DNA from: Pedosphaera parvula Ellin514
GTDB lineage: Bacteria; Verrucomicrobiota; Verrucomicrobiia; Limisphaerales; Pedosphaeraceae
NCBI RefSeq assembly: GCF_000172555.1
Contig: NZ_ABOX02000050.1
Coordinates: 1-56,856 of the forward strand
Direction of reading: 5' to 3'
DNA length: 56,856 bases
In this document: one piece after another, positions 1-56,856 of the stretch
Layout of the letters: each line of letters starts with the position of its first letter
How positions within the stretch are numbered: the first letter of the stretch is position 1
Position numbers and translations under genes: made by a program
The notes under the pieces: model-generated
Databases searched by the model: none
What the model saw: the letters and a program-made list of their open reading frames with translations, nothing else
Told to the model about the DNA's origin: nothing

Positions 1-52
1 TCTTCTCCACGATGATGGTCCCATCCCGATCTAAAAAAACAGCGCGTTTCAT
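1..52 (-). CDS. HAD phosphatase, GmhB/HisB-N-like (5' fragment)
   Basis: Only the first 17 codons lie in the window; the gene runs off the left edge. The reverse complement begins at an ATG and reads MKRAVFLDRDGTIIVEK. This is the N-terminal signature of HAD-superfamily phosphatases of the D-glycero-manno-heptose-1,7-bisphosphate 7-phosphatase / histidinol-phosphatase group. The DxDGT motif (DRDGT) contains the nucleophile Asp and the acid/base Asp. Known GmhB enzymes remove the 7-phosphate in ADP-heptose synthesis for lipopolysaccharide. The fragment is too short to separate heptose from histidinol-phosphate specificity. A long intergenic region with promoter-like sequence on the same strand lies upstream. 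Confidence 0.7.
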   Translation of the reverse strand, partial: MKRAVFLDRDGTIIVEK

Positions 53-150
53 TTCAGTTTCAGTCTCAAAAGCGAGATAGATAATCCCCTTTGCTCCGCT
101 TGAAAACCCAAAAAATATCCGCCGGTCGCCTGCCAGCGGTTTTTTCAACC

Positions 151-194
151 TTCCGATACCTTCCGATACCTTCCGATACCTTCCGATACCTTCC
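151..194. repeat. tandem repeat, 10-base unit, 4.4 copies
   Basis: The unit TTCCGATACC occurs four times head to tail, followed by a partial TTCC. The copies are identical, so this is a recent slippage-type expansion. It lies in non-coding DNA between the GmhB-like gene and the ABC permease gene. Copy number may vary between strains. No function is evident. Confidence 0.95.
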
Positions 195-364
195 ACTTTT
201 TACATTCGCGATTCGAAATTCAGTATTCGCAATTTCCATCGCCCCCATACACGTATTAACTGCCAAACTGCCCCTGAACACTGACCATGAACCATCCTTC
301 CCAAATCCGAACTTCGAACCCGCATTTCTGAATGCCACGTTCTTTTCCATAAATTTTAACTGAA

Positions 365-384
365 GTTAGCGCGAGTTAGCGCGA
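365..384. repeat. two-copy 10-base tandem repeat
   Basis: GTTAGCGCGA occurs twice in direct succession. It is intergenic and of unknown role. The GCGC core could be a binding site or a slippage product. Confidence 0.8.
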
Positions 385-535
385 CTCCGCTTCGAAAACT
401 TTTCATTTCACCGTGAGCGACTTTGGAGGCATCTGGCCAAACGTCTACCTTTCCCCCAATTCCCCCTCGCTTGGATTGACTTTTCACTAACATAAGTCTT
501 GGTCCGCTCTCAGTTTTTTAACTTACAATAATGAT

Positions 536-598
536 AAATTATGAAGTAAAACAACATATGTCAACTTATTTGTATGACTTTGTTTGACAAATGTCAAA
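536..598 (-). promoter_or_regulatory. putative tandem sigma70-like promoters with an inverted repeat
   Basis: On the minus strand a TTGACA box (597-592) is followed after 17 bases by TACAAA (574-569). A second TTGACA (564-559) is followed after 15 bases by CATAAT (543-538). The upstream -35 box is half of a perfect inverted repeat, TTTGACA-AA-TGTCAAA, at 583-598, which could be an operator. Both elements point at the GmhB-like gene, but about 490 bases from its start, so the transcript would have a long leader. This is inferred from sequence only. Confidence 0.35.
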
Positions 599-783
599 AT
601 TTGTCCTCCCGAACAAACAATCTGATCCCAGCCCTTATCCTAGGACGATTTGATCTGGATCGCAGTTGAAGCTGCCATCTCGCTACTCATGTTGGTTCGG
701 GCGAATTCATGACCTCACTTGCTCCAAATGAAGGTGAAGCGCCGCACCCTGCGCCCCTTTCACCTTAGACAATAATCCCTGAT

Positions 784-1197
784 TCACCCCGCAATCACCG
801 GCGGCACATTCTCTCCACGCCGCCTCAACAACCTGCCCAACAGTGATTGCTTCGGCGTAAACCGCTGCAACGCCAGTTCTCGAAAATTCCTCTTCACCTT
901 CCGCCACGCCATCAGCCCATATATCAAATCCGTCACCATCCCGAGCCCAAACCACAGCCCCACAAAAAATGGCCACTTCGGCTCGTATGACCACCCAAAA
1001 ACTTTAATCATCATGCCGATAATGATGAGAATGGCGATGTACAGAATCCACGGCGCGACCAACATTCTCACCACCGTGGTTCCGGTGATTCGATTTGGAT
1101 TCTTGATCGACAACGCCACGGAAATCGCCACCCAGCTAATCGCTGTTACATCCGCCACCAGCATAACCATGCCCGCAAGCCACACCGTCGGGTTCAT
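784..1197 (-). CDS. C-terminal part of ABC-2 permease, separated by an in-frame TAG
   Basis: This 137-residue hydrophobic protein has about three membrane segments and ends in a basic tail rich in Arg. It lies in exactly the same frame as the permease ORF upstream (1207-2463). Only the TAG and three codons separate that ORF from this ATG. No Shine-Dalgarno-like sequence precedes the ATG. The upstream ORF ends one helix after its second ABC-2 signature, and this segment supplies the helices that should follow. I read it as the natural C-terminus of one protein of about 560 residues, cut by a nonsense change, a sequencing error or a readthrough stop. An independent small membrane protein is possible but less likely. 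Confidence 0.65.
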   Translation of the reverse strand: MNPTVWLAGMVMLVADVTAISWVAISVALSIKNPNRITGTTVVRMLVAPWILYIAILIIIGMMIKVFGWSYEPKWPFFVGLWFGLGMVTDLIYGLMAWRKVKRNFRELALQRFTPKQSLLGRLLRRRGENVPPVIAG

Positions 1198-1206
1198 CGG
1201 ATTTTG

Positions 1207-2463
1207 CTAACCACTGAGGGGCTGCAGCGATGCTGCCATGAAAATCACCTGCATCCCAATCACCAGCGTCAGCGGCCAGAAAAATTGCCGCCCCAGGGCT
1301 AGGAACTGTCCGCGCAAAATATCTTTGACCGTCATTCGTGTGGATAAAACCAGTTCCAATGCCCCAAGCTTTCGATCCTGCCCCAACTTCCGTCCAGCCT
1401 CTGCTGCCACCCACAGTTTCAACTTTGCGTTCAGCATTATCGCCGTCGGAAAATAAATGGCTTCAGTGTACCAGATGCTTCCAAGGTTTATGCCTCCCCA
1501 AATCCAGAAACAACCACCAGCCAGCAATAATATCCAAACCTGCGTCGGCTTGAACCAGACACGACTCGCCAGCCAGTAAAAGGCATTCATATCCAGTAAT
1601 CGCGTCCGGAATGCTTTCCGTCGCCCCTCACTCCCATACACCCAGCGCTGCACCGTCTCCCGCCACTGCGCCGCTCCCTTCCTGCCCGGCTTCTCCTGCC
1701 AGACTCGCGGCAGGATAACACTGGCTCCGATCAAGAACGCCCATAAACAGCCATGAACTATCCCGATCGAATACCAAAAAAGCTTCGGCGAAGAACGGTA
1801 CGTGCTATCAAAAGCACCTGCGAAGCCCGCAAACGGACAGGGCAATAATAATGCACTGGCAAACTGGCTTCGGTGCGTGGGAGTAAGGAATAATATGGTT
1901 CCCGCACAAACTGGAAGCACCACGCTAAAGAACACCAGTAAAACGCACGTGGCCACCACGGCTTTTCGCGCGTTTTTGCTTAATGAAGATACAAACACAC
2001 CAATGGCCAGCGAGAATACAAACGTGTTCAACAAAACCAGGATCATCCGGGAGAACTCTCCCTGTGTCACACCACCCACCAACAGCGGCAATGCCAGGAT
2101 TGGAAAAATTGCCAGCAATCCATAAAAGCCTCTCAACGACGTCGCCGCAATTTTTCCCATCACCACGTCGTATCCCTTCAGATCCGTCAAAAAGAGCAAT
2201 CCCAGCGTTCCTTCCCGCTTCTCTTCGCTTAAACAATCAGACGTCGAACGCACACCCGCCGCCAGGCAGTATAAAAACGCCAGCGCCGAAAGCACCCAAA
2301 ACAGTAACTGGCCGAATTGTCGCGACGAATCTTTATACGTCGCCATATAAACAAAGCTGCTGACCACGATTGCCATCAGCACCACCAATGAGCGCATCCG
2401 GTACGTGACCGGGCGTCGCGCCGCCACTCGCAACTCTCGTTCAACTATTGGCAGCAAGGTCAT
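1207..2463 (-). CDS. ABC-2 type transporter permease (truncated by TAG)
   Basis: Integral membrane subunit of an ABC exporter, 418 residues. Two copies of the ABC-2 signature are visible: EEKREGTLGLLFLTDLKGYD around residues 80-99 and DRKLGALELVLSTRMTVKD around 363-381. Each resembles the cytoplasmic loop motif E-(K/R)-x-G-T-L-(E/G)-L-L of ABC-2 permeases. The first copy is followed by several membrane helices, the second by only one before the TAG; the missing helices are encoded in frame just downstream (784-1197). The ATG overlaps the stop of the HEAT-repeat gene by four bases (ATGA), so the two are translationally coupled. No ATPase gene lies in the window. Substrate unknown. Confidence 0.8.
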   Translation of the reverse strand: MTLLPIVERELRVAARRPVTYRMRSLVVLMAIVVSSFVYMATYKDSSRQFGQLLFWVLSALAFLYCLAAGVRSTSDCLSEEKREGTLGLLFLTDLKGYDVVMGKIAATSLRGFYGLLAIFPILALPLLVGGVTQGEFSRMILVLLNTFVFSLAIGVFVSSLSKNARKAVVATCVLLVFFSVVLPVCAGTILFLTPTHRSQFASALLLPCPFAGFAGAFDSTYRSSPKLFWYSIGIVHGCLWAFLIGASVILPRVWQEKPGRKGAAQWRETVQRWVYGSEGRRKAFRTRLLDMNAFYWLASRVWFKPTQVWILLLAGGCFWIWGGINLGSIWYTEAIYFPTAIMLNAKLKLWVAAEAGRKLGQDRKLGALELVLSTRMTVKDILRGQFLALGRQFFWPLTLVIGMQVIFMAASLQPLSG

Positions 2464-3539
2464 GGTTTTGCACCTTCCTTTTTAGCCAGGGCTTGCGGCT
2501 CAATCGCGCGCAAGGCATTGGCCGCCTGGAGTTGCACCGAGTAATCAGCATCCTTTAAACAACCTAGAATTTCCGGCACCGCTGGCCGGGCCGCCATGCC
2601 AAACGAGCGTAATCCTTCCAGTGAAGTCCGCCGCACAAAAACATTGGTGGATTTCAGGAACGGAATCATGGCGGGAATGCAAATCTCCGGCTGGCTGTGA
2701 ATCTGCCCCAAGGCCCTCAAAGCGGTTGCATGCAAACTCTTGTTAGTGGTTTGCAGCCCGGCCACGAGCAATGGCACCACCACTTCGGTATTCGTCCCGA
2801 TCCTCGAAACCAACATGGCACGCTGATTCCATCGAGCCTCGTTCGAGGTATCTTTCAAACTCTCGATGTATGGCAGAAATGAGTCCCCACGGATTTTTAT
2901 CAATGCAAACTCCGCGGCCGGACTATTCGTGGTGGCAGACAGAACGGGAATCGCCAGTTGGGCAACCGGCCCCACATCAGCCAAAGCCAGCGCCGTCCAG
3001 TACCTCAACTCTTCCCCCCGCTGCCCTTTGGGCGCCAATTCATACAGCCTCACCATCTCTCGCACCGCATCCCTGGCTTCCGGCCCAATATTTCCCAGGC
3101 ATTTAACTGCTGTTACAGCCACATCGTGATCCTTCGGATCAAGCAGGCGGGCGAGCTCCGGCACCGCCGGCTTCGCCCGTGCCCCGAGTATGTTAAATGC
3201 CCAAACCACCTTTTGCCGCAACCCATCCTGCGGCGGCAAATGTAAAAAATGCATCGATTTGTCCCTGCCCAAGTCGTTAACAATGGCGCGAAAGACCGAC
3301 GATTGCCCCCGCACGCCCTCTACCAGCACCGGCAACGCTTCTGCGCCCAATGCTCGAATGGCTTCCTCCGCCCGCTCCTCAGCCTTGGTATCACCCCCGG
3401 CTTCATAGGTTTCCTGCAGCCACACAATCAATGTCTTGCCCTGGTAAACAGGTTCATGCGGACGCAGCACCAACCAGGCAAATCCAGCCAGCAATGCGGC
3501 TGTAAAAATGCCGGGCAGAAAGCTTCGCAACTTCACCAT
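2460..3539 (-). CDS. membrane-anchored HEAT-repeat protein
   Basis: A 359-residue protein with one N-terminal membrane helix (about residues 7-26, followed by RPHEP) and then a solenoid of HEAT-like repeats. Recurrent units resemble AxPALxxLLxDxDxxVRxxAxxALGxIG, for example around ELARLLDPKDHDVAVTAVKC, GLQTTNKSLHATALRALG and ILGCLKDADYSVQLQAANAL. HEAT solenoids mediate protein contacts; the partner is unknown. It is the first gene of a probable operon with the ABC-2 permease (four-base overlap), so it may support that transporter. The topology suggests a single-pass anchor with a periplasmic or cytoplasmic solenoid. No catalytic motif is visible. Confidence 0.8.
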   Translation of the reverse strand: MVKLRSFLPGIFTAALLAGFAWLVLRPHEPVYQGKTLIVWLQETYEAGGDTKAEERAEEAIRALGAEALPVLVEGVRGQSSVFRAIVNDLGRDKSMHFLHLPPQDGLRQKVVWAFNILGARAKPAVPELARLLDPKDHDVAVTAVKCLGNIGPEARDAVREMVRLYELAPKGQRGEELRYWTALALADVGPVAQLAIPVLSATTNSPAAEFALIKIRGDSFLPYIESLKDTSNEARWNQRAMLVSRIGTNTEVVVPLLVAGLQTTNKSLHATALRALGQIHSQPEICIPAMIPFLKSTNVFVRRTSLEGLRSFGMAARPAVPEILGCLKDADYSVQLQAANALRAIEPQALAKKEGAKP

Positions 3540-3660
3540 CCTTGCATTAAAACCGTTTTACCCCACAAATCCAGCAAACTTTGCCTCATCAGAATTTAAA
3601 TGCAGGACTCCCCCCTTCAGTTCAGTCCGAGGTTTCCCAATCCTCTTCCCGTCCTCCTTG

Positions 3661-3740
3661 TATCTGCGTTCAATCATCGTTTCATCTGTGGCCACAAATG
3701 CCTATTCGTGAAAAATTCGTGTGCATTCGTGGTTAAACTC
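3661..3740. repeat. degenerate intergenic TTCGTG-type repeat cluster
   Basis: The spacer between the HEAT gene and the pseudopilin gene contains closely spaced variants of one word: ATTCGTGAAAAATTCGTG followed by CATTCGTGG, preceded by a TCTGCGTT/ATCTGTGG pair. Similar word families occur in the spacers near 200-240 and 52020-52250 (TTCGCG, ATCTGCG variants). This looks like a dispersed, degenerate repeat class rather than coding sequence. Its role is unknown. Confidence 0.5.
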
Positions 3741-3751
3741 TTTCCTCAAAG

Positions 3752-4558
3752 CTACGGCAAAACATGCCCATCATATGTCCATTGAATATCAGGCCGTCCC
3801 GGATCCACCGCCTTCGTCACCGCATTGCTGCAAATATACGAATACTTGAAATACGCCGCATGCCCATCTCCAAAAACGATGTTCGACCCCGCGCCATGCC
3901 GCGATGAAATCCTCCGCGTGTTGCAATGCGAAACAGAAAGTTCATGATCCACGTCAGTGCCATAAAACGGAGTCTCTGACGCATGCGCGCGGACTTCAGA
4001 TTGCACCACGAATGCAGAAGGATTCAGCACGCTTTTGGCACTGAACTTCACATCCGCTGACAACCCATCATTGCCCTTGTGATTCATCGCATAGTGGAAC
4101 ACCAACCGCACCAGCGGATCCAGTTCGGACGGCTTTGCACTTGCCGTGGCACAGGTAAAAATCGTTTTGCCATTCACCAGGCTCGCCGGATCATTTGCAT
4201 ATTGCCACATCGGATTTTTCCCGACGTATGGAGGCAATGCATTGAACCAGGCATCATTCCCCTGACCCGCCGCCGCGAACGCCGCCAGGTCGGTCCACAG
4301 TGGATTATCCTGATCATAGCCCGGAGATCCCGGCGTTCCATTCGGAATTCTGGCAATCGGAAATGCCCCGCCGCTGTCCTCCTGGTACATCACGTGGGCC
4401 AACCCCCATTGTTTAAGATTGCTGATGCAACCCGTCCGCTGCGCCTTCTCTTTCGCCTTCGCCAACGCCGGCAATAACAGCCCTGCAAGAATGGCGATGA
4501 TTGCAATCACCACCAACAATTCGATCAACGTAAATCCCGATTCCCGCAGTTTCTTCAT
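3752..4558 (-). CDS. type II secretion/type IV pilin-like pseudopilin, H-x9-DG type
   Basis: A 268-residue prepilin-like protein. The start at 4558 is chosen because GGAAGGAAT precedes the ATG and the signal then begins directly as [15 protein letters not shown]; an earlier start would add 19 unlikely residues. The class III signal has the G-FTLIE cleavage and methylation site, then the hydrophobic helix [18 protein letters not shown]. PilD-type peptidase should cut before Phe. The C-terminus carries [13 protein letters not shown], the H-x9-DG signature common in PVC bacteria, which often have very many copies. It probably forms part of a pseudopilus or an extracellular matrix. It lies next to an Ig-like secreted protein, and the same pairing recurs at 7148-10353. 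Confidence 0.88.
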
Positions 4559-4751
4559 AATTCCTTCCACTGATTTCCCAAGGCTTCGGATTCGCACGGC
4601 AGCGGCATTACTCACGCGGCCTCAGTTCTCATGCACAACCCAATGTTGCCCGGCAGAAGGAATGTGGCTGAAGACTCGAAATCCCGCTTGCGGTCGCTTG
4701 CCATTCTTTTGCGGTTGCTTGCTATCCCGGAAAACAGCCGTCATCCGCTAA

Positions 4752-4783
4752 ATAAAAAAGGGACGGCACCGAAATGCCGTCCC
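4752..4783 (-). terminator. intrinsic terminator of the Ig-like protein gene
   Basis: A perfect 9-base-pair stem (GGGACGGCA / TGCCGTCCC) with a six-base loop is followed on the minus strand by a run of T residues. It sits 27 bases after the stop of the Ig-like gene and separates it from the pseudopilin gene downstream. Confidence 0.9.
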
Positions 4784-4809
4784 TGCTCAACTTAAGTTGT
4801 GAGTCGTGC

Positions 4810-6861
4810 CTAGTATTTCAAACGGAAAAACTTCTGCGCTCCGCTTGCCGACGTCGTATAAGGGCTCGTCGCTCCAGCAATAGTGCCATAAGTCCCATCC
4901 ACCGTCGTCGCCGATTGCAACGTAAACGACGCATTCGTCCAACTCAGCGTCACATTGCTGCCCGAGAGCACAATGTTTAACGGAATCGACGTCGGCGTAA
5001 CACTGCCCGCGTTACCAAAAACATTCACCAGGTCGAACCGGATGGTCCCGCCGCCTGTGCCTGCATTATAAGACCCCGTAGTTCCAACGTAGTTCGCGTT
5101 CGTGGTCCCAATTGCTGTGCTCTCGAATTCTGATACTATCCGGAACGCAAAATTGGGATTGTTATTCACACCTGGAATGCCGGACAAATCGCTCGAAAAA
5201 AACACGAATGAGTTATTTGTTGCATTCATCACAATCAAGTCGCCGTCGACAAAATTGATGCCGTCGGTGCTGTATTGCAGGCGCTCATATTTGCTCGCCG
5301 TGTTGCTATGGCGCTGCTCCCAGGTTAACAGGATGTTTTGGTAGCCCACCGTATTCACGTTAAATTGCACACCTGCCATTTTATTGCTGGTTCCCTGGGT
5401 TGGATAAAATTGCGTGTTCCATCCGCTGTTGGCGGACCCTGGAACTCCCGCTGCGTCTGAAAATGACCCACTGGCGAACGAGCCGTTTGTTCCCACGACT
5501 GTCAATGCCGTACCTGCTCCCGAGGAAGGCGCCGGGCTGGCTGTGGAAAGCGCATTCGTGGCATTAAAGTCCCACCGGGCAAGCTGCGTAGAGGGCGTGC
5601 TCAGGAGCGTCAAGGTTGCCACCGCACTCGTAATTGAACCCGAAGGATTCGAAACCACTATCTGGTAGGAACCCTGATCTGCAGCCTGGGCGTTGATCAC
5701 GTTAAGCGCTGTTGTGGTTGCATCAGGAATATCCGTGCCGTTGTGCTTCCACTGATAGCTCAGCGGGGCAACGCCAGCAGCCGAAGCAAAGAAGTTGGCA
5801 GTGTCTCCAATAATATTCGTGCGGCTTGCCGGCTGTTGGTTGACGGCCGGATCCACGATGGTTAATGACACAATCGAGCTTGTGACCGCCCCGGCATCAT
5901 TCGTAATGACCACCGAGTAGCTGCCGGCATCGCTGCTGGCGAGGTTCGTAATGGTAAGCGTCGGCCCTGCTGAACCGGCCACGTTTCCGAAATCGCTCAG
6001 GGCATTCCCGTCTTTGATCCACTGATAAACCAGCGGCGCTGATCCGGTGGCCACTACAGTAAATGTTGCCGCCGACGCCGCGTTGTTCGTGCGACTGACG
6101 GGTTGGGTGGTGATGGCAGGAGGATTGGTCACCGGCGGGGCACCGGTAAAGCTCACCGTCAAATTATCTATAGCTAACGCATGGTCGTTACCCGCGTCGT
6201 TCAGATCCAACCAGCGCAGAAAAATTTCTTGTCCAGGCAGAACCGACACTCCTGAAAGCACAATGCCGCTGAAAACATGTTGGTTGGCCGCCGCATTTCC
6301 ATCCAGGGCGGCCGCCGTCGCGCCAGTGGTTGGGCTGGTAAAGTCGAGCGCAGGCACAGCCGTCCAAGTCAGGGTAGTCCCGGCATCAGAACTGGTAATT
6401 GGCGTCGCACTCACCATATACGAGAACGTCAAGGGCTGCGCCGTCGCATTGCCGCCGTTGCGCCATTGTTCGCCGGTATAGGAAATCGTAATATTATTAA
6501 CCGCCTCCGCCGTGTCGTTGACCAGGCGCACACCATACGCCAGGTTTCCCACGGTGCCTGACCCAATTGAGCCTAATGCGCGATCAGTTGCTGCACTGGC
6601 ACCGAAGCTGTAGAGCGCGCCTGCCGTGCCGCTGCCTGTGCCCGCTTGATATGCAGCGAGCGCAGCGCCTGCGCTTTTGGAGGCATACCAGCCCGTCAAT
6701 GTGGAATTATCCGTCCACGTATTCGCCGTGCCGGTATTGGCCAGCGTGTCAAAGTTCTGTGAATAAGTTCCGGCGCTCATCTGCACCTGCGCTTCCGCTC
6801 GCAAGTACGCAAAAGCTGCCAGCGTGGTTGCCGACAGCGTAATCAGTTTATGCATTTTCAT
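4810..6861 (-). CDS. secreted Ig-like repeat protein
   Basis: About 683 residues with a signal peptide (MKMHKLITLSATTLAAFAYL, then a likely cut after AEA). The ATG at 6861 is preferred over a TTG two codons earlier. An N-terminal beta-rich region (about 27-240) is followed by two Ig-like domains (about 245-335 and 335-420), each with the YQW...ADxGSYxxVVxN pattern (LVYQWIKDG...DAGSYSVVITN; LSYQWKHNG...DQGSYQIVVSN). A jelly-roll-like region (about 430-620) follows, then a C-terminal module ending in QKFFRLKY, a tail typical of such proteins in this lineage. It is probably exported to the cell surface or medium for adhesion or polysaccharide binding. No catalytic motif was seen. A hairpin terminator follows. 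Confidence 0.85.
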   Translation of the reverse strand: MKMHKLITLSATTLAAFAYLRAEAQVQMSAGTYSQNFDTLANTGTANTWTDNSTLTGWYASKSAGAALAAYQAGTGSGTAGALYSFGASAATDRALGSIGSGTVGNLAYGVRLVNDTAEAVNNITISYTGEQWRNGGNATAQPLTFSYMVSATPITSSDAGTTLTWTAVPALDFTSPTTGATAAALDGNAAANQHVFSGIVLSGVSVLPGQEIFLRWLDLNDAGNDHALAIDNLTVSFTGAPPVTNPPAITTQPVSRTNNAASAATFTVVATGSAPLVYQWIKDGNALSDFGNVAGSAGPTLTITNLASSDAGSYSVVITNDAGAVTSSIVSLTIVDPAVNQQPASRTNIIGDTANFFASAAGVAPLSYQWKHNGTDIPDATTTALNVINAQAADQGSYQIVVSNPSGSITSAVATLTLLSTPSTQLARWDFNATNALSTASPAPSSGAGTALTVVGTNGSFASGSFSDAAGVPGSANSGWNTQFYPTQGTSNKMAGVQFNVNTVGYQNILLTWEQRHSNTASKYERLQYSTDGINFVDGDLIVMNATNNSFVFFSSDLSGIPGVNNNPNFAFRIVSEFESTAIGTTNANYVGTTGSYNAGTGGGTIRFDLVNVFGNAGSVTPTSIPLNIVLSGSNVTLSWTNASFTLQSATTVDGTYGTIAGATSPYTTSASGAQKFFRLKY

Positions 6862-7029
6862 AGTCAATTTAGGTTGGGACTCCGGTTAATGAATCTCCCC
6901 GGATAACATTGAGGACTCCTCTCATGAAGGCTGGGGCTATTCTGGATTTTTTCTTCTCGCCCTGAGCATCAGGCCCAGGTTTCAGGCGTACACGATCAAT
7001 TGTACCGTCTACGACTTTCTAACTTCCTA

Positions 7030-7066
7030 TAAAAAGAAAGACCAGGCTCTCGCCCGGCCATTCTTT
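7030..7066 (-). terminator. hairpin terminator after second pseudopilin gene
   Basis: On the minus strand AAAGAA and TTCTTT flank an inner stem (GGCCGGGC / GCCTGG, with mismatch) and a T-rich tail (CTTTTTATAG). It lies about 80 bases after the pseudopilin stop and before the next gene on the same strand. Confidence 0.6.
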
Positions 7067-7147
7067 GATTTATTTAAAAAATGCTACAACGCACAAGATA
7101 TTCGTTGGTCTCGATTATCGAAGGGTTCCAAACATCAAGCTGCGTTG

Positions 7148-7978
7148 TTACCTAACATTATAATCCCAAATAATATCAGAATTATTAGGCTCACCGTTGC
7201 TCGCAGTTCCGTATTTAACTGTGTTCGTCACTGCATCATCCTTGAAGAAATTGGCGTGGCCATCGAGGAAGGCAATTATAGTTCCTTTTTCATGCCGTGA
7301 TCCGACACTCTTGTATCGATTTGCAGGATTCACAGAATTAAATTGTGGCGAACCGTTAACAACCTCTGTAACTGGATTAAAAACGCAATCAAACAGCATC
7401 ACAGTTGCAGATGGTTTCGGAATCGAGGCCAGTTTTGGCATCAAGGGATAAGTCAATGTACCTGCAGAACCCTTTTTTAAATCTATATTAAAAACCATGC
7501 TGAAAAAGCCATTCGCACCACCTCCACTCAGCACAGCATACTCAGAATCACTCATTGAGGCAGCCGGACAATGCCAAATTCTCCCCTTGCCACCGGGAAA
7601 AGGCATTTTCGTTCGCATATTGCCACCCGGATCATGAAAATAATCGGTCAAACGGCGCTCTCCCACGTTTTGCGGTAGCACGTTAAACCATGCATTTAAA
7701 TCATCGGGAGTTCCATCCGGGCCGCCACCAGGATATGTGCCTCCAGCTCCCATGCCATCGCGCGGAATACCATCGGTGTTATCGCCGCTATAGATGTGCT
7801 GGGCAAGCCCCCATTGCTTGAGATCATTAACACAGGCAATTTTCTTTGCCTTTTCTTTGGCCTTGGCCAATGCCGGCAGAAGAAGTCCAGCCAGAATCGC
7901 GATAATTGCGATCACCACCAGCAACTCAATCAAAGTGAAGGCCCTCTTACCCCTTGTTAAACAATTGTTAAAAATCAT
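7148..7978 (-). CDS. pseudopilin, H-x9-DG type (second copy)
   Basis: A 276-residue prepilin-like protein. The leader [13 protein letters not shown] precedes [18 protein letters not shown], the class III signal and hydrophobic helix; the residue before the cut is Ala instead of the usual Gly. After the helix, [10 protein letters not shown] and a DLKQWGLA segment match the first copy at 3752-4558 closely ([17 protein letters not shown]). The C-terminal signature [13 protein letters not shown] is intact. It is probably a minor pseudopilin or pilus-like surface protein. It lies between two Ig-like secreted proteins on the same strand, which suggests a duplicated pair of genes. Confidence 0.87.
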
Positions 7979-8113
7979 GTTGGGAACGGGTGAAATATTA
8001 GTACATCTGCTGGCCGATATTTTTTTAGAGTTACCTTACTCTACCATTGGCCAAGTTTAAAAAGCAAGCTTCCTAATAGTATCTAATCTTGGATAGAACA
8101 AGCGTCTTATTGG

Positions 8114-8146
8114 AGAAAAGCGCCCCAACCCGAGGCCAGGGCGCTT
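8114..8146 (-). terminator. hairpin terminator after Ig/OB-domain protein gene
   Basis: An 8-base-pair stem (AAGCGCCC / GGGCGCTT) encloses a 13-base loop and is followed on the minus strand by TTTTCTCC. It is 24 bases past the stop at 8170. The T run is short, so efficiency is uncertain. Confidence 0.65.
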
Positions 8147-8169
8147 ATTGATATTGTCTATGAATCTCC

Positions 8170-10353
8170 TTATGGGCTGACAATCTGGAAGAACTTGCTC
8201 CCAGTCACCGCGTTGGTAGAGACATACGAGCCGGCAGCACCGGTTGCATAAGTCGTGGCAACACGGGTATAAGGCCCGGCCACATTGGCGGACTGCAGCA
8301 CGCTATACACATAGCCAGGTTGTGTCACCCAGCTCAAAACGTTATTGGTACCGCTCTGGGCATCCGTCACGCCGATGGCTGCAGGTGTGTTCGTCACGAT
8401 GTCTTCCAGGCGGGTCGCCAATAATTCGTAACCTGCACTACGATCTGAGGCCGTGGCAGTCAGGAAGTAACTCATTGGTCCGGTCACCGTCCAGGCAAAC
8501 GTCGGTATCGGCTGGCCAATGATGTTTCCCACGCGGGAATCAACACGAAACACACCCGTTTCACCTGCGGCGTTAGTAATGGTATAATTAACACCACTCG
8601 CAAATGTGCCGTTGGTGAACCCAGCCGGGAAATACACATTGGTGTAGGTCACAACCGCGCATTCATACAACCGAACCGCATTGGAAATGCCACCGTAAGC
8701 CACTGAATTCGTAAAGCTGAATGGCAGCACTACACTGGTAATCGGGTGGCCACTGCTATTGGTTACCACGATATGGGATGGATCAGACGCGCTCAGGTTC
8801 ATTTCCAACAAGCTGTTGAACTGACCCAACGGGCCGGTCACCGTAACGCTGTCTCCAGCCTGGGGAATTGTGGTGCCGTTTCCAGCAAAGAAAACCGCAA
8901 TACCGCCAGTGCCGTCTTGAATAAAGAATTCAGAATTGCCTGGGGTGGTCATGTTGGTATACGAGGTCACTGTTCCAGTCACGGTGTAAAGCGCCGTGGT
9001 GTTGGTCGGGAGATAGAACGTGCCATCCACCAGTGTATGCAGGTAACCAATGGTCACCACCGGAGCTCCAATGGCAGCAAGCGTCGCACTGGCACTATGT
9101 GTGGTGCCATACGGATTGGTAATATCCACCTTGTAAGTGCCTGTCGTGCCATTGTTGGTATTCACATTGAGAATACTCAGCGTCGCATCCGTCGCACCAC
9201 CGATGGGGCTGTTGTTATACAACCATTGATAAGTAATCGGCTGCGCGCCATTTGCGTTCACCGAGAAATTCGCCGTCTGACCATAATAGACCGTCAGGTT
9301 GGTTGGCTGCTGGCTGATCACTGGAGGGATCGGATTATTGTTCGCGGAAATGTAAGCCGCCGCGCTGGTCACGGACAGGCCAGTGGTGGGATTACTCACT
9401 ACGACGGTGTAAAAACCGCTATCAGTCAAAGCCAGACTCGAAATGGTGAAGGTATTCGCGTTGCCGGCAGGATTGGAAATATTTACCCCACCCTTCTGCC
9501 ATTGATAATTCAATCCCGCCAACCCTTGCCCATTAGCCACCACGGACAACGTCGCCGGGTTGCCAGTAAAGTTGGTCACGTTCTTCGGCTGATACAGGAT
9601 TACAGGAGCAACCGGTGTCAGGCTCCAAACATTCGTTGCGGCCTCATCAAAGGTGGTCGCCGTAGCTAGATTACTCACGGAACAAAAGAAATTCCCAAAA
9701 CTGGAAGCTTGCCGAAAACCAAAGGATTGGAGATAAACTTGTGTCTTCACAGGGTCTCCCGTGGAAACTGATGTATCACTGAAAGAAAGTGGATTAACCC
9801 ACAGTTGGGCATAACTGTCTGCCGTGTTATAAGAAACCACCACCTGATAATCTGTGTTGGTCGCCAAATCGATTGGAAAAATCTGATTGGGAGCATTCGA
9901 CGAAGCGGACACACCGATCCGGTAGGTTCCAGGCAACGCTGTAAAATTAGTGCTGTTTGGCCCTGGCGTACCGGTCAATGCAAATATCCTTCCATAGAAA
10001 GTACTGCTCCCATTCTCGAAGTGAGCAAAATAACCACCGGCGGCGTTAGGCAGGCTGGTTACATTAACTGTGAAACTGGCAAAAATTACTGTGGTATTGG
10101 TGTAAGGATCAGACAAGTTTCTATGCACATCGTCTGAGCGACTGATTGGCACTCCCCCCGTCGCAGATACTTCCAACTTATGGTTGTTTACCAGGGAGTC
10201 ATTTCCCGATCCATTTTGCCTGATCCAGACTCCAGCAGAATTGGTGGTGATGCCACCGTCGGGATAATTGAACCCTTCATTCCATATAAGATCGGCTTTC
10301 ACTGCCCCTATGGTTAGGGCGGATAATAACACCGCAGACAGGATTTTTTTCAT
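8170..10353 (-). CDS. secreted protein with Ig-like and OB-like domains
   Basis: A 727-residue exported protein. Signal peptide MKKILSAVLLSALTIGAVKA, cut near residue 20. Residues 21-240 form a beta-rich, lectin- or jelly-roll-like domain (WNEGFNYPDGG start). Two Ig-like domains follow (about 250-335 and 343-428) with YQWQKGG...DSGFYTVVVSN and YQWLYNN...TGTYKVDITN. Residues about 440-640 contain YTVTGTVTSY...EFFIQDGTGGIAVFF...GDSVTVTGPLG, the pattern of OB-fold nucleic-acid/nuclease-associated domains found in extracellular proteins. The last 70 residues form a C-terminal beta module. No nuclease active site follows the OB-like part. The function is probably surface adhesion or matrix; it heads the cassette that includes the pseudopilin at 7148. 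Confidence 0.83.
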   Translation of the reverse strand: MKKILSAVLLSALTIGAVKADLIWNEGFNYPDGGITTNSAGVWIRQNGSGNDSLVNNHKLEVSATGGVPISRSDDVHRNLSDPYTNTTVIFASFTVNVTSLPNAAGGYFAHFENGSSTFYGRIFALTGTPGPNSTNFTALPGTYRIGVSASSNAPNQIFPIDLATNTDYQVVVSYNTADSYAQLWVNPLSFSDTSVSTGDPVKTQVYLQSFGFRQASSFGNFFCSVSNLATATTFDEAATNVWSLTPVAPVILYQPKNVTNFTGNPATLSVVANGQGLAGLNYQWQKGGVNISNPAGNANTFTISSLALTDSGFYTVVVSNPTTGLSVTSAAAYISANNNPIPPVISQQPTNLTVYYGQTANFSVNANGAQPITYQWLYNNSPIGGATDATLSILNVNTNNGTTGTYKVDITNPYGTTHSASATLAAIGAPVVTIGYLHTLVDGTFYLPTNTTALYTVTGTVTSYTNMTTPGNSEFFIQDGTGGIAVFFAGNGTTIPQAGDSVTVTGPLGQFNSLLEMNLSASDPSHIVVTNSSGHPITSVVLPFSFTNSVAYGGISNAVRLYECAVVTYTNVYFPAGFTNGTFASGVNYTITNAAGETGVFRVDSRVGNIIGQPIPTFAWTVTGPMSYFLTATASDRSAGYELLATRLEDIVTNTPAAIGVTDAQSGTNNVLSWVTQPGYVYSVLQSANVAGPYTRVATTYATGAAGSYVSTNAVTGSKFFQIVSP

Positions 10354-10865
10354 GGTTTTAGTTCTTTGAGTTAAGCCACACTACACAATGCCTTCATATG
10401 ACAATTCACCCCTCGGAATTGCCAGCACTGTTTTTTGTCGACTTTTCTAAGCGTGAGTCAGACTAGACACTCAGTCATTATTTACAAGCGATTCATTGTT
10501 AAACTTATTCACAGTTTGGTTACGCTTGTGTGACACGCTTGATCCTGTAGCCGTCGATAGGATAAAGAACCCAAAACCTGTCGCATTCATCGTTGGGGAT
10601 AACAATAAGCAGGTAGTGTTCCATCACGAAATAAGTGTTTATAAACGATCACAAGAGATTACAAGTGAGCATCTTGCAACTCCTAGTTTTGAGTGCAGGA
10701 TGGCCACACCAGCTGTCGTATTTTAACCAGACTGTTCAATCTGGCAAACCCGCAATTACCTCCCACGCAGCAAAAAGACTATTACGTGTAAGTATAATTT
10801 GATTGCTTCTCTCCTTTCCGTAAACGATAATGCTGCGTTAGTAAGCTCAGTCGGTTCACTCTCAA
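10354..10865. other. divergent intergenic region
   Basis: About 510 bases separate the Ig/OB protein gene (leftward) from the propeller-protein operon (rightward), so promoters for both must lie here. The region is AT-richer than its neighbours. I could not pick a convincing -35/-10 pair. A 76-codon frame at 10496-10726 has no recognisable features and is not called. No repeat or RNA was recognised. Confidence 0.5.
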
Positions 10866-11972
10866 ATGAGTGCGGTGCATTATATCGCCTTCTTATGGCT
10901 TTTGGCAGGCTCGGCTCTCCAGGCGGCTGAGGCTTGGCCCATGTTCCGCGGCTCTCCCGCTCTTCTCGGCGTCAGTAATTCCAAACTCTCGGATAAACCT
11001 ACTCTCCTCTGGTCCTTTAAAACCGGCGGCCCCGTGAAATCTTCCGCGGCCATCCTCGACGCTCATGTCTTCGTCGGCTCGCATGATAGTAATGCCTATT
11101 GCCTGAGCCTTACTGACGGCAAAAAGCTTTGGTCCTACACAACCGCCGATTCAGTTGACTCCTCTCCCCTGGTGCTGAACGGCAAAGTCTTCATCGGTTC
11201 CGTCGATGGCTTCCTCTACGCACTTGATGCCAAAGATGGCCATCTCCTCTGGAAATACAAAACCGACGATAAAATCCTTGGCTCGCCCAATTACTACAAA
11301 TCCGGTGATGCTACCTGGATACTCATCGGCAGTTACGATTTCAAACTTCACTGCGTCGATGCCAATACCGGCAAGGCCGTTTGGAACTTCGAATGCAGCA
11401 ACTACATTAACGGCACACCCGCAATCGCCGATGGCCAAACTGCTTTTGGCGGCTGTGATGGCCTTCTGCATGTCATCGGTTTGAAAGACGGCAAGCAAAT
11501 CAAGGAGATCGAGGCCGGCGCCTACGTGGCCGCCTCCATCGCCCTCGACAAAAACCGTGCCTACTTCGGCCATTTCGAAAATGAATTCGTCTGCATCGAT
11601 ATTCCCCAGGGCAAACGCATCTGGACATTTCATAATCGCGACTTCGCCTATTTCTCCTCGCCTGCCGTGCTCACTGACCGCGTCCTGTTTGGTGGTCGCG
11701 ATAAACAACTCCATTGTGTGAAGCGCGACGATGGCACCAAACTCTGGTCGTTTGCCACACGCGGCAAAGTTGATAGTTCCCCCGTCGCGTGCGGCAACAA
11801 AGTCATAGTCGGCTCTGACGACGGCCGCCTTTACATGGTATCTTTAGACGAGGGCAAGGAGCTTTGGTCCTACGACATCGGCCAGGCCATCGACAGTTCG
11901 CCCGCTGTCGCTGATGGAAAAATTGTAATCGGTTCCGATGACGGCAGCGTTTATTGCTTCGGAACAAAATAA
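10866..11972 (+). CDS. PQQ-type beta-propeller protein (BamB-like)
   Basis: A 368-residue secreted or periplasmic propeller. A signal peptide ends near LQAAEA (residues about 15-23). It then carries seven or eight blades with the PQQ-like repeat pattern D-(A/G)-x-(D/T)-G-K-x-L-W-x-(Y/F), for example LTDGKKLWSY, AKDGHLLWKY, ANTGKAVWNF and LDEGKELWSY, with the inter-blade SSPAVADGKIVIGSDDG motif. No quinoprotein dehydrogenase active-site residues or cofactor-binding rings are evident, so it is probably a structural or binding propeller. It heads a plus-strand operon; the radical SAM gene starts 10 bases after its stop. Its role in that operon is unknown. Confidence 0.85.
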   Translation: MSAVHYIAFLWLLAGSALQAAEAWPMFRGSPALLGVSNSKLSDKPTLLWSFKTGGPVKSSAAILDAHVFVGSHDSNAYCLSLTDGKKLWSYTTADSVDSSPLVLNGKVFIGSVDGFLYALDAKDGHLLWKYKTDDKILGSPNYYKSGDATWILIGSYDFKLHCVDANTGKAVWNFECSNYINGTPAIADGQTAFGGCDGLLHVIGLKDGKQIKEIEAGAYVAASIALDKNRAYFGHFENEFVCIDIPQGKRIWTFHNRDFAYFSSPAVLTDRVLFGGRDKQLHCVKRDDGTKLWSFATRGKVDSSPVACGNKVIVGSDDGRLYMVSLDEGKELWSYDIGQAIDSSPAVADGKIVIGSDDGSVYCFGTK

Positions 11973-11982
11973 AAGAATTTAC

Positions 11983-13329
11983 ATGAGCACCACCACCCAA
12001 ATTCCACCGACGCCGACCGCCCCGCCCATCGAAAAGCAAACCACGGTCGGCAATTATTTCGTTTCCAATTATCCGCCCTTCTCATTCTGGAAACAGGACG
12101 CCGTCGGCGAGCTCTTCTCCGCGCTGGAACGCCCGCCCAAGCTCGGAAACCCGCTCGGCATTTATCTCCACATCCCGTTTTGCCGCAAGCGTTGTCACTT
12201 TTGTTACTTCCGCGTTTACACCGACAAGGACTCCGCCTCGATTCGCAACTACATCGAAGCCACGCTCAAAGAATTCGCCATTTACGCCACCAAACCGGCG
12301 ATCAAAGGTCGCAAGCCGAACTTCATTTATTTCGGCGGCGGCACTCCTTCCTATCTCTCCGTCGATCAATTGAAGCATCTCACCGATGGCATGAAAGCAC
12401 TTCTGCCTTGGGATGAAGTGGAGGAAGTCGCCTTTGAAGCGGAACCTGGCACACTCACTGATCATAAGCTCAAGGCCATCCGGGACATGGGTGTCACCCG
12501 CCTGAGTCTCGGCGTGGAAAATTTCGACGATCACATCCTCGAGATCAACGGCCGCGCGCATCACAGTAAGGAAATTGCCCGCGCCTACAGCTACGCCCGT
12601 TCACTCGGTTTCCCGCAGATTAATATCGATCTCATCGCCGGCATGGTCGAGGAAACAGATGCCAACTGGCGCGAGAACGTCCGCAAAACCATCGAAATGG
12701 CTCCCGACAGCGTGACCATTTACGAAATGGAAATCCCCTATAACACCACCATTTATAAACAGATGAAGGCGGAAGGCAAACTCGTCGCCCCGGTGGCTGA
12801 TTGGGAAACCAAACGTCGCTGGGTCCATTACGCCTTCGCTGAACTTGAAAAGGTTGGTTACACCGTCACCAGCGCCTACACCGCCATCAGAAATCCTGAG
12901 CGCACCAAATTCGTCTATCGCGATCGCCTCTGGGCTGGCGCCGATTTGCTCTCGCTCGGCGTTGCCTCCTTCGGTCACATCAACGGCACGCATTATCAAA
13001 ATCATCACGATTTCGATCCGTACGTCGCCCGTGTGAATCAGGGCGAACTTCCCGTTTACCGCGCCCTGACTCCGGCTGACGACGAACGCTACATCCGTGA
13101 ATTTATTTTACAGCTCAAGCTCGGCCATGTGAGCCGGAATTATTTCACCAGCAAGTTCGGCACCGACCCGTCTGAACGCTTCGCCCAACCGCTCCAGACC
13201 TTGAAGGACTGGGGTTTCCTGTCCATCGAGGGCGACCGCATATTGATTAACCGCGAAGGACTTCTGCAAGTAGATCGCTTGTTGCACGAGTTCTTCCTGC
13301 CCCAGCACCGGAACGCGAGATATGTCTGA
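11983..13329 (+). CDS. radical SAM enzyme, HemN/HemW-like (coproporphyrinogen oxidase family)
   Basis: A 448-residue radical SAM protein; the ATG at 11983 is used because an in-frame ATG at 11938 would overlap the propeller gene. The cluster motif is YLHIPFCRKRCHFC (Cys67, Cys71, Cys74), CxxxCxxC, as in HemN/HemW. Further family marks are IYFGGGTPSYL (SAM-binding GGGTP), EAEPGTL, RLSLGVENF and INIDLIAGM. The fourth Cys after the motif in true HemN (CxC) is absent, and the family's usual role in heme synthesis is not supported by the neighbours. It overlaps the chorismate-lyase-like gene by eight bases, so it probably modifies an aromatic or tetrapyrrole-unrelated substrate in this operon. The true substrate is unknown. 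Confidence 0.85.
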   Translation: MSTTTQIPPTPTAPPIEKQTTVGNYFVSNYPPFSFWKQDAVGELFSALERPPKLGNPLGIYLHIPFCRKRCHFCYFRVYTDKDSASIRNYIEATLKEFAIYATKPAIKGRKPNFIYFGGGTPSYLSVDQLKHLTDGMKALLPWDEVEEVAFEAEPGTLTDHKLKAIRDMGVTRLSLGVENFDDHILEINGRAHHSKEIARAYSYARSLGFPQINIDLIAGMVEETDANWRENVRKTIEMAPDSVTIYEMEIPYNTTIYKQMKAEGKLVAPVADWETKRRWVHYAFAELEKVGYTVTSAYTAIRNPERTKFVYRDRLWAGADLLSLGVASFGHINGTHYQNHHDFDPYVARVNQGELPVYRALTPADDERYIREFILQLKLGHVSRNYFTSKFGTDPSERFAQPLQTLKDWGFLSIEGDRILINREGLLQVDRLLHEFFLPQHRNARYV

Positions 13330-13900
13330 AAAAGCTTTTACCCTGGCCGGCACTGCTCAAGCGCTTGGAAGCTCACTGGTCCATCCGCTGGATGAATTCT
13401 ATGCGCAAGCTGGCCAGCCATTGCCTCCGCTCAACCAGGTTCAAGGCTCCAAAGTTCCCGAGCCCTACAAGACCCTGCTGGTGCACCAGAATGACATGAC
13501 GCCGACCCTGGAAAAGTTCTACAACTCAAAAATTCATATCCAGGTCATCGGCCGTCGACGGAAGGAGGACGCTTACTTTCGCGAGGTGCTTCTTTTGCTG
13601 GACCGCGATGAAAAAGCCGTTGAATTCGGCGCCATTAAAATCCATCTCGACCTGTTCCCCAAGCCGGCGCAGGACGCCATCCTCGAGGAACGCCTGCCGC
13701 TCGGGCGCATCCTTGCCGATCATAAAATCTCCCACACCAGCCGTCCCAGCGCCTTCCTTCGCGTGGCTTCGGATCCATTGATCAACAATGTTCTAAAAAC
13801 CTCTGGCGCGCTGGTTCTGTTTGGCCGGCGTAATACTCTCTTTGATCCAAAGAATCGTCCCCTGGCGGAGATAGTTGAAATTCTGCCGGCGGCAAACTAA
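13322..13900 (+). CDS. chorismate lyase-like protein (UbiC/DUF98 fold)
   Basis: A 192-residue protein. The second half follows the UbiC pattern: YFREVLLLLD (Arg87), LPLGRIL (Gly128), LFGRRNTLF (Arg169/170) and PLAEIVEILP (Glu183/186). In E. coli UbiC the matching stretches are WLREILL, LGRYL, LWGRRSRL and LLTELFLP, which line the chorismate/4-hydroxybenzoate site. UbiC makes 4-hydroxybenzoate and pyruvate from chorismate. The N-terminal 50 residues have no UbiC counterpart that I recognise. The ATG overlaps the end of the radical SAM gene. I infer that it supplies an aryl acid to the neighbouring flavoenzyme, hotdog thioesterase and ligase. The assignment rests on motif reading without an alignment. 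Confidence 0.65.
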   Translation: MSEKAFTLAGTAQALGSSLVHPLDEFYAQAGQPLPPLNQVQGSKVPEPYKTLLVHQNDMTPTLEKFYNSKIHIQVIGRRRKEDAYFREVLLLLDRDEKAVEFGAIKIHLDLFPKPAQDAILEERLPLGRILADHKISHTSRPSAFLRVASDPLINNVLKTSGALVLFGRRNTLFDPKNRPLAEIVEILPAAN

Positions 13901-13929
13901 TAGGAAAACGGAACATTGGAAGTGCGTAT

Positions 13930-15204
13930 ATGAAAACTGACTACGACGTGATTGTCATTGGCGGCGGTCCAGCCGGCTCGTCCGCTGCCGCAATCCTCGC
14001 CGAGAAGGGTCACAAGGTCCTCGTCCTGGAACGGGAAAAATTTCCTCGCTACCACGTCGGCGAATCGCTTCTGCCGTTCACGTTTCACCCGCTCCAGCGA
14101 CTTGGCCTCGTCGAAAAGCTCCGCGCCTCGCAATTCGTTAAAAAGTTCAGTGTTCAATTTGTCTCCCCTTCCGGCCGCGCCTCGCAGCCGTTTTATTTCT
14201 TTAACCGTTACGATAAGGACGTGGCCCAAACCTGGCAGGTTCTCCGCTCGGAGTTTGACCAAATTGTCCTGGACCACGCCCGCGAAAAAGGCGCGCACGT
14301 CATTGAAGAAATCACCGTCACAGAATTGCTCAAGGACGGCGACCGCGTCATCGGAGCCCGCACAAAAGACAAGACCGGCAAAATCACCGATTACCATGCG
14401 CCGCTGACCTTTGACTGCACCGGCAAGGAATCCTTCGCCGCCGTCCGCAACGGCTGGCGCATCAAGGACCCCATGCTCAACAAGGTTGCCGTCTGGACTT
14501 ATTACAAAGGCGCCCTGCGTGATGAAGGCATCGATGCTGGCGCCACCACGGTCGCGTTCGTACCGGAAAAGGGCTGGTTCTGGTACATCCCCCAGCACAA
14601 CGATATCATCAGTGTCGGCGTGGTCGCTGAAGGCAAATATCTGTCACGCGATGGCGTGCGCGATCCCGAAAAAATGTTCCTCCGCGAAGTCACTCAAAAC
14701 AAGTGGATTGAACAACATCTCGCAGTCGGAAAACAGTTCGGCCCTTATTACGTCACCAACGAATTCTCCTTTCATTCCAAATATTGCGCGACGGAAGGCC
14801 TCGTCCTGGTCGGCGACGCCTTCTGCTTCCTCGACCCGGTTTTCTCCTCCGGCCTGATGTTCGCCATGAAAAGCGGTGTTCTGGCCGCCGATTATGCTGA
14901 CGAAGCCTTGAAGGCAGCGGATTTCTCCCCGGCCCGCTTTGAAGGTTACGGTAAAACTCTTCGTGAAGGCATCGAAAACATGCGCAAGCTCGTTTACGCC
15001 TTCTACGATCCCAATTTCAGCTTCCGCAAGCTGACTGACAAATACCCCGACCTCGCAGGTGATATTACGGATTGCCTGTCTGGTGACATAAACAAGGATT
15101 TCACGAAGCTGTTCACCGCCATCAAGGAATTCGCCGAAATCCCTGAGTCTCTTCCCTATGGCCAGCCCCTCATTAAGCCAGACGCTCAAATGCAAGCTGC
15201 ATGA
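13930..15204 (+). CDS. FAD-dependent halogenase-family oxidoreductase
   Basis: A 424-residue flavoprotein. The Rossmann motif GGGPAGSSAA (residues 11-20) and FPRYHVGESLLP (38-49) mark the tryptophan-halogenase / geranylgeranyl-reductase superfamily. WFWYIP (216-221) fits the WxWxIP motif of FAD-dependent halogenases. VGDAFCFLDPVFSSG (about 287-301) is the second FAD-contact GD motif. A lysine pair in QFVKKFSVQF (71-72) falls where halogenases carry the catalytic Lys, judged from spacing to the following Phe. If active, it would add halide to, or hydroxylate, a phenolic acid; a flavin reductase would be needed in trans and none is seen. It sits after the chorismate-lyase-like gene (29 bases) in the same operon. 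Confidence 0.8.
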   Translation: MKTDYDVIVIGGGPAGSSAAAILAEKGHKVLVLEREKFPRYHVGESLLPFTFHPLQRLGLVEKLRASQFVKKFSVQFVSPSGRASQPFYFFNRYDKDVAQTWQVLRSEFDQIVLDHAREKGAHVIEEITVTELLKDGDRVIGARTKDKTGKITDYHAPLTFDCTGKESFAAVRNGWRIKDPMLNKVAVWTYYKGALRDEGIDAGATTVAFVPEKGWFWYIPQHNDIISVGVVAEGKYLSRDGVRDPEKMFLREVTQNKWIEQHLAVGKQFGPYYVTNEFSFHSKYCATEGLVLVGDAFCFLDPVFSSGLMFAMKSGVLAADYADEALKAADFSPARFEGYGKTLREGIENMRKLVYAFYDPNFSFRKLTDKYPDLAGDITDCLSGDINKDFTKLFTAIKEFAEIPESLPYGQPLIKPDAQMQAA

Positions 15205-15300
15205 TTCCATTGCCAATGAAAGCAGCGGCGGGATTATCCGGAGATTGGGTATTAAATTTCATGTTTATCCACGCCCATTCTTGATTAATATTTCTCCAGC

Positions 15301-16629
15301 GTGAACATCGTCCAGATAACACCCGGTGCCGGAGGGATGTATTGCGGAAATTGTTTCCGCGATAACGCCCTCGTCGCCGCGCTTCGCAAAAAGGGCCATT
15401 CGGTCCTGATGATTCCTCTCTATCTGCCGATGACGCTTGATGAGGAGGACCAAACCGAAGGCACTCGCATCTTCTTCAACGGTATCAACGTTTATCTGGA
15501 GCAAAAATCCGCCTTCTTCCGTGAAGCTCCGAATTGGCTGCATAACCTGACCGGTTCGCCCGCGCTCCTCAAACTGGCCGCCGGCAGTGCCGCCAAAACC
15601 CGCGCCGCGGATGTGGGTGATCTCACGCTGTCCATGATGCGCGGCGAAGAAGGCAACCAGGCCCGTGAAATCGAGCAGCTTATTGCTTTCCTCAAAACCC
15701 AGCCCAGACCTGACATCATTTGCCTTTCCAATGTCATGCTCATCGGCATGGTTCGACGCTTGAAGCAGGAACTCGGCATCCCAGTTGCCTGTGTGCTTCA
15801 AGGCGAGGATACCTTCCTGGATGCGTTGCCTGATTCCCATCGTAACCTCACCTGGCGCACACTCGCAGAACGCGCCCGCGAGATCGATCTCTTCATCCCG
15901 CCGACGCGCTACTTCGGCAACTTGATGAAAGAACGTCTTGGCCTGCCTGCCGATCGCGTCCGCGTCATCTCGAACGGAATTAATATCGAAGGGTTCGCCC
16001 AATCTCCCATCAGCCTTCCCAACGCCCCCGCGCCCAACCCTCCCGTCCTTGGCTACTTCGCCCGCATGTGCAAGGAAAAGGGTCTCGATGTTCTGGTGGA
16101 AGCCTTCATCATTTTGAAGGAACGCAATCGTGTTAAGAACCTCAAACTCAAAGTCGGCGGTGGCTGCGGCCCATCCGATCAACCATTCGTCAATACCCTG
16201 CGCGAACGCTTGCGCGCCAAGGTATTTTTAAACGACGTCGAATTTCATCCCAATGTCACACGCGAGGAAAAACTCTCCTTCTTCAGTTCCCTCTCAGTAT
16301 TTTCCGTCCCCGCTCTCTATGGCGAAGCCTTCGGCCTCTATGTGATCGAAGCCCTCGCTAGCGGCGTCCCGGTGGTGCAGCCCAATCATGCCGCTTTCCC
16401 TGAACTCGTTGAACTCTCGGGCGGCGGCCTGATTTGCGAACCGCGCAGCCCCAAAGCCCTGGCTGACTCACTTGAGCAACTTTTGTTGAATCCCGATCAA
16501 GCCCGCGCCCTGGGTGCCGCCGGTCGGAAATCCGTTCAGGAACGTTTCACAGCTGAACAAATGGCAGTCGAAACCTTGCTGGCATTTCAGGATGTTACCA
16601 GCCGCGAAAAAGCTCAACCGCACGCTTGA
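15301..16629 (+). CDS. GT4-family glycosyltransferase
   Basis: A 442-residue GT-B fold enzyme starting at GTG. The N-terminus NIVQITPGAGGMYCGN has the glycine-rich loop that follows beta-1. The C-terminal half has VRVISNGIN, GYFARMCKEKGLD and EAFGLYVIEALASGVPVV, the E-x7-E nucleotide-sugar binding motif of GT4. GT4 enzymes transfer a sugar from NDP-sugar with retention. No membrane segment is evident, so it acts in the cytosol. It lies 96 bases after the halogenase-like gene and 41 before the thioesterase gene. I infer that it could glycosylate the small molecule made by this operon, but a role in envelope glycan synthesis is equally possible. Confidence 0.85.
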   Translation: MNIVQITPGAGGMYCGNCFRDNALVAALRKKGHSVLMIPLYLPMTLDEEDQTEGTRIFFNGINVYLEQKSAFFREAPNWLHNLTGSPALLKLAAGSAAKTRAADVGDLTLSMMRGEEGNQAREIEQLIAFLKTQPRPDIICLSNVMLIGMVRRLKQELGIPVACVLQGEDTFLDALPDSHRNLTWRTLAERAREIDLFIPPTRYFGNLMKERLGLPADRVRVISNGINIEGFAQSPISLPNAPAPNPPVLGYFARMCKEKGLDVLVEAFIILKERNRVKNLKLKVGGGCGPSDQPFVNTLRERLRAKVFLNDVEFHPNVTREEKLSFFSSLSVFSVPALYGEAFGLYVIEALASGVPVVQPNHAAFPELVELSGGGLICEPRSPKALADSLEQLLLNPDQARALGAAGRKSVQERFTAEQMAVETLLAFQDVTSREKAQPHA

Positions 16630-16670
16630 TTTCAATCGCCAATTGAAAATAGAAATCTAAAAATCGCCAC

Positions 16671-17114
16671 ATGCCCTTCGAATTCAAAGCCGTTCGTCGC
16701 GTCGAGTTTTCCGAAACCGACATGGCCGGAATTGTTCACTTCTCCAATTTTTTCCGCTACATGGAAACTGCGGAGCACGGTTTCTTCCGCTCACTCGGCT
16801 TCTCGGTCGTGATGAACCAAACCGATCCACCGGTTGGTTGGCCGCGTGTGAATGCCGAATGCGAATACCGCCAGCCTTTGCGTTTTGAAGATGAGGTGGA
16901 AATTCATCTGCTCGTCAGTGAAAAGAAATCCAAGTCGTTGAGCTACCTGATCAAATTCCGCAAACTCAACGCCCCCACATTACCCGAAGTAGCCCGCGGC
17001 ACTCTCACTGTCGTCTGCGTGGTTAAAGGTCCCGACGGCAAAATGTCAGCCGCACATATCCCCAAGGAATTTGCGGATAAGATCGAAGTCGCTCCCTCAG
17101 AACTGCTGCTTTAA
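16671..17114 (+). CDS. hotdog-fold acyl-CoA thioesterase (4HBT family)
   Basis: A 147-residue single-domain hotdog protein. RRVEFSETDMAGIVHFSNFF (residues 9-28) is the 4-hydroxybenzoyl-CoA thioesterase signature, with the catalytic Asp at 17. The second half is a typical beta-sheet (VRAxGTLTVVCV-type). Known relatives hydrolyse 4-hydroxybenzoyl-CoA or acyl-CoA. Here it follows a chorismate-lyase-like gene, a halogenase-like gene and a glycosyltransferase gene, and it is the last clear gene of that operon. It would release an aryl acid, complementing the PaaK-like ligase at 18180. YbgC-type Tol-Pal function is another option. Confidence 0.85.
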   Translation: MPFEFKAVRRVEFSETDMAGIVHFSNFFRYMETAEHGFFRSLGFSVVMNQTDPPVGWPRVNAECEYRQPLRFEDEVEIHLLVSEKKSKSLSYLIKFRKLNAPTLPEVARGTLTVVCVVKGPDGKMSAAHIPKEFADKIEVAPSELLL

Positions 17115-17130
17115 TAAAGAAGGCCAGGGC

Positions 17131-17526
17131 TCAATACACCGGCTCCGGAAAAGTCTGAAACGACTGCACTAATCCATTCACAAACACAACCTGTGCTCGG
17201 ATATAGGTTCTCGGATCATAGGCATAATGCAGGTTACGACGTCCCCAATACCTGACTTCTTGAACATACCCACCATGATAAAGCCAGGTAATCGCTTCTC
17301 CGGATGGGTCAGCACTTTGAAGACTCTGCGACGGTGGCCCCCAGGCGATATATACTGCATCCATCGGCATTCCCACCTTGATCTGCCCGGCATCAACTGC
17401 CGCCTTCATTTCGGGGGAGAGAGCGGCGTATGTGCCATAACGTTCCTTCTTGCGGGCATCCAGCTTTGGAGCACTCGCACACCCCGCGAACAGCACCACC
17501 ACGAGCAAAACAGAAAGCAACTTCAC
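17131..17526 (-). CDS. small lipoprotein with SmpA/OmlA-like domain
   Basis: A 131-residue lipoprotein. The signal MKLLSVLLVVVLFAGC ends in the lipobox LFAGC (lipid-modified Cys16). The mature part contains IKVGMPMDAVYIAWGPPS, similar to the BamE/SmpA pattern of G-M-x-x-x-V-x-x-x-x-G-x-P, then a conserved WLYHGG stretch. It is probably an outer- or inner-membrane lipoprotein with a BamE-like fold. It is convergent with the thioesterase operon, with only 16 bases between stops. Function unknown. Confidence 0.75.
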   Translation of the reverse strand: MKLLSVLLVVVLFAGCASAPKLDARKKERYGTYAALSPEMKAAVDAGQIKVGMPMDAVYIAWGPPSQSLQSADPSGEAITWLYHGGYVQEVRYWGRRNLHYAYDPRTYIRAQVVFVNGLVQSFQTFPEPVY

Positions 17527-17634
17527 AGTATATTAAGAGACGACCGATAAATAACATTATTCAGGCGTCATTTTGTAAGTTAACCCGACAAAGCATTTGC
17601 TGTAAAGCGGCGCGCTGACTATACTTCACCTTAT

Positions 17635-18171
17635 ATGAATTGGCTCACTTTCGCATTGATGACCGTGGTCTCCTGGGGCCTGTATGGCATTTTTCTTCAC
17701 AACGGCCAAACAGCCATGGCCGACAAGAGCAATGGTCTCTACAAAGCTTTCCTCTTCGTCGGATTGGCTTACTTCATTACCGCCGTTCTTGCCCCTTTGG
17801 GCATGCTGATTTCGCGTAAGGCCAGCTGGAGCATGCCCACCGCCGGTATGGGATGGTCACTGGTCGCAGGCATCGTCGGAGCCTTGGGCGCTTTCTGCGT
17901 CCTGCTGGCCTTTGCCAATGGCGGCAAACCAGGGGTTGTCATGTCCATCGTATTCGGTGGCGCACCGGTCGTTAACGCTGTGGTAGCCCTGGTTTTGCAC
18001 CCGCCTGAGGGCGGTTGGGGCACCATCAAACCTCAATTTTATTTGGGTATTGCCATGGCGGCTCTCGGTGGCTGCCTGGTGACCATATACAAGCCCGCTC
18101 CTCCCAAACCCGCTCCTGCTCCCGCCGTTGTACAAGCTGCCGCTCGCTCCAATCCAAACAAGATTAACTAG
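17635..18171 (+). CDS. small EamA-like membrane protein
   Basis: A 178-residue hydrophobic protein with about five membrane helices (near 3-20, 38-60, 72-92, 97-120 and 132-152), the pattern of one EamA/DMT half. It ends in a Pro/Ala-rich tail (PAPPKPAPAPA). A full DMT exporter has two such halves or works as a dimer, so this may act as a homodimer or with a partner elsewhere. The aryl-CoA ligase gene begins eight bases downstream, so the two probably form an operon. Its likely role is movement of a small metabolite, possibly linked to the aryl acid pathway, but this is a weak inference. Confidence 0.7.
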   Translation: MNWLTFALMTVVSWGLYGIFLHNGQTAMADKSNGLYKAFLFVGLAYFITAVLAPLGMLISRKASWSMPTAGMGWSLVAGIVGALGAFCVLLAFANGGKPGVVMSIVFGGAPVVNAVVALVLHPPEGGWGTIKPQFYLGIAMAALGGCLVTIYKPAPPKPAPAPAVVQAAARSNPNKIN

Positions 18172-18179
18172 GCAGTTTC

Positions 18180-19475
18180 ATGGCTGACGGCCCCCATCCT
18201 TCCCGCGCGGCCATAGAAAGCAGCCAACTTGAGCAGTTGCGTTCCCTCGTGGCGGAACTGTTTCCTGGCAACGCGTTTTATACTGAAAAATACAGCGCGG
18301 TTAGCATCACTTTCGATATAGCCTCACTCGAGGATTTCTCTCAGCGCTTCCCATTCACCACCAAACAGGAACTGGTCGCGAACCAACAAAAGCATCCACC
18401 GTTCGGCACCAATCTCACCTATCCTCTCTCTCGCTACACACGTTTTCACCAGACCAGCGGCACCTCCGGCACGCCTCTCCGCTGCCTGGACACGCAGGAA
18501 AACTGGGAAAACATGCTTGAGAGTTGGATCGAAGTTTATCGTGCTGCTGGAGTCACGAACGAAGATCGCATCTACTTCGCGTTCTCTTTTGGCCCGTTCA
18601 TCGGATTCTGGATGGCTTTTGAAGCTGGCACACGCCTCGGTGCTCTTTGCATCCCTGGCGGCAGCATGAGCAGCGCTGCCCGCATTCGCGCCATTCTCGA
18701 CAACGGCGCCACCGTCTTGTGCTGCACTCCCACCTATGCGATTCGCCTTGCCGAAGTGGCTGCGGAGGAAAAAATGGATCTGCGGCAATCAAAAATAAAG
18801 ACCATCATCGTCGCCGGTGAACCGGGCGGCAGCATTCCTGCCACGCGTGCGCGCGTCGCAGAACTCTGGCCTGGCGCACGGATGTTTGACCATCACGGCA
18901 TGACGGAAGTCGGACCGGTCACTTACGAATGCCCAGTGCACCCCTGCTCGTTACACATCATTGAATCCGCTTACTATGCAGAATTCATTGATCCGCCAAC
19001 CGGCCAACCGGTTGCTCCCGGACAGGTGGGCGAACTCGTTCTCACCACCCTCGCCCGCACTGGTTCACCGCTTCTGCGCTATCGCACCGGCGACCTCGTG
19101 AAACGTCCCTTAAGCACTTCATCGTGCGCCTGTGGCCGCAACGAACTCCTGCTGGAGGGTGGCATTCTCGGACGCACCGATGACATGATCGTCGTTCGCG
19201 GGGTCAATGTTTATCCCAGTGCCGTCGAAGCAATCATACGCAACTGCAAAAGCATTTCCGAATACCGTGTGCAAATCAGCCACTCCCAAGCACTCGCCGA
19301 AATGCATATTCAGGTTGAATTTTATCCTGACAGCAAGGATTCCGCCGCACTCGTGGCCTCGCTTGAAAAAAATTTCGAAACCGATCTGGCTTTGCGCGTC
19401 CCCATCACTGCTGTTCCCGCTGGCAGCCTGCCCCGTTTTGAAATGAAAGCCAAACGCTGGGTTAGCATTCAGTAA
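18180..19475 (+). CDS. phenylacetate-CoA ligase family (PaaK-like) AMP-forming ligase
   Basis: A 431-residue adenylate-forming enzyme. The P-loop RFHQTSGTSGTP (88-99) matches the PaaK motif. IIVAGEPGGS, YRTGDLV, the CACGR stretch and ILGRTDDMIVVRGVNVYPS are the family's adenylation, hinge and C-terminal lid motifs. PaaK-type enzymes make an acyl-CoA from an aryl or acyl carboxylate with ATP. Substrate is not known; with a chorismate-lyase-like protein, a hotdog thioesterase and a halogenase-like protein just upstream, a benzoate-type acid is plausible. The gene is nearly contiguous with the EamA-like gene and lies about 1.1 kb after the thioesterase gene, so it may be a separate transcript. 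Confidence 0.85.
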   Translation: MADGPHPSRAAIESSQLEQLRSLVAELFPGNAFYTEKYSAVSITFDIASLEDFSQRFPFTTKQELVANQQKHPPFGTNLTYPLSRYTRFHQTSGTSGTPLRCLDTQENWENMLESWIEVYRAAGVTNEDRIYFAFSFGPFIGFWMAFEAGTRLGALCIPGGSMSSAARIRAILDNGATVLCCTPTYAIRLAEVAAEEKMDLRQSKIKTIIVAGEPGGSIPATRARVAELWPGARMFDHHGMTEVGPVTYECPVHPCSLHIIESAYYAEFIDPPTGQPVAPGQVGELVLTTLARTGSPLLRYRTGDLVKRPLSTSSCACGRNELLLEGGILGRTDDMIVVRGVNVYPSAVEAIIRNCKSISEYRVQISHSQALAEMHIQVEFYPDSKDSAALVASLEKNFETDLALRVPITAVPAGSLPRFEMKAKRWVSIQ

Positions 19476-19580
19476 ACCCAGCATTCTCGACTATATAAGT
19501 AAACTTTAGTCTAACCGGATTTAACATTTACTTTCCCCGGGCTTGTTCTTCATATTCAGTGCAAGGATTCCGCTGAAGAC

Positions 19581-21782
19581 ATGGACGAGGAAATAGTCGA
19601 TACAACCGGTGAGCTGGCAGGTACAGGAGTTTCTGCTGATTCTCCTTTAAATTCTATTGAAGGAGAGCTTCTCCCATCCAGGGTTTCGTTCATGTACCAA
19701 CTCGGACTCATCGTCGTGGCTGCTGCCATGATTTTATTGCCCTTGTCTTATGTGTGCCTGGTCGGCCTCTTCGGCTTTTGCGTCTATTATTACGCAACTC
19801 ATTTTTCCTTCCTGCTTACACATTATCACGGTTTTCGAATTTTCATTTTTCAAGTCTTGATTTACATCGGCCCAATTTTTTCCGGTGCCGTTCTGACTTT
19901 CTTTTTCATCAAACCTATTTTCAGGCGTCATTCCACTGAAGAAAAGAGTTACTCCTTGAACGTCACAGATGCTCCTCATCTGTTCGCATTGATTGGTTGG
20001 ATTTGTCGGGCCTTGAACGCCCCCATCCCAAGTCGTGTCGATGTGGATTGCAGTCCCAATGCCTCGGCCGGTTTTCGAGGAGGCTGGCGCAGCCTTTTTG
20101 GAAATGATATCATTCTCACCATCGGACTCCCTCTGGTTTCAGGCATGACCCAAAGCCAGCTGGCAGGAGTTATCGCCCATGAGTATGGCCATTTTTCCCA
20201 AGGCGTGGCCATGCGTGCCCAATTCATCATCGTCAGCATCAACGCGTGGTTTTACAAAGTTGTCTATGAACGGGACCACTGGGACACTTCACTCGTCGCC
20301 ATGTCCGAAGATGAGGGCCAGGACGGCCGCCTAATGATTCTATTGTACCTCGCCCGTTTTTGCGTCTGGATCGGTCGCCGGATTCTCTGGATTTTTATGG
20401 TATTGGGCCACCTCCTCAGTTCCTTTCTGTCGCGTCAAATGGAATTCGATGCTGACCAATATCAAATGAAAATGTCCGGAAGTGAAACATTCGTTGCCAC
20501 GTTCCGCCGCTTGCGACAAATTGTGGTTGGAACCCAGATTGCCCACAAGCAAATGGGGCTCAAGTGGAAACAGGAACGCAAGTTGCTCGATCGAATGCCG
20601 GAATTCATCACCAGCCGTGCAGACGAAATCCCGGCGGATACCCAGGACCAGGTTTACCTGCAGGCGCTGCAACAAAAAACCTGTTGGTACGACTCCCATC
20701 CTTCCCATGCACTCCGCATTCAACGTGCACTCCGCGCTGGCGAACGTGGAGTCTTTCACCGAACTGAACCCGCGAGTGAACTGTTCAGCAACTTCGCTGA
20801 GCTTTCCCAAAGAGTTACTGTCTTCTTTTATCAGGACCTCCTCGGCCCGCAGTTCACGCCTGATCTTCTGGTCTCAACCGAGGCCGTCACCCGTCGTGGC
20901 GAACATGACTATACGGCCGACCAACAAAATATTAAGCGCTTTTTCCATGGAGTGGCGACCAGTCTGCGACCGATAATTATTTCAGAACATAAAGCTTTGG
21001 TCTTTCGCAGCCGGGAACACCTCATCACCAGCATCCAGCAGAACCGCCAGCGAATGCATGATATCCTACCCGCGGCTGTAACAGCCTACAATTCTTTGAA
21101 AGACGCGGATGACCGTCTCATTCGGTCTTTACAGGCTTTGCACCTTTTGGATGGCGGCTGCACTTTCAACCCTGAAGACTTTGGCGTGGCCGGTCAGGAA
21201 ATTAAAAAAGCGGTTGAAGTAGCCCAGGAAGAGTTCGATACGGCCGTGAATGCCTTCAAACCCTTTGAGGAAGCCGGACGGCTGAGAATCAATGACGCCA
21301 TCCAACTCCTTCGCCTTCCTCAAATCGCTGCCTCCATCCCTGAAGGAACACAGTTGCAGGACGAGTCCAGGCAGATGATCTGGACATTATCACGCCTCGG
21401 TGAAACCTTCGGCCAAGTTTTGGAACTGCGAAAAGACTGCGCCACCCTTGAGGTTTTGCTACATTATCGCCAGGAACAGGCGAACGCCGGAACATTGGAA
21501 GCTGAAATCGAAGTGCTCTCCATTGGCATTCAGGAATCCATCAACCAGCTTCAAACCAAACTCTCCCAGGTGCGCTACCCCTTTTCGCACACCACGGAAA
21601 ACGTTTTCGTTAGTGATTACGCCCGAAACAAGGACTACCACTCAGTCCCCAGCCAGTTGCTGCTAAGGGAGGGAACCAGCCACGTCGAAAAGCTTATCGG
21701 ATTGTATCAGCGGCTGCTGAGCAATTTGATCGCCATTTGTGAAACCGTGGAAAAAAATGCGGTCGACAAAACTGTCGCCTGA
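19581..21782 (+). CDS. membrane-bound M48 family metallopeptidase
   Basis: A 733-residue membrane protease. Two hydrophobic segments (about 40-65 and 85-112) precede the zinc motif HEYGH (200-204); EFDADQ (from Glu288) supplies the third zinc ligand. Two more hydrophobic segments near 255-285 lie between them. Family members (Ste24/HtpX-like) cleave membrane or misfolded proteins. After about residue 420 a long alpha-helical, coiled-coil-like region follows to the C-terminus, which is unusual compared with short HtpX (about 290 residues). It is convergent with the lipoprotein gene at 21790. Substrates are unknown; a role in envelope quality control is inferred. Confidence 0.85.
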   Translation: MDEEIVDTTGELAGTGVSADSPLNSIEGELLPSRVSFMYQLGLIVVAAAMILLPLSYVCLVGLFGFCVYYYATHFSFLLTHYHGFRIFIFQVLIYIGPIFSGAVLTFFFIKPIFRRHSTEEKSYSLNVTDAPHLFALIGWICRALNAPIPSRVDVDCSPNASAGFRGGWRSLFGNDIILTIGLPLVSGMTQSQLAGVIAHEYGHFSQGVAMRAQFIIVSINAWFYKVVYERDHWDTSLVAMSEDEGQDGRLMILLYLARFCVWIGRRILWIFMVLGHLLSSFLSRQMEFDADQYQMKMSGSETFVATFRRLRQIVVGTQIAHKQMGLKWKQERKLLDRMPEFITSRADEIPADTQDQVYLQALQQKTCWYDSHPSHALRIQRALRAGERGVFHRTEPASELFSNFAELSQRVTVFFYQDLLGPQFTPDLLVSTEAVTRRGEHDYTADQQNIKRFFHGVATSLRPIIISEHKALVFRSREHLITSIQQNRQRMHDILPAAVTAYNSLKDADDRLIRSLQALHLLDGGCTFNPEDFGVAGQEIKKAVEVAQEEFDTAVNAFKPFEEAGRLRINDAIQLLRLPQIAASIPEGTQLQDESRQMIWTLSRLGETFGQVLELRKDCATLEVLLHYRQEQANAGTLEAEIEVLSIGIQESINQLQTKLSQVRYPFSHTTENVFVSDYARNKDYHSVPSQLLLREGTSHVEKLIGLYQRLLSNLIAICETVEKNAVDKTVA

Positions 21783-21789
21783 GTCTGGC

Positions 21790-22296
21790 TCAATTCTGAA
21801 CCTGAACTGAGGCCACGCGCGCGGTGCCTCCCCTCCGCGCTGCTTCCAGATTCCTCCGAATGTTGTAGAGGTCAGCCTGCAACTCTGGATAGTTACGCTC
21901 CGCCGGCACCACATTTTCGAATCCCGTATGCACATCTCCCACAGTAAAAGCCTCCCCTCGCAACACTTTTACTCCATCCTCAGGCGTGGTGTCTATACTC
22001 ACCAGGATTCGCGAAGCAGATGGAACTCCTATCAGATTGGTCGCCTGGTGATGCGGTCTCTCAAAAACCATATCGTTTTCCCTGACCGGGCGCGACAATC
22101 CCATTTCATCGACTTCCGCCGGCGTGTATCCCTTGTCTCTGAAATACAATGTTGTCACCGTTTGAATGTCATTCACATTGCTCTGGTAAACCCTGATTTC
22201 GGGTTTACCGGTGGCCGTTTCCAATGCGGTTTGACACCCGGCTATAAAGCCTGCCAACAACACCAACCCCACTCCTTGAATAAGTAATTTTTTCAT
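21790..22296 (-). CDS. putative lipoprotein
   Basis: About 168 residues from the ATG at 22296, chosen because MKKLLIQGVGLVLLAGFIAGC is a lipoprotein signal; the longer frame adds ten unlikely residues. The lipobox FIAGC gives lipid-modified Cys21. The mature part has no motif that I recognise. It contains a segment from FRDKGYTPAEVDEMGLSRPV and ends in VASVQVQN. It lies eight bases from the M48 protease stop, convergent with it. Probably exported and membrane-anchored; function unknown. Confidence 0.65.
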   Translation of the reverse strand: MKKLLIQGVGLVLLAGFIAGCQTALETATGKPEIRVYQSNVNDIQTVTTLYFRDKGYTPAEVDEMGLSRPVRENDMVFERPHHQATNLIGVPSASRILVSIDTTPEDGVKVLRGEAFTVGDVHTGFENVVPAERNYPELQADLYNIRRNLEAARRGGTARVASVQVQN

Positions 22297-22472
22297 AATG
22301 AATTTATTAACGTAGCACACTTCCATTGCGAAACTCTGGGGTTACCACCTACCGGAAAACTCATCTCTTTCGAGACTTTATTTCCCTTGGGCCTTATCGA
22401 AACGGCTTTTGTTGCGTTGACACTTTTTGCCTATCAATTAGCCTAGCGGAGAAATCCAACGACAACGATTTT

Positions 22473-23321
22473 ATGAGATTCGGCATCAATACTTTTCTGT
22501 TTACCTCGCCCTTCACCAACGACAGCACCAAATTGTTCAAACAATTCAAGAAGTGGGGTTTTGATAGCATTGAAATTCCCGTTGAAGATCCATCCCACAT
22601 CGACCCCGCTCACGTGAAGGCTGAACTGGACAAGCACGGCCTCGTCTGCGGTTCTGTTTGCGCCTGCATGGGTCCTGACCGCGACCTGCGCGGGACGCCT
22701 GAGAATCAGGAGACCGGTCTCAAATACATGATGACTCTCATCGACCAGATGGTCGTGCTCGATTGCCCTTCCTTGATCGGCCCGGTTTATTCCGCCGTGG
22801 GTCGCGCTGACGCCGTTCCTCCCAACGAATACAAGGTCCAATGGAAAACTGTCGTTCGTCATCTCAAGACGCTTTCCAAATACGCCCAAAAAAACGGCCG
22901 TCAGGTCTGCCTCGAACCACTCAACCGCTTTGAGACCGATTTCATCAACACCTGCGATCAGGCTCTCCAGATGATCCAGGATGTAAATAATCCTGCTTTG
23001 AAGCTTCACCTCGACACCTTCCACATGAACATCGAGGAAAAGTACCAGGCTGATGCCATCAAGAAGGCCGGCAAGCTCCTGGGCCATTTTCATGCCTGCG
23101 GCAGTGACCGCGGCACTCCCGGCAATGACCATCTCGATTGGAAGCCTATCGTCGCCGCGCTTAAATCGATCAAATACGATGGCGATGTGGTCATTGAATC
23201 ATTCACCACGGATGTGAAGGTGATTGCCCGCGCCGCCGCCATCTGGCGTCGCATCGAACCCACTCAGGATGAAATCGCGGTCAAGGGACTTAAGTTCCTC
23301 AAAAAGGCTTTCAATAAGTAA
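22473..23321 (+). CDS. sugar phosphate isomerase/epimerase (TIM barrel)
   Basis: About 282 residues starting at MRFGINTFLFTSPF (22473); the longer frame upstream has an unlikely N-terminus. The fold is an AP-endonuclease-2-like TIM barrel of the DTA3/xylose-isomerase-like group. Conserved metal-site segments are visible: VCLEPLNRFE (Glu), LHLDTFHMNIEE (Asp and His), GHFHACGSDRGTPG (His) and VVIESFT (Glu). These match the four ligands of D-tagatose-3-epimerase or D-psicose epimerase. It isomerises a ketose or 3-keto sugar in the cytosol. The DUF1080 and ThuA genes follow on the same strand, which suggests sugar catabolism. Confidence 0.83.
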   Translation: MRFGINTFLFTSPFTNDSTKLFKQFKKWGFDSIEIPVEDPSHIDPAHVKAELDKHGLVCGSVCACMGPDRDLRGTPENQETGLKYMMTLIDQMVVLDCPSLIGPVYSAVGRADAVPPNEYKVQWKTVVRHLKTLSKYAQKNGRQVCLEPLNRFETDFINTCDQALQMIQDVNNPALKLHLDTFHMNIEEKYQADAIKKAGKLLGHFHACGSDRGTPGNDHLDWKPIVAALKSIKYDGDVVIESFTTDVKVIARAAAIWRRIEPTQDEIAVKGLKFLKKAFNK

Positions 23322-23433
23322 TTTATCGGCGCAATGAGGGGGGGCGCGCGGGCCGCTACCTCAATCACAAGAAAGTGAATGACGAAAGTGAGAATTGCGT
23401 CCAAACCCACAACCTGACAAGCTTGTCCAAATC

Positions 23434-24159
23434 ATGAAAATAAAATCATTCGCAGCAATTACATTGGGCGCCGCCCTCTTCCTGCAGGCTGCGGCAACGT
23501 TCGCAGCCGATTCCGAAAGGGGTTTTAAATCCATCTTCAACGGCAAGGATCTTTCCGGTTGGGATGGCAGCCCCGATTTGTGGTCGGTCAAGGACGGTGT
23601 CATCACCGGTCAGACCACTCCGGAACATCCCGCCAAGGAAAACACGTTTTTGATCTATACGAATGGCACCGTGACGGACTTTGAACTGCGCTGCAAATTT
23701 AAACTGGTTCCTGGTGATGCCAAAGGCTTCGCAAACTCCGGTGTTCAATATCGTAGCAAGGTTGTAAAACCCAGTTACTGGGTTATTTCCGGCTATCAGG
23801 CCGACATGGAAGCCGGCCCGACTTATTCCGGCATCCTTTACGAAGAAAAAGCCCGCGGTATTTTGGCCAAACGCGGCGAAAGAGTTGTGATCACCCCCGA
23901 AGGCAAAGTCACCGTGACCGGCTCAGTGGGCGATTCCAAGGAAATCGAGGCTGGCATCAAAAAGGGTGACTGGAATGACTACACGATTCTCGCCAAAGGC
24001 AATCACCTGCAACATTTCATCAATGGCAAACAAACCATTGATGTCACGGACGAACAGGAAGCCAAAGCGGCCAAATCAGGAGTTCTGGCACTTCAAATCC
24101 ATGCTGGTCCTCCGATGATGGTGCAATTTAAAGACCTCAAGCTCAGAACTATCGAATAA
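23434..24159 (+). CDS. DUF1080 protein (3-keto-disaccharide hydrolase-like), secreted
   Basis: 241 residues from the ATG at 23434 (MKIKSFAAITLGAALFLQAA is a signal peptide, cut after AFA near residue 25). SIFNGKDLSGWDG, LWSVKDGVITGQ, SGVQYRSK and YSGILYEEKARG are the characteristic blocks of DUF1080 (concanavalin-like fold), several members of which hydrolyse 3-keto-glycosides. It is exported, so it would act in the periplasm. A strong hairpin terminator follows 30 bases after the stop. The epimerase upstream and the ThuA fusion downstream fit a small 3-keto-sugar pathway. Confidence 0.85.
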   Translation: MKIKSFAAITLGAALFLQAAATFAADSERGFKSIFNGKDLSGWDGSPDLWSVKDGVITGQTTPEHPAKENTFLIYTNGTVTDFELRCKFKLVPGDAKGFANSGVQYRSKVVKPSYWVISGYQADMEAGPTYSGILYEEKARGILAKRGERVVITPEGKVTVTGSVGDSKEIEAGIKKGDWNDYTILAKGNHLQHFINGKQTIDVTDEQEAKAAKSGVLALQIHAGPPMMVQFKDLKLRTIE

Positions 24160-24190
24160 GCATACGGCAGGCATCGACCTGCTTTCTTTC

Positions 24191-24220
24191 AGGGCAGGCC
24201 GTGGGCCTGTCCTTTTTTTT
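24191..24220 (+). terminator. intrinsic terminator after the DUF1080 gene
   Basis: A ten-base-pair stem (AGGGCAGGCC / GGCCTGTCCT, one wobble) with a three-base loop is followed by eight T residues. It lies 30 bases after the DUF1080 stop and separates that gene from the ThuA fusion downstream. Confidence 0.88.
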
Positions 24221-24287
24221 GCCCTGGAATGGAAAAGAAAACTCAACATGCTTCCGATTTTCTGATACTTAACCTACAATTAATCCT

Positions 24288-27200
24288 ATGAAATGCCTGA
24301 AAGCCATTGCCCTGCTACTCTGCGTTTTCGCTCTCAGTAAACCAAACAATTCGTGCGCTGAGGACAAAAAGAAAATTGTCCTCGTCGCCGGCACTCCGAG
24401 CCATGGTCCACGCGAACATGAGCACAACGCCGGCGTGCTGTTGCTGAAAAAGTGTCTCGACAAAGTCCCCGACATCGAAGCCATTGCTTACACCAACGGC
24501 TGGCCCAAGGACGCGAAGGCCTTTGACGGTGCCGCGACCATCCTCCTTTACATGGATGGCGGCGACCATCATCTCGCCATTCAGGACCATCATCTGGATC
24601 AATTGCAGGAGCAAATGAAACGCGGCTGCGGGCTGGTTTGTATTCATTATGCCGTGGAAGTTCCGAGCAAGCCGGGCGGCATGGAATTCCTCAACTGGAT
24701 TGGCGGCTACTTCGAAACCAATTGGTCGGTCAATCCCAATTGGGAAGCCGATTTCAAAGACCTTCCACCCCACCCTGTCACCCGTGGCGTAAAGCCCTTC
24801 AAAATTCAGGATGAATGGTATTACCATATGCGTTTTCAGGAGGAAGATCATGTCACCCCTATCCTCACCGCAATCCCACCAGATTCCACCCGCGAACATC
24901 CCGATGATCCTCACGGCGGAAACCCGGTTGTGCGTTCCCGCAAAGGCATGCCGGAGGATGTTGCCTGGGCTTATCAACGCCCCGATGGAGGTCGCGGCTT
25001 CGGCTTCACCGGCGCTCATCACCACGAAAACTGGGGCAACGATGATTTTCGCAAAATCGTGCTGAACGCCATTGTCTGGACGGCTCAAATGGATGTTCCT
25101 CCGAACGGGATCGAATCCACCATTACTCCGGAGGATCTCGAGCAAAACCTTGATCCGAAAGGCCCAAAGAAGGTGGCCAAAAAAAGCACACCTCCTCCCA
25201 ATTCTCCCAAACCCAAATATGCCAGCGGTATTATACAATCCGGCCAGATAACCGTGGATGCTGACATTACCGGTGCCAAGTCTCTGTATCTGGTCGTGAC
25301 CGATGGTGGAAATGGCATCGGCTGCGACTGGGCGGATTGGGTGAATCCACAACTCGTGCGGGCTGATGGCACTTCGGTAAAGCTCACCTCATTGAAGTGG
25401 AAATTAGCCAGTGCTGGCTGGGGCAATGTCAATGTGGATAAGAATGCCGCGGGTGGGCCTCTCAAGGTTGGTCAGAAAGTCGCAAAAGACGGCATTGGCA
25501 CACATTCCCCTTCTCTCATTGAATTCGAGCTTCCCGAAAACTTCACCCACTTCCTGGCCAAGGCTGGCATCGACCAGGGTGGAATCGAACAGAATTGCGG
25601 CTCTGCGGTGCAATTCATGGTCTTTACTGAAAAACCGGACGACTCCCTGTTAAAGGTGTCTTCTGGTGAAAACTTTATTCCTCCGCATCAAGTCGGACCT
25701 GATGCAGCCAGGGAATCCTTGAAAAACTTCACTGTCGCGCCCGGCCTCGAAGTCTCTCTGTTCGCCTCGGAACCGATGCTGCGCAATCCCACCGATATGG
25801 ATATCGATGAACGCGGTCGCATTTGGATCACCGAAGGTGTGAACTATCGTTCCACTATCAAGCCATGGGGCATTCTCGACCCCAAAGGCGACCGCATCGT
25901 CGTGCTGGAGGATACCGATGGTGACGGTGTCGCCGACAAGGAAACCACCTTCTACCAGGGGCCGGAGATCAACGCTGCCCTGGGCATCTGCGTTCTTGGC
26001 AACAAGGTTATCGTCTCTTCGTCCCCGAACATTTTTGTTCTTACCGACACAGGCGGCGATGGCAAAGCAGACAAAAAGGAACTGCTTTTCACAGGAATTT
26101 CCGGTGTCGATGACGACCACGGTGTCCATGCCGTAAGCTTCGGCCCTGACGGAAAACTTTACTTCAACTTCGGCAACCATGCCGGTCAACTCAAAGACAA
26201 GGATGGGAAGCCGGTCATGGACATCGATGGCAATGAAGTAATCAACATTGGCAAGCCTTATCGTAATGGCATGGCCGTTCGCTGCAATCTCGATGGCACA
26301 GGCGTCGAAGTGCTCGCTCATAACTTCCGCAATCCCTACGAAGTCGCGGTCGATTCCTTTGGCACCGTCTGGCAATCGGACAACGACGACGATGGCAACC
26401 GCAGTGTTCGCATCAACTACCTTATGGAGCATGGCAACTTCGGTTACGCCGACGAAATGACGGGTGAAGGGTGGACCGCCAAACGCACCGGCATGGAGGA
26501 GGAAATCCAGCAACGCCACTGGCATCAGAATGATCCCGGCGTCGTGCCCAACCTGCTCATCACCGGAGCCGGCGCTCCCACGGGTATTGCTATATACGAA
26601 GGCAATCTGCTCCCGAAGGCATTTCAGAACCAGATCATTCTTTGCGACGCCGGGCCACGGACGGTGCGCGCCTATCCGGTTGAAGCCCGGGGCGGTGGTT
26701 ACAAGGCGGAATGTGTCGACCTCCTCTCCAGCAGCGATTCCTGGTTTCGCCCGTCCGATGTTTGTGTCGCGCCCGATGGTTCCATCTATGTTGCTGACTG
26801 GAACGATGCTGGCGTAGGTGGTCACAACATGGCTGACCGGGACCCCGCCCGCATGACGGGCCGCGTCTACCGGATCGCACCGGTTGGTTTCAAACCTTCC
26901 GTGCCAAAACTGGATCTCACCACTCCTGCGGGCTGCGTGAATGCCCTCGCATCTCCAAACCTTTCCACCCGCTATGTCGCCTGGATGGAGCTCAAGCATA
27001 TGGGCATCCGTGCGGAAAGCGAACTGCTCAAAGTGTGGCAGGACACCAAAGCCAACCCTCGCATGCGCGCCCGTGCGCTCTATTTCCTCTCGCAAATCAA
27101 AGGTACCGAGCACGAATATGTGAAGAAAGCCGTGCTGGACTCTAACCCGGACATTCGTATCGCCGGTTTACGAGCTGGTTGCGAAGCCAAACTCGACATG

Positions 27201-27626
27201 ACCCTGTTTGTAAAGGCGCTGGTGTATGATCCTTCGGATGCCGTGAGGCGCGAATGCGCGATTACCCTCCGTCACAGCAACTCTCCGAAAGCTCCAAAAC
27301 TCTGGGCCACACTGGCCACACAGCACGATGGCAAGGACCGCTGGTATCTCGAAGCACTGGGTATCGGCATGGACAAACAGGAGGACAAGTTCTTCGAAGC
27401 CTGGTTGGCTGAAGTAGGTGACAAATGGAACACTCCACGCGGCCACGACGTCATCTGGCGCTCCCGCTCTTCCAAAGCCCTGCCTTATCTTGTAAAGATT
27501 ATCTCGGATAAAAACACCTCGCCCAGGGAACGCGATCATTACTTCCGTGCCCTGGATTTCATCAGCGGCCCGGAAAAGGATGCAGCCCTGCTCGAACTGC
27601 TGTCGGCCTCCGCACCGTCTAAATAG
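24288..27626 (+). CDS. ThuA - NPCBM-like - PVC membrane-bound dehydrogenase propeller - HEAT fusion
   Basis: A 1112-residue exported multidomain protein. Signal peptide at residues 1-24. ThuA (trehalose-utilisation, glutamine-amidotransferase-like) domain about 28-270 with VAGTPSHGPREHEH at the start and GGRGFGFTGAHHHENW near the end. A linker with Pro/Lys runs to about 305. Residues about 309-455 resemble an NPCBM/galactose-binding fold (VKVGQKxAKDGIGTHSPSLIEFELP pattern). Residues about 474-870 are the six-bladed PVC-type membrane-bound-dehydrogenase propeller (NPTDMDIDERGRIWITEGVN, DTDGDGVADKET, SDNDDDGNR). HEAT-like repeats follow to the end. Unlike many relatives it has no CXXCH heme site. 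Likely role is sugar-derivative oxidation or binding in the periplasm; it lies beside the epimerase and DUF1080 genes. Confidence 0.88.
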   Translation: MKCLKAIALLLCVFALSKPNNSCAEDKKKIVLVAGTPSHGPREHEHNAGVLLLKKCLDKVPDIEAIAYTNGWPKDAKAFDGAATILLYMDGGDHHLAIQDHHLDQLQEQMKRGCGLVCIHYAVEVPSKPGGMEFLNWIGGYFETNWSVNPNWEADFKDLPPHPVTRGVKPFKIQDEWYYHMRFQEEDHVTPILTAIPPDSTREHPDDPHGGNPVVRSRKGMPEDVAWAYQRPDGGRGFGFTGAHHHENWGNDDFRKIVLNAIVWTAQMDVPPNGIESTITPEDLEQNLDPKGPKKVAKKSTPPPNSPKPKYASGIIQSGQITVDADITGAKSLYLVVTDGGNGIGCDWADWVNPQLVRADGTSVKLTSLKWKLASAGWGNVNVDKNAAGGPLKVGQKVAKDGIGTHSPSLIEFELPENFTHFLAKAGIDQGGIEQNCGSAVQFMVFTEKPDDSLLKVSSGENFIPPHQVGPDAARESLKNFTVAPGLEVSLFASEPMLRNPTDMDIDERGRIWITEGVNYRSTIKPWGILDPKGDRIVVLEDTDGDGVADKETTFYQGPEINAALGICVLGNKVIVSSSPNIFVLTDTGGDGKADKKELLFTGISGVDDDHGVHAVSFGPDGKLYFNFGNHAGQLKDKDGKPVMDIDGNEVINIGKPYRNGMAVRCNLDGTGVEVLAHNFRNPYEVAVDSFGTVWQSDNDDDGNRSVRINYLMEHGNFGYADEMTGEGWTAKRTGMEEEIQQRHWHQNDPGVVPNLLITGAGAPTGIAIYEGNLLPKAFQNQIILCDAGPRTVRAYPVEARGGGYKAECVDLLSSSDSWFRPSDVCVAPDGSIYVADWNDAGVGGHNMADRDPARMTGRVYRIAPVGFKPSVPKLDLTTPAGCVNALASPNLSTRYVAWMELKHMGIRAESELLKVWQDTKANPRMRARALYFLSQIKGTEHEYVKKAVLDSNPDIRIAGLRAGCEAKLDMTLFVKALVYDPSDAVRRECAITLRHSNSPKAPKLWATLATQHDGKDRWYLEALGIGMDKQEDKFFEAWLAEVGDKWNTPRGHDVIWRSRSSKALPYLVKIISDKNTSPRERDHYFRALDFISGPEKDAALLELLSASAPSK

Positions 27627-27641
27627 TTCTTCCCGCACTCC

Positions 27642-27687
27642 AAAGGGCGCGCAGGCGAAATATTCTGCGCGCCCTTTGCTTTTTCTT
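27642..27687 (+). terminator. intrinsic terminator after the ThuA fusion gene
   Basis: A perfect 13-base-pair stem (AAAGGGCGCGCAG / CTGCGCGCCCTTT) with a ten-base loop is followed by GCTTTTTCTT. It lies 15 bases after the stop and is one of the strongest hairpins in the window. Confidence 0.9.
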
Positions 27688-27721
27688 GAGTTTCAACGAC
27701 GGCAGGATTACTGTCGCCCTT

Positions 27722-28759
27722 ATGAGAATGAGGCTTCAATATTTCCGCTTTGATAAAGATCGCCGGGAACTCTTGTCTCTCTCCGCCGCCCGCGCCCTGG
27801 CTCTTTTTCTCGGCACTTTCAGCTTTATAAACATTGTCGCGAGCTTCCGGCTGCCCGGTCTAGATGCTAATCTCTGGTGGATTGACCTGCGAGCTCTGCC
27901 GGAACTGCCCGCCAAATTTTTTCTCCTGCTCAGCTCCCTTGTTTTGATTTCCTTTGCCGTTCGCCCGCCACAATCGAACTGGCGCCGAATCACCACCGTC
28001 CTTTTTACTGGTTTGCTCGCAGCCGCTGGCGCCTGCAACAGTATTAAGTTCTATTCACTCATGGCGCACGGAACCATCCGGCCCGCATTTCCTCTGCCCA
28101 TTTCTCTTTTCATCCTGGCTGGCTTGATACTCATCTGCCGGGCGGCTTCACGCCCTGACTTCCACCCCGCGCAGGCTCGGGCCACTGTCCGCACTACTGG
28201 TTTATTCCTCCTCTGTCTCCTTGCCTTTCCCTTCGCCCAAATGCTTTGCTTTGGTAAAACCGATTATCGTCGCCCGGCGGATGTGGCAGTTGTCCTTGGA
28301 GCCCGGGCCTATGCCGACGGCCGGCCTTCTGATGCCTTGGCAGATCGTGTTCGCACCGCCTGTCAGCTTTACCGTGATGGTCTGGTCAAGAAGCTGATTT
28401 TCTCGGGCGGACCAGGCGATGGTTCGGTTCATGAAACGGAATCCATGACCCGCATGGCGGTTCAACTTGGAGTCAAACCGCAGGATATCCTTACCGACCG
28501 GGCTGGACTAAACACTCAGGCGACAGTCAACAATACTGAGCGCCTTTTCTCCCAAATTAATGCCCGTCATATTCTGGTCGTCAGCCACTTTTACCATTTG
28601 CCGCGTATCAAAATGGCTTACCGCCGCGATGGTTGGGATGTTTACACTGTTCCGGCCAGGGAAACCTATTTGCTCCGCGAAACGCCTTACATGATGGCGC
28701 GTGAGGTAGCCGCCATATGGGTTTATTATTTGAAACCCTTGGTTTCCCATGCCGTGTAG
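27722..28759 (+). CDS. DUF218/YdcF-like membrane protein
   Basis: 345 residues from the ATG at 27722; an earlier TTG at 27686 lies inside the terminator hairpin. About four membrane helices fill residues 25-175. A soluble DUF218 domain follows from about 185: ADVAVVLGARAY, DALADRVRTACQLY, KKLIFSGGPGDG and LVVSHFYHLPRI, matching the YdcF/SanA pattern of D-V-x-V-V-L-G and the G-x-x-x-D-x-x-R helix. SanA-type proteins affect envelope permeability; the ligand is unknown. The four-helix N-terminus is more extensive than in short DUF218 proteins. Confidence 0.8.
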   Translation: MRMRLQYFRFDKDRRELLSLSAARALALFLGTFSFINIVASFRLPGLDANLWWIDLRALPELPAKFFLLLSSLVLISFAVRPPQSNWRRITTVLFTGLLAAAGACNSIKFYSLMAHGTIRPAFPLPISLFILAGLILICRAASRPDFHPAQARATVRTTGLFLLCLLAFPFAQMLCFGKTDYRRPADVAVVLGARAYADGRPSDALADRVRTACQLYRDGLVKKLIFSGGPGDGSVHETESMTRMAVQLGVKPQDILTDRAGLNTQATVNNTERLFSQINARHILVVSHFYHLPRIKMAYRRDGWDVYTVPARETYLLRETPYMMAREVAAIWVYYLKPLVSHAV

Positions 28760-28840
28760 GAATTTTGCGCTAGAATACTTTTTCACTGGCCTCCGTCCAA
28801 GCTTGGCAGGTAGTATGCATTTGCTGGAAAAAGACTTTTT

Positions 28841-30430
28841 ATGCGTATCCAAGTTGTTTTGTCTTTTTTGTTGATGGCGCTGACCCTTCAGGCATCCACG
28901 CCTGAACTCGGCAAGGATAAGCTGCGTCGCCTGGTAAAATTGCCCGGCATCGCCTTTCAGGCGGACTGGACATTCGACCCTGAGCGTGGTTTTACCATTG
29001 GTCTGCCGCATGAAGATCTCTCCCCCCAAATCGACAATTTACGGAAGGACCTGAAGGGTGATGTAAGCGACGCTCAACGATACTATCAACTCGGCCGGCT
29101 TTACTCAGAAAGCGGAGATTACACTTCCGCAGAGGAATCCTGGGCCAAGGCCGTTGAGCTTTACCGCAAAACCATCGAACAACAATCCGACAACAGTGAG
29201 TTTCTGTTGGAATTTGGGAAATCCTTGAACAATATCGGCAGGCGGGAGGAAGCCGAGAGCGTTCTACGCCGCGCCACCCGCGTTGGTTCCACCGATTGGA
29301 AGTGCTGGGTAACCCTGGGCCGTTTCCTGGACGCCCAAGCTCGTAGCGAACTGACCGAAAGCTCCCGAAACATCAGAAAAAGAACCGCTTCCGAGTCCTT
29401 TAAACCCTCCTACAATAAAGTCAGTCATTCACAAAGGTGCCTTGATGAAGCGGCTGGATGTTTTGAAAAAGCTGTTACGATCGCACCGGACGAGGCGGAT
29501 GTTTATTTCCGTCGGGCGATGCACCATTCGCTGGAGAACTATGTTCTCTCGGAAATTCAGCGCTTCACGGGTGCTCAACAGGATAATTCAGACCCATTAA
29601 CCAAATGTTTCACTCAGAAAAGCCTGTCCGACCTGCAACGCTCCCGCGACCTGAGCCCCAAGGATCCCAAACGCATTCTGGGGGTGGTTTTGTTCGAAAT
29701 GTATATGGCCAAAGATGGCAAAATTAAGCGGGATGACGAGTCCGCCTGGAGTTCACTCCCGGACAAAACTCAGCTTTCCATCCGTGATGCCATGACGCGC
29801 CTCGAAAACATGGCGCAAGACCCTGATGAGCACGTGGTGGCCGGCGCGTTGGAAGCACTTGGAATTCTGCAGGGACCCATCCTCCGTGATTATTGTTGTA
29901 GTGTTTCCAGCCTGCAGCGCGCCGTATCGCTTGATCCTAATCGTGATCAGGCATGGGAAACCCTCTCGTCCATGCTCATCAAGTCGCAAAACTATCCCGA
30001 ATTGCTCACCGTTTGTCAGGACCGTCTAAAATTTAAGGACACCGCTCATACCCGCATGTTGCTGGCCAAAGCATGTGAAAAGATGAAACTTTGGACCGAT
30101 GCTGAGGAGCACACGCTCGCAGCTGTAAAGGATTCCCCCAATGATTATGGCGCCACCCTCTCGATCGCCGCTCTCCTACTCCGCCGGATGCAGGATGCCA
30201 ACGTGTCTGCCGAAGTGAATGGCTGGCTTGGACGTGCCGAGAGCCTCCTGAACACCATGCCTGAGCAGCAAAAATCCCGTCAGCAGGTGATCGAACTCGC
30301 CCTGGATCGAACCATCTTCTTTGCCTTAAATGATGACCTCCAAACCGCCCGCAAATGGGTGAACATGGTCAAGGAAAAGGATAACGACAACGACATTGCC
30401 CAGGAAATTATCGCTGCGATGCAGTATTGA
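28841..30430 (+). CDS. TPR-repeat protein, exported
   Basis: A 529-residue protein with a signal peptide (MRIQVVLSFLLMALTLQA) and tetratricopeptide repeats. Repeat helices with the W/L-G-Y-A-F-A-P pattern are visible near 78-110 (AQRYYQLGRLYSESGDYTSA), 120-150, 200-230 (AAGCFEKAVTIAPDEADVYF) and 350-420. TPR proteins scaffold protein complexes; the partner is unknown. The C-terminal part ends with helices rich in charged residues. Flanked by DUF218 and the convergent LOG gene; no operon is evident. Confidence 0.75.
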   Translation: MRIQVVLSFLLMALTLQASTPELGKDKLRRLVKLPGIAFQADWTFDPERGFTIGLPHEDLSPQIDNLRKDLKGDVSDAQRYYQLGRLYSESGDYTSAEESWAKAVELYRKTIEQQSDNSEFLLEFGKSLNNIGRREEAESVLRRATRVGSTDWKCWVTLGRFLDAQARSELTESSRNIRKRTASESFKPSYNKVSHSQRCLDEAAGCFEKAVTIAPDEADVYFRRAMHHSLENYVLSEIQRFTGAQQDNSDPLTKCFTQKSLSDLQRSRDLSPKDPKRILGVVLFEMYMAKDGKIKRDDESAWSSLPDKTQLSIRDAMTRLENMAQDPDEHVVAGALEALGILQGPILRDYCCSVSSLQRAVSLDPNRDQAWETLSSMLIKSQNYPELLTVCQDRLKFKDTAHTRMLLAKACEKMKLWTDAEEHTLAAVKDSPNDYGATLSIAALLLRRMQDANVSAEVNGWLGRAESLLNTMPEQQKSRQQVIELALDRTIFFALNDDLQTARKWVNMVKEKDNDNDIAQEIIAAMQY

Positions 30431-30499
30431 GTGTCTGGTGCCCCGCTCACGTAAAGCCGTTTCACTTTTCGCCTCCGTATTTCTGGCTTAAAAGGGCAT

Positions 30500-30528
30500 C
30501 GCCTGGCCGGAAAAACCAGCCAGGCGAA
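30500..30528. terminator. hairpin between convergent genes
   Basis: A nine-base-pair stem (TCGCCTGGC / GCCAGGCGA) with an 11-base loop lies between the convergent TPR and LOG genes. The minus-strand side has a TTTT run six bases after the stem; the plus side has no T run. It may serve the LOG gene and, less well, the TPR gene. Confidence 0.55.
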
Positions 30529-30613
30529 ATACAGATCACGCTATCAAGTAATTCCAACTCAACTTGAAATGGTAGAGGTGATCCACCAAGTAAAAGCGGT
30601 TAACCACTCGCTC

Positions 30614-31645
30614 CTACAGCGCATTTAATACATCGATCAACTGCCGCAGCCGGCCGTAATCCCGACGATTGAATCCAAACGCAATCCGTGGCAGGTCAAT
30701 CATATCTTCATCCGCGCGTTCTTCGGGAGTCGCTTCAATCGTGGCAATCTTCGGCCCGACAATGATATCGGCAAAGTCCTCGTTCATTGCTTCGATGGCC
30801 GATGCTGAAGGCGCATGCTTGAGGCGAATCACAAACAGCTCTTTTACGAACCGGGTCGAAACAAAATTACGATAAAAGCGGCTGATGATCTTCACCGCTT
30901 GATCCGTATCATCCGTAATTTGATAAAGGTTCAGGTCATCCGGTGAAATCAATTGGTCGCGCAACAAATGTTCGCGAATGTGTTTGTCCCACGTTTTCCA
31001 ATAGGTGCCGCCGGGTCGATCGATGAGCACCAGTGGCATGAGCTGACTTTTGCCGGTCTGCATCAGGGTCAATGCTTCATAACCCTCATCCATCGTGCCA
31101 AAGCCGCCCGGAAAGAGCGCAATGGCATCCGAGTGTCGGATGAAGATGAGTTTGCGGGTAAAGAAATACTTGAAGGTAATCAGCTTTTTGTCGTCCTGAA
31201 TGACGGGATTTGCCCCCTGTTCCCAAGGCAGTCGAATATTCGCACCGAAGCTGTTTTCGAGCCCCGCTCCTTCGTGTCCAGCATGCATGATCCCCCCGCC
31301 AGCCCCGGTAATCACCATGAAACCTGCATCCGCTATCTTTTTGCCAAATTCGACAGCTTGTTGGTATTCCACCTTGGTAGGTTGCGTACGGGCAGAACCG
31401 AAAATCGTTACCTTGCGTTTATGTGCATAAGGTGCAAACAGCTTGAATGCATAACGTAACTCCCGCACCGCGGTTTGAATCACCTTAACATCACCGCTGT
31501 CTTTCACATCGGTCATTAGCTTCAATGCACTTTCAATGATGTCACTAACGGCCTCAGGATTGTAACCGCCACCTTTATACTTGATCAGTTCGTCAATGCG
31601 CCTCTTTAGTTCCGGATCCACCGGAGGTTTCTCACTTTTAATCAT
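30614..31645 (-). CDS. LOG family protein (TIGR00730/lysine decarboxylase-like)
   Basis: A 343-residue Rossmann-fold protein. FGSARTQPTKVEYQ and VITGAGGGIMHAGHEGAG (about 126-143) with ALFPGGFGTMDEGYE (about 176-190) are the PGGxGTxxE signature of LOG proteins, which in known cases are nucleoside-5'-monophosphate phosphoribohydrolases or unknown nucleotide-binding proteins. The N-terminal 75 residues and the C-terminal 80 residues exceed the usual short LOG length (about 190), as in the longer Rossmann subgroup. Cytosolic. A bacterial cytokinin role is not supported by the context. Confidence 0.85.
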   Translation of the reverse strand: MIKSEKPPVDPELKRRIDELIKYKGGGYNPEAVSDIIESALKLMTDVKDSGDVKVIQTAVRELRYAFKLFAPYAHKRKVTIFGSARTQPTKVEYQQAVEFGKKIADAGFMVITGAGGGIMHAGHEGAGLENSFGANIRLPWEQGANPVIQDDKKLITFKYFFTRKLIFIRHSDAIALFPGGFGTMDEGYEALTLMQTGKSQLMPLVLIDRPGGTYWKTWDKHIREHLLRDQLISPDDLNLYQITDDTDQAVKIISRFYRNFVSTRFVKELFVIRLKHAPSASAIEAMNEDFADIIVGPKIATIEATPEERADEDMIDLPRIAFGFNRRDYGRLRQLIDVLNAL

Positions 31646-31787
31646 TTCGGAAGAATAGCCACTTTCGCTCTAAATGCAATACGACTAAAAAACAGGAAGT
31701 ATTTTTTGCGAGAGAAAAGACCCAGTTCTCCGCACGGAGTAATAACCCCTGCGAAGTGGCCAATGTTGGTCACGGCTATTGGAACGC

Positions 31788-32237
31788 TCAGGCGAAGTGA
31801 CCAAGCAATTTTGTTCCATTAATCTTGGTCAAATCTTCAGAAACATTCTTTTCAATTCTCGCCCGGACGCCCGGGTCGAGCTTATCCATCAGTTGATTGT
31901 TAATCCGTTTGATAGCTGCCAGGTAAACAGGCCGGTCTCCATCATTGCTTTTCACCAATTGGTTTACAGTTTTTGCCAGCTGAGTGATTGCTCTCCGCTC
32001 CAATTCCAATTCCATGTTATTAGGATCCACATTCCCTCCTGTTCCCATCCCCAATGCCCCACCTTTTTTAAACCTCCCTTCTCCATCTGTGTTTTTATCT
32101 GACAGTCGGCCATCCGCTTCCGCTGTCTGCATATCCTTGATCAACTCCAGTCGCGGGCTTGTGCTAAATTCATCATAATCAACCTTGTATGCTTTGAGAC
32201 AACCCAGATCAGTGACTACTACCAATTTGTTTTGCAT
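31788..32237 (-). CDS. BaeRF / host-attachment-family protein
   Basis: A 149-residue protein with the family start MQNKLVVVTDLGCLKAYKV, the beta-strand N-terminus of host-attachment (BaeRF-like, bacterial/archaeal eRF1-related) proteins. The C-terminal half has helices ending in LTKINGTKLLGHF, also typical. The middle is variable and glycine-rich (GALGMGTGGN). Known members include plant-host attachment proteins of Rhizobiales, but the family is widespread and its job is unclear. It is divergent from ileS across about 190 bases that show no T-box or other RNA. Confidence 0.65.
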   Translation of the reverse strand: MQNKLVVVTDLGCLKAYKVDYDEFSTSPRLELIKDMQTAEADGRLSDKNTDGEGRFKKGGALGMGTGGNVDPNNMELELERRAITQLAKTVNQLVKSNDGDRPVYLAAIKRINNQLMDKLDPGVRARIEKNVSEDLTKINGTKLLGHFA

Positions 32238-32423
32238 AGTCCTTTATCGTTTTTAGTTCTCGTGTATTTGAAGTGAGCCGGCCTCTATCTTCCGGCCTGG
32301 TCCTGTAGTAAACTAACACAACTGAGCACAAATGAGAAAGTTGCCATCATTTCGAGCCACCCTGTCCTCGCGTTGACACCCTCTCAACCTGCTGGTACCG
32401 TGCGAACTCTTTGAAACATTCAC

Positions 32424-35252
32424 ATGGACTATAAGAATACATTGAATTTGCCGCAGACCGACTTTCCGATGAAAGCCGATCTGGTGACCCGTGAACCGCA
32501 ACGCCTGGAGCAATGGCAGGCCAATGGTTTATACGAAAAAATTCAAGCCCAGCGTGCCGGAGCCGAAAAATTCGTTCTTCATGACGGCCCGCCCTTCGCC
32601 AACGGCGACGTGCACATCGGCACCGCGCTCAACAAGATTCTTAAGGACATAATCATCAAGTACCAGACTCTCCGGGGCAAAAGCGCTCCCTATGTGCCCG
32701 GCTGGGATTGCCATGGCTTGCCCATCGAATTCAAGGTCAGTCAGGAAATGCGCAAAGCAGGCGACACTGCCGCGGATGCAGCCACCATCCGCAAAGCCTG
32801 CGAAGCATATGCCCGCAAGTATATCGATCTCCAACGCGTACAGTTCAAAAGATTGGGCGTGCTTGGCGATTGGGACAATCCTTATTTGACCTTGAATAAG
32901 GAATACGAAGCCGACGAATTGCGCATGTTCGCAGATATCGTGGAAAAGGGCTTTGTCTATCGTGGCAAAAAACCGGTTTATTGGAGCATCCCCTGCCGTA
33001 CGGCGCTGGCCGAAGCCGAAGTCGAATACCACGACCATGTCAGCCAAAGCACTTATGTCAAATTTCCAATCGTTGGCCGGCCAAATACTTACATCTTGAT
33101 CTGGACGACGACTCCTTGGACGCTCCCCGCCAACCTGGCGGTCGCTTATAACTCAACCTTCAGCTACTCGCATGTGCGCGTGGGCGATGAAACTTATGTG
33201 CTTTCAACCATGCTTTTGCCGACGGTTTCTGAGAAATGCGGCTGGGCCGGTTATGAAATCATCCGCAGTTTGACTGGCGAACACTTGAAGGAAGTGGAAT
33301 ACCAGCATCCCTTCTGCAATCGCACGGGCAAGCTTTTCGCGGGTGACAACTTCGTTGAGAACAGCGTCGGCACCGGCTTCGTTCATATCGCTCCCGGCCA
33401 TGGCCTTGACGACTATAATCTCGGCCGCCAGAATGGTTTGCCCATCTACTCCCCCGTCGACGACGATGGCTGCCTGGCCTATACCAACGACCTGCCCCGC
33501 GAACAACAAATGCCCGCCGAAATGGTTGGCAAGTCCATCCTGGAGAAGCACGGCAAGAGCGACGCCAACGAAGCCGTCCTCCACGAACTCCGTCTGCGCA
33601 AGGCCCTGCTCCATCAAGAAAACTATCACCACAGCTATCCCTTCTGCTGGCGCAGCAAGACAGCGATCATCTTCCGCGCCATGGATCAGTGGTTCATCTC
33701 GATCGACCACAACAAATTCCGTGATCAAGCACTCGACTCGATCAACCACGTGAAATGGGTACCCGATTGGGGCAAGAATCGTATCGAAGGCGCAGTCAAG
33801 TCGCGTCCAGATTGGTGCATCTCGCGCCAGCGTACTTGGGGCGTGCCTATCCCGGCATTCTACGACGCTCAGGGCAACGCCATCCTTGATGCTAAAATCG
33901 TGCGTAACGCGGCCGATCTCATCGAAGAATACGGCTCGAATGTCTGGTTCGAAAAGTCACCCACCGACCTCTGGTCCCTAGTAAAACCCAAGGATTGGAA
34001 AGGTGCTGATGCTGTCACCAAGTCAAACGATACACTCGACGTCTGGATCGATTCCGGCTCCTCCTCACGTTCTGTTTTGATGCGCCGTCCTGAACTGCAT
34101 CATGATGAAAAGCCCGGCGTGGACCGGTGGCAGGCAGATGTTTATCTGGAAGGCAGCGACCAACATCGCGGCTGGTTCCAGTCTTCGCTCTTGCTGTCAC
34201 TCGCTGGCAACAGTGTGCCTCCATTCAAAACCGTGTTGACCCATGGTTTCATGGTGGACGCTGATCGTGAAAAAATCTCCAAGAGCAAGCAGGGCCAGGG
34301 TGGCTACGAAAAACCTCAAACTGCCGAGGCCTATGTAAAGAAGTACGGCGCCGATGTCGTCCGCCTATGGGTCGCTTCTCAAGACTATCGCAACGACATT
34401 GTCGTCAGTGAGGAACGAGTCAACAAGGTCAGCGAGACGTACCGCGGCATCCGCAATACTCTGCGTTACCAACTCTCAAACCTCTATGATTTTGATCCAG
34501 CTAAACACACCGTTGCCGATGATAAGCTGACCGGCTTGGATCGTTGGATTTTGGGTGAATTCTCCAAGTTAGAGAAAGAAGTTTTGGCGGCCTATGCCAA
34601 CTATGAGTTTCACGTCGTTTACCAAAAGGTGAGCCAGTTCGTCGCCGTGGAATTGTCATCCATCTACCATGATGTCGTAAAAGATCGTCTCTATACCGAT
34701 GCCGCCAACTCGCAGCGCCGTCGCTCCACGCAAACGGCTCTCTATCGATTGGTCACCGGCCTCTCTCATATCCTTGCTCCGATGCTTGTGTTTACGACCG
34801 ATGAAGCTTGGGAGTTTATTCCTGCCAAGCCAGCAGCTTCCGTTCATTTATCGAATTGGACGCCTGCCAGCTTCACGCTTCCTGAAAAAGAGCAGCTTAC
34901 CTGGAAAACTCTTTTTGAGTTGCGCGAACAGGTCCTGCCGGAGTTGGAAAAGGCGCGTCAGGCCAAGACCATCGGCAAGGCTCTGGACGCAAAGCTGAAC
35001 TTGTCCGGCACGAACCCTTCTCTCGCCGAAGCCAGATCGCATGCAGAAGCCTTGCGTGAGTTGTTGAACGTCTCCCAACTTGAAATCAAAACTGAAGGCG
35101 ATCAACCCATCACCGCAGTCGTGGCGAAAGCCGACGGCCAAAAGTGCGAACGCTGCTGGCACTGGGAAACCGATATCGGAAGCAGCCCTGAGCATCCAAC
35201 CATCTGCGCCCGTTGCGTCATCGCCGTAAAGGAAAGTTTGGCGAAGAAGTAA
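32424..35252 (+). CDS. ileS: isoleucyl-tRNA synthetase
   Basis: A 942-residue class I aminoacyl-tRNA synthetase that charges tRNA-Ile. The HIGH motif appears as HIGT (64-67) in DGPPFANGDVHIGTALN, and KMSKS as KISKS in DREKISKSKQ. GWDCHGLPIE, QRTWGVPIPAF and LEGSDQHRGWFQSSLL are further signature blocks. The CP1 editing domain lies near residues 200-400. The C-terminal zinc-binding knuckle CERCWHW...CARCV (near 910-930) matches bacterial IleS type 1. Usual length. The start is an ATG at 32424 with a weak ribosome site. A strong terminator follows. Confidence 0.97.
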   Translation: MDYKNTLNLPQTDFPMKADLVTREPQRLEQWQANGLYEKIQAQRAGAEKFVLHDGPPFANGDVHIGTALNKILKDIIIKYQTLRGKSAPYVPGWDCHGLPIEFKVSQEMRKAGDTAADAATIRKACEAYARKYIDLQRVQFKRLGVLGDWDNPYLTLNKEYEADELRMFADIVEKGFVYRGKKPVYWSIPCRTALAEAEVEYHDHVSQSTYVKFPIVGRPNTYILIWTTTPWTLPANLAVAYNSTFSYSHVRVGDETYVLSTMLLPTVSEKCGWAGYEIIRSLTGEHLKEVEYQHPFCNRTGKLFAGDNFVENSVGTGFVHIAPGHGLDDYNLGRQNGLPIYSPVDDDGCLAYTNDLPREQQMPAEMVGKSILEKHGKSDANEAVLHELRLRKALLHQENYHHSYPFCWRSKTAIIFRAMDQWFISIDHNKFRDQALDSINHVKWVPDWGKNRIEGAVKSRPDWCISRQRTWGVPIPAFYDAQGNAILDAKIVRNAADLIEEYGSNVWFEKSPTDLWSLVKPKDWKGADAVTKSNDTLDVWIDSGSSSRSVLMRRPELHHDEKPGVDRWQADVYLEGSDQHRGWFQSSLLLSLAGNSVPPFKTVLTHGFMVDADREKISKSKQGQGGYEKPQTAEAYVKKYGADVVRLWVASQDYRNDIVVSEERVNKVSETYRGIRNTLRYQLSNLYDFDPAKHTVADDKLTGLDRWILGEFSKLEKEVLAAYANYEFHVVYQKVSQFVAVELSSIYHDVVKDRLYTDAANSQRRRSTQTALYRLVTGLSHILAPMLVFTTDEAWEFIPAKPAASVHLSNWTPASFTLPEKEQLTWKTLFELREQVLPELEKARQAKTIGKALDAKLNLSGTNPSLAEARSHAEALRELLNVSQLEIKTEGDQPITAVVAKADGQKCERCWHWETDIGSSPEHPTICARCVIAVKESLAKK

Positions 35253-35271
35253 TCCGCTCAATTGACATTTC

Positions 35272-35303
35272 AAGCCATACCGGAGATTTCGGTATGGCTT
35301 TTT
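35272..35303 (+). terminator. intrinsic terminator after ileS
   Basis: An 11-base-pair stem (AAGCCATACCG / CGGTATGGCTT) with a seven-base loop runs into TTTTTC. It lies 20 bases after the ileS stop. Confidence 0.9.
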
Positions 35304-35395
35304 CATTTCCTCGTGTCTCGGCGGATTCCGCCACTCCTTTCTGAGCTTGCCGCTCCCTCCGCTTTGCTGCTACAAAACCCCGTAATTCCGATATT

Positions 35396-37330
35396 ATGTC
35401 AATGCCCAGCGTATCGCAGCAGACACCAAAGGTCCCCAGTTCGACCAAAGCCACCTATCGCAATCCTTGGGCATGGGTTTCCACGCTCTACCTCGCAGAA
35501 GGTCTCCCGTACGTGGTGGTGATGATCGTCGCGGTCATTATCTACAAGGGCATGGGCATTTCGAATACAGACATCGCTCTCTATACAAGCTGGCTTTATC
35601 TGCCGTGGGTCATCAAACCTCTCTGGAGTCCCATCGTGGATATCCTGAAAACCCGACGGCTCTGGATTTGGATCATGCAAATCATTATTGGAGGCGCGCT
35701 CGCCGGCGTTGCGCTATCCATTCCATCTCCCAACTTTTTTAAATACACCCTGGCTTTTTTCTGGATTCTCGCCTTCAGCTCGGCAACGCAGGACATCGCA
35801 ACGGATGGCTTCTACATGTTGGCAACTACTGAGAAGGAACAAGCCTTTTTCGTCGGCATCCGCAGCACATTCTACCGCATATCCACTATTTTCGGTCAGG
35901 GACTTCTCGTTATCCTCGCTGGTTACATTCAGAACAATACCGGTCTTCCAAAGGTTAATTTGCACGTGAATGCCAGGCCCGGGGTCGCCTTGATTCAATC
36001 CTTGGATCAACAACCAATCACCACTGCTCCTCTGGAAGGACAGTTGCGCATTCTCGCCCAACCTGAAGTGGTCGAGGTGAGTCCCGAAGTTCGTTCAAAA
36101 AAGGAGATACAGTCACTGATTGCCTTGGCCAAAAGCAACAATGTCCAAAATGGCTTTTATCAGCTTGAAAAGAAAGCCGAGGACAACCCTTCCTGGTGGA
36201 GCACCTATGTTAGCAAACCCATTGGCGCCCTATTCTCAACCTTGATCTCAAACCCTTTGGAAGCCTTCCTCAAATCGCATTTCGCACCAGAACCCAAATC
36301 CAAGAGCGATACTTCAGGAAACATTGGCTTGGTTTCAATTCATCTCTCCAAACCCCCGGGTAAAGATGTCGTGGTAAGCCTCGGTTCCAGAGTGAGCATG
36401 GGCTTGGGTGCCAGTGATGATAAGAGCTTTTCCGTGGCCGAAGGCACGCGACTCGTCTTCAACGATCAAAACTGGAATCAGCCTGCGCTGGGTGTAATTC
36501 AACTCGATCCAAAGTTAAAAACATCGGCTTCCACCACCATGCAGGTCTCCTCAGGCAACATCCCTCTCTCCTGGGTCATCACGATGTTTATTTTGTCCGC
36601 AATGTTCCTCTTTTTTGGAATCTACCATCGATTTATTCTGCCCTGGCCGGCGACTGACCAGCCTAGAACTGCAGATTCCTTGAAAAAGTTTATGAAGGAG
36701 TTTTTCCACACCTTCGGCACTTTCTTCAAAAAGGATAAAATTGGATTCCTGATTCTCTTCATGATCTTCTATCGCTTCGCTGAAGCGCAGTTGGTCAAGA
36801 TGGTCGCTCCCTTCCTGCTCGATGCCCGTGAGGTCGGCGGCCTGGGGTTGACCACTGCCCAATTTGGGCTCGCCTACGGAACCATCGGAATTGCCGCACT
36901 TACGATTGGCGGTCTTTGTGGTGGAGTGGTGGCGGCGAAAAAAGGCCTGAAGTTCTGGATCTGGTGGATGGTGCTCGCAATTCATCTGCCGGATGCGGTC
37001 TTCGTTTATCTTTCATACGCCATGCCGGACAACTTCTGGATCATCAACCTTTGCATCGCCATTGAGCAATTCGGTTACGGTTTTGGATTCACTGCCTACA
37101 TGCTTTACTTGATCTATATCGCCCGCGGCCAGCATTCAACCGCGCATTACGCCATCTGCACCGGGTTCATGGCACTGGGCATGATGATTCCAGGTATGTT
37201 CAGCGGCTGGCTGCAGGACATCATCGGCTATCAACATTTTTTCATCTGGGTCCTGCTGGCCACGATTCCAGGCTTCCTGATCATAAAATTTATTCCGCTC
37301 GATGCCGAATTTGGGAAGAAAACTTCCTAG
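35396..37330 (+). CDS. AmpG-like MFS transporter with a large soluble insert
   Basis: A 644-residue MFS (PAT/AmpG-like) protein. The N-terminal six helices (about 25-180) carry NPWAWVSTLYLAEGLPY and the SSATQDIATDGFYML block typical of AmpG proteins, which import muropeptides in known cases. Residues about 182-390 then form a soluble, beta-rich domain: SIHLSKPPGKDVVVSLG...RLVFNDQNWNQPALGVIQLD resembles a Calx-beta/cadherin-like repeat with the NWNxP mark. Six further helices follow from about 392 to 640. The insert makes the protein about 150-200 residues longer than a common AmpG. Substrate unknown; the insert faces one side of the membrane, probably the periplasm by loop parity. Confidence 0.82.
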   Translation: MSMPSVSQQTPKVPSSTKATYRNPWAWVSTLYLAEGLPYVVVMIVAVIIYKGMGISNTDIALYTSWLYLPWVIKPLWSPIVDILKTRRLWIWIMQIIIGGALAGVALSIPSPNFFKYTLAFFWILAFSSATQDIATDGFYMLATTEKEQAFFVGIRSTFYRISTIFGQGLLVILAGYIQNNTGLPKVNLHVNARPGVALIQSLDQQPITTAPLEGQLRILAQPEVVEVSPEVRSKKEIQSLIALAKSNNVQNGFYQLEKKAEDNPSWWSTYVSKPIGALFSTLISNPLEAFLKSHFAPEPKSKSDTSGNIGLVSIHLSKPPGKDVVVSLGSRVSMGLGASDDKSFSVAEGTRLVFNDQNWNQPALGVIQLDPKLKTSASTTMQVSSGNIPLSWVITMFILSAMFLFFGIYHRFILPWPATDQPRTADSLKKFMKEFFHTFGTFFKKDKIGFLILFMIFYRFAEAQLVKMVAPFLLDAREVGGLGLTTAQFGLAYGTIGIAALTIGGLCGGVVAAKKGLKFWIWWMVLAIHLPDAVFVYLSYAMPDNFWIINLCIAIEQFGYGFGFTAYMLYLIYIARGQHSTAHYAICTGFMALGMMIPGMFSGWLQDIIGYQHFFIWVLLATIPGFLIIKFIPLDAEFGKKTS

Positions 37331-37393
37331 CAACGTGCACTTGAATGGTTCCGGTTGGCTCTGCTTTTTGAATTTGCAGGCGTGGGAGTAAGC

Positions 37394-38584
37394 TCAGCTC
37401 TTTTTGACGAACAAAGCCAAAGAAGCGGTATAGCCGTGGAGGAAATTCCTTTCTCCTACCGGACCAATTTCTCCGTTGCAGAAGAATCCGGACATCCCAA
37501 CGGGTCCCAGCATTTCCTGAATCATCTTTGCATCGTGGTCTGGCTCTCCAAACAATCCCTGACCGCGGCCATTGCAACTGCACAGGCAACCGCCATAGAC
37601 CGTGGCGCCTGCCAGCTGCTTCCTGGCCCGCGCCAACAGAGCTTTCATGTCTTCTGTAGCCGCTGCTGCATCACGTCTTTGGAATTGGATGGTTTGCCCC
37701 AGACGCGGCAACGCTCCCACGGCAATGATACCGGATTGGGGATCAACACCGATGAGGTTGCGCACCAGGAAATCGCCACGATGATATTCTTCCAGATATT
37801 CATTCATGACCAACCCGATGAATAGATTTCCCCGCGAAGCTTGCTGCTCGTCTTGCGTGAGCGTGCCGAAAGTTTCAGCGAGAACTTCAAATGCGGGACG
37901 ATTTCCAATTTCCTGAATCAAATTCTTCTCGACCTTCGTCAACGTCCAGGTATCGCCAATCGGTGTGCATCCCTGTGAAATGACTCCGACCAGTTTCACG
38001 TCTCCGCCAATGGAAATGGCCACTCCACCCTCTTCATACACTTCCCCATTCAAATAAAGCTGGGTTTGCTGTGTGGTCTGTTCGCCACTGGCAAGTCCTC
38101 CAAGAATCGGCGCTGGCGCGTAAGCCTCGTTCCAACTGCCGAGCCAGGCTTCACAATCCATGTTGAAAGGATCAGCAAAGGCCAGCCAACCGTTGGTCTG
38201 CTCAGGAGTAACGCCGGTTTTGTGCTGCCAGTAAGCACGACCGCTGCCTTGCTCCAGATCCGCCTGAGTAAATCGGAACGCCTTCAATTCAGCACCCGGA
38301 AGCGAGTAGAGCGCCACCACCAGTCCGCCATCATCTTCGAACTCGTGAACACCCGTGATCAGGCTGTTGCTGGAGCAACCCGCCAGCAACGGTATCTGGC
38401 CGTCGACTCGTAGAATTTCCAGAATCTGCTCCGCTTGAGGAAACATTTTCGGTGACATGAAAACCAGTCCCAGCGAAACCTTGGGGGCGTGCAATTCGGC
38501 ACGCAATTTCCGCGCCCAGGCCTGAAAGGCGGCCTCCTCAAACTCCCCTCGCCAGTGTGCGGTCACGGCAAATTCACTTTGCAT
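37394..38584 (-). CDS. FIST domain protein
   Basis: A 396-residue protein with FIST-N and FIST-C domains. The N-terminal half has LGLVFMSPKMF and LLAGCSSNSLITG, the FIST-N small-ligand pattern; the second half has GGVAISIGGDVKLVGVISQG and LSCNGRG-like SCNGRGQGLFGEPDHD, the FIST-C pattern with conserved Cys and Asn. FIST domains sense small ligands such as amino acids and are often fused to or encoded beside GGDEF or histidine kinases; none lies here, so the output partner is unknown. No membrane segment; cytosolic. Confidence 0.85.
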   Translation of the reverse strand: MQSEFAVTAHWRGEFEEAAFQAWARKLRAELHAPKVSLGLVFMSPKMFPQAEQILEILRVDGQIPLLAGCSSNSLITGVHEFEDDGGLVVALYSLPGAELKAFRFTQADLEQGSGRAYWQHKTGVTPEQTNGWLAFADPFNMDCEAWLGSWNEAYAPAPILGGLASGEQTTQQTQLYLNGEVYEEGGVAISIGGDVKLVGVISQGCTPIGDTWTLTKVEKNLIQEIGNRPAFEVLAETFGTLTQDEQQASRGNLFIGLVMNEYLEEYHRGDFLVRNLIGVDPQSGIIAVGALPRLGQTIQFQRRDAAAATEDMKALLARARKQLAGATVYGGCLCSCNGRGQGLFGEPDHDAKMIQEMLGPVGMSGFFCNGEIGPVGERNFLHGYTASLALFVKKS

Positions 38585-38757
38585 AAAGGCAAGTTAACGG
38601 GGCCGTGCCGGATTGCAAACCCAACCAGCACCTAAATTTCAGGGCTCGCCACGCCGCAGAAACCTGCTCCGCAACCGATTGCAAAGCTTCAGAAGCAGCT
38701 CTACTCATTTTCCGCATCCCATGGCTGGGATGAGCGGGCTTCGCACAACTCTCAGTC

Positions 38758-39849
38758 TTAAGCAATTTGAGGCGTATGCTTGAATTTGCGTGGGCGTCCG
38801 AAGGGCACCCACTCAACCACGTACAAATCGCCATGGGAATCCACCGTCAGTGCATGCGGTGCGGCAAACATGGATGGATTCTTGCTGTTGTCCGGCTTGT
38901 CCTTTCCATCCCCTAGATGTGCCACCAACTTATCGTTCGCATCCAGAATGGTGACACGACTCGCCAGATCAGGAATAAAAAGTTTATCTTTGTGCTGATA
39001 GAAACAACACGGGTTACGCACATCACCCGTTAGCGTCCTCTTATATTCGAGTTCCGGTGAGAAAACCTCGATGCGATCATTATGACGGTCGGCAATATAA
39101 ACTTCCTGATCCCCCTTCAAGGTATTAATCCAAACTCCATGACAGGTGTTGAACTGTCCATGTTCCTTGCCACGGGTCCCAAAGGTCTTGATGTGCTTAA
39201 AATTCTTATCAAACCGACTGACACGCTGGCTGCCGTATCCATCTACGACGTAAATGTCCCCATTGGCCGCTACAGCCACGTCGGTCGGATTGGTCCAATC
39301 AAATTTTTGTGAAGTGCTGTCTTCCTTCTCCACATTTCCGATCTGATAAAGGATTTTCCCTTTCAGATCTGTCTTGTAAACACGCTTGCCCTTTTTGGGA
39401 CCCTCTTTATTGGTGCTGACATTCTCAGTCCAATAAATGAATTCATCGTCGCCCTCTTTATTCCAATACAGGCAGTGTGCAGTGTCGGCCACTTCTGCCG
39501 TGGTATACCCGACCTTCTGGGCAAAATCATTGCTCCAGGTCTCCAGCAACTTTCCGTCCGGATCAAAGATGGCAACGCAAGGGTTTGCAGAACGGGAGGT
39601 GACGAAAATGCGGTCCTTGGAATCCACAATAATCCCACACCCATGACCATACTTCATTCCAGCGGGAAGCTTGCCCCAATCCTCGACCAGTTCATACGTA
39701 TGATATCCACTACCAATGCGGACAGGTTCTTTTTTTTCTTCTGCAAAACCTGAGCCCGGCAGAGCCAGACCGGCAGTTGCAGTCGCTGCCATTTTGACAA
39801 AATCACGACGGGTAAGACGATGGGGAAAAAGGTATTCGTTGCCTTTCAT
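38758..39849 (-). CDS. Tat-exported NHL-repeat protein
   Basis: A 363-residue protein with a Tat signal: HRLTRRDFVKMAATATAGLA (SRRxFLK-like RR motif at residues 14-15), cut near PGSGFA. An AAAGGACAAGC ribosome site precedes the ATG. The mature part holds NHL-like blades (GIIVDSKDRIFVTS, DVAVAANGDIYVVDGYGSQR, GVWINTLKGDQEVYIADRHNDRI, LTVDSHGDLYVVEW), a six-bladed propeller as in peptidyl-alpha-hydroxyglycine lyases. A Tat signal implies folding in the cytosol, perhaps with a cofactor. Substrate not known. Confidence 0.83.
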   Translation of the reverse strand: MKGNEYLFPHRLTRRDFVKMAATATAGLALPGSGFAEEKKEPVRIGSGYHTYELVEDWGKLPAGMKYGHGCGIIVDSKDRIFVTSRSANPCVAIFDPDGKLLETWSNDFAQKVGYTTAEVADTAHCLYWNKEGDDEFIYWTENVSTNKEGPKKGKRVYKTDLKGKILYQIGNVEKEDSTSQKFDWTNPTDVAVAANGDIYVVDGYGSQRVSRFDKNFKHIKTFGTRGKEHGQFNTCHGVWINTLKGDQEVYIADRHNDRIEVFSPELEYKRTLTGDVRNPCCFYQHKDKLFIPDLASRVTILDANDKLVAHLGDGKDKPDNSKNPSMFAAPHALTVDSHGDLYVVEWVPFGRPRKFKHTPQIA

Positions 39850-39936
39850 GCTTGTCCTTTCGTTGGGGGTTCGCAGCGAAGCTATCCGAAAATGGCAACG
39901 TATGTCGAGTGAAAAATAGTTGCAATGTCAAGTGCA

Positions 39937-39970
39937 ATAAAAAACGGCGCAAGCACTGGAGCTTGCGCCG
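39937..39970 (-). terminator. intrinsic terminator after the DUF5069 gene
   Basis: A perfect ten-base-pair stem (CGGCGCAAGC / GCTTGCGCCG) with a six-base loop is followed on the minus strand by TTTTTTATT. It lies 24 bases past the DUF5069 stop and before the NHL gene. Confidence 0.9.
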
Positions 39971-39993
39971 GCACAAATCAACAGAACCAAATT

Positions 39994-40434
39994 TTACTTG
40001 AGAACGGCTTCGTGGAATTCCTTCCAGTCATCCAGATTATTCAAGTTTACTGCATCTTTGGAGGCGGAAGCATCATCCGAAAGACCATTCGCATGGAGAA
40101 TGCACTTGCGCGTATCATCATCATGATGGTAGCCGCGGATGGCTGCATTTAGATTCTCAATGGAAGCCTTGTCGAGCTTGGTGGCATTCTGCTTCACCCA
40201 GGCCTCAAACTGAGGATACGTTGGCTTGCTCGTCTTGATAAACTTCAACACGGCATCACGATTCAAACCGATGCCGTCGATAACCATCTGGTCATAACCT
40301 TTGCCAGCGCCAGGATAGCCCGGAGCCAGTTTACCACAGGCTTCGAGGGAGGCTTTGAGCCACAAACGCGGCAGATGAAGGACACCCAATGGACCGGCAA
40401 CGCCTGAACTAATAAGAGGTACAATAGTATTCAT
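39994..40434 (-). CDS. DUF5069 domain protein
   Basis: About 146 residues from the ATG at 40434. LHLPRLWLKASLEACGKLA, PGAGKGYDQMVIDGIGL and PTYPQFEAWVKQNA are the conserved blocks of DUF5069, a small cytosolic family common in PVC bacteria. Structure and role are unknown. The longer frame adds 18 residues that do not fit the family. A strong terminator follows. Confidence 0.8.
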   Translation of the reverse strand: MNTIVPLISSGVAGPLGVLHLPRLWLKASLEACGKLAPGYPGAGKGYDQMVIDGIGLNRDAVLKFIKTSKPTYPQFEAWVKQNATKLDKASIENLNAAIRGYHHDDDTRKCILHANGLSDDASASKDAVNLNNLDDWKEFHEAVLK

Positions 40435-40512
40435 AGTTTGTGCAATTGAGTAATGAGGGCTTAGGCATGAGAGATTAAGGACAACCATCCGATTCGGTCA
40501 ACGCGAATTTAT

Positions 40513-41364
40513 TCAGCTACATCCTAAAACAATGACCCTCTGTGGGTGGGAGTAAATGTTCATGCTTCCTCCTCGCAAAAATCCGACCAACGTCTGCCCG
40601 CTCTCCCGCGCAAACTCCACCGCCAGGCTGGACGGCGCTGACACCGCGCAAACAATCGGAATCCTTGCAGCAAGCGCTTTCTGCATGATCTCAAAGGAAG
40701 CCCTTCCGCTCACCAACAACACATGGTTGCTCAGGGATATCTGTTTCAGAAAACAATGACCCAACACTTTATCCACCGCATTGTGCCGGCCCACATCTTC
40801 TCTCATGACGAGCAAGTTTCCTTGCACATCAAAGATTCCCGCTCCATGCAGACCACCGGTTTTGGAGAACGTCTCCTGTGCCGAACGCAAACAATCCGGC
40901 AACTGCAAAATCATTTCGGGCGCAATCGTCACGTTGGAATCAACGGGAGTGAAATGCTGATGCACCGATTCGATCGAGGCTTTGCCGCACAGCCCGCAAC
41001 TGGACGAAGCAAATACATGCCGGGTTAATTCTTCAAAGTTCACCGCAACATCAGGCGCAAGAAAGACATTCACTGTATTCTGATAATTGGCAGCCTCACC
41101 TTGTTGACAGTACGCCACCTCCACTACATCGCTTCTTCTTTTAATGATGCCTTCGGTCAAAAGAAATCCAACCGCCAACTCCTCATCCTGCCCGGGAGTC
41201 CTCATTGTGATCGCCACGCTCTTGCCGCGCACACGAATCTCCAGCGGTTCTTCGGTGACAAGCTGATCATCCTCCTCCAGCAATTTCCCACCAACCCGCC
41301 AGCGTAGCACTTTCGCGGGAGTGATTTCTGAACCACCTGTTTGTTGTTTTTGTTCGTTCGTCAC
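40513..41364 (-). CDS. fdhD: formate dehydrogenase accessory sulfurtransferase FdhD
   Basis: A 283-residue FdhD. The family CxxC site is in SSCGLCGKAS (Cys123, Cys126). RTPGQDEELAVGFLLTEGI, GLHGAGIF, VMREDVGRHNAVDKV and LLVSGRASFEI are the other family blocks. FdhD moves sulfur from IscS to the bis-MGD cofactor before it is inserted into formate dehydrogenase. It lies 59 bases after the FdhF/YdeP-type molybdoenzyme gene on the same strand, so it probably serves that enzyme. Cytosolic. Confidence 0.93.
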   Translation of the reverse strand: MTNEQKQQTGGSEITPAKVLRWRVGGKLLEEDDQLVTEEPLEIRVRGKSVAITMRTPGQDEELAVGFLLTEGIIKRRSDVVEVAYCQQGEAANYQNTVNVFLAPDVAVNFEELTRHVFASSSCGLCGKASIESVHQHFTPVDSNVTIAPEMILQLPDCLRSAQETFSKTGGLHGAGIFDVQGNLLVMREDVGRHNAVDKVLGHCFLKQISLSNHVLLVSGRASFEIMQKALAARIPIVCAVSAPSSLAVEFARESGQTLVGFLRGGSMNIYSHPQRVIVLGCS

Positions 41365-41423
41365 AGGCTGTCAACATTCAGAGTGGATGACGCTCGTTTG
41401 GGCAATCAAATGATCTGGACGCA

Positions 41424-43646
41424 CTAAACCTTCTCCACGCGCACCCAGGCATTGTAATCCGGAACCATCCCGGCAGGATCTACCATGCCACGCTGAACAA
41501 TTACATTCCCCTCAGGCCAGTGAATCTGCAGATTCCCGCGCGCAATCGGAGCCAGAAATACAAGTCCTTCGTAATGCCCAAGTTCATTTTTTAGCAACAC
41601 CCGATCTTCATGGACTAGGTGCAACTCCGCAGCATCGTCCGGATTCATCAGAACGGCATCGCGCGGCGCCTGGTTCAACGGATCGATCTCCGCATAAATC
41701 AATGTGTTAAACTGCTTGCCACGACGCGTGCTGACCTTGAACTCGCCCTGTTTTCGATTCAAATCCGGAAGCGGTACCGGGCAGAAGTGTGCTTTGCCAT
41801 CAGGGGTGTTGAATTTCCAGTCGGCGCAAAGGTGCGGACCGCCGTATTGGAAAGCCTCACCTGTTTTATTTAACTTTTGAAAACCATCGTAAAAGGGAAC
41901 CACACGCGCGATCTCCTCACGCATTTTCCAGCCGGTTTCACATCCCAGCAAATGAGCTTTCTCGGGATAGGCTGCGGCAGCCAGCTCGCGTAAAATCTTC
42001 CACTCAGCTTTTGCTTCGCCCACTTGGCGTGGAATTTCCGGCGTAAAGGCGATGCGGCGCTCGGTGATCGTCTCCGTCCCGCCGTCATCTTGTTCGTAAC
42101 GAGTTTTGGCTGGCAACAGAATCACCTCTTCCTTTGCCTCAATGAACATCTGGTCGGTAAGAATGATATCCTGATGCACCCGCATCGGCACGTTGGCCAG
42201 AGCCTGCTGAACATACTTTGGATCTGGCAGCGTGCGCAGGAAATTGCCACCCAAACAGTAGAGCACATCCATCTCTCCACGGGCGCAAGCCTCCACCATC
42301 TCAGTAGTCGTCAACCCAACCCACTCAGGAATCTTGAAACCATACTCTGCCGAGAGCTTTTGAGCATTTTCCGCATTGACCGGCTTGCCGCCGGGAAGTG
42401 CCGTCGCGTAAGCACCCATCTCCGCACCGCCCTGCACGGAAGAGTGTCCCCGAATAGGCATAAGCCCACATTTGTCCCGCCCCACATAGCCCTTTACCAA
42501 GCCGAGATTTAGCACCATTTGAACCGCATTGGCGCCAAAGACATGCTGCGTAATGCCCATGCTCCAAACCAGCACCGCATTCTTCGCCTGATGAATCAAC
42601 TCCGCGAACTCCTCCATGCTGGCGCGACCCATTCCGGATTGCTTCTCCAACACCGCCCAATCCATCTGCTCGGTTTGCTTCCTGAGCTCCTCAAAGCCAA
42701 CCGCATAATTCTTTACAAAGTTTTCATCCTCCCAACCGTTCGCGAAAATGACCTTCAACACACCATAAATAAAGGCAATGTCGCCTCCTTGCGATACCGG
42801 AAACCAATAATCCGCTATGTCAGTTCCAAACAGAGCGCTACTCATCGTGGACGGCACCCAATAACGTTTCATCCCCGGCTCCAAATAGGGATTCACCATT
42901 ATTACCTTCGTCCCGAGCTGTTTGGCTTCGTGCAAATACTTCGTGGTCACCGGTTGGTCATTGGCCGGATTGGCGCCAAAGAAAATAATCAGATCCGTAC
43001 CATACCAATCCTTATAGCTACATGTGGTGGCCGCCACACCTACTGCAGCTTTCATGGCTGCGGTTGATGGTGCATGACATAGTCGCGCGGCGTTATCGAC
43101 ATTATTTGTGCCGAGAAAGCGTGCGACCTTCTGCGCCATATAATAAATCTCATTGGTCACCCCACGCGAAGTCACGAACATCGCCCAGCGTTTCGGATCT
43201 GTCGCCCGCAGCTTTTTGCCAATCCGCGCATAGGCTTCATCCCACGAAATCCGTCGAAAACCTTTGGCTGATTTCCCTCGCAGCATTGGGTAAGGCAGGC
43301 GTCCCAATTCACGCAGTTGCGCATTGTCCAGCTTGCTGAGATTGGCGACATCCTCCAAAATTTTAACATCCAACGCCGGCATGGTGTTCAGGCGCAGCAA
43401 ATTTAACCTCGTCATGCACAGGTGAACCCCCTTGATGGTCCAATCATGAAAGCCCGCCACTCCCAGCGCACAACCATCGCAAACTCCCCGGCTCAATACT
43501 TTGTACGCGTAGCCAAGGTTATCCCGATTCTTCCAAATCACCTGCCCCATGTCGCGAAAGTGTTTGGGCTTGGCCTGCCCCAGTCCGAAGGGAACGGCTG
43601 ACTTCAGCCTATCCTTCCAATTTTTCTGGAGCTTATGCGAGGTCAT
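41424..43646 (-). CDS. FdhF/YdeP-family molybdopterin oxidoreductase
   Basis: A 740-residue bis-MGD molybdoenzyme close to the YdeP/FdhF group (TIGR01701; usual length about 760). VCDGCALGV with a later Cys in GVHLCMTRLN (residues about 55-80) is the N-terminal Cys region. NAARLCHAPSTAAMKAAVG has a Cys at the molybdenum ligand position, not selenocysteine. FFGANPANDQPV, GLMPIRGHSSVQGGAEMG and DPLNQAPRDAVLMNPDDA are cofactor-binding blocks. The reaction is unknown; formate oxidation is possible, but the physiological substrate of YdeP-type enzymes is generally unclear. It starts six bases after a TIM-barrel isomerase gene, and FdhD follows. Confidence 0.88.
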   Translation of the reverse strand: MTSHKLQKNWKDRLKSAVPFGLGQAKPKHFRDMGQVIWKNRDNLGYAYKVLSRGVCDGCALGVAGFHDWTIKGVHLCMTRLNLLRLNTMPALDVKILEDVANLSKLDNAQLRELGRLPYPMLRGKSAKGFRRISWDEAYARIGKKLRATDPKRWAMFVTSRGVTNEIYYMAQKVARFLGTNNVDNAARLCHAPSTAAMKAAVGVAATTCSYKDWYGTDLIIFFGANPANDQPVTTKYLHEAKQLGTKVIMVNPYLEPGMKRYWVPSTMSSALFGTDIADYWFPVSQGGDIAFIYGVLKVIFANGWEDENFVKNYAVGFEELRKQTEQMDWAVLEKQSGMGRASMEEFAELIHQAKNAVLVWSMGITQHVFGANAVQMVLNLGLVKGYVGRDKCGLMPIRGHSSVQGGAEMGAYATALPGGKPVNAENAQKLSAEYGFKIPEWVGLTTTEMVEACARGEMDVLYCLGGNFLRTLPDPKYVQQALANVPMRVHQDIILTDQMFIEAKEEVILLPAKTRYEQDDGGTETITERRIAFTPEIPRQVGEAKAEWKILRELAAAAYPEKAHLLGCETGWKMREEIARVVPFYDGFQKLNKTGEAFQYGGPHLCADWKFNTPDGKAHFCPVPLPDLNRKQGEFKVSTRRGKQFNTLIYAEIDPLNQAPRDAVLMNPDDAAELHLVHEDRVLLKNELGHYEGLVFLAPIARGNLQIHWPEGNVIVQRGMVDPAGMVPDYNAWVRVEKV

Positions 43647-43652
43647 GACTTC

Positions 43653-44516
43653 TCAATCATTCACTTTTGGCTTCCATTTTTTAATGGCTCGACGCCAACA
43701 CTTTTCTATTTCACTACGTAGTATAATAGCATCCTCCCAACTATTGGGTAGAGAATGCAAATTGTATCCCAGCCAAAGCGGCCCCATTTCAGGCACGACA
43801 ATCATTTCACGCCCCGGATTCGCCGTCTCCAGCCAGGTTTCCATCACTTTCTCGACAAATGGCAGATAATCCAAAACTTCGGGTGTTAGTTTTCCGCGCC
43901 CATTCGTCACCGGCACTTGGCAGTGATGGCCATTGAACGGACGGAAATGAAACTGCTGGGCACGCTGAATCAAATCAGGTCGCCTATTCAGACGTTCCCA
44001 ATAGGGTGGCAACAGATGCTTCACAATCGCCAGGTGCGAATGATCCCATGTCATCGGGAGAAGTTGACCGGTTGCTTTCTCGTATCCCTCAGCCAATGCA
44101 TAAGTCTTTTCAGGTGTTTCAGTGCAGGTGTCCCGATGGACCTCGATGGCAGGCTCCACTCCCAATCTCCGCCCCTCTGCCATCAACTTCTTCGCCAACT
44201 GCACCGCCACCTTGGCCAGTGTATCGTGGTCAGCTAATTGAACATTAATATGATGCGCTCCGGCATCCTTGTTCTGTTTTAGCAGTTTGCCAAATTCTTC
44301 CGGATTACCCGACGCAAAATATCCGACCCGCATCAAGTCATACTTATCGCCGAGTTTCTTGTGTTCTGGGGTAAGCAAACTGGTGAACCCATCGAAACCG
44401 GCTTCCTTTACTGCTTTAAGTTTTCGCTCCAAAGACCATTCCCGCTTTTTGGAAGGATACCAGACGAGCGTCCAAAGATTAATGATATGACGGAGAACAG
44501 GAGGAATCGGCTTCAT
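43653..44516 (-). CDS. sugar phosphate isomerase/epimerase-like TIM barrel
   Basis: 287 residues from the ATG at 44516; the longer frame adds a poor N-terminus. The barrel pattern is LKAVKEAGFDGFTS, HHINVQLADHD, VEPAIEVHRDTCTETP (Glu and His), MTWDHSHLAIVKH (Asp and His) and IVVPEMGPLW (Glu), similar to the metal sites of xylose-isomerase-like enzymes. Substrate unknown. It is six bases upstream of the molybdoenzyme gene and 76 after the beta-hydroxyacid dehydrogenase gene, which suggests a shared operon. Confidence 0.75.
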   Translation of the reverse strand: MKPIPPVLRHIINLWTLVWYPSKKREWSLERKLKAVKEAGFDGFTSLLTPEHKKLGDKYDLMRVGYFASGNPEEFGKLLKQNKDAGAHHINVQLADHDTLAKVAVQLAKKLMAEGRRLGVEPAIEVHRDTCTETPEKTYALAEGYEKATGQLLPMTWDHSHLAIVKHLLPPYWERLNRRPDLIQRAQQFHFRPFNGHHCQVPVTNGRGKLTPEVLDYLPFVEKVMETWLETANPGREMIVVPEMGPLWLGYNLHSLPNSWEDAIILRSEIEKCWRRAIKKWKPKVND

Positions 44517-44592
44517 GATTGATCGAGGCCAACAGCGGTTGGCTGTCGCGGAAAGCAAGCGGTTAGTGAACCCAACCGCCTGCTGGCAAAAA

Positions 44593-45474
44593 TTACTTGT
44601 GCAGATGACGTCCCTTGAACGTCAGTTCGGCGATGCCCGACTTGTCGAGTTCGCCCAAACCTTCGGAGACCATCTTGTCGTATTGTTTCTTGGTGGCGGT
44701 GGCGAGCGGCAGGTTCAAACCCTGACCTTTTGCCAACTTGAGTGCAATGCCGGAATCCTTGGCTGCATGCGCCGCGGAGAAGAAGCAGCTATGATCGCGA
44801 TTCTGCATATCTTCACCATCCGTTTGCAACACACGGGAATTGGCGCCTGTTTGCGAGAAGACTTCGCGCAGCATCGCCAAATCCAACCCCAGCGCCGCAC
44901 CAAGACCGAGTCCTTCCGCCAATCCTGCGGTATTGATGTTCATGATCATATTGACAAGCGCCTTTACCTGGGCAGCCTGACCAGCACCGCCAACGTAACG
45001 AAGGGAGGCGCTGAGCTTTTCCAGAACCGGCTTGGCGCGGTCGAAGACTTCCGGTTTGCCACCGCACATGAGATAGAGGCTGCCCTCGCGTGCCTGGGTG
45101 ATGCTCGAAGCCATGCAGGCTTCAAGCGCCTGTGATCCAGCTTTTTCAGCCTTTTCCTCGACCTTCACATGGATCTCTGGCGAGACTGTTGCGCAATTAA
45201 TAAACAGCTTGCCTTTCGACCTGCTCAGCAATCCACCGCCAAAAATCTTTTTCATCGCAGCATCATCCGTCACTACCGTGATGATGATATCGGAAAGCTT
45301 GGTGACCTGTTTGAGCTCGGTTGGGGATTCACAACCCAATTCCTGCGCCAACGCCTGGGCCGCGGCGGTATTCACGTCATACACCGCAGAAACTGTGTAA
45401 CCTTGCTCCTTTAGGCGACGAGCCATATTGCTTCCCATCCGTCCGACACCTACGAATCCAATTCTCTCTGACAT
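44593..45474 (-). CDS. beta-hydroxyacid dehydrogenase family (3-hydroxyisobutyrate dehydrogenase/GarR-like)
   Basis: A 293-residue NAD(P)-dependent dehydrogenase. IGFVGVGRMGSNMARRL (residues 5-21) is the Rossmann GxGxMG motif. FINCATVSPEIH is the substrate-loop region. QALEACMASSITQAREGSLYLMCGG corresponds to the DAPVSGG block, here CMASSIT, an atypical version. KALVNMIMNIN carries the catalytic Lys. Family members reduce tartronate semialdehyde or oxidise 3-hydroxyisobutyrate. The altered substrate block leaves the true substrate open. It is the first gene of a probable operon with the isomerase, molybdoenzyme and fdhD. Confidence 0.82.
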   Translation of the reverse strand: MSERIGFVGVGRMGSNMARRLKEQGYTVSAVYDVNTAAAQALAQELGCESPTELKQVTKLSDIIITVVTDDAAMKKIFGGGLLSRSKGKLFINCATVSPEIHVKVEEKAEKAGSQALEACMASSITQAREGSLYLMCGGKPEVFDRAKPVLEKLSASLRYVGGAGQAAQVKALVNMIMNINTAGLAEGLGLGAALGLDLAMLREVFSQTGANSRVLQTDGEDMQNRDHSCFFSAAHAAKDSGIALKLAKGQGLNLPLATATKKQYDKMVSEGLGELDKSGIAELTFKGRHLHK

Positions 45475-45599
45475 AATTTATTCCGGGTTGTTGGTTTCAG
45501 TGTTCATCCACGGCGTATCCCTTCGTGGAACACGCCCGCAGTTGGAAATACCTGTTTAAAATAATCAATCGGCCAGCCTAAAGCACGACATTTTCACGA

Positions 45600-46526
45600 T
45601 CACTTTGCACCCTTGACCAGAACCGGAATCGAATAGAGTGAACTCCTTGCGGTAATGAAAAGGGTCTTTCCATCCCTTCCGCCAAAACACAAATTGGCCG
45701 GCGATTCCGGAACCAAAATCTTCCCGATCAATTCGCCTTGCGGATTAAAGATCTGCACTCCATCCCCGGCGCTGGAGAAAATGTTTCCCTTCGCATCACA
45801 ACGAATGCCATCCGGCACTCCTTTGTCGATGACACAAAAAACCCGACCACCACTTAACGTGCCATCCTTCTGCACATCATAGACGCGGATCAAACGCGGC
45901 TTGCCGGAATCCGCTACAAAAAGCTTTTTTTCGTCCGGTGAAAAACAGAGGCCATTCGGATGGTCACAATCCTTTGCCACAATCGAAATATTCTTCGTCT
46001 TCGGATCAAAGCGATAGACATACATCCCGTCCACTTCCTTCGGCTTGCTGCCCAAGCCATAATCCGGGTCCGAGAACCATACCGTGCCGTCCGATTTCAC
46101 CACCACGTCGTTCGGTGAGTTGAACCTTTTCCCCTCGTATTGATCCACGAGCGTTTCGATCCTGCCATCCTTCTCTGTGATCGCCACCCGTCTTCCCAGA
46201 TGTTCACAGGAGAGCAATTTTCCTTTCCGATCAACACAGTTACCGTTGGCGCCATGACTGTTCGTGCGAAATGTGGCGAGCCCATTTTTGGCACTCCATT
46301 GCTTGAGCTCTTCAGCAGGAATGTCACTAAACACCAGATATCCACCATCACGCGAAACCCACACCGGTCCTTCCACAAACTTCATTCCGCCAGCGAGCTT
46401 TTTCAGCTCGGCGTTGGTGGACACCAGCTTGGAGAATTGATCCGCGATTTTAATGTCAAAATCAGCAGCGTGGACAAGAGCCAGATTCAAAAGCAATCCC
46501 AAGCCGGCTAATAATAGTCTTTTCAT
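45600..46526 (-). CDS. SMP-30/gluconolactonase-like protein, exported
   Basis: 308 residues from the ATG at 46526 (MKRLLLAGLGLLLNLALVHA is a signal peptide, cut after VHA). KFVEGPVWVSRDGGYLVFSDI, NSPNDVVVKSDGTVWFSDPDYG, HPNGLCFSPDEKKLFVAD and DGIRCDAKGNIF match the six-bladed SMP-30 propeller, with Glu, Asn and Asp metal ligands (EGP, SPND, PNG, DGI). SMP-30 enzymes hydrolyse sugar lactones. Exported to the periplasm, so the substrate is probably an extracellular lactone. Confidence 0.87.
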   Translation of the reverse strand: MKRLLLAGLGLLLNLALVHAADFDIKIADQFSKLVSTNAELKKLAGGMKFVEGPVWVSRDGGYLVFSDIPAEELKQWSAKNGLATFRTNSHGANGNCVDRKGKLLSCEHLGRRVAITEKDGRIETLVDQYEGKRFNSPNDVVVKSDGTVWFSDPDYGLGSKPKEVDGMYVYRFDPKTKNISIVAKDCDHPNGLCFSPDEKKLFVADSGKPRLIRVYDVQKDGTLSGGRVFCVIDKGVPDGIRCDAKGNIFSSAGDGVQIFNPQGELIGKILVPESPANLCFGGRDGKTLFITARSSLYSIPVLVKGAK

Positions 46527-46615
46527 GCACAGTACAACCGCGTGGTTCAATTCTGGTTAGCCATGGAACAACCTGGCTTCGCAATAAACCCCAAGCCAGG
46601 AGCTCACCATCTAAC

Positions 46616-47377
46616 TCAGGCTTGGACGGCTAAAAACGTGTCCTTATTCGGCAACTCGCCCGTCATTGGCATCTTGTAGCAATGCTGATCCGGCTCGATC
46701 AGTCCTTTGGATTTATCCAACTTCATGAAACTGCGAGCGTGTTGGGGCGACTCGTTCCAGTGCAGAAGCTCTAAATGCTGATGTTCGTGCGGTTGGCAAT
46801 AAAGCACGTGATCAAACTCCGCTTTCGCATGCACCTTACCGTCGTGGATGTGTACTGTTGGAAAGAATAGTTTATCCGTATTCCGCCGAGGGAAGGAAAA
46901 AGCCATCGGATGAATCGGTCCGGCTCCCTTCTTCAATTTGAACACAGCAAATCCATAATGAGCATACCCCGGCAACTTGTTCCATGTACCGGCGGGAAGT
47001 CGAAACCGGGCGTCCAACCGCGCGAAGTCCTTCACCGTGGGAACGAAAGAGGCTTCGAAGTTTCCCACCCTTACCACTTCAAGACTTGCGGGTGCTGGAA
47101 CCGGTGCAGTGTTAATCCCATCAGTAAGGCCTCTCGTGGCTGGCATAGGAAATCCCAATTCCATATCCTCAAAGAAATTCGGATACTCCTTCAGGCTAAT
47201 AAAATGGACCGCCTTCTCCCCGGCACCCTTCTTGACCGGCAACGGCAAAATCATTGCTAGATCCCGATTCGCCGCGATCGACATGCTGTAAATCACGAAC
47301 TGATTCTCACCCTCCCCCGTGCGGGCAAATATTTTGGTGGCACTCACCGATTGAACAGGCTGTGAAAAGCAACACAT
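46616..47377 (-). CDS. conserved hypothetical protein
   Basis: A 253-residue protein starting MCCFSQPVQSVSATKIFAR, with AAAAGGAGAG as a good ribosome site. I do not recognise a named domain. It contains VEFDHVLYCQPHEHQHL-like AEFDHVLYCQPHEH, DKLFFPTVHIHDGKV and HYGFAVFKLKKGAGPIHPMAF, several with His and Asp residues that could bind metal. No signal peptide. It follows lysA, behind a hairpin, on the same strand. Cytosolic by default; function unknown. Confidence 0.6.
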   Translation of the reverse strand: MCCFSQPVQSVSATKIFARTGEGENQFVIYSMSIAANRDLAMILPLPVKKGAGEKAVHFISLKEYPNFFEDMELGFPMPATRGLTDGINTAPVPAPASLEVVRVGNFEASFVPTVKDFARLDARFRLPAGTWNKLPGYAHYGFAVFKLKKGAGPIHPMAFSFPRRNTDKLFFPTVHIHDGKVHAKAEFDHVLYCQPHEHQHLELLHWNESPQHARSFMKLDKSKGLIEPDQHCYKMPMTGELPNKDTFLAVQA

Positions 47378-47406
47378 AGACTCTCCTTTTTTAGTTTATA
47401 CTGCAG

Positions 47407-47443
47407 TAAAACAGGCGAGTCGTGGACACACTCCACGACTCGC
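47407..47443 (-). terminator. hairpin terminator after lysA
   Basis: A perfect 12-base-pair stem (GCGAGTCGTGGA / TCCACGACTCGC) with a five-base loop is followed on the minus strand by CTGTTTTACTG. It lies about 40 bases past the lysA stop. Confidence 0.8.
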
Positions 47444-47483
47444 ACTCATTTGCAAATCTCAAACCTGCCCTCAGCAGTCTAAA

Positions 47484-48782
47484 CTACTTCTGCCAGGGCG
47501 CCACAGTCTCACCGGCCCAAATCTCTTCCACCGGCTGACGTTCGCGAACCAGCGCGGATTTGTTCCCGTTGACCAGAACCTCAGCCGCCATGGAACGGGT
47601 ATTATAATTCGACGCCATCACAAAACCGTATGCGCCGGCACTCAGAAGGGCGAGATGATCCCCCTCACCCAGCTTGGGCAACGGCCGGTCCTTGGCAAAG
47701 AAGTCGCCCGACTCACATATCGGGCCAACCACATCGGAGCTGATCAACTGCCCATTTTTGCGGGTCAATGGCACGATTTCATGATACGCATCGTAGAAGG
47801 CCGGCCGAATGAGATCATTCATTGCGGCATCCACGATCAGGAAGTTCTTCTTGCCCGTGCGTTTCACATACTCAATGCGTGTCACCAAAATGCCCGCATT
47901 GCCGGAAATGAAACGGCCCGGCTCCATCAAAATGCGCAATCCCAATGGCTTCAACAAAGGCACCAACCGGGTCGCATAAAGTGTCGGGGTCAAAATCTTC
48001 TTCCCCTTGGTCGTGCGCCACCATTCAGGGTTCGAGCTTTCCAGGGCTGGATCATAAACAATTCCCAACCCGCCGCCGATGCTGAAGAATTCCAGCCCAT
48101 GCTTCTTCTTCAATCGCTCCACCAATGGCGACACCTTCTTAACCGCCTGCTCAAATGGCTCCACCGAAGTGAGCTGGGAGCCGATGTGCATCTGGAGACC
48201 GCGCAGCTTGATATTCTTCAACTTCGAAGCCCGCGCATAAACCCCTTCAATGTTCTCAATCGCAATTCCGAACTTATTGTCGTAAGTGCCCGTGGTAATC
48301 TTGGCATGAGTATGCGCATCGACGTTCGGGTTCACACGCACAGCGATGGGCGCGATCTTTTTTAGGCGGCCAGCAATGCGGTTGATACGCTGCAGTTCAG
48401 GCTCGCTCTCCACGTTAAAGGAGTAAACCCCTTTCTTGAGTGCGAACTCAATTTCGCTTTCCGTCTTTCCAACGCCGGCAAAAACGCATTTGCGCGGATC
48501 AGCACCCGCCGCGATGGCGCGCTGCAACTCACCGCTGCTGACAATATCAAATCCCCCGCCCAGATCAGCCAGGGTACGCAGAACCGCCTGGTTTGAATTG
48601 GATTTCAAGGCGAAGCAAATCAAATGATCCACCGGAGCCAAAGCCTGGTCCAACTTCTGAAAATGCTCCGTCAAGGTGCGTTGTGAGTAAATGTAAAGCG
48701 GCGAACCGTATTTCTTTACCAGCGATTCCACTGATACATTCTCACAGTAAAATTTATTACCAACGTAACGAAAATAATGCAT
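47484..48782 (-). CDS. lysA: diaminopimelate decarboxylase
   Basis: 432 residues from the ATG at 48782 (MHYFRYVGNKFYCENVSVE); the longer upstream frame does not fit the family. A PLP-dependent alanine-racemase-type barrel that makes L-lysine from meso-diaminopimelate, the last step of the DAP pathway. The PLP-lysine block is CFALKSNSNQAVL, then GGFDIVSSGEL, HIGSQ, EPGRFISGNAGILVT and GPICESGDFFAKDR (the C-x-x-D/S active-site block). A terminator-like hairpin of the upstream gene lies between the two. No lysine riboswitch was seen upstream. Confidence 0.93.
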   Translation of the reverse strand: MHYFRYVGNKFYCENVSVESLVKKYGSPLYIYSQRTLTEHFQKLDQALAPVDHLICFALKSNSNQAVLRTLADLGGGFDIVSSGELQRAIAAGADPRKCVFAGVGKTESEIEFALKKGVYSFNVESEPELQRINRIAGRLKKIAPIAVRVNPNVDAHTHAKITTGTYDNKFGIAIENIEGVYARASKLKNIKLRGLQMHIGSQLTSVEPFEQAVKKVSPLVERLKKKHGLEFFSIGGGLGIVYDPALESSNPEWWRTTKGKKILTPTLYATRLVPLLKPLGLRILMEPGRFISGNAGILVTRIEYVKRTGKKNFLIVDAAMNDLIRPAFYDAYHEIVPLTRKNGQLISSDVVGPICESGDFFAKDRPLPKLGEGDHLALLSAGAYGFVMASNYNTRSMAAEVLVNGNKSALVRERQPVEEIWAGETVAPWQK

Positions 48783-48840
48783 GGGACGAGAGTTTAAGGT
48801 GCAACAACCAAAGTTCAAGAGCCGAACAAAACTGCTGGGA

Positions 48841-48872
48841 ACAAAAAAACCGCCAGGCAATCACCTGGCGGT
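48841..48872 (-). terminator. intrinsic terminator after the SHOCT-like gene
   Basis: A perfect nine-base-pair stem (ACCGCCAGG / CCTGGCGGT) with a six-base loop is followed on the minus strand by TTTTTTGT. It lies 16 bases after the stop of the gene at 48888. Confidence 0.9.
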
Positions 48873-48887
48873 CAAAGAACAAAAATA

Positions 48888-49526
48888 TCAAGGCATGGCG
48901 ATAATTTTGGCCCGTTGGGCATGATATTCATTGGGCGTAATCTGATCGGCCATGTACAACCTCAAAAGCTCAGCCAGTTTCGCGTCTTTCGTGTTCGCCA
49001 CAACAACGCCAGCGGTTGAGGCCGGCGATGAGCCGACATCCATAAATTCGTACTTGTTGGATTTTGGCGCAGGATTGACTGCGACTGCGGGTGTTTCAGC
49101 CTGTCCTCCCACCTTTGGAGCGGGTGTTGCCGCCACATTCTGGCTCCTCAATTCCTGCATCTTCCGATGCAACGCCTCACGTGCTTTGCTTTCGGAGCTC
49201 GCATCAAGCTGGGAGATCGGCACTATCACCTCTTCAGTCGCGGCGGCCACGGGAGCCGGAGTCTCAGACTTGGCAGGCTTCTTCGCAGCAGTCTTCTTCT
49301 TCACCGGCGCTTCCTGGGGCACAACCTGCGCAGGCGCTTCCGCTGGGGCTGCTGGTGCGGGAGTGACCGCACTCGGAGCGGATTGCTGAACCGGAGTTTC
49401 AGCAAGCTTCTGGCGCAAAGCCTCACGTGCCTTGGCCTGTACATCAGTATCAGCACTTTGCGCATGAACCGAGCTCACGCCCAACGCCGCCATACAAATA
49501 ATCAGCAATGACTTTGGGATCTGCAT
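48888..49526 (-). CDS. exported protein with a SHOCT-like C-terminus
   Basis: A 212-residue protein. Signal peptide MQIPKSLLIICMAALGVSSVHA. The middle is low-complexity and Pro/Ala/Lys-rich (APAAPAEAPA, KKKTAAKKPAKSETPAP). Two short repeats, KAREALRQKL near 32 and KAREALHRKMQEL near 114, look like a duplicated helix. The end, LAELLRLYMADQITPNEYH, matches the SHOCT pattern of short C-terminal oligomerisation modules. Function unknown; probably periplasmic. Confidence 0.65.
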   Translation of the reverse strand: MQIPKSLLIICMAALGVSSVHAQSADTDVQAKAREALRQKLAETPVQQSAPSAVTPAPAAPAEAPAQVVPQEAPVKKKTAAKKPAKSETPAPVAAATEEVIVPISQLDASSESKAREALHRKMQELRSQNVAATPAPKVGGQAETPAVAVNPAPKSNKYEFMDVGSSPASTAGVVVANTKDAKLAELLRLYMADQITPNEYHAQRAKIIAMP

Positions 49527-49586
49527 AAAATCTATTCTTAATCAAATTCTTTTGGATAAGCAATAGCTTTCCAAACATACCAACAT

Positions 49587-50600
49587 CTAATTTGCAGCCG
49601 GGAAAAGCCTTTTCCAGGCTGGCGGCCACGGATAGGCCAGCACCGAACGCATCATCAGCTGCTTCACTTCGGCCCGGCTAATCTTGATCCGCTGCCGCGG
49701 ATCCAGCACATTCTCCGTCTTCAACTTGGCTATCGTCTGCATTCCTATCAGTATCGGCCACGCGCACGCCAACCGCACACGCACGCATCCCTTCGGCAAC
49801 ATATTCGTATACGCCCATCCCGCCGCCAGATGCGACTCCGCCACTCCCAGGTACTCATTGTAAAGCTGGCGAAACTTCGTTTCATTCTTAGACTCCAACA
49901 AATCCCCGGGGTTCAATCCAATCTGCGCCAACCTCTCCGACGGCATATAACATCTCCCGTGGCTCAAATCCGCCGGCAAATCCCTCAAAATATTCACCAA
50001 TTGCAATCCCTTCCCAAACCTCACCCCATTCTTCAACAGCAACTCTTCATCAATCGCCGCCTTCGGAAACAAATGCGCCCGGCACATCTTCGTCCAAAAC
50101 TCCCCCACACATCCCGCCACGCGATAGGTATAATCATCCAGCTCCGCATCCACCCTCAACGCCACAATCCGTCCCTTCGACGCCCCGGCAAACCTCTGCA
50201 AATCCAACTCCTGTCCGCTCGTGATCGTATCCAAAACCATCCGCACACGCTTAACATCTTCCGCCTCAAAGTCTTCCAAAACTTTCAACGCCTCTTCACA
50301 TCGCTCCAAAGCTGCCCGCTCTGCCGCCGATCCCTGCTTCACCGCAATCTCCTCAAACTTCAACCGCTCCTTGCTTGTCCCCAGAATTCGCCCCCTCAAA
50401 TCACTTAAGGCCTTCAGTCGTTGCTCACTCGGCACAATCTCCGTATCGGCAATCGTATCCGTCATCCGCGCCAGCAAGTACGCCAACCCGATTTGCGGGC
50501 GTATGGAACCAGGCAAAAGACGTAGCGTTTTATAAAAAGTTCGCGACACATCCCGCAACAAGGAGGTTAACAATTCAGCTGAATGTTCGTTGGTGGCCAA
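49587..50600 (-). CDS. squalene/phytoene synthase family protein
   Basis: A 337-residue head-to-head prenyl synthase starting at TTG (50600). AAGGGG lies six bases before it and overlaps the end of argH, so it is translationally coupled. SRTFYKTLRLLP (19-30) is the start block, ARMTDTIADTE carries the first DxxxD (Asp48, Asp52), and QLVNILRDLPADLSHGRCYM carries the second (DLPAD). Joins two farnesyl or geranylgeranyl diphosphates via a presqualene-type intermediate. Squalene is more likely than phytoene, but hopanoid or carotenoid genes are absent here. Length is normal for the family. Confidence 0.88.
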   Translation of the reverse strand: MATNEHSAELLTSLLRDVSRTFYKTLRLLPGSIRPQIGLAYLLARMTDTIADTEIVPSEQRLKALSDLRGRILGTSKERLKFEEIAVKQGSAAERAALERCEEALKVLEDFEAEDVKRVRMVLDTITSGQELDLQRFAGASKGRIVALRVDAELDDYTYRVAGCVGEFWTKMCRAHLFPKAAIDEELLLKNGVRFGKGLQLVNILRDLPADLSHGRCYMPSERLAQIGLNPGDLLESKNETKFRQLYNEYLGVAESHLAAGWAYTNMLPKGCVRVRLACAWPILIGMQTIAKLKTENVLDPRQRIKISRAEVKQLMMRSVLAYPWPPAWKRLFPAAN

Positions 50601-50603
50601 ATG

Positions 50604-52013
50604 TTACCCCTTCAAAATTTTCTTCCACCGCCCCAACTGCCTCGCCACTTCCTTCGTCCCCGGCGCGCCAATCAAATTCCGCTGCGCCATCGCCTTCTTC
50701 AAATCAAACACCCCCAGCGCATCATTCCCAAACGTCTTGTCCAAGGCCTTCAACTGCTCCAGCGTCAATTGATTCAACGCCTTTCCTTCCTTCTCCGCCA
50801 AGGCCACAACCGCTCCCACGACATGATGCGCCTGCCGGAAAGGTATTCCCTTCCGCACCAGATAATCCGCCAAATCCGTCGCCAACAACGCCGGGTCACT
50901 CGCCGCCGCCGCGCAATTCTTCGTATTAACGCTCGTGTTCTCCAACATCGCCCCCATCAATCGCACGCACCCACGTATCGTCACCGCCGTATCGAACAAC
51001 CGCTCCTTGTCCTCCTGCAAATCGCGATTATACGTCATCGGCAATCCCTTCAATAACGTCAGCAACGCCATCAAATTCCCCACCACGCGACCCGTCTTGC
51101 CCCGCGTCAATTCCGCCACGTCCGGATTCTTCTTCTGCGGCATCAGCGACGACCCTGTCGTATACGCATCCGCAATCTTGATGAAATTAAACTCCGAACT
51201 CGCCCACAAAATCACATCCTCCGCCAACCGCGACAAATGCACTGCCGCCAGCGCCGCCACACTGCAAAATTCAATCGCAAAATCCCGGTCGCTCACCCCG
51301 TCCATCGAATTCTGCGTCACCACCGGTTTCCCCTTCGCATCCACAAAGCCCAGTTGCTCCGCCACAAATTCCCGGTCCAACGGCAGCGTCGACCCCGCAA
51401 TCGCCCCGCTTCCCAGCGGACACACATTCACCCGCTGAAACGCATCCGTCAGCCGTTGATGATCCCGCTCCACCATCTCAACATACGCCAACAAATGATG
51501 CGCGAAATACACCGGCTGGGCCCGTTGCAAATGCGTGTAACCCGGAATCACCACCTCCGCATTCTTATCTGCCAATCCAACCAGTGCCCCTTGCAACCCG
51601 CGCAACTCCCCCGCCAGCTCCACAATCTCATCCCGCAACCACAACCGCATATCCAGCGCCACCTGGTCATTCCGCGACCGCGCCGTATGCAGCTTCGCCC
51701 CTGTCGGCACCCGCTTCGTCAGCTCGGCCTCGATGTTCATGTGCACATCCTCCAGCTCCGGCTTCCACTCGAACTTCCCGTCGTGAATCTCCTGCCCGAT
51801 CTCCTCCAAACTCTTCGTGATCGCCTGCAGCTCCGCCTTCGTCAGCACCCCGATCTTCTGCAACATCGTCGCGTGCGCAATCGATCCCATGATGTCATGA
51901 CGCCACAAACGCCAATCGAACGAAATCGATTCCGTAAACTCCGCCACGTCCGCACCCGGACCACTGGCAAACCTGCCACTCCGCGAAACTGGAGAACTTT
52001 TTTTCATGCTCAT
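50604..52013 (-). CDS. argH: argininosuccinate lyase
   Basis: A 469-residue fumarase/aspartase-superfamily enzyme that splits argininosuccinate into arginine and fumarate. HTARSRNDQVALDMRLWLRDE, GYTHLQRAQPVYFAHHLLAY and the superfamily signature GSSLMPQKKNPD are intact, with the catalytic Ser in the GSSLMPQ loop. The first residues (KKSSPVSRSGRFASGPGADVAEFTESISFDWRL, read in part) are typical. It probably starts the pair with the prenyl synthase gene. No other arg gene lies in the window. Confidence 0.95.
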   Translation of the reverse strand: MSMKKSSPVSRSGRFASGPGADVAEFTESISFDWRLWRHDIMGSIAHATMLQKIGVLTKAELQAITKSLEEIGQEIHDGKFEWKPELEDVHMNIEAELTKRVPTGAKLHTARSRNDQVALDMRLWLRDEIVELAGELRGLQGALVGLADKNAEVVIPGYTHLQRAQPVYFAHHLLAYVEMVERDHQRLTDAFQRVNVCPLGSGAIAGSTLPLDREFVAEQLGFVDAKGKPVVTQNSMDGVSDRDFAIEFCSVAALAAVHLSRLAEDVILWASSEFNFIKIADAYTTGSSLMPQKKNPDVAELTRGKTGRVVGNLMALLTLLKGLPMTYNRDLQEDKERLFDTAVTIRGCVRLMGAMLENTSVNTKNCAAAASDPALLATDLADYLVRKGIPFRQAHHVVGAVVALAEKEGKALNQLTLEQLKALDKTFGNDALGVFDLKKAMAQRNLIGAPGTKEVARQLGRWKKILKG

Positions 52014-52376
52014 TAATTAATCCGCAAAATCTGCGTCCAACCCCTCCAAAAGTCACGCGGGAAACGTTTGCCGCTTTCCTAATCCTGCTCATAATCGCGA
52101 TCCTAATCTGCCTCGTTTGCCGTTGCCCCTGCGTCGCCCCATCCTCATCCTTCACTCCCATGTGTGTTCTATGTCCCTTTTTTCTCGCCATTTCTTCGCT
52201 TTGCGGCTTCGTGGTCCCAATTCGCGTTCTTTCGCGTAATTCGCGGACAAAAATTGAGGGCTGGCTACTAGGGATTCAACCCATGGCAACCGGAGGGCAA
52301 TTATGATTCTTTAGGCGAACAAGGCGGTAGCGCTGAAGAATGCGTTTATGATTTTGGCAACCCATCCAGGACCTCC
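52014..52376. other. intergenic region with degenerate repeats
   Basis: Between argH and the FkbH-like gene. It contains repeated ATCTGCG, AATCGCGATCC and TTCGCG words (around 52024-52250) like those near 200-240 and 3661-3740. A GGAGGG ribosome-like site precedes ATG ATT CTT TAG (52303-52314), a four-codon frame of unclear meaning. The FkbH-like frame is open back to 52272, with a TAG at 52269. No gene is called. Confidence 0.5.
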
Positions 52377-54569
52377 ATGCTCAGAAGCCGGATCGGACTT
52401 GTCCACCGCCCAACCACGTCGCCGCCAACTCCCGGAGCGTTCAGACTGGCAACGGCACCCAAGCCCTTAACCATTATGCTCCGGCCACCTCCCCCCCAAA
52501 CGCATTTGGATGCCGCCGCCCGGCAGTCAGGACAATTCATACTCGCGATTGCCGCCACCTTCACTGCGGAACCGCTTGAGGAAACCTTCCAATTCTGGAT
52601 GCACGAGTTGGAACTGGCTGGGGAGGTTCGTTTCGCGCCGTACAATCAAGTCTTTCAACAACTACTCGATCCCGCCAGCCTGCTCGCAACCAATCAGTGC
52701 GGACTCAATATCCTGTTGCTCCGTTGGGAAGATCTGGGCAACTCCTCCGCCGGCCATGAGCGCGAACGGGCCGCGCGCGAATTGTTGCTGATTTTAAAGA
52801 CCGCCATTTCTCGTGGCACCGTTCCCTGGCTGGCTTGCCTGTGTCCAGCATCAAACTCAGCCCTGGCCAACCCTTCCCTCGCAGAAACAATAATTTCTCT
52901 GGATAAACTTTTTACCGCCGAACTCGTCGGCTTGAAAAACATTCACCTCGTCACACCGGCGGACCTGCTCAACCTTTATCCTGTGCCTCAATACGATGAT
53001 CCGCAAGCCAGCCGTCTCGGCCAGCTGCCCTATACACCTGCCTGCTACTCCGCCCTCGCCACCCTCATCATCCGCAAAACGCACGCGCTGACCCGACGGC
53101 CAAAAAAGGTCATCGCCCTGGATTGTGACCAAACGCTCTGGGGCGGAATCTGCGGTGAAGATGGCCCTCTGGGCGTGGAATTGACTCCCTCCCATCTGGC
53201 TCTGCAAAAATTTATGCGGGCGCAACATGACGCGGGAATGCTCCTTTGCCTCTGTAGCAAAAACAATGATGCCGAGGTCGCCGAAGTCTTCCGCTCCCGC
53301 CCCGAAATGCAGTTGCGACCGGAACACTTCGCCGCCCGGCGCGTCAACTGGCAAGCCAAGTCCGCGAACCTTCATTCACTCGCCCACGAATTGAACCTCG
53401 GGCTCGATAGCTTCGTGCTGCTGGATGACAATCCGCTCGAATGCGCCGAAGTCGAGGCCCATTGTCCTGAAACTCTCGCTCTCCAACTCCCGGAAGACCT
53501 GGCCGAGTGGCCGCGATTCCTGCAACACATCTGGGCGCTCGACCATTGGAATGTCACCAGCGAAGACCGGGGGCGCAACGCCATGTACCAGCAAAACCGC
53601 CTCCGCGAACAATCCCAAGCCGCCGCTCCCACCTTGGCCGATTTTCTGGACGGCTTGAAACTTCAGATTCACATTGAACCCGCCCGACCGGAACAATTCT
53701 CACGCGTATCCCAATTGACGCACCGCACCAACCAGTTCAACTGCACTACCCAACGCCGCTCCGAAGAGGAAATTCTCAAGCTCCACCGGGAAAACCCCGC
53801 ACACATTCTGACAGTGACCGTCCGTGACCGTTTCGGAGATTACGGCCTGACCGGCGTTATAACCTACCAAACTTCCCACGACACCCTCACCGTGGATACA
53901 TTCCTGTTAAGCTGTCGCGTGCTCGGCAAAGGTGTGGAACACCGCATGTTGGCTTGTCTGGGACAAATCGCGCAAAAAATTGGCGTTCGCAATGTCGAAA
54001 TCCCCTTCCTGCCCACCGCAAGAAATCAACCCGCCTTCGACTTCCTGAACCGCATCAGCGCCACCGCCTGCCATGGCATCGGCGACAACTCTCCCTTCCG
54101 TTTCCCCACGGACCTTGCCGCCGCGGTCGTCCATAACCCCGAAGTCCCGGAATCTCCGCGCACATCCGCTGCCCTACCGGCGCCTGCATCCACCGCAATC
54201 CTCATGGATGGTGATCCACCCGCGTTGCGACCAGCACGTTACCGGTGGATCATCCGTCACGCCCGTGACCCGGAACAAATCCTAAAACTTGTCGAAGCGC
54301 GGCATCCCGCGCCGATCCCCTCTCCTGCCAGCGCGCACATCCCGCCCGCAACCGAAACCCAACGTCAACTCTGCGACTTGTGGCAGCAAGTGCTCCGGTT
54401 GGAGCGCGTGAGCATCCGCGACGATTTTTTTGAACTCGGCGGCAACTCACAACTCGCCGTGCGGCTGTTGGCCCGCTGGGAAAAACTCACCGGTAAAAAG
54501 CTGCAATTCGTAACCATCTTTAAATCTCCCACCATCGAGCAACTCGCCCGGGTAGCCGACGAAACTTAA
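52377..54569 (+). CDS. FkbH-like HAD-IIIC protein with C-terminal carrier domain
   Basis: A 730-residue protein. The ATG at 52377 follows CAGGACCTCC; an in-frame ATG at 52476 would give 697 residues and begins nearer the family's usual N-terminus, so the start is uncertain. Residues about 55-235 form the SGNH-like N-terminal part (ATFTAEPLEE, FAPYNQVFQQLLDP). The HAD motif VIALDCDQTLWGG has Asp249 and Asp251. A GNAT-like acyltransferase-type region follows (TNQFNCTTQR, VRDRFGDYGLTGV, LSCRVLGKGVEHRML). The last 80 residues are a peptidyl/acyl carrier domain with the phosphopantetheine Ser in DDFFELGGNSQLAVRLL. FkbH enzymes load glyceryl units from 1,3-bisphosphoglycerate onto such carriers. 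No PKS or NRPS genes are nearby. Confidence 0.85.
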   Translation: MLRSRIGLVHRPTTSPPTPGAFRLATAPKPLTIMLRPPPPQTHLDAAARQSGQFILAIAATFTAEPLEETFQFWMHELELAGEVRFAPYNQVFQQLLDPASLLATNQCGLNILLLRWEDLGNSSAGHERERAARELLLILKTAISRGTVPWLACLCPASNSALANPSLAETIISLDKLFTAELVGLKNIHLVTPADLLNLYPVPQYDDPQASRLGQLPYTPACYSALATLIIRKTHALTRRPKKVIALDCDQTLWGGICGEDGPLGVELTPSHLALQKFMRAQHDAGMLLCLCSKNNDAEVAEVFRSRPEMQLRPEHFAARRVNWQAKSANLHSLAHELNLGLDSFVLLDDNPLECAEVEAHCPETLALQLPEDLAEWPRFLQHIWALDHWNVTSEDRGRNAMYQQNRLREQSQAAAPTLADFLDGLKLQIHIEPARPEQFSRVSQLTHRTNQFNCTTQRRSEEEILKLHRENPAHILTVTVRDRFGDYGLTGVITYQTSHDTLTVDTFLLSCRVLGKGVEHRMLACLGQIAQKIGVRNVEIPFLPTARNQPAFDFLNRISATACHGIGDNSPFRFPTDLAAAVVHNPEVPESPRTSAALPAPASTAILMDGDPPALRPARYRWIIRHARDPEQILKLVEARHPAPIPSPASAHIPPATETQRQLCDLWQQVLRLERVSIRDDFFELGGNSQLAVRLLARWEKLTGKKLQFVTIFKSPTIEQLARVADET

Positions 54570-54588
54570 AACCTATTCCCTGTTTTAC

Positions 54589-54723
54589 GCGAGCCAACGA
54601 GACTCTACTTTCCCTTTACAACCAGTCCTCCAGAGCCTTCCCACGAACGCGGCCACAATGCCGACCCAACCCCCGACCATCCTTAATCCCGTAGCAGACG
54701 AGGCAACGAGACTCATACTTCCC
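54589..54723. repeat. imperfect direct repeat pair
   Basis: CGAGCCAACGAGACTCTACT (from 54590) and CGAGGCAACGAGACTCATAC (from 54699) are near-identical copies about 110 bases apart, each followed by TTCCC. They flank a spacer with no credible gene between the FkbH-like gene and the TPR gene. They may be a member of a dispersed repeat class. Confidence 0.55.
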
Positions 54724-54769
54724 GACCACGATCAAAGAACGGACCAAGACCGCAAAACCACCCCTTGGT

Positions 54770-55839
54770 TCAGAATCCGAACGCGTCCACTTCCCTGTTC
54801 TTCTTCTGTCTACCGCGAATCTTCGCATAAATGTAATAAGCAATAACCAGCAGCCCCAAGCCAATGATTGCGTAATATGGATAGTCTTGCTTCCGCGATT
54901 CCCTGATAAACTCATGCAGTTCATTTGCATGCCTGGTTAGTATCGCCGCCTGCGGCGATCCCAGTGCTATTGCCCTCTCATACGCCGAAGCCGCTAGGTG
55001 ACGATCCCCTTTCCGCATGCATAAAATCCCAAGCATCTGGAAACACGCCGGCTCCTTGGGATTGAGAGTCGCCATGTAAATAACCCCCTCCTGCAACTTG
55101 AGATCACCGCCAGATTCCATTTCTTTCGATAATCAGGAGGCGAGTCAAATTCAGTTAGAAGAACGAGGATAGAGCCCAGACCATAGGCACGTCCGCCTTT
55201 TTTGACCACCTCCGCATACTCCTTTTCCAGCTTCATCATTTCCTGGCCATCTTTGTTGGGCTCCTCAAACACCCCCATGCCCGCCTGTGGACGCGGAAGT
55301 ACTGCCTCACTACTGTTGAAAAACGGCACCGTGAACTCATCCACATAAACATGCCTGGATTTATACGCGTCATCCCGCACCAAATATTGCAACAACGCCA
55401 GGTGATACTTCTCCAACCCAAAATGCGCATCCGGATTGATTTCCAAATCCCGCGCAATCTCCTTCTCCGCATCCGTATATCGGCCCATCAAATGATACGC
55501 CGTCCCCAGATTCGCATGAATCCCGTAATCATTCGCAAACCGGTTCGTCACCGATTCCAGCACCGACTCCTTCAACTCCCCCAGGTTCATGTGCGCCACC
55601 GCCAGATCATTCCACCACATCGGCTCGTTCTCACGACGGTTCGCCATCAACTTCTGAATCCGCTCCCGCATCACCTTCGGGTCCTCCGGCGCAGGCACTT
55701 CTCCCAAGACCACCTTCGCCAACTCCGGATGCCTCTTTTTTTCCTCGCTCAAGGTTGTCGAATCCCACTTGCAGGCTTGAACAATGGAAATGTCACCAGT
55801 CAGAATTGTGAGCAGGAGAATCAGCACCTTGGATTTCAT
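54770..55839 (-). pseudogene. TPR membrane protein, frameshifted
   Basis: One gene read in two frames. From the ATG at 55839 the product has a signal peptide (MKSKVLILLLTILTGDISIV...) and TPR helices (EPMWWNDLAVAHMNLGELKE, YGIHANLGTAYHLMGRYTDA). Near 55117-55128 (CGAAAGAAATGG) the frame goes wrong: the original frame gives an Arg-rich tail (SSCRRGLFTWRLSIPRSRR), while the other frame continues as GDLKLQEGVIYMATLNPKEP, another TPR, then a membrane helix (YYAIIGLGLLVIAYYIYAKI) and a basic tail to the stop at 54770. A missing A in the CGAAA run would restore one frame of about 356 residues. It may be a sequencing error or a real mutation. Confidence 0.78.
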
Positions 55840-56006
55840 AAATCGATTCTCATTATTCAAAAACTCTCAAGCAAAGTCAAAAGCACACCGGAAGACCTGC
55901 AGCTTGTCTCTGGTCATTGTTTGCTAATAATGCCCAATCGGCGCTTGCCCCTTCGGCTCCATCCCGATGGCTGCATGATTGGTCTGCCCCGGAACCAGCG
56001 TGACAG

Positions 56007-56856
56007 TTACTCTCCGGCGCTTACCTCCCCATGGTGACTAGTCACTGGCACGGTGAACTGAGGGTGATCCACGGTGAATTCCTTCACCGTTACCGGCAAA
56101 TTTGGCAACACTGCCACACCCGCGCTGTCACTTACGCCTACAAAATCCGCCGGGGTCTTGAACCAGTCCTCGGACTTCTTCAACGGTTTCAAGGAAAACC
56201 ATTCCGCACTATTGTAACAATCAGCGGCCAGGACCACTGCTGCCCATTCACCATAACGAACACTCGGCCAGGCGGACACCTGCGCATCCTTTAGTGGCTT
56301 ACCTTGATCATCCGTTACCAGCACCTTCAACCGAACCGTCGGCTCCATGCCGATCGTGATGGTTAAGTCATTTGTCCCCAGCACATGCTTTTGTGGATAG
56401 CGCATTTGGAATTTTCCCGGCCCGTTTGTGCTGACGAATCCATCGCACAGCGCTACCATCTCCAAATCTCCCGACGGCAAAGATCCAATTTCAAAACTTC
56501 CATCCTCTCGCACCTCCGTCCACGCATGCCATTGCGGAGGCGAATTCTCGGCTTTATATCCAATCGGCCCGACATGTGCGATCACCCGCCCGTTCACCAC
56601 CGGGCGCGGCACCAGTGCATCTAATTGCCCCCGCACCGTCACGCCGTGTTTCAGTTCCATTGTCGCCTCATTCGCCACCCCCGCGGCTATCACGATGTTC
56701 GTCACCTCACTGAACCAGGCCGAATTCCTGGCATCAAACTGCACCACGCGCACCGCTTGCGTTCCCTCCTCCAGACGATGTGTTAGGAGCACGCCCGGCT
56801 CCGGTCGCATCCAAAAGTTTGTCTCACGGCCCCCCTTGCGGGAAACTTGCGCAAAC
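56007..56856 (-). CDS. carboxypeptidase-regulatory-like surface protein (5' partial, probable late frameshift)
   Basis: The frame is open to the right edge (upstream of the first ATG at 56810 it reads ...GGRETNFW without a stop), so the N-terminus is missing. Repeats of a CarboxypepD_reg-like beta-sandwich are visible: VRGQLDALVPRPVVNGRVIA, REDGSFEIGSLPSGDLEMVA and VLVTDDQGKPLKDAQVSAWP. The stop at 56007 follows GEVSAGE. In the -1 frame the sequence continues from 56010 as VTVTLVPGQTNHAAIGMEPK and ends at 55924, which looks like the natural C-terminus. A one-base deletion near 56010 would explain this. Probably a secreted or surface protein of unknown function. Confidence 0.7.
   Translation of the reverse strand, partial: FAQVSRKGGRETNFWMRPEPGVLLTHRLEEGTQAVRVVQFDARNSAWFSEVTNIVIAAGVANEATMELKHGVTVRGQLDALVPRPVVNGRVIAHVGPIGYKAENSPPQWHAWTEVREDGSFEIGSLPSGDLEMVALCDGFVSTNGPGKFQMRYPQKHVLGTNDLTITIGMEPTVRLKVLVTDDQGKPLKDAQVSAWPSVRYGEWAAVVLAADCYNSAEWFSLKPLKKSEDWFKTPADFVGVSDSAGVAVLPNLPVTVKEFTVDHPQFTVPVTSHHGEVSAGE

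Follow-up and report, generated by a model that had tools for sequence, protein, structure and literature searches.

A detached FkbH-carrier protein of NRPS lineage in Pedosphaera parvula Ellin514 and its probable service to a distant assembly line

Here we report that a lone gene of Pedosphaera parvula Ellin514, lying on a 56,856-nt stretch of DNA (hereafter the window), encodes a detached, probably glycerate-loading di-domain of the NRPS lineage, in which an FkbH region is fused to a peptidyl carrier domain (PCP). This protein most likely supplies, in trans, an NRPS line encoded on another contig of the same genome (the C2 line), a reading to which we give a probability of roughly 0.6. The domain make-up of the protein, its retained catalytic residues, its clade, its insertion as a single gene beside argH and the C2 cluster without FkbH are apparent from the sequences compared. 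If the reading holds, an NRPS line can rely on a distant building-block loader that is overlooked by cluster-bounded genome mining: predictions for the C2 line would omit glycerate, while FkbH would appear as an orphan gene.

In the FK520 and oxazolomycin (OzmB) systems, FkbH forms a glyceryl-S-carrier with a discrete ACP for polyketide extender or tetronate pathways. FkbH within NRPS modules is also already known. According to the accessible part of PMC8949500, it stands in there for adenylation (A) domains, loading and dephosphorylating 1,3-bisphosphoglycerate to give a glyceryl unit on the carrier; for the vioprolide enzyme, activation of 3-phosphoglycerate is cited in the accessible part of PMC10099666. 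In the literature searched, some of it accessible in part and most subscription journals lying outside it, we found no description of a stand-alone FkbH-PCP apart from its line, and nothing joining FkbH, nonribosomal and Verrucomicrobi.

Domain architecture of the FkbH-PCP protein

The gene encodes 730 aa and is open throughout, with 0 internal stops. The initial annotation had described a complete SGNH/HAD-IIIC/GNAT-like FkbH with a carrier domain bearing a phosphopantetheine Ser, and this description is borne out by family scores, by Ser691 and by fold matches (Table 1). The protein belongs to FkbH by NCBIfam TIGR01686 (290.7 bits on aa 243-562; cut-off 146.65) and to the PP-binding carriers by Pfam PF00550 (45.5 bits on aa 664-725), while HAD-IIIC (TIGR01681) scores 57.6 bits. 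Pfam FkbH_N (PF21211) had no match to it at E 0.001; its match to another FkbH protein of the genome, on contig C82, fell just under the cut-off. In an alignment of 14 FkbH proteins, D249, D251, S294, K328, D350, D351, C513 and E521 are invariant; the first six belong to the HAD motifs, and C513 is the transfer Cys.

Table 1 Features of the FkbH-PCP gene and its surroundings in the window
Feature	Position	Strand	Evidence
argH (argininosuccinate lyase), left neighbour, conserved housekeeping locus	50604..52013	-	TIGR00838 612 bits; argH and neighbours in five relatives
Insertion interval: no DNA match between argH and TPR gene of G006	52066..54949	.	blastn flanks, tblastn of TPR proteins
FkbH-PCP gene, stand-alone glycerate-loading di-domain (predicted)	52377..54569	+	TIGR01686 290.7 bits, PF00550 45.5 bits, 60% to G004 cluster gene
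N-terminal SGNH-like domain, aa 50-235	52524..53081	+	own profile; fold match to 3slr
HAD-IIIC phosphatase-like domain, aa 240-391	53094..53549	+	TIGR01681; MDP-1 and 3slr fold matches; D249, D251, S294, K328, D350, D351 invariant
GNAT-like acyl-transfer domain with Cys513, aa 429-579	53661..54113	+	Ard1/Naa50 fold match, Z up to 14.9; C513 invariant 14/14
NRPS-type peptidyl carrier domain, aa 662-728	54360..54560	+	PF00550, own profile, PCP fold matches
Phosphopantetheine Ser691 of carrier	54447-54449	+	LGGNS motif
TPR-repeat gene, right neighbour, frame broken near 55009-55105	54770..55860	-	ORF list; G006/G007 protein comparison

The AlphaFold model of the protein (mean pLDDT 82.1) matched 3slr, which is BF1531 of Bacteroides fragilis, over aa 47-393 (Z 30.9, 22% identity over 342 residues). 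An SGNH-like domain makes up the N-terminal part of 3slr. The structure covers just the N-terminal portion of BF1531, and this solved portion contains no carrier domain, whereas the window protein carries a PCP. Fold searches matched aa 240-391 to HAD proteins, aa 429-579 to GNAT proteins and aa ~651-730 to NRPS PCPs. The model shows no structure for residues 1-50, so translation may in fact begin downstream of position 52377.

Unlike the FK520/OzmB type, which has a separate ACP and a PKS line, the window protein thus carries a fused NRPS-type carrier. Neither Pfam nor our own profiles detected a condensation (C) domain in its ORF, which is therefore not a C-FkbH-T module. Such modules in the vioprolide, cystomanamide and corramycin systems likewise let FkbH feed an NRPS carrier with a glycerate unit (accessible parts of PMC8949500 and PMC10099666). 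Compared with a vioprolide-type module, both the C domain ahead of FkbH and an NRPS cluster on the contig are absent; vioprolide and corramycin have FAAL-ACP-C-FkbH-T in one line, as far as PMC10099666 is accessible, whereas the window gene has no C domain and lies away from any cluster.

An apparent single-gene insertion next to argH

The window is the complete contig C50 of a 7.41 Mb genome in 102 contigs, and the FkbH-PCP gene ends 2.3 kb from the right contig end. The absence of PKS or NRPS genes from the window, as noted initially, holds: with profiles for C, A, KS-AT, TE, PCP and FkbH applied to ORFs of at least 100 aa after an overlap filter, the FkbH ORF was the sole match in the 56.9 kb contig. 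Pfam itself was applied to eight ORFs at the right end. Between the gene and the contig end, the opposite strand carries the TPR gene and an ORF whose carboxypeptidase-regulatory match is sub-threshold, and no glycosyltransferase or thioesterase was found by Pfam and NCBIfam among the direct neighbours.

In the relative G006, the TPR gene adjoins argH at a distance of 180 bases; the two genes keep the order and orientation they have in the window, with no FkbH between them. The window FkbH is thus a lone insert in an ordinary locus. By blastn, the window flanks 51502-52065 and 54950-55119 align to positions 2893-2334 and 2021-1851 of G006 contig C695, and the extra segment in the window, which holds FkbH, measures up to 2.9 kb. 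Protein matches (tblastn with TPR proteins) place the right end of the insertion interval nearer 54740-54790. Judged from these alignments, the locus looks like a single-gene insertion beside argH, with G006 keeping the empty site. argH and neighbouring genes are also kept in G007, G005, G003, G001 and G004, and no ORF of these argH loci matched the window FkbH (the G005 locus extends only ~0.2 kb beyond argH); in G007 and G003 the TPR gene is located elsewhere, away from argH.

The GC content of the window gene is 58.4% (0.649, 0.453 and 0.651 at the three codon positions), compared with 57.6% for argH, 50.3-56.3% for ten other window genes and 52.3% for the FkbH of contig C12. It resembles that of the G004 cluster described below (57.8-58.6%) and not that of the C2 cluster (48.6-52.2%), which argues against a recent move of the gene out of C2. 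The gene may instead have been acquired separately, or the insertion may be old. The GC mismatch alone does not deny a partnership with the C2 line.

Several minor features of this region were also recorded. The TPR gene is split over two overlapping frames near 55009-55105 relative to the G006 and G007 proteins, reflecting a frameshift or an assembly error. Flanking repeats of a mobile element were sought, and the longest inverted pair (19 nt, 79%; 52193-52211/54986-55004) was not counted as evidence. Flank DNA shared with the C2 cluster amounted to just two blastn matches of 24 and 14 bases (E 0.15). Four promoter-like sites were observed against 1.4 expected, one of them (52068-52095) upstream of the FkbH gene, and they were given no weight.

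The nearest relatives are parts of NRPS lines

The closest relative outside the genome is an FkbH-PCP protein of Centralia_MAG_180 (G004, contig C52), which is 60% identical over aa 41-726 and has the same SGNH-HAD-GNAT-PCP make-up, the C domain being absent in both; the G004 gene, however, lies inside its cluster and the window gene apart from any. Identity is 57% for the SGNH part, 67% for HAD-GNAT and 64% for the carrier. These identities fall within the 47-78% range of the C, A, PCP and TE domains of the cluster and above those of its dead KS (40.5%) and AT (43%). Among 8 genomes of the family, including the own genome, 7 match at E 0.001, some to the carrier only; at order level, 47/320 match at E 1e-40, some over the FkbH core only; and 13 of the 384 genomes drawn from the class match at E 1e-120, none above 52% except the window's own gene, with G004 and G101 evidently outside this draw.

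For the FkbH tree, 90 ORFs with SGNH-like, FkbH and carrier stretches were kept, one of which was lost by length, leaving 89; only fetched sequences were used, and L124, L053 (the same record as L144) and L120 (G019) were skipped by name. The window gene pairs first with its G004 counterpart (SH-aLRT 100) and then joins G101 (97), the three being nested in a 16-row verrucomicrobial NRPS clade (99). The end branches of the window copy and the in-cluster copy are 0.47 and 0.53, respectively; the window copy is not faster. C-FkbH-PCP occurs within large NRPS proteins in 10 proteins of a C-domain tree, FkbH taking the place of the A domain; in other settings of the order, FkbH-PCP precedes C-A (G189, G190) or stands without C or A in its ORF (G019, G278, G293). 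An FkbH fragment on G006 contig C683, 54% identical to the window gene over its part, did not enter the tree because it lacks a carrier; its 70% identity to G005 C127 places it with the fused C12 type described below.

A C2 cluster without FkbH

The G004 cluster (C52, 184130-201572) reads C-PCP, GNAT, C-A-PCP, FkbH-PCP, KS-AT-C-PCP (with the A core lost) and C-A-PCP-TE. Contig C2 of P. parvula carries, at 150937-135148, five genes in the same order, with identities of 53% (C-PCP), 45% (GNAT), 55% (C-A-PCP), 40% (KS-AT-C-PCP) and 55% (C-A-PCP-TE), and FkbH is absent. Where the G004 FkbH gene sits between the C-A-PCP and KS-AT-C-PCP genes, directly before the latter, C2 has 7 bases. By gene order and identity, the C2 line is the ortholog of the G004 cluster minus FkbH. 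In the C tree, from which C stretches of 380 residues or fewer were left out, the C2 domains pair with their G004 counterparts in 4/4 cases, three of the pairs at 100/100; the weakest pair, that of KS-AT-C, has a bootstrap of 99 and an SH-aLRT of 49, its grouping with a G101 C domain being 100/100. The 10 C domains that precede FkbH form one clade in this tree and those of C2 and C52 fall outside it; a dedicated pre-FkbH C domain in these two lines was thus not recovered there.

The cluster GNAT was found in 3/320 order genomes at E 1e-20 (G000, G004 and G101). These three genomes, two of them of one family, are also the members of the window FkbH subclade, all of which carry the GNAT. In G101, the GNAT gene adjoins a C-A-C-PCP gene, and an FkbH module with its own C domain and TE lies on a different contig. 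The starts of G101 contigs C418 (L232) and C133 (L112) end at complementary points of one C domain, with no overlap, and the GNAT and FkbH parts may belong to one cluster.

The initial annotation had pointed to the role of FkbH in polyketide pathways; for this gene the link is to NRPS instead, as the active residues of the KS-AT are lost in both C2 and C52. The KS has lost its active Cys and first His (the Cys is kept in 7/7 other KS rows compared), and in the AT a Gly replaces the Ser that is kept in 7/7 others. In the same protein, HHxxxDG and the carrier Ser are intact in C2 and C52, and matches beyond the KS-AT part were found in G000, G004 and G088, where the match is at 37% and the protein has an A domain. 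HHxxxD is kept in 43/50 aligned C domains, including three of the C2 line (those of C-PCP, KS-AT-C and C-A-PCP-TE). In the C domain of C-A-PCP, the second His is Lys in C2 and Arg in G004, and that protein may therefore act as a loading A-PCP. The dead KS-AT with its A remnant stays in frame in two genera (C2 139349-144568, L058; G004 C52 192843-197333, L046).

As had been suggested as a check, the genome was searched for PKS and phosphopantetheinyl transferase genes: 12 matches to ketosynthase domains and two to phosphopantetheinyl transferases, the latter in ORFs of 270 and 268 aa, all lie on contigs other than C50. FkbH matches number four, on C82, C12, C50 and C48.

Proposed function and alternatives

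We infer the substrate, the loading, the hand-over in trans and the product as follows. By analogy with characterized FkbH systems, the FkbH part would take up and dephosphorylate 1,3-bisphosphoglycerate (or 3-phosphoglycerate) and place the glyceryl unit on the protein's own phosphopantetheinylated carrier. Since no C domain lies ahead of FkbH, the loaded carrier must meet the C domain of another protein, and it would hand the glyceryl in trans to the C2 line ([C-PCP][GNAT][C-A-PCP][dead KS-AT, C, A remnant, PCP][C-A-PCP-TE]). C2 is the proposed partner because two C-PCP units in it have no adenylation core and it lacks FkbH exactly at the G004 FkbH position; the phosphopantetheinyl transferase matches also count in favour. 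Against it we count the decay of the line in both genomes (KS/AT residues, A core, the His of C-A-PCP), the GC mismatch, the lack of dedicated pre-FkbH C domains in C2 and C52, the second FkbH-PCP in C12, and the narrow base of three genomes for the co-occurrence; neither a docking domain nor any further sign of interaction was identified. Stand-alone A-T proteins that complement A-less modules in trans are known: in the accessible part of PMC8949500, SyrB1 (syringomycin, acting on SyrE) and Alb04 (albicidin) are likewise loaders with their own carrier that complement an A-less or dead module, with SyrC acting as the shuttle for the residue in the syringomycin system. SyrB1 and Alb04, however, use adenylation and are cluster-encoded (PMC8949500, accessible part), whereas the window protein has FkbH chemistry and is encoded elsewhere. 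The C2/FkbH pair would allow a clean study of how a hydroxy acid passes in trans to a module that lacks an adenylation domain, and G004, which has this gene inside the cluster, provides a natural comparison.

The earlier proposal of a stand-alone glyceryl-carrier system with an unknown target stands in its first half, as FkbH with its own carrier is indeed encoded alone; the unknown target is probably wrong, given that the nearest relatives are NRPS parts and that an orthologous line without FkbH exists in the same genome. Among other readings, a stranded remnant without present function, left by cluster degeneration or chance transfer, is unlikely: the gene is a lone insert without a C domain and with GC unlike the C2 cluster, the adjoining TPR gene is frame-broken, and the partner line has a dead KS-AT, no longer has one A core and includes a C domain missing the catalytic His, but 730 codons are stop-free with the listed catalytic residues kept, and the branch is not accelerated relative to the in-cluster copy. 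We hold it equally doubtful that the di-domain is a general source of glyceryl-carrier for several lines, or that it supplies one other line, for example the C12 NRPS. Several NRPS/PKS lines are encoded in the genome, and C12 contains a C-FkbH-PCP module; that module, however, already includes FkbH-PCP, which could meet the genome's glyceryl needs in cis, and GNAT co-occurrence and the clade favour the C2 type of line.

Two further readings appear quite improbable. One assigns the gene to an NRPS/PKS cluster starting just past the right contig end, which would fit a window that is a whole contig and a gene end 2.3 kb from its edge. The ORFs up to that end are, however, the opposite-strand TPR gene and carboxypeptidase-regulatory candidate, the G006 TPR gene adjoins argH without FkbH, and the C2 line itself, which lies 135 kb or more within its own contig, is not the neighbour beyond the edge. 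The other is a glyceryl-carrier system that works independently of NRPS/PKS on a target of its own: among the best 80 of 194 relatives, 34 showed no NRPS/PKS ORF in the fetched locus, 20 of these 34 having >5 kb on both sides and several adjoining glycosyltransferases, with profiles that were built from Pfam-defined verrucomicrobial stretches and may miss domains in other phyla. In this count, the FkbH ORF was not found in the locus of L199 (counted as none) and L211 (counted as beside). By analogy with the acidobacterial order FkbH-PCP, glycosyltransferase, glycosyltransferase-thioesterase, a window gene freed from NRPS service might direct carrier-bound glycerate to glycosylation or to a glycan, outside NRPS/PKS, though this too is improbable. 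The acidobacterial and cyanobacterial stand-alone genes sit in other clades, while the window gene lies within the verrucomicrobial NRPS group, and its direct neighbours, argH and the TPR gene, include neither a glycosyltransferase nor a thioesterase.

Other FkbH genes

In Acidobacteria (L149, L157, L164, L175, L176, L188, also L202), FkbH-PCP is followed within ~25 nt by a GT4-like gene (confirmed by Pfam in L149, L157 and L175), an arrangement seen in 6/11 rows of the acidobacterial clade. A GT4-thioesterase fusion comes next in L149 and L157 (Pfam), with BLAST relatives in L164, L175 and L188, and the fetched flanks showed no NRPS/PKS ORF. At these loci, carrier-bound glycerate is perhaps glycosylated and released; on FkbH, glycosyltransferases and polysaccharide together, the accessible literature yielded only a pathway reconstruction. 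Stand-alone FkbH-PCP-thioesterase genes of ~1000 aa occur in cyanobacteria (L159, L162, L168, L183) and a planctomycete (L184), and here too the fetched loci showed no NRPS/PKS ORF; a GT2-like gene directly follows in four loci and precedes in L184 (Pfam: L159, L183).

Within P. parvula, the second FkbH-PCP forms part, in cis, of a 3228-aa NRPS on C12 that reads C-A-PCP-TE-A-PCP-C-FkbH-PCP. The order C-A-PCP-TE-A-PCP-C-FkbH-PCP-TE, with an internal TE and a C-FkbH-PCP module, is conserved in C12 (7557-19625), G004 C66, G005 C127 and G007 C297, the last TE being a separate ORF in C12. An ABC transporter gene (Pfam) lies behind the C12 NRPS, and the next ORFs in G004, G005 and G007 begin similarly. 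The FkbH protein of C48 (6024-8807, minus strand; L049) has 927 aa, and its N-terminal region matches the hexapeptide repeat at 27.6 bits (cut-off 27). One of its neighbours matches glycoside hydrolase families, and this protein possibly acts in glyceryl transfer outside NRPS.
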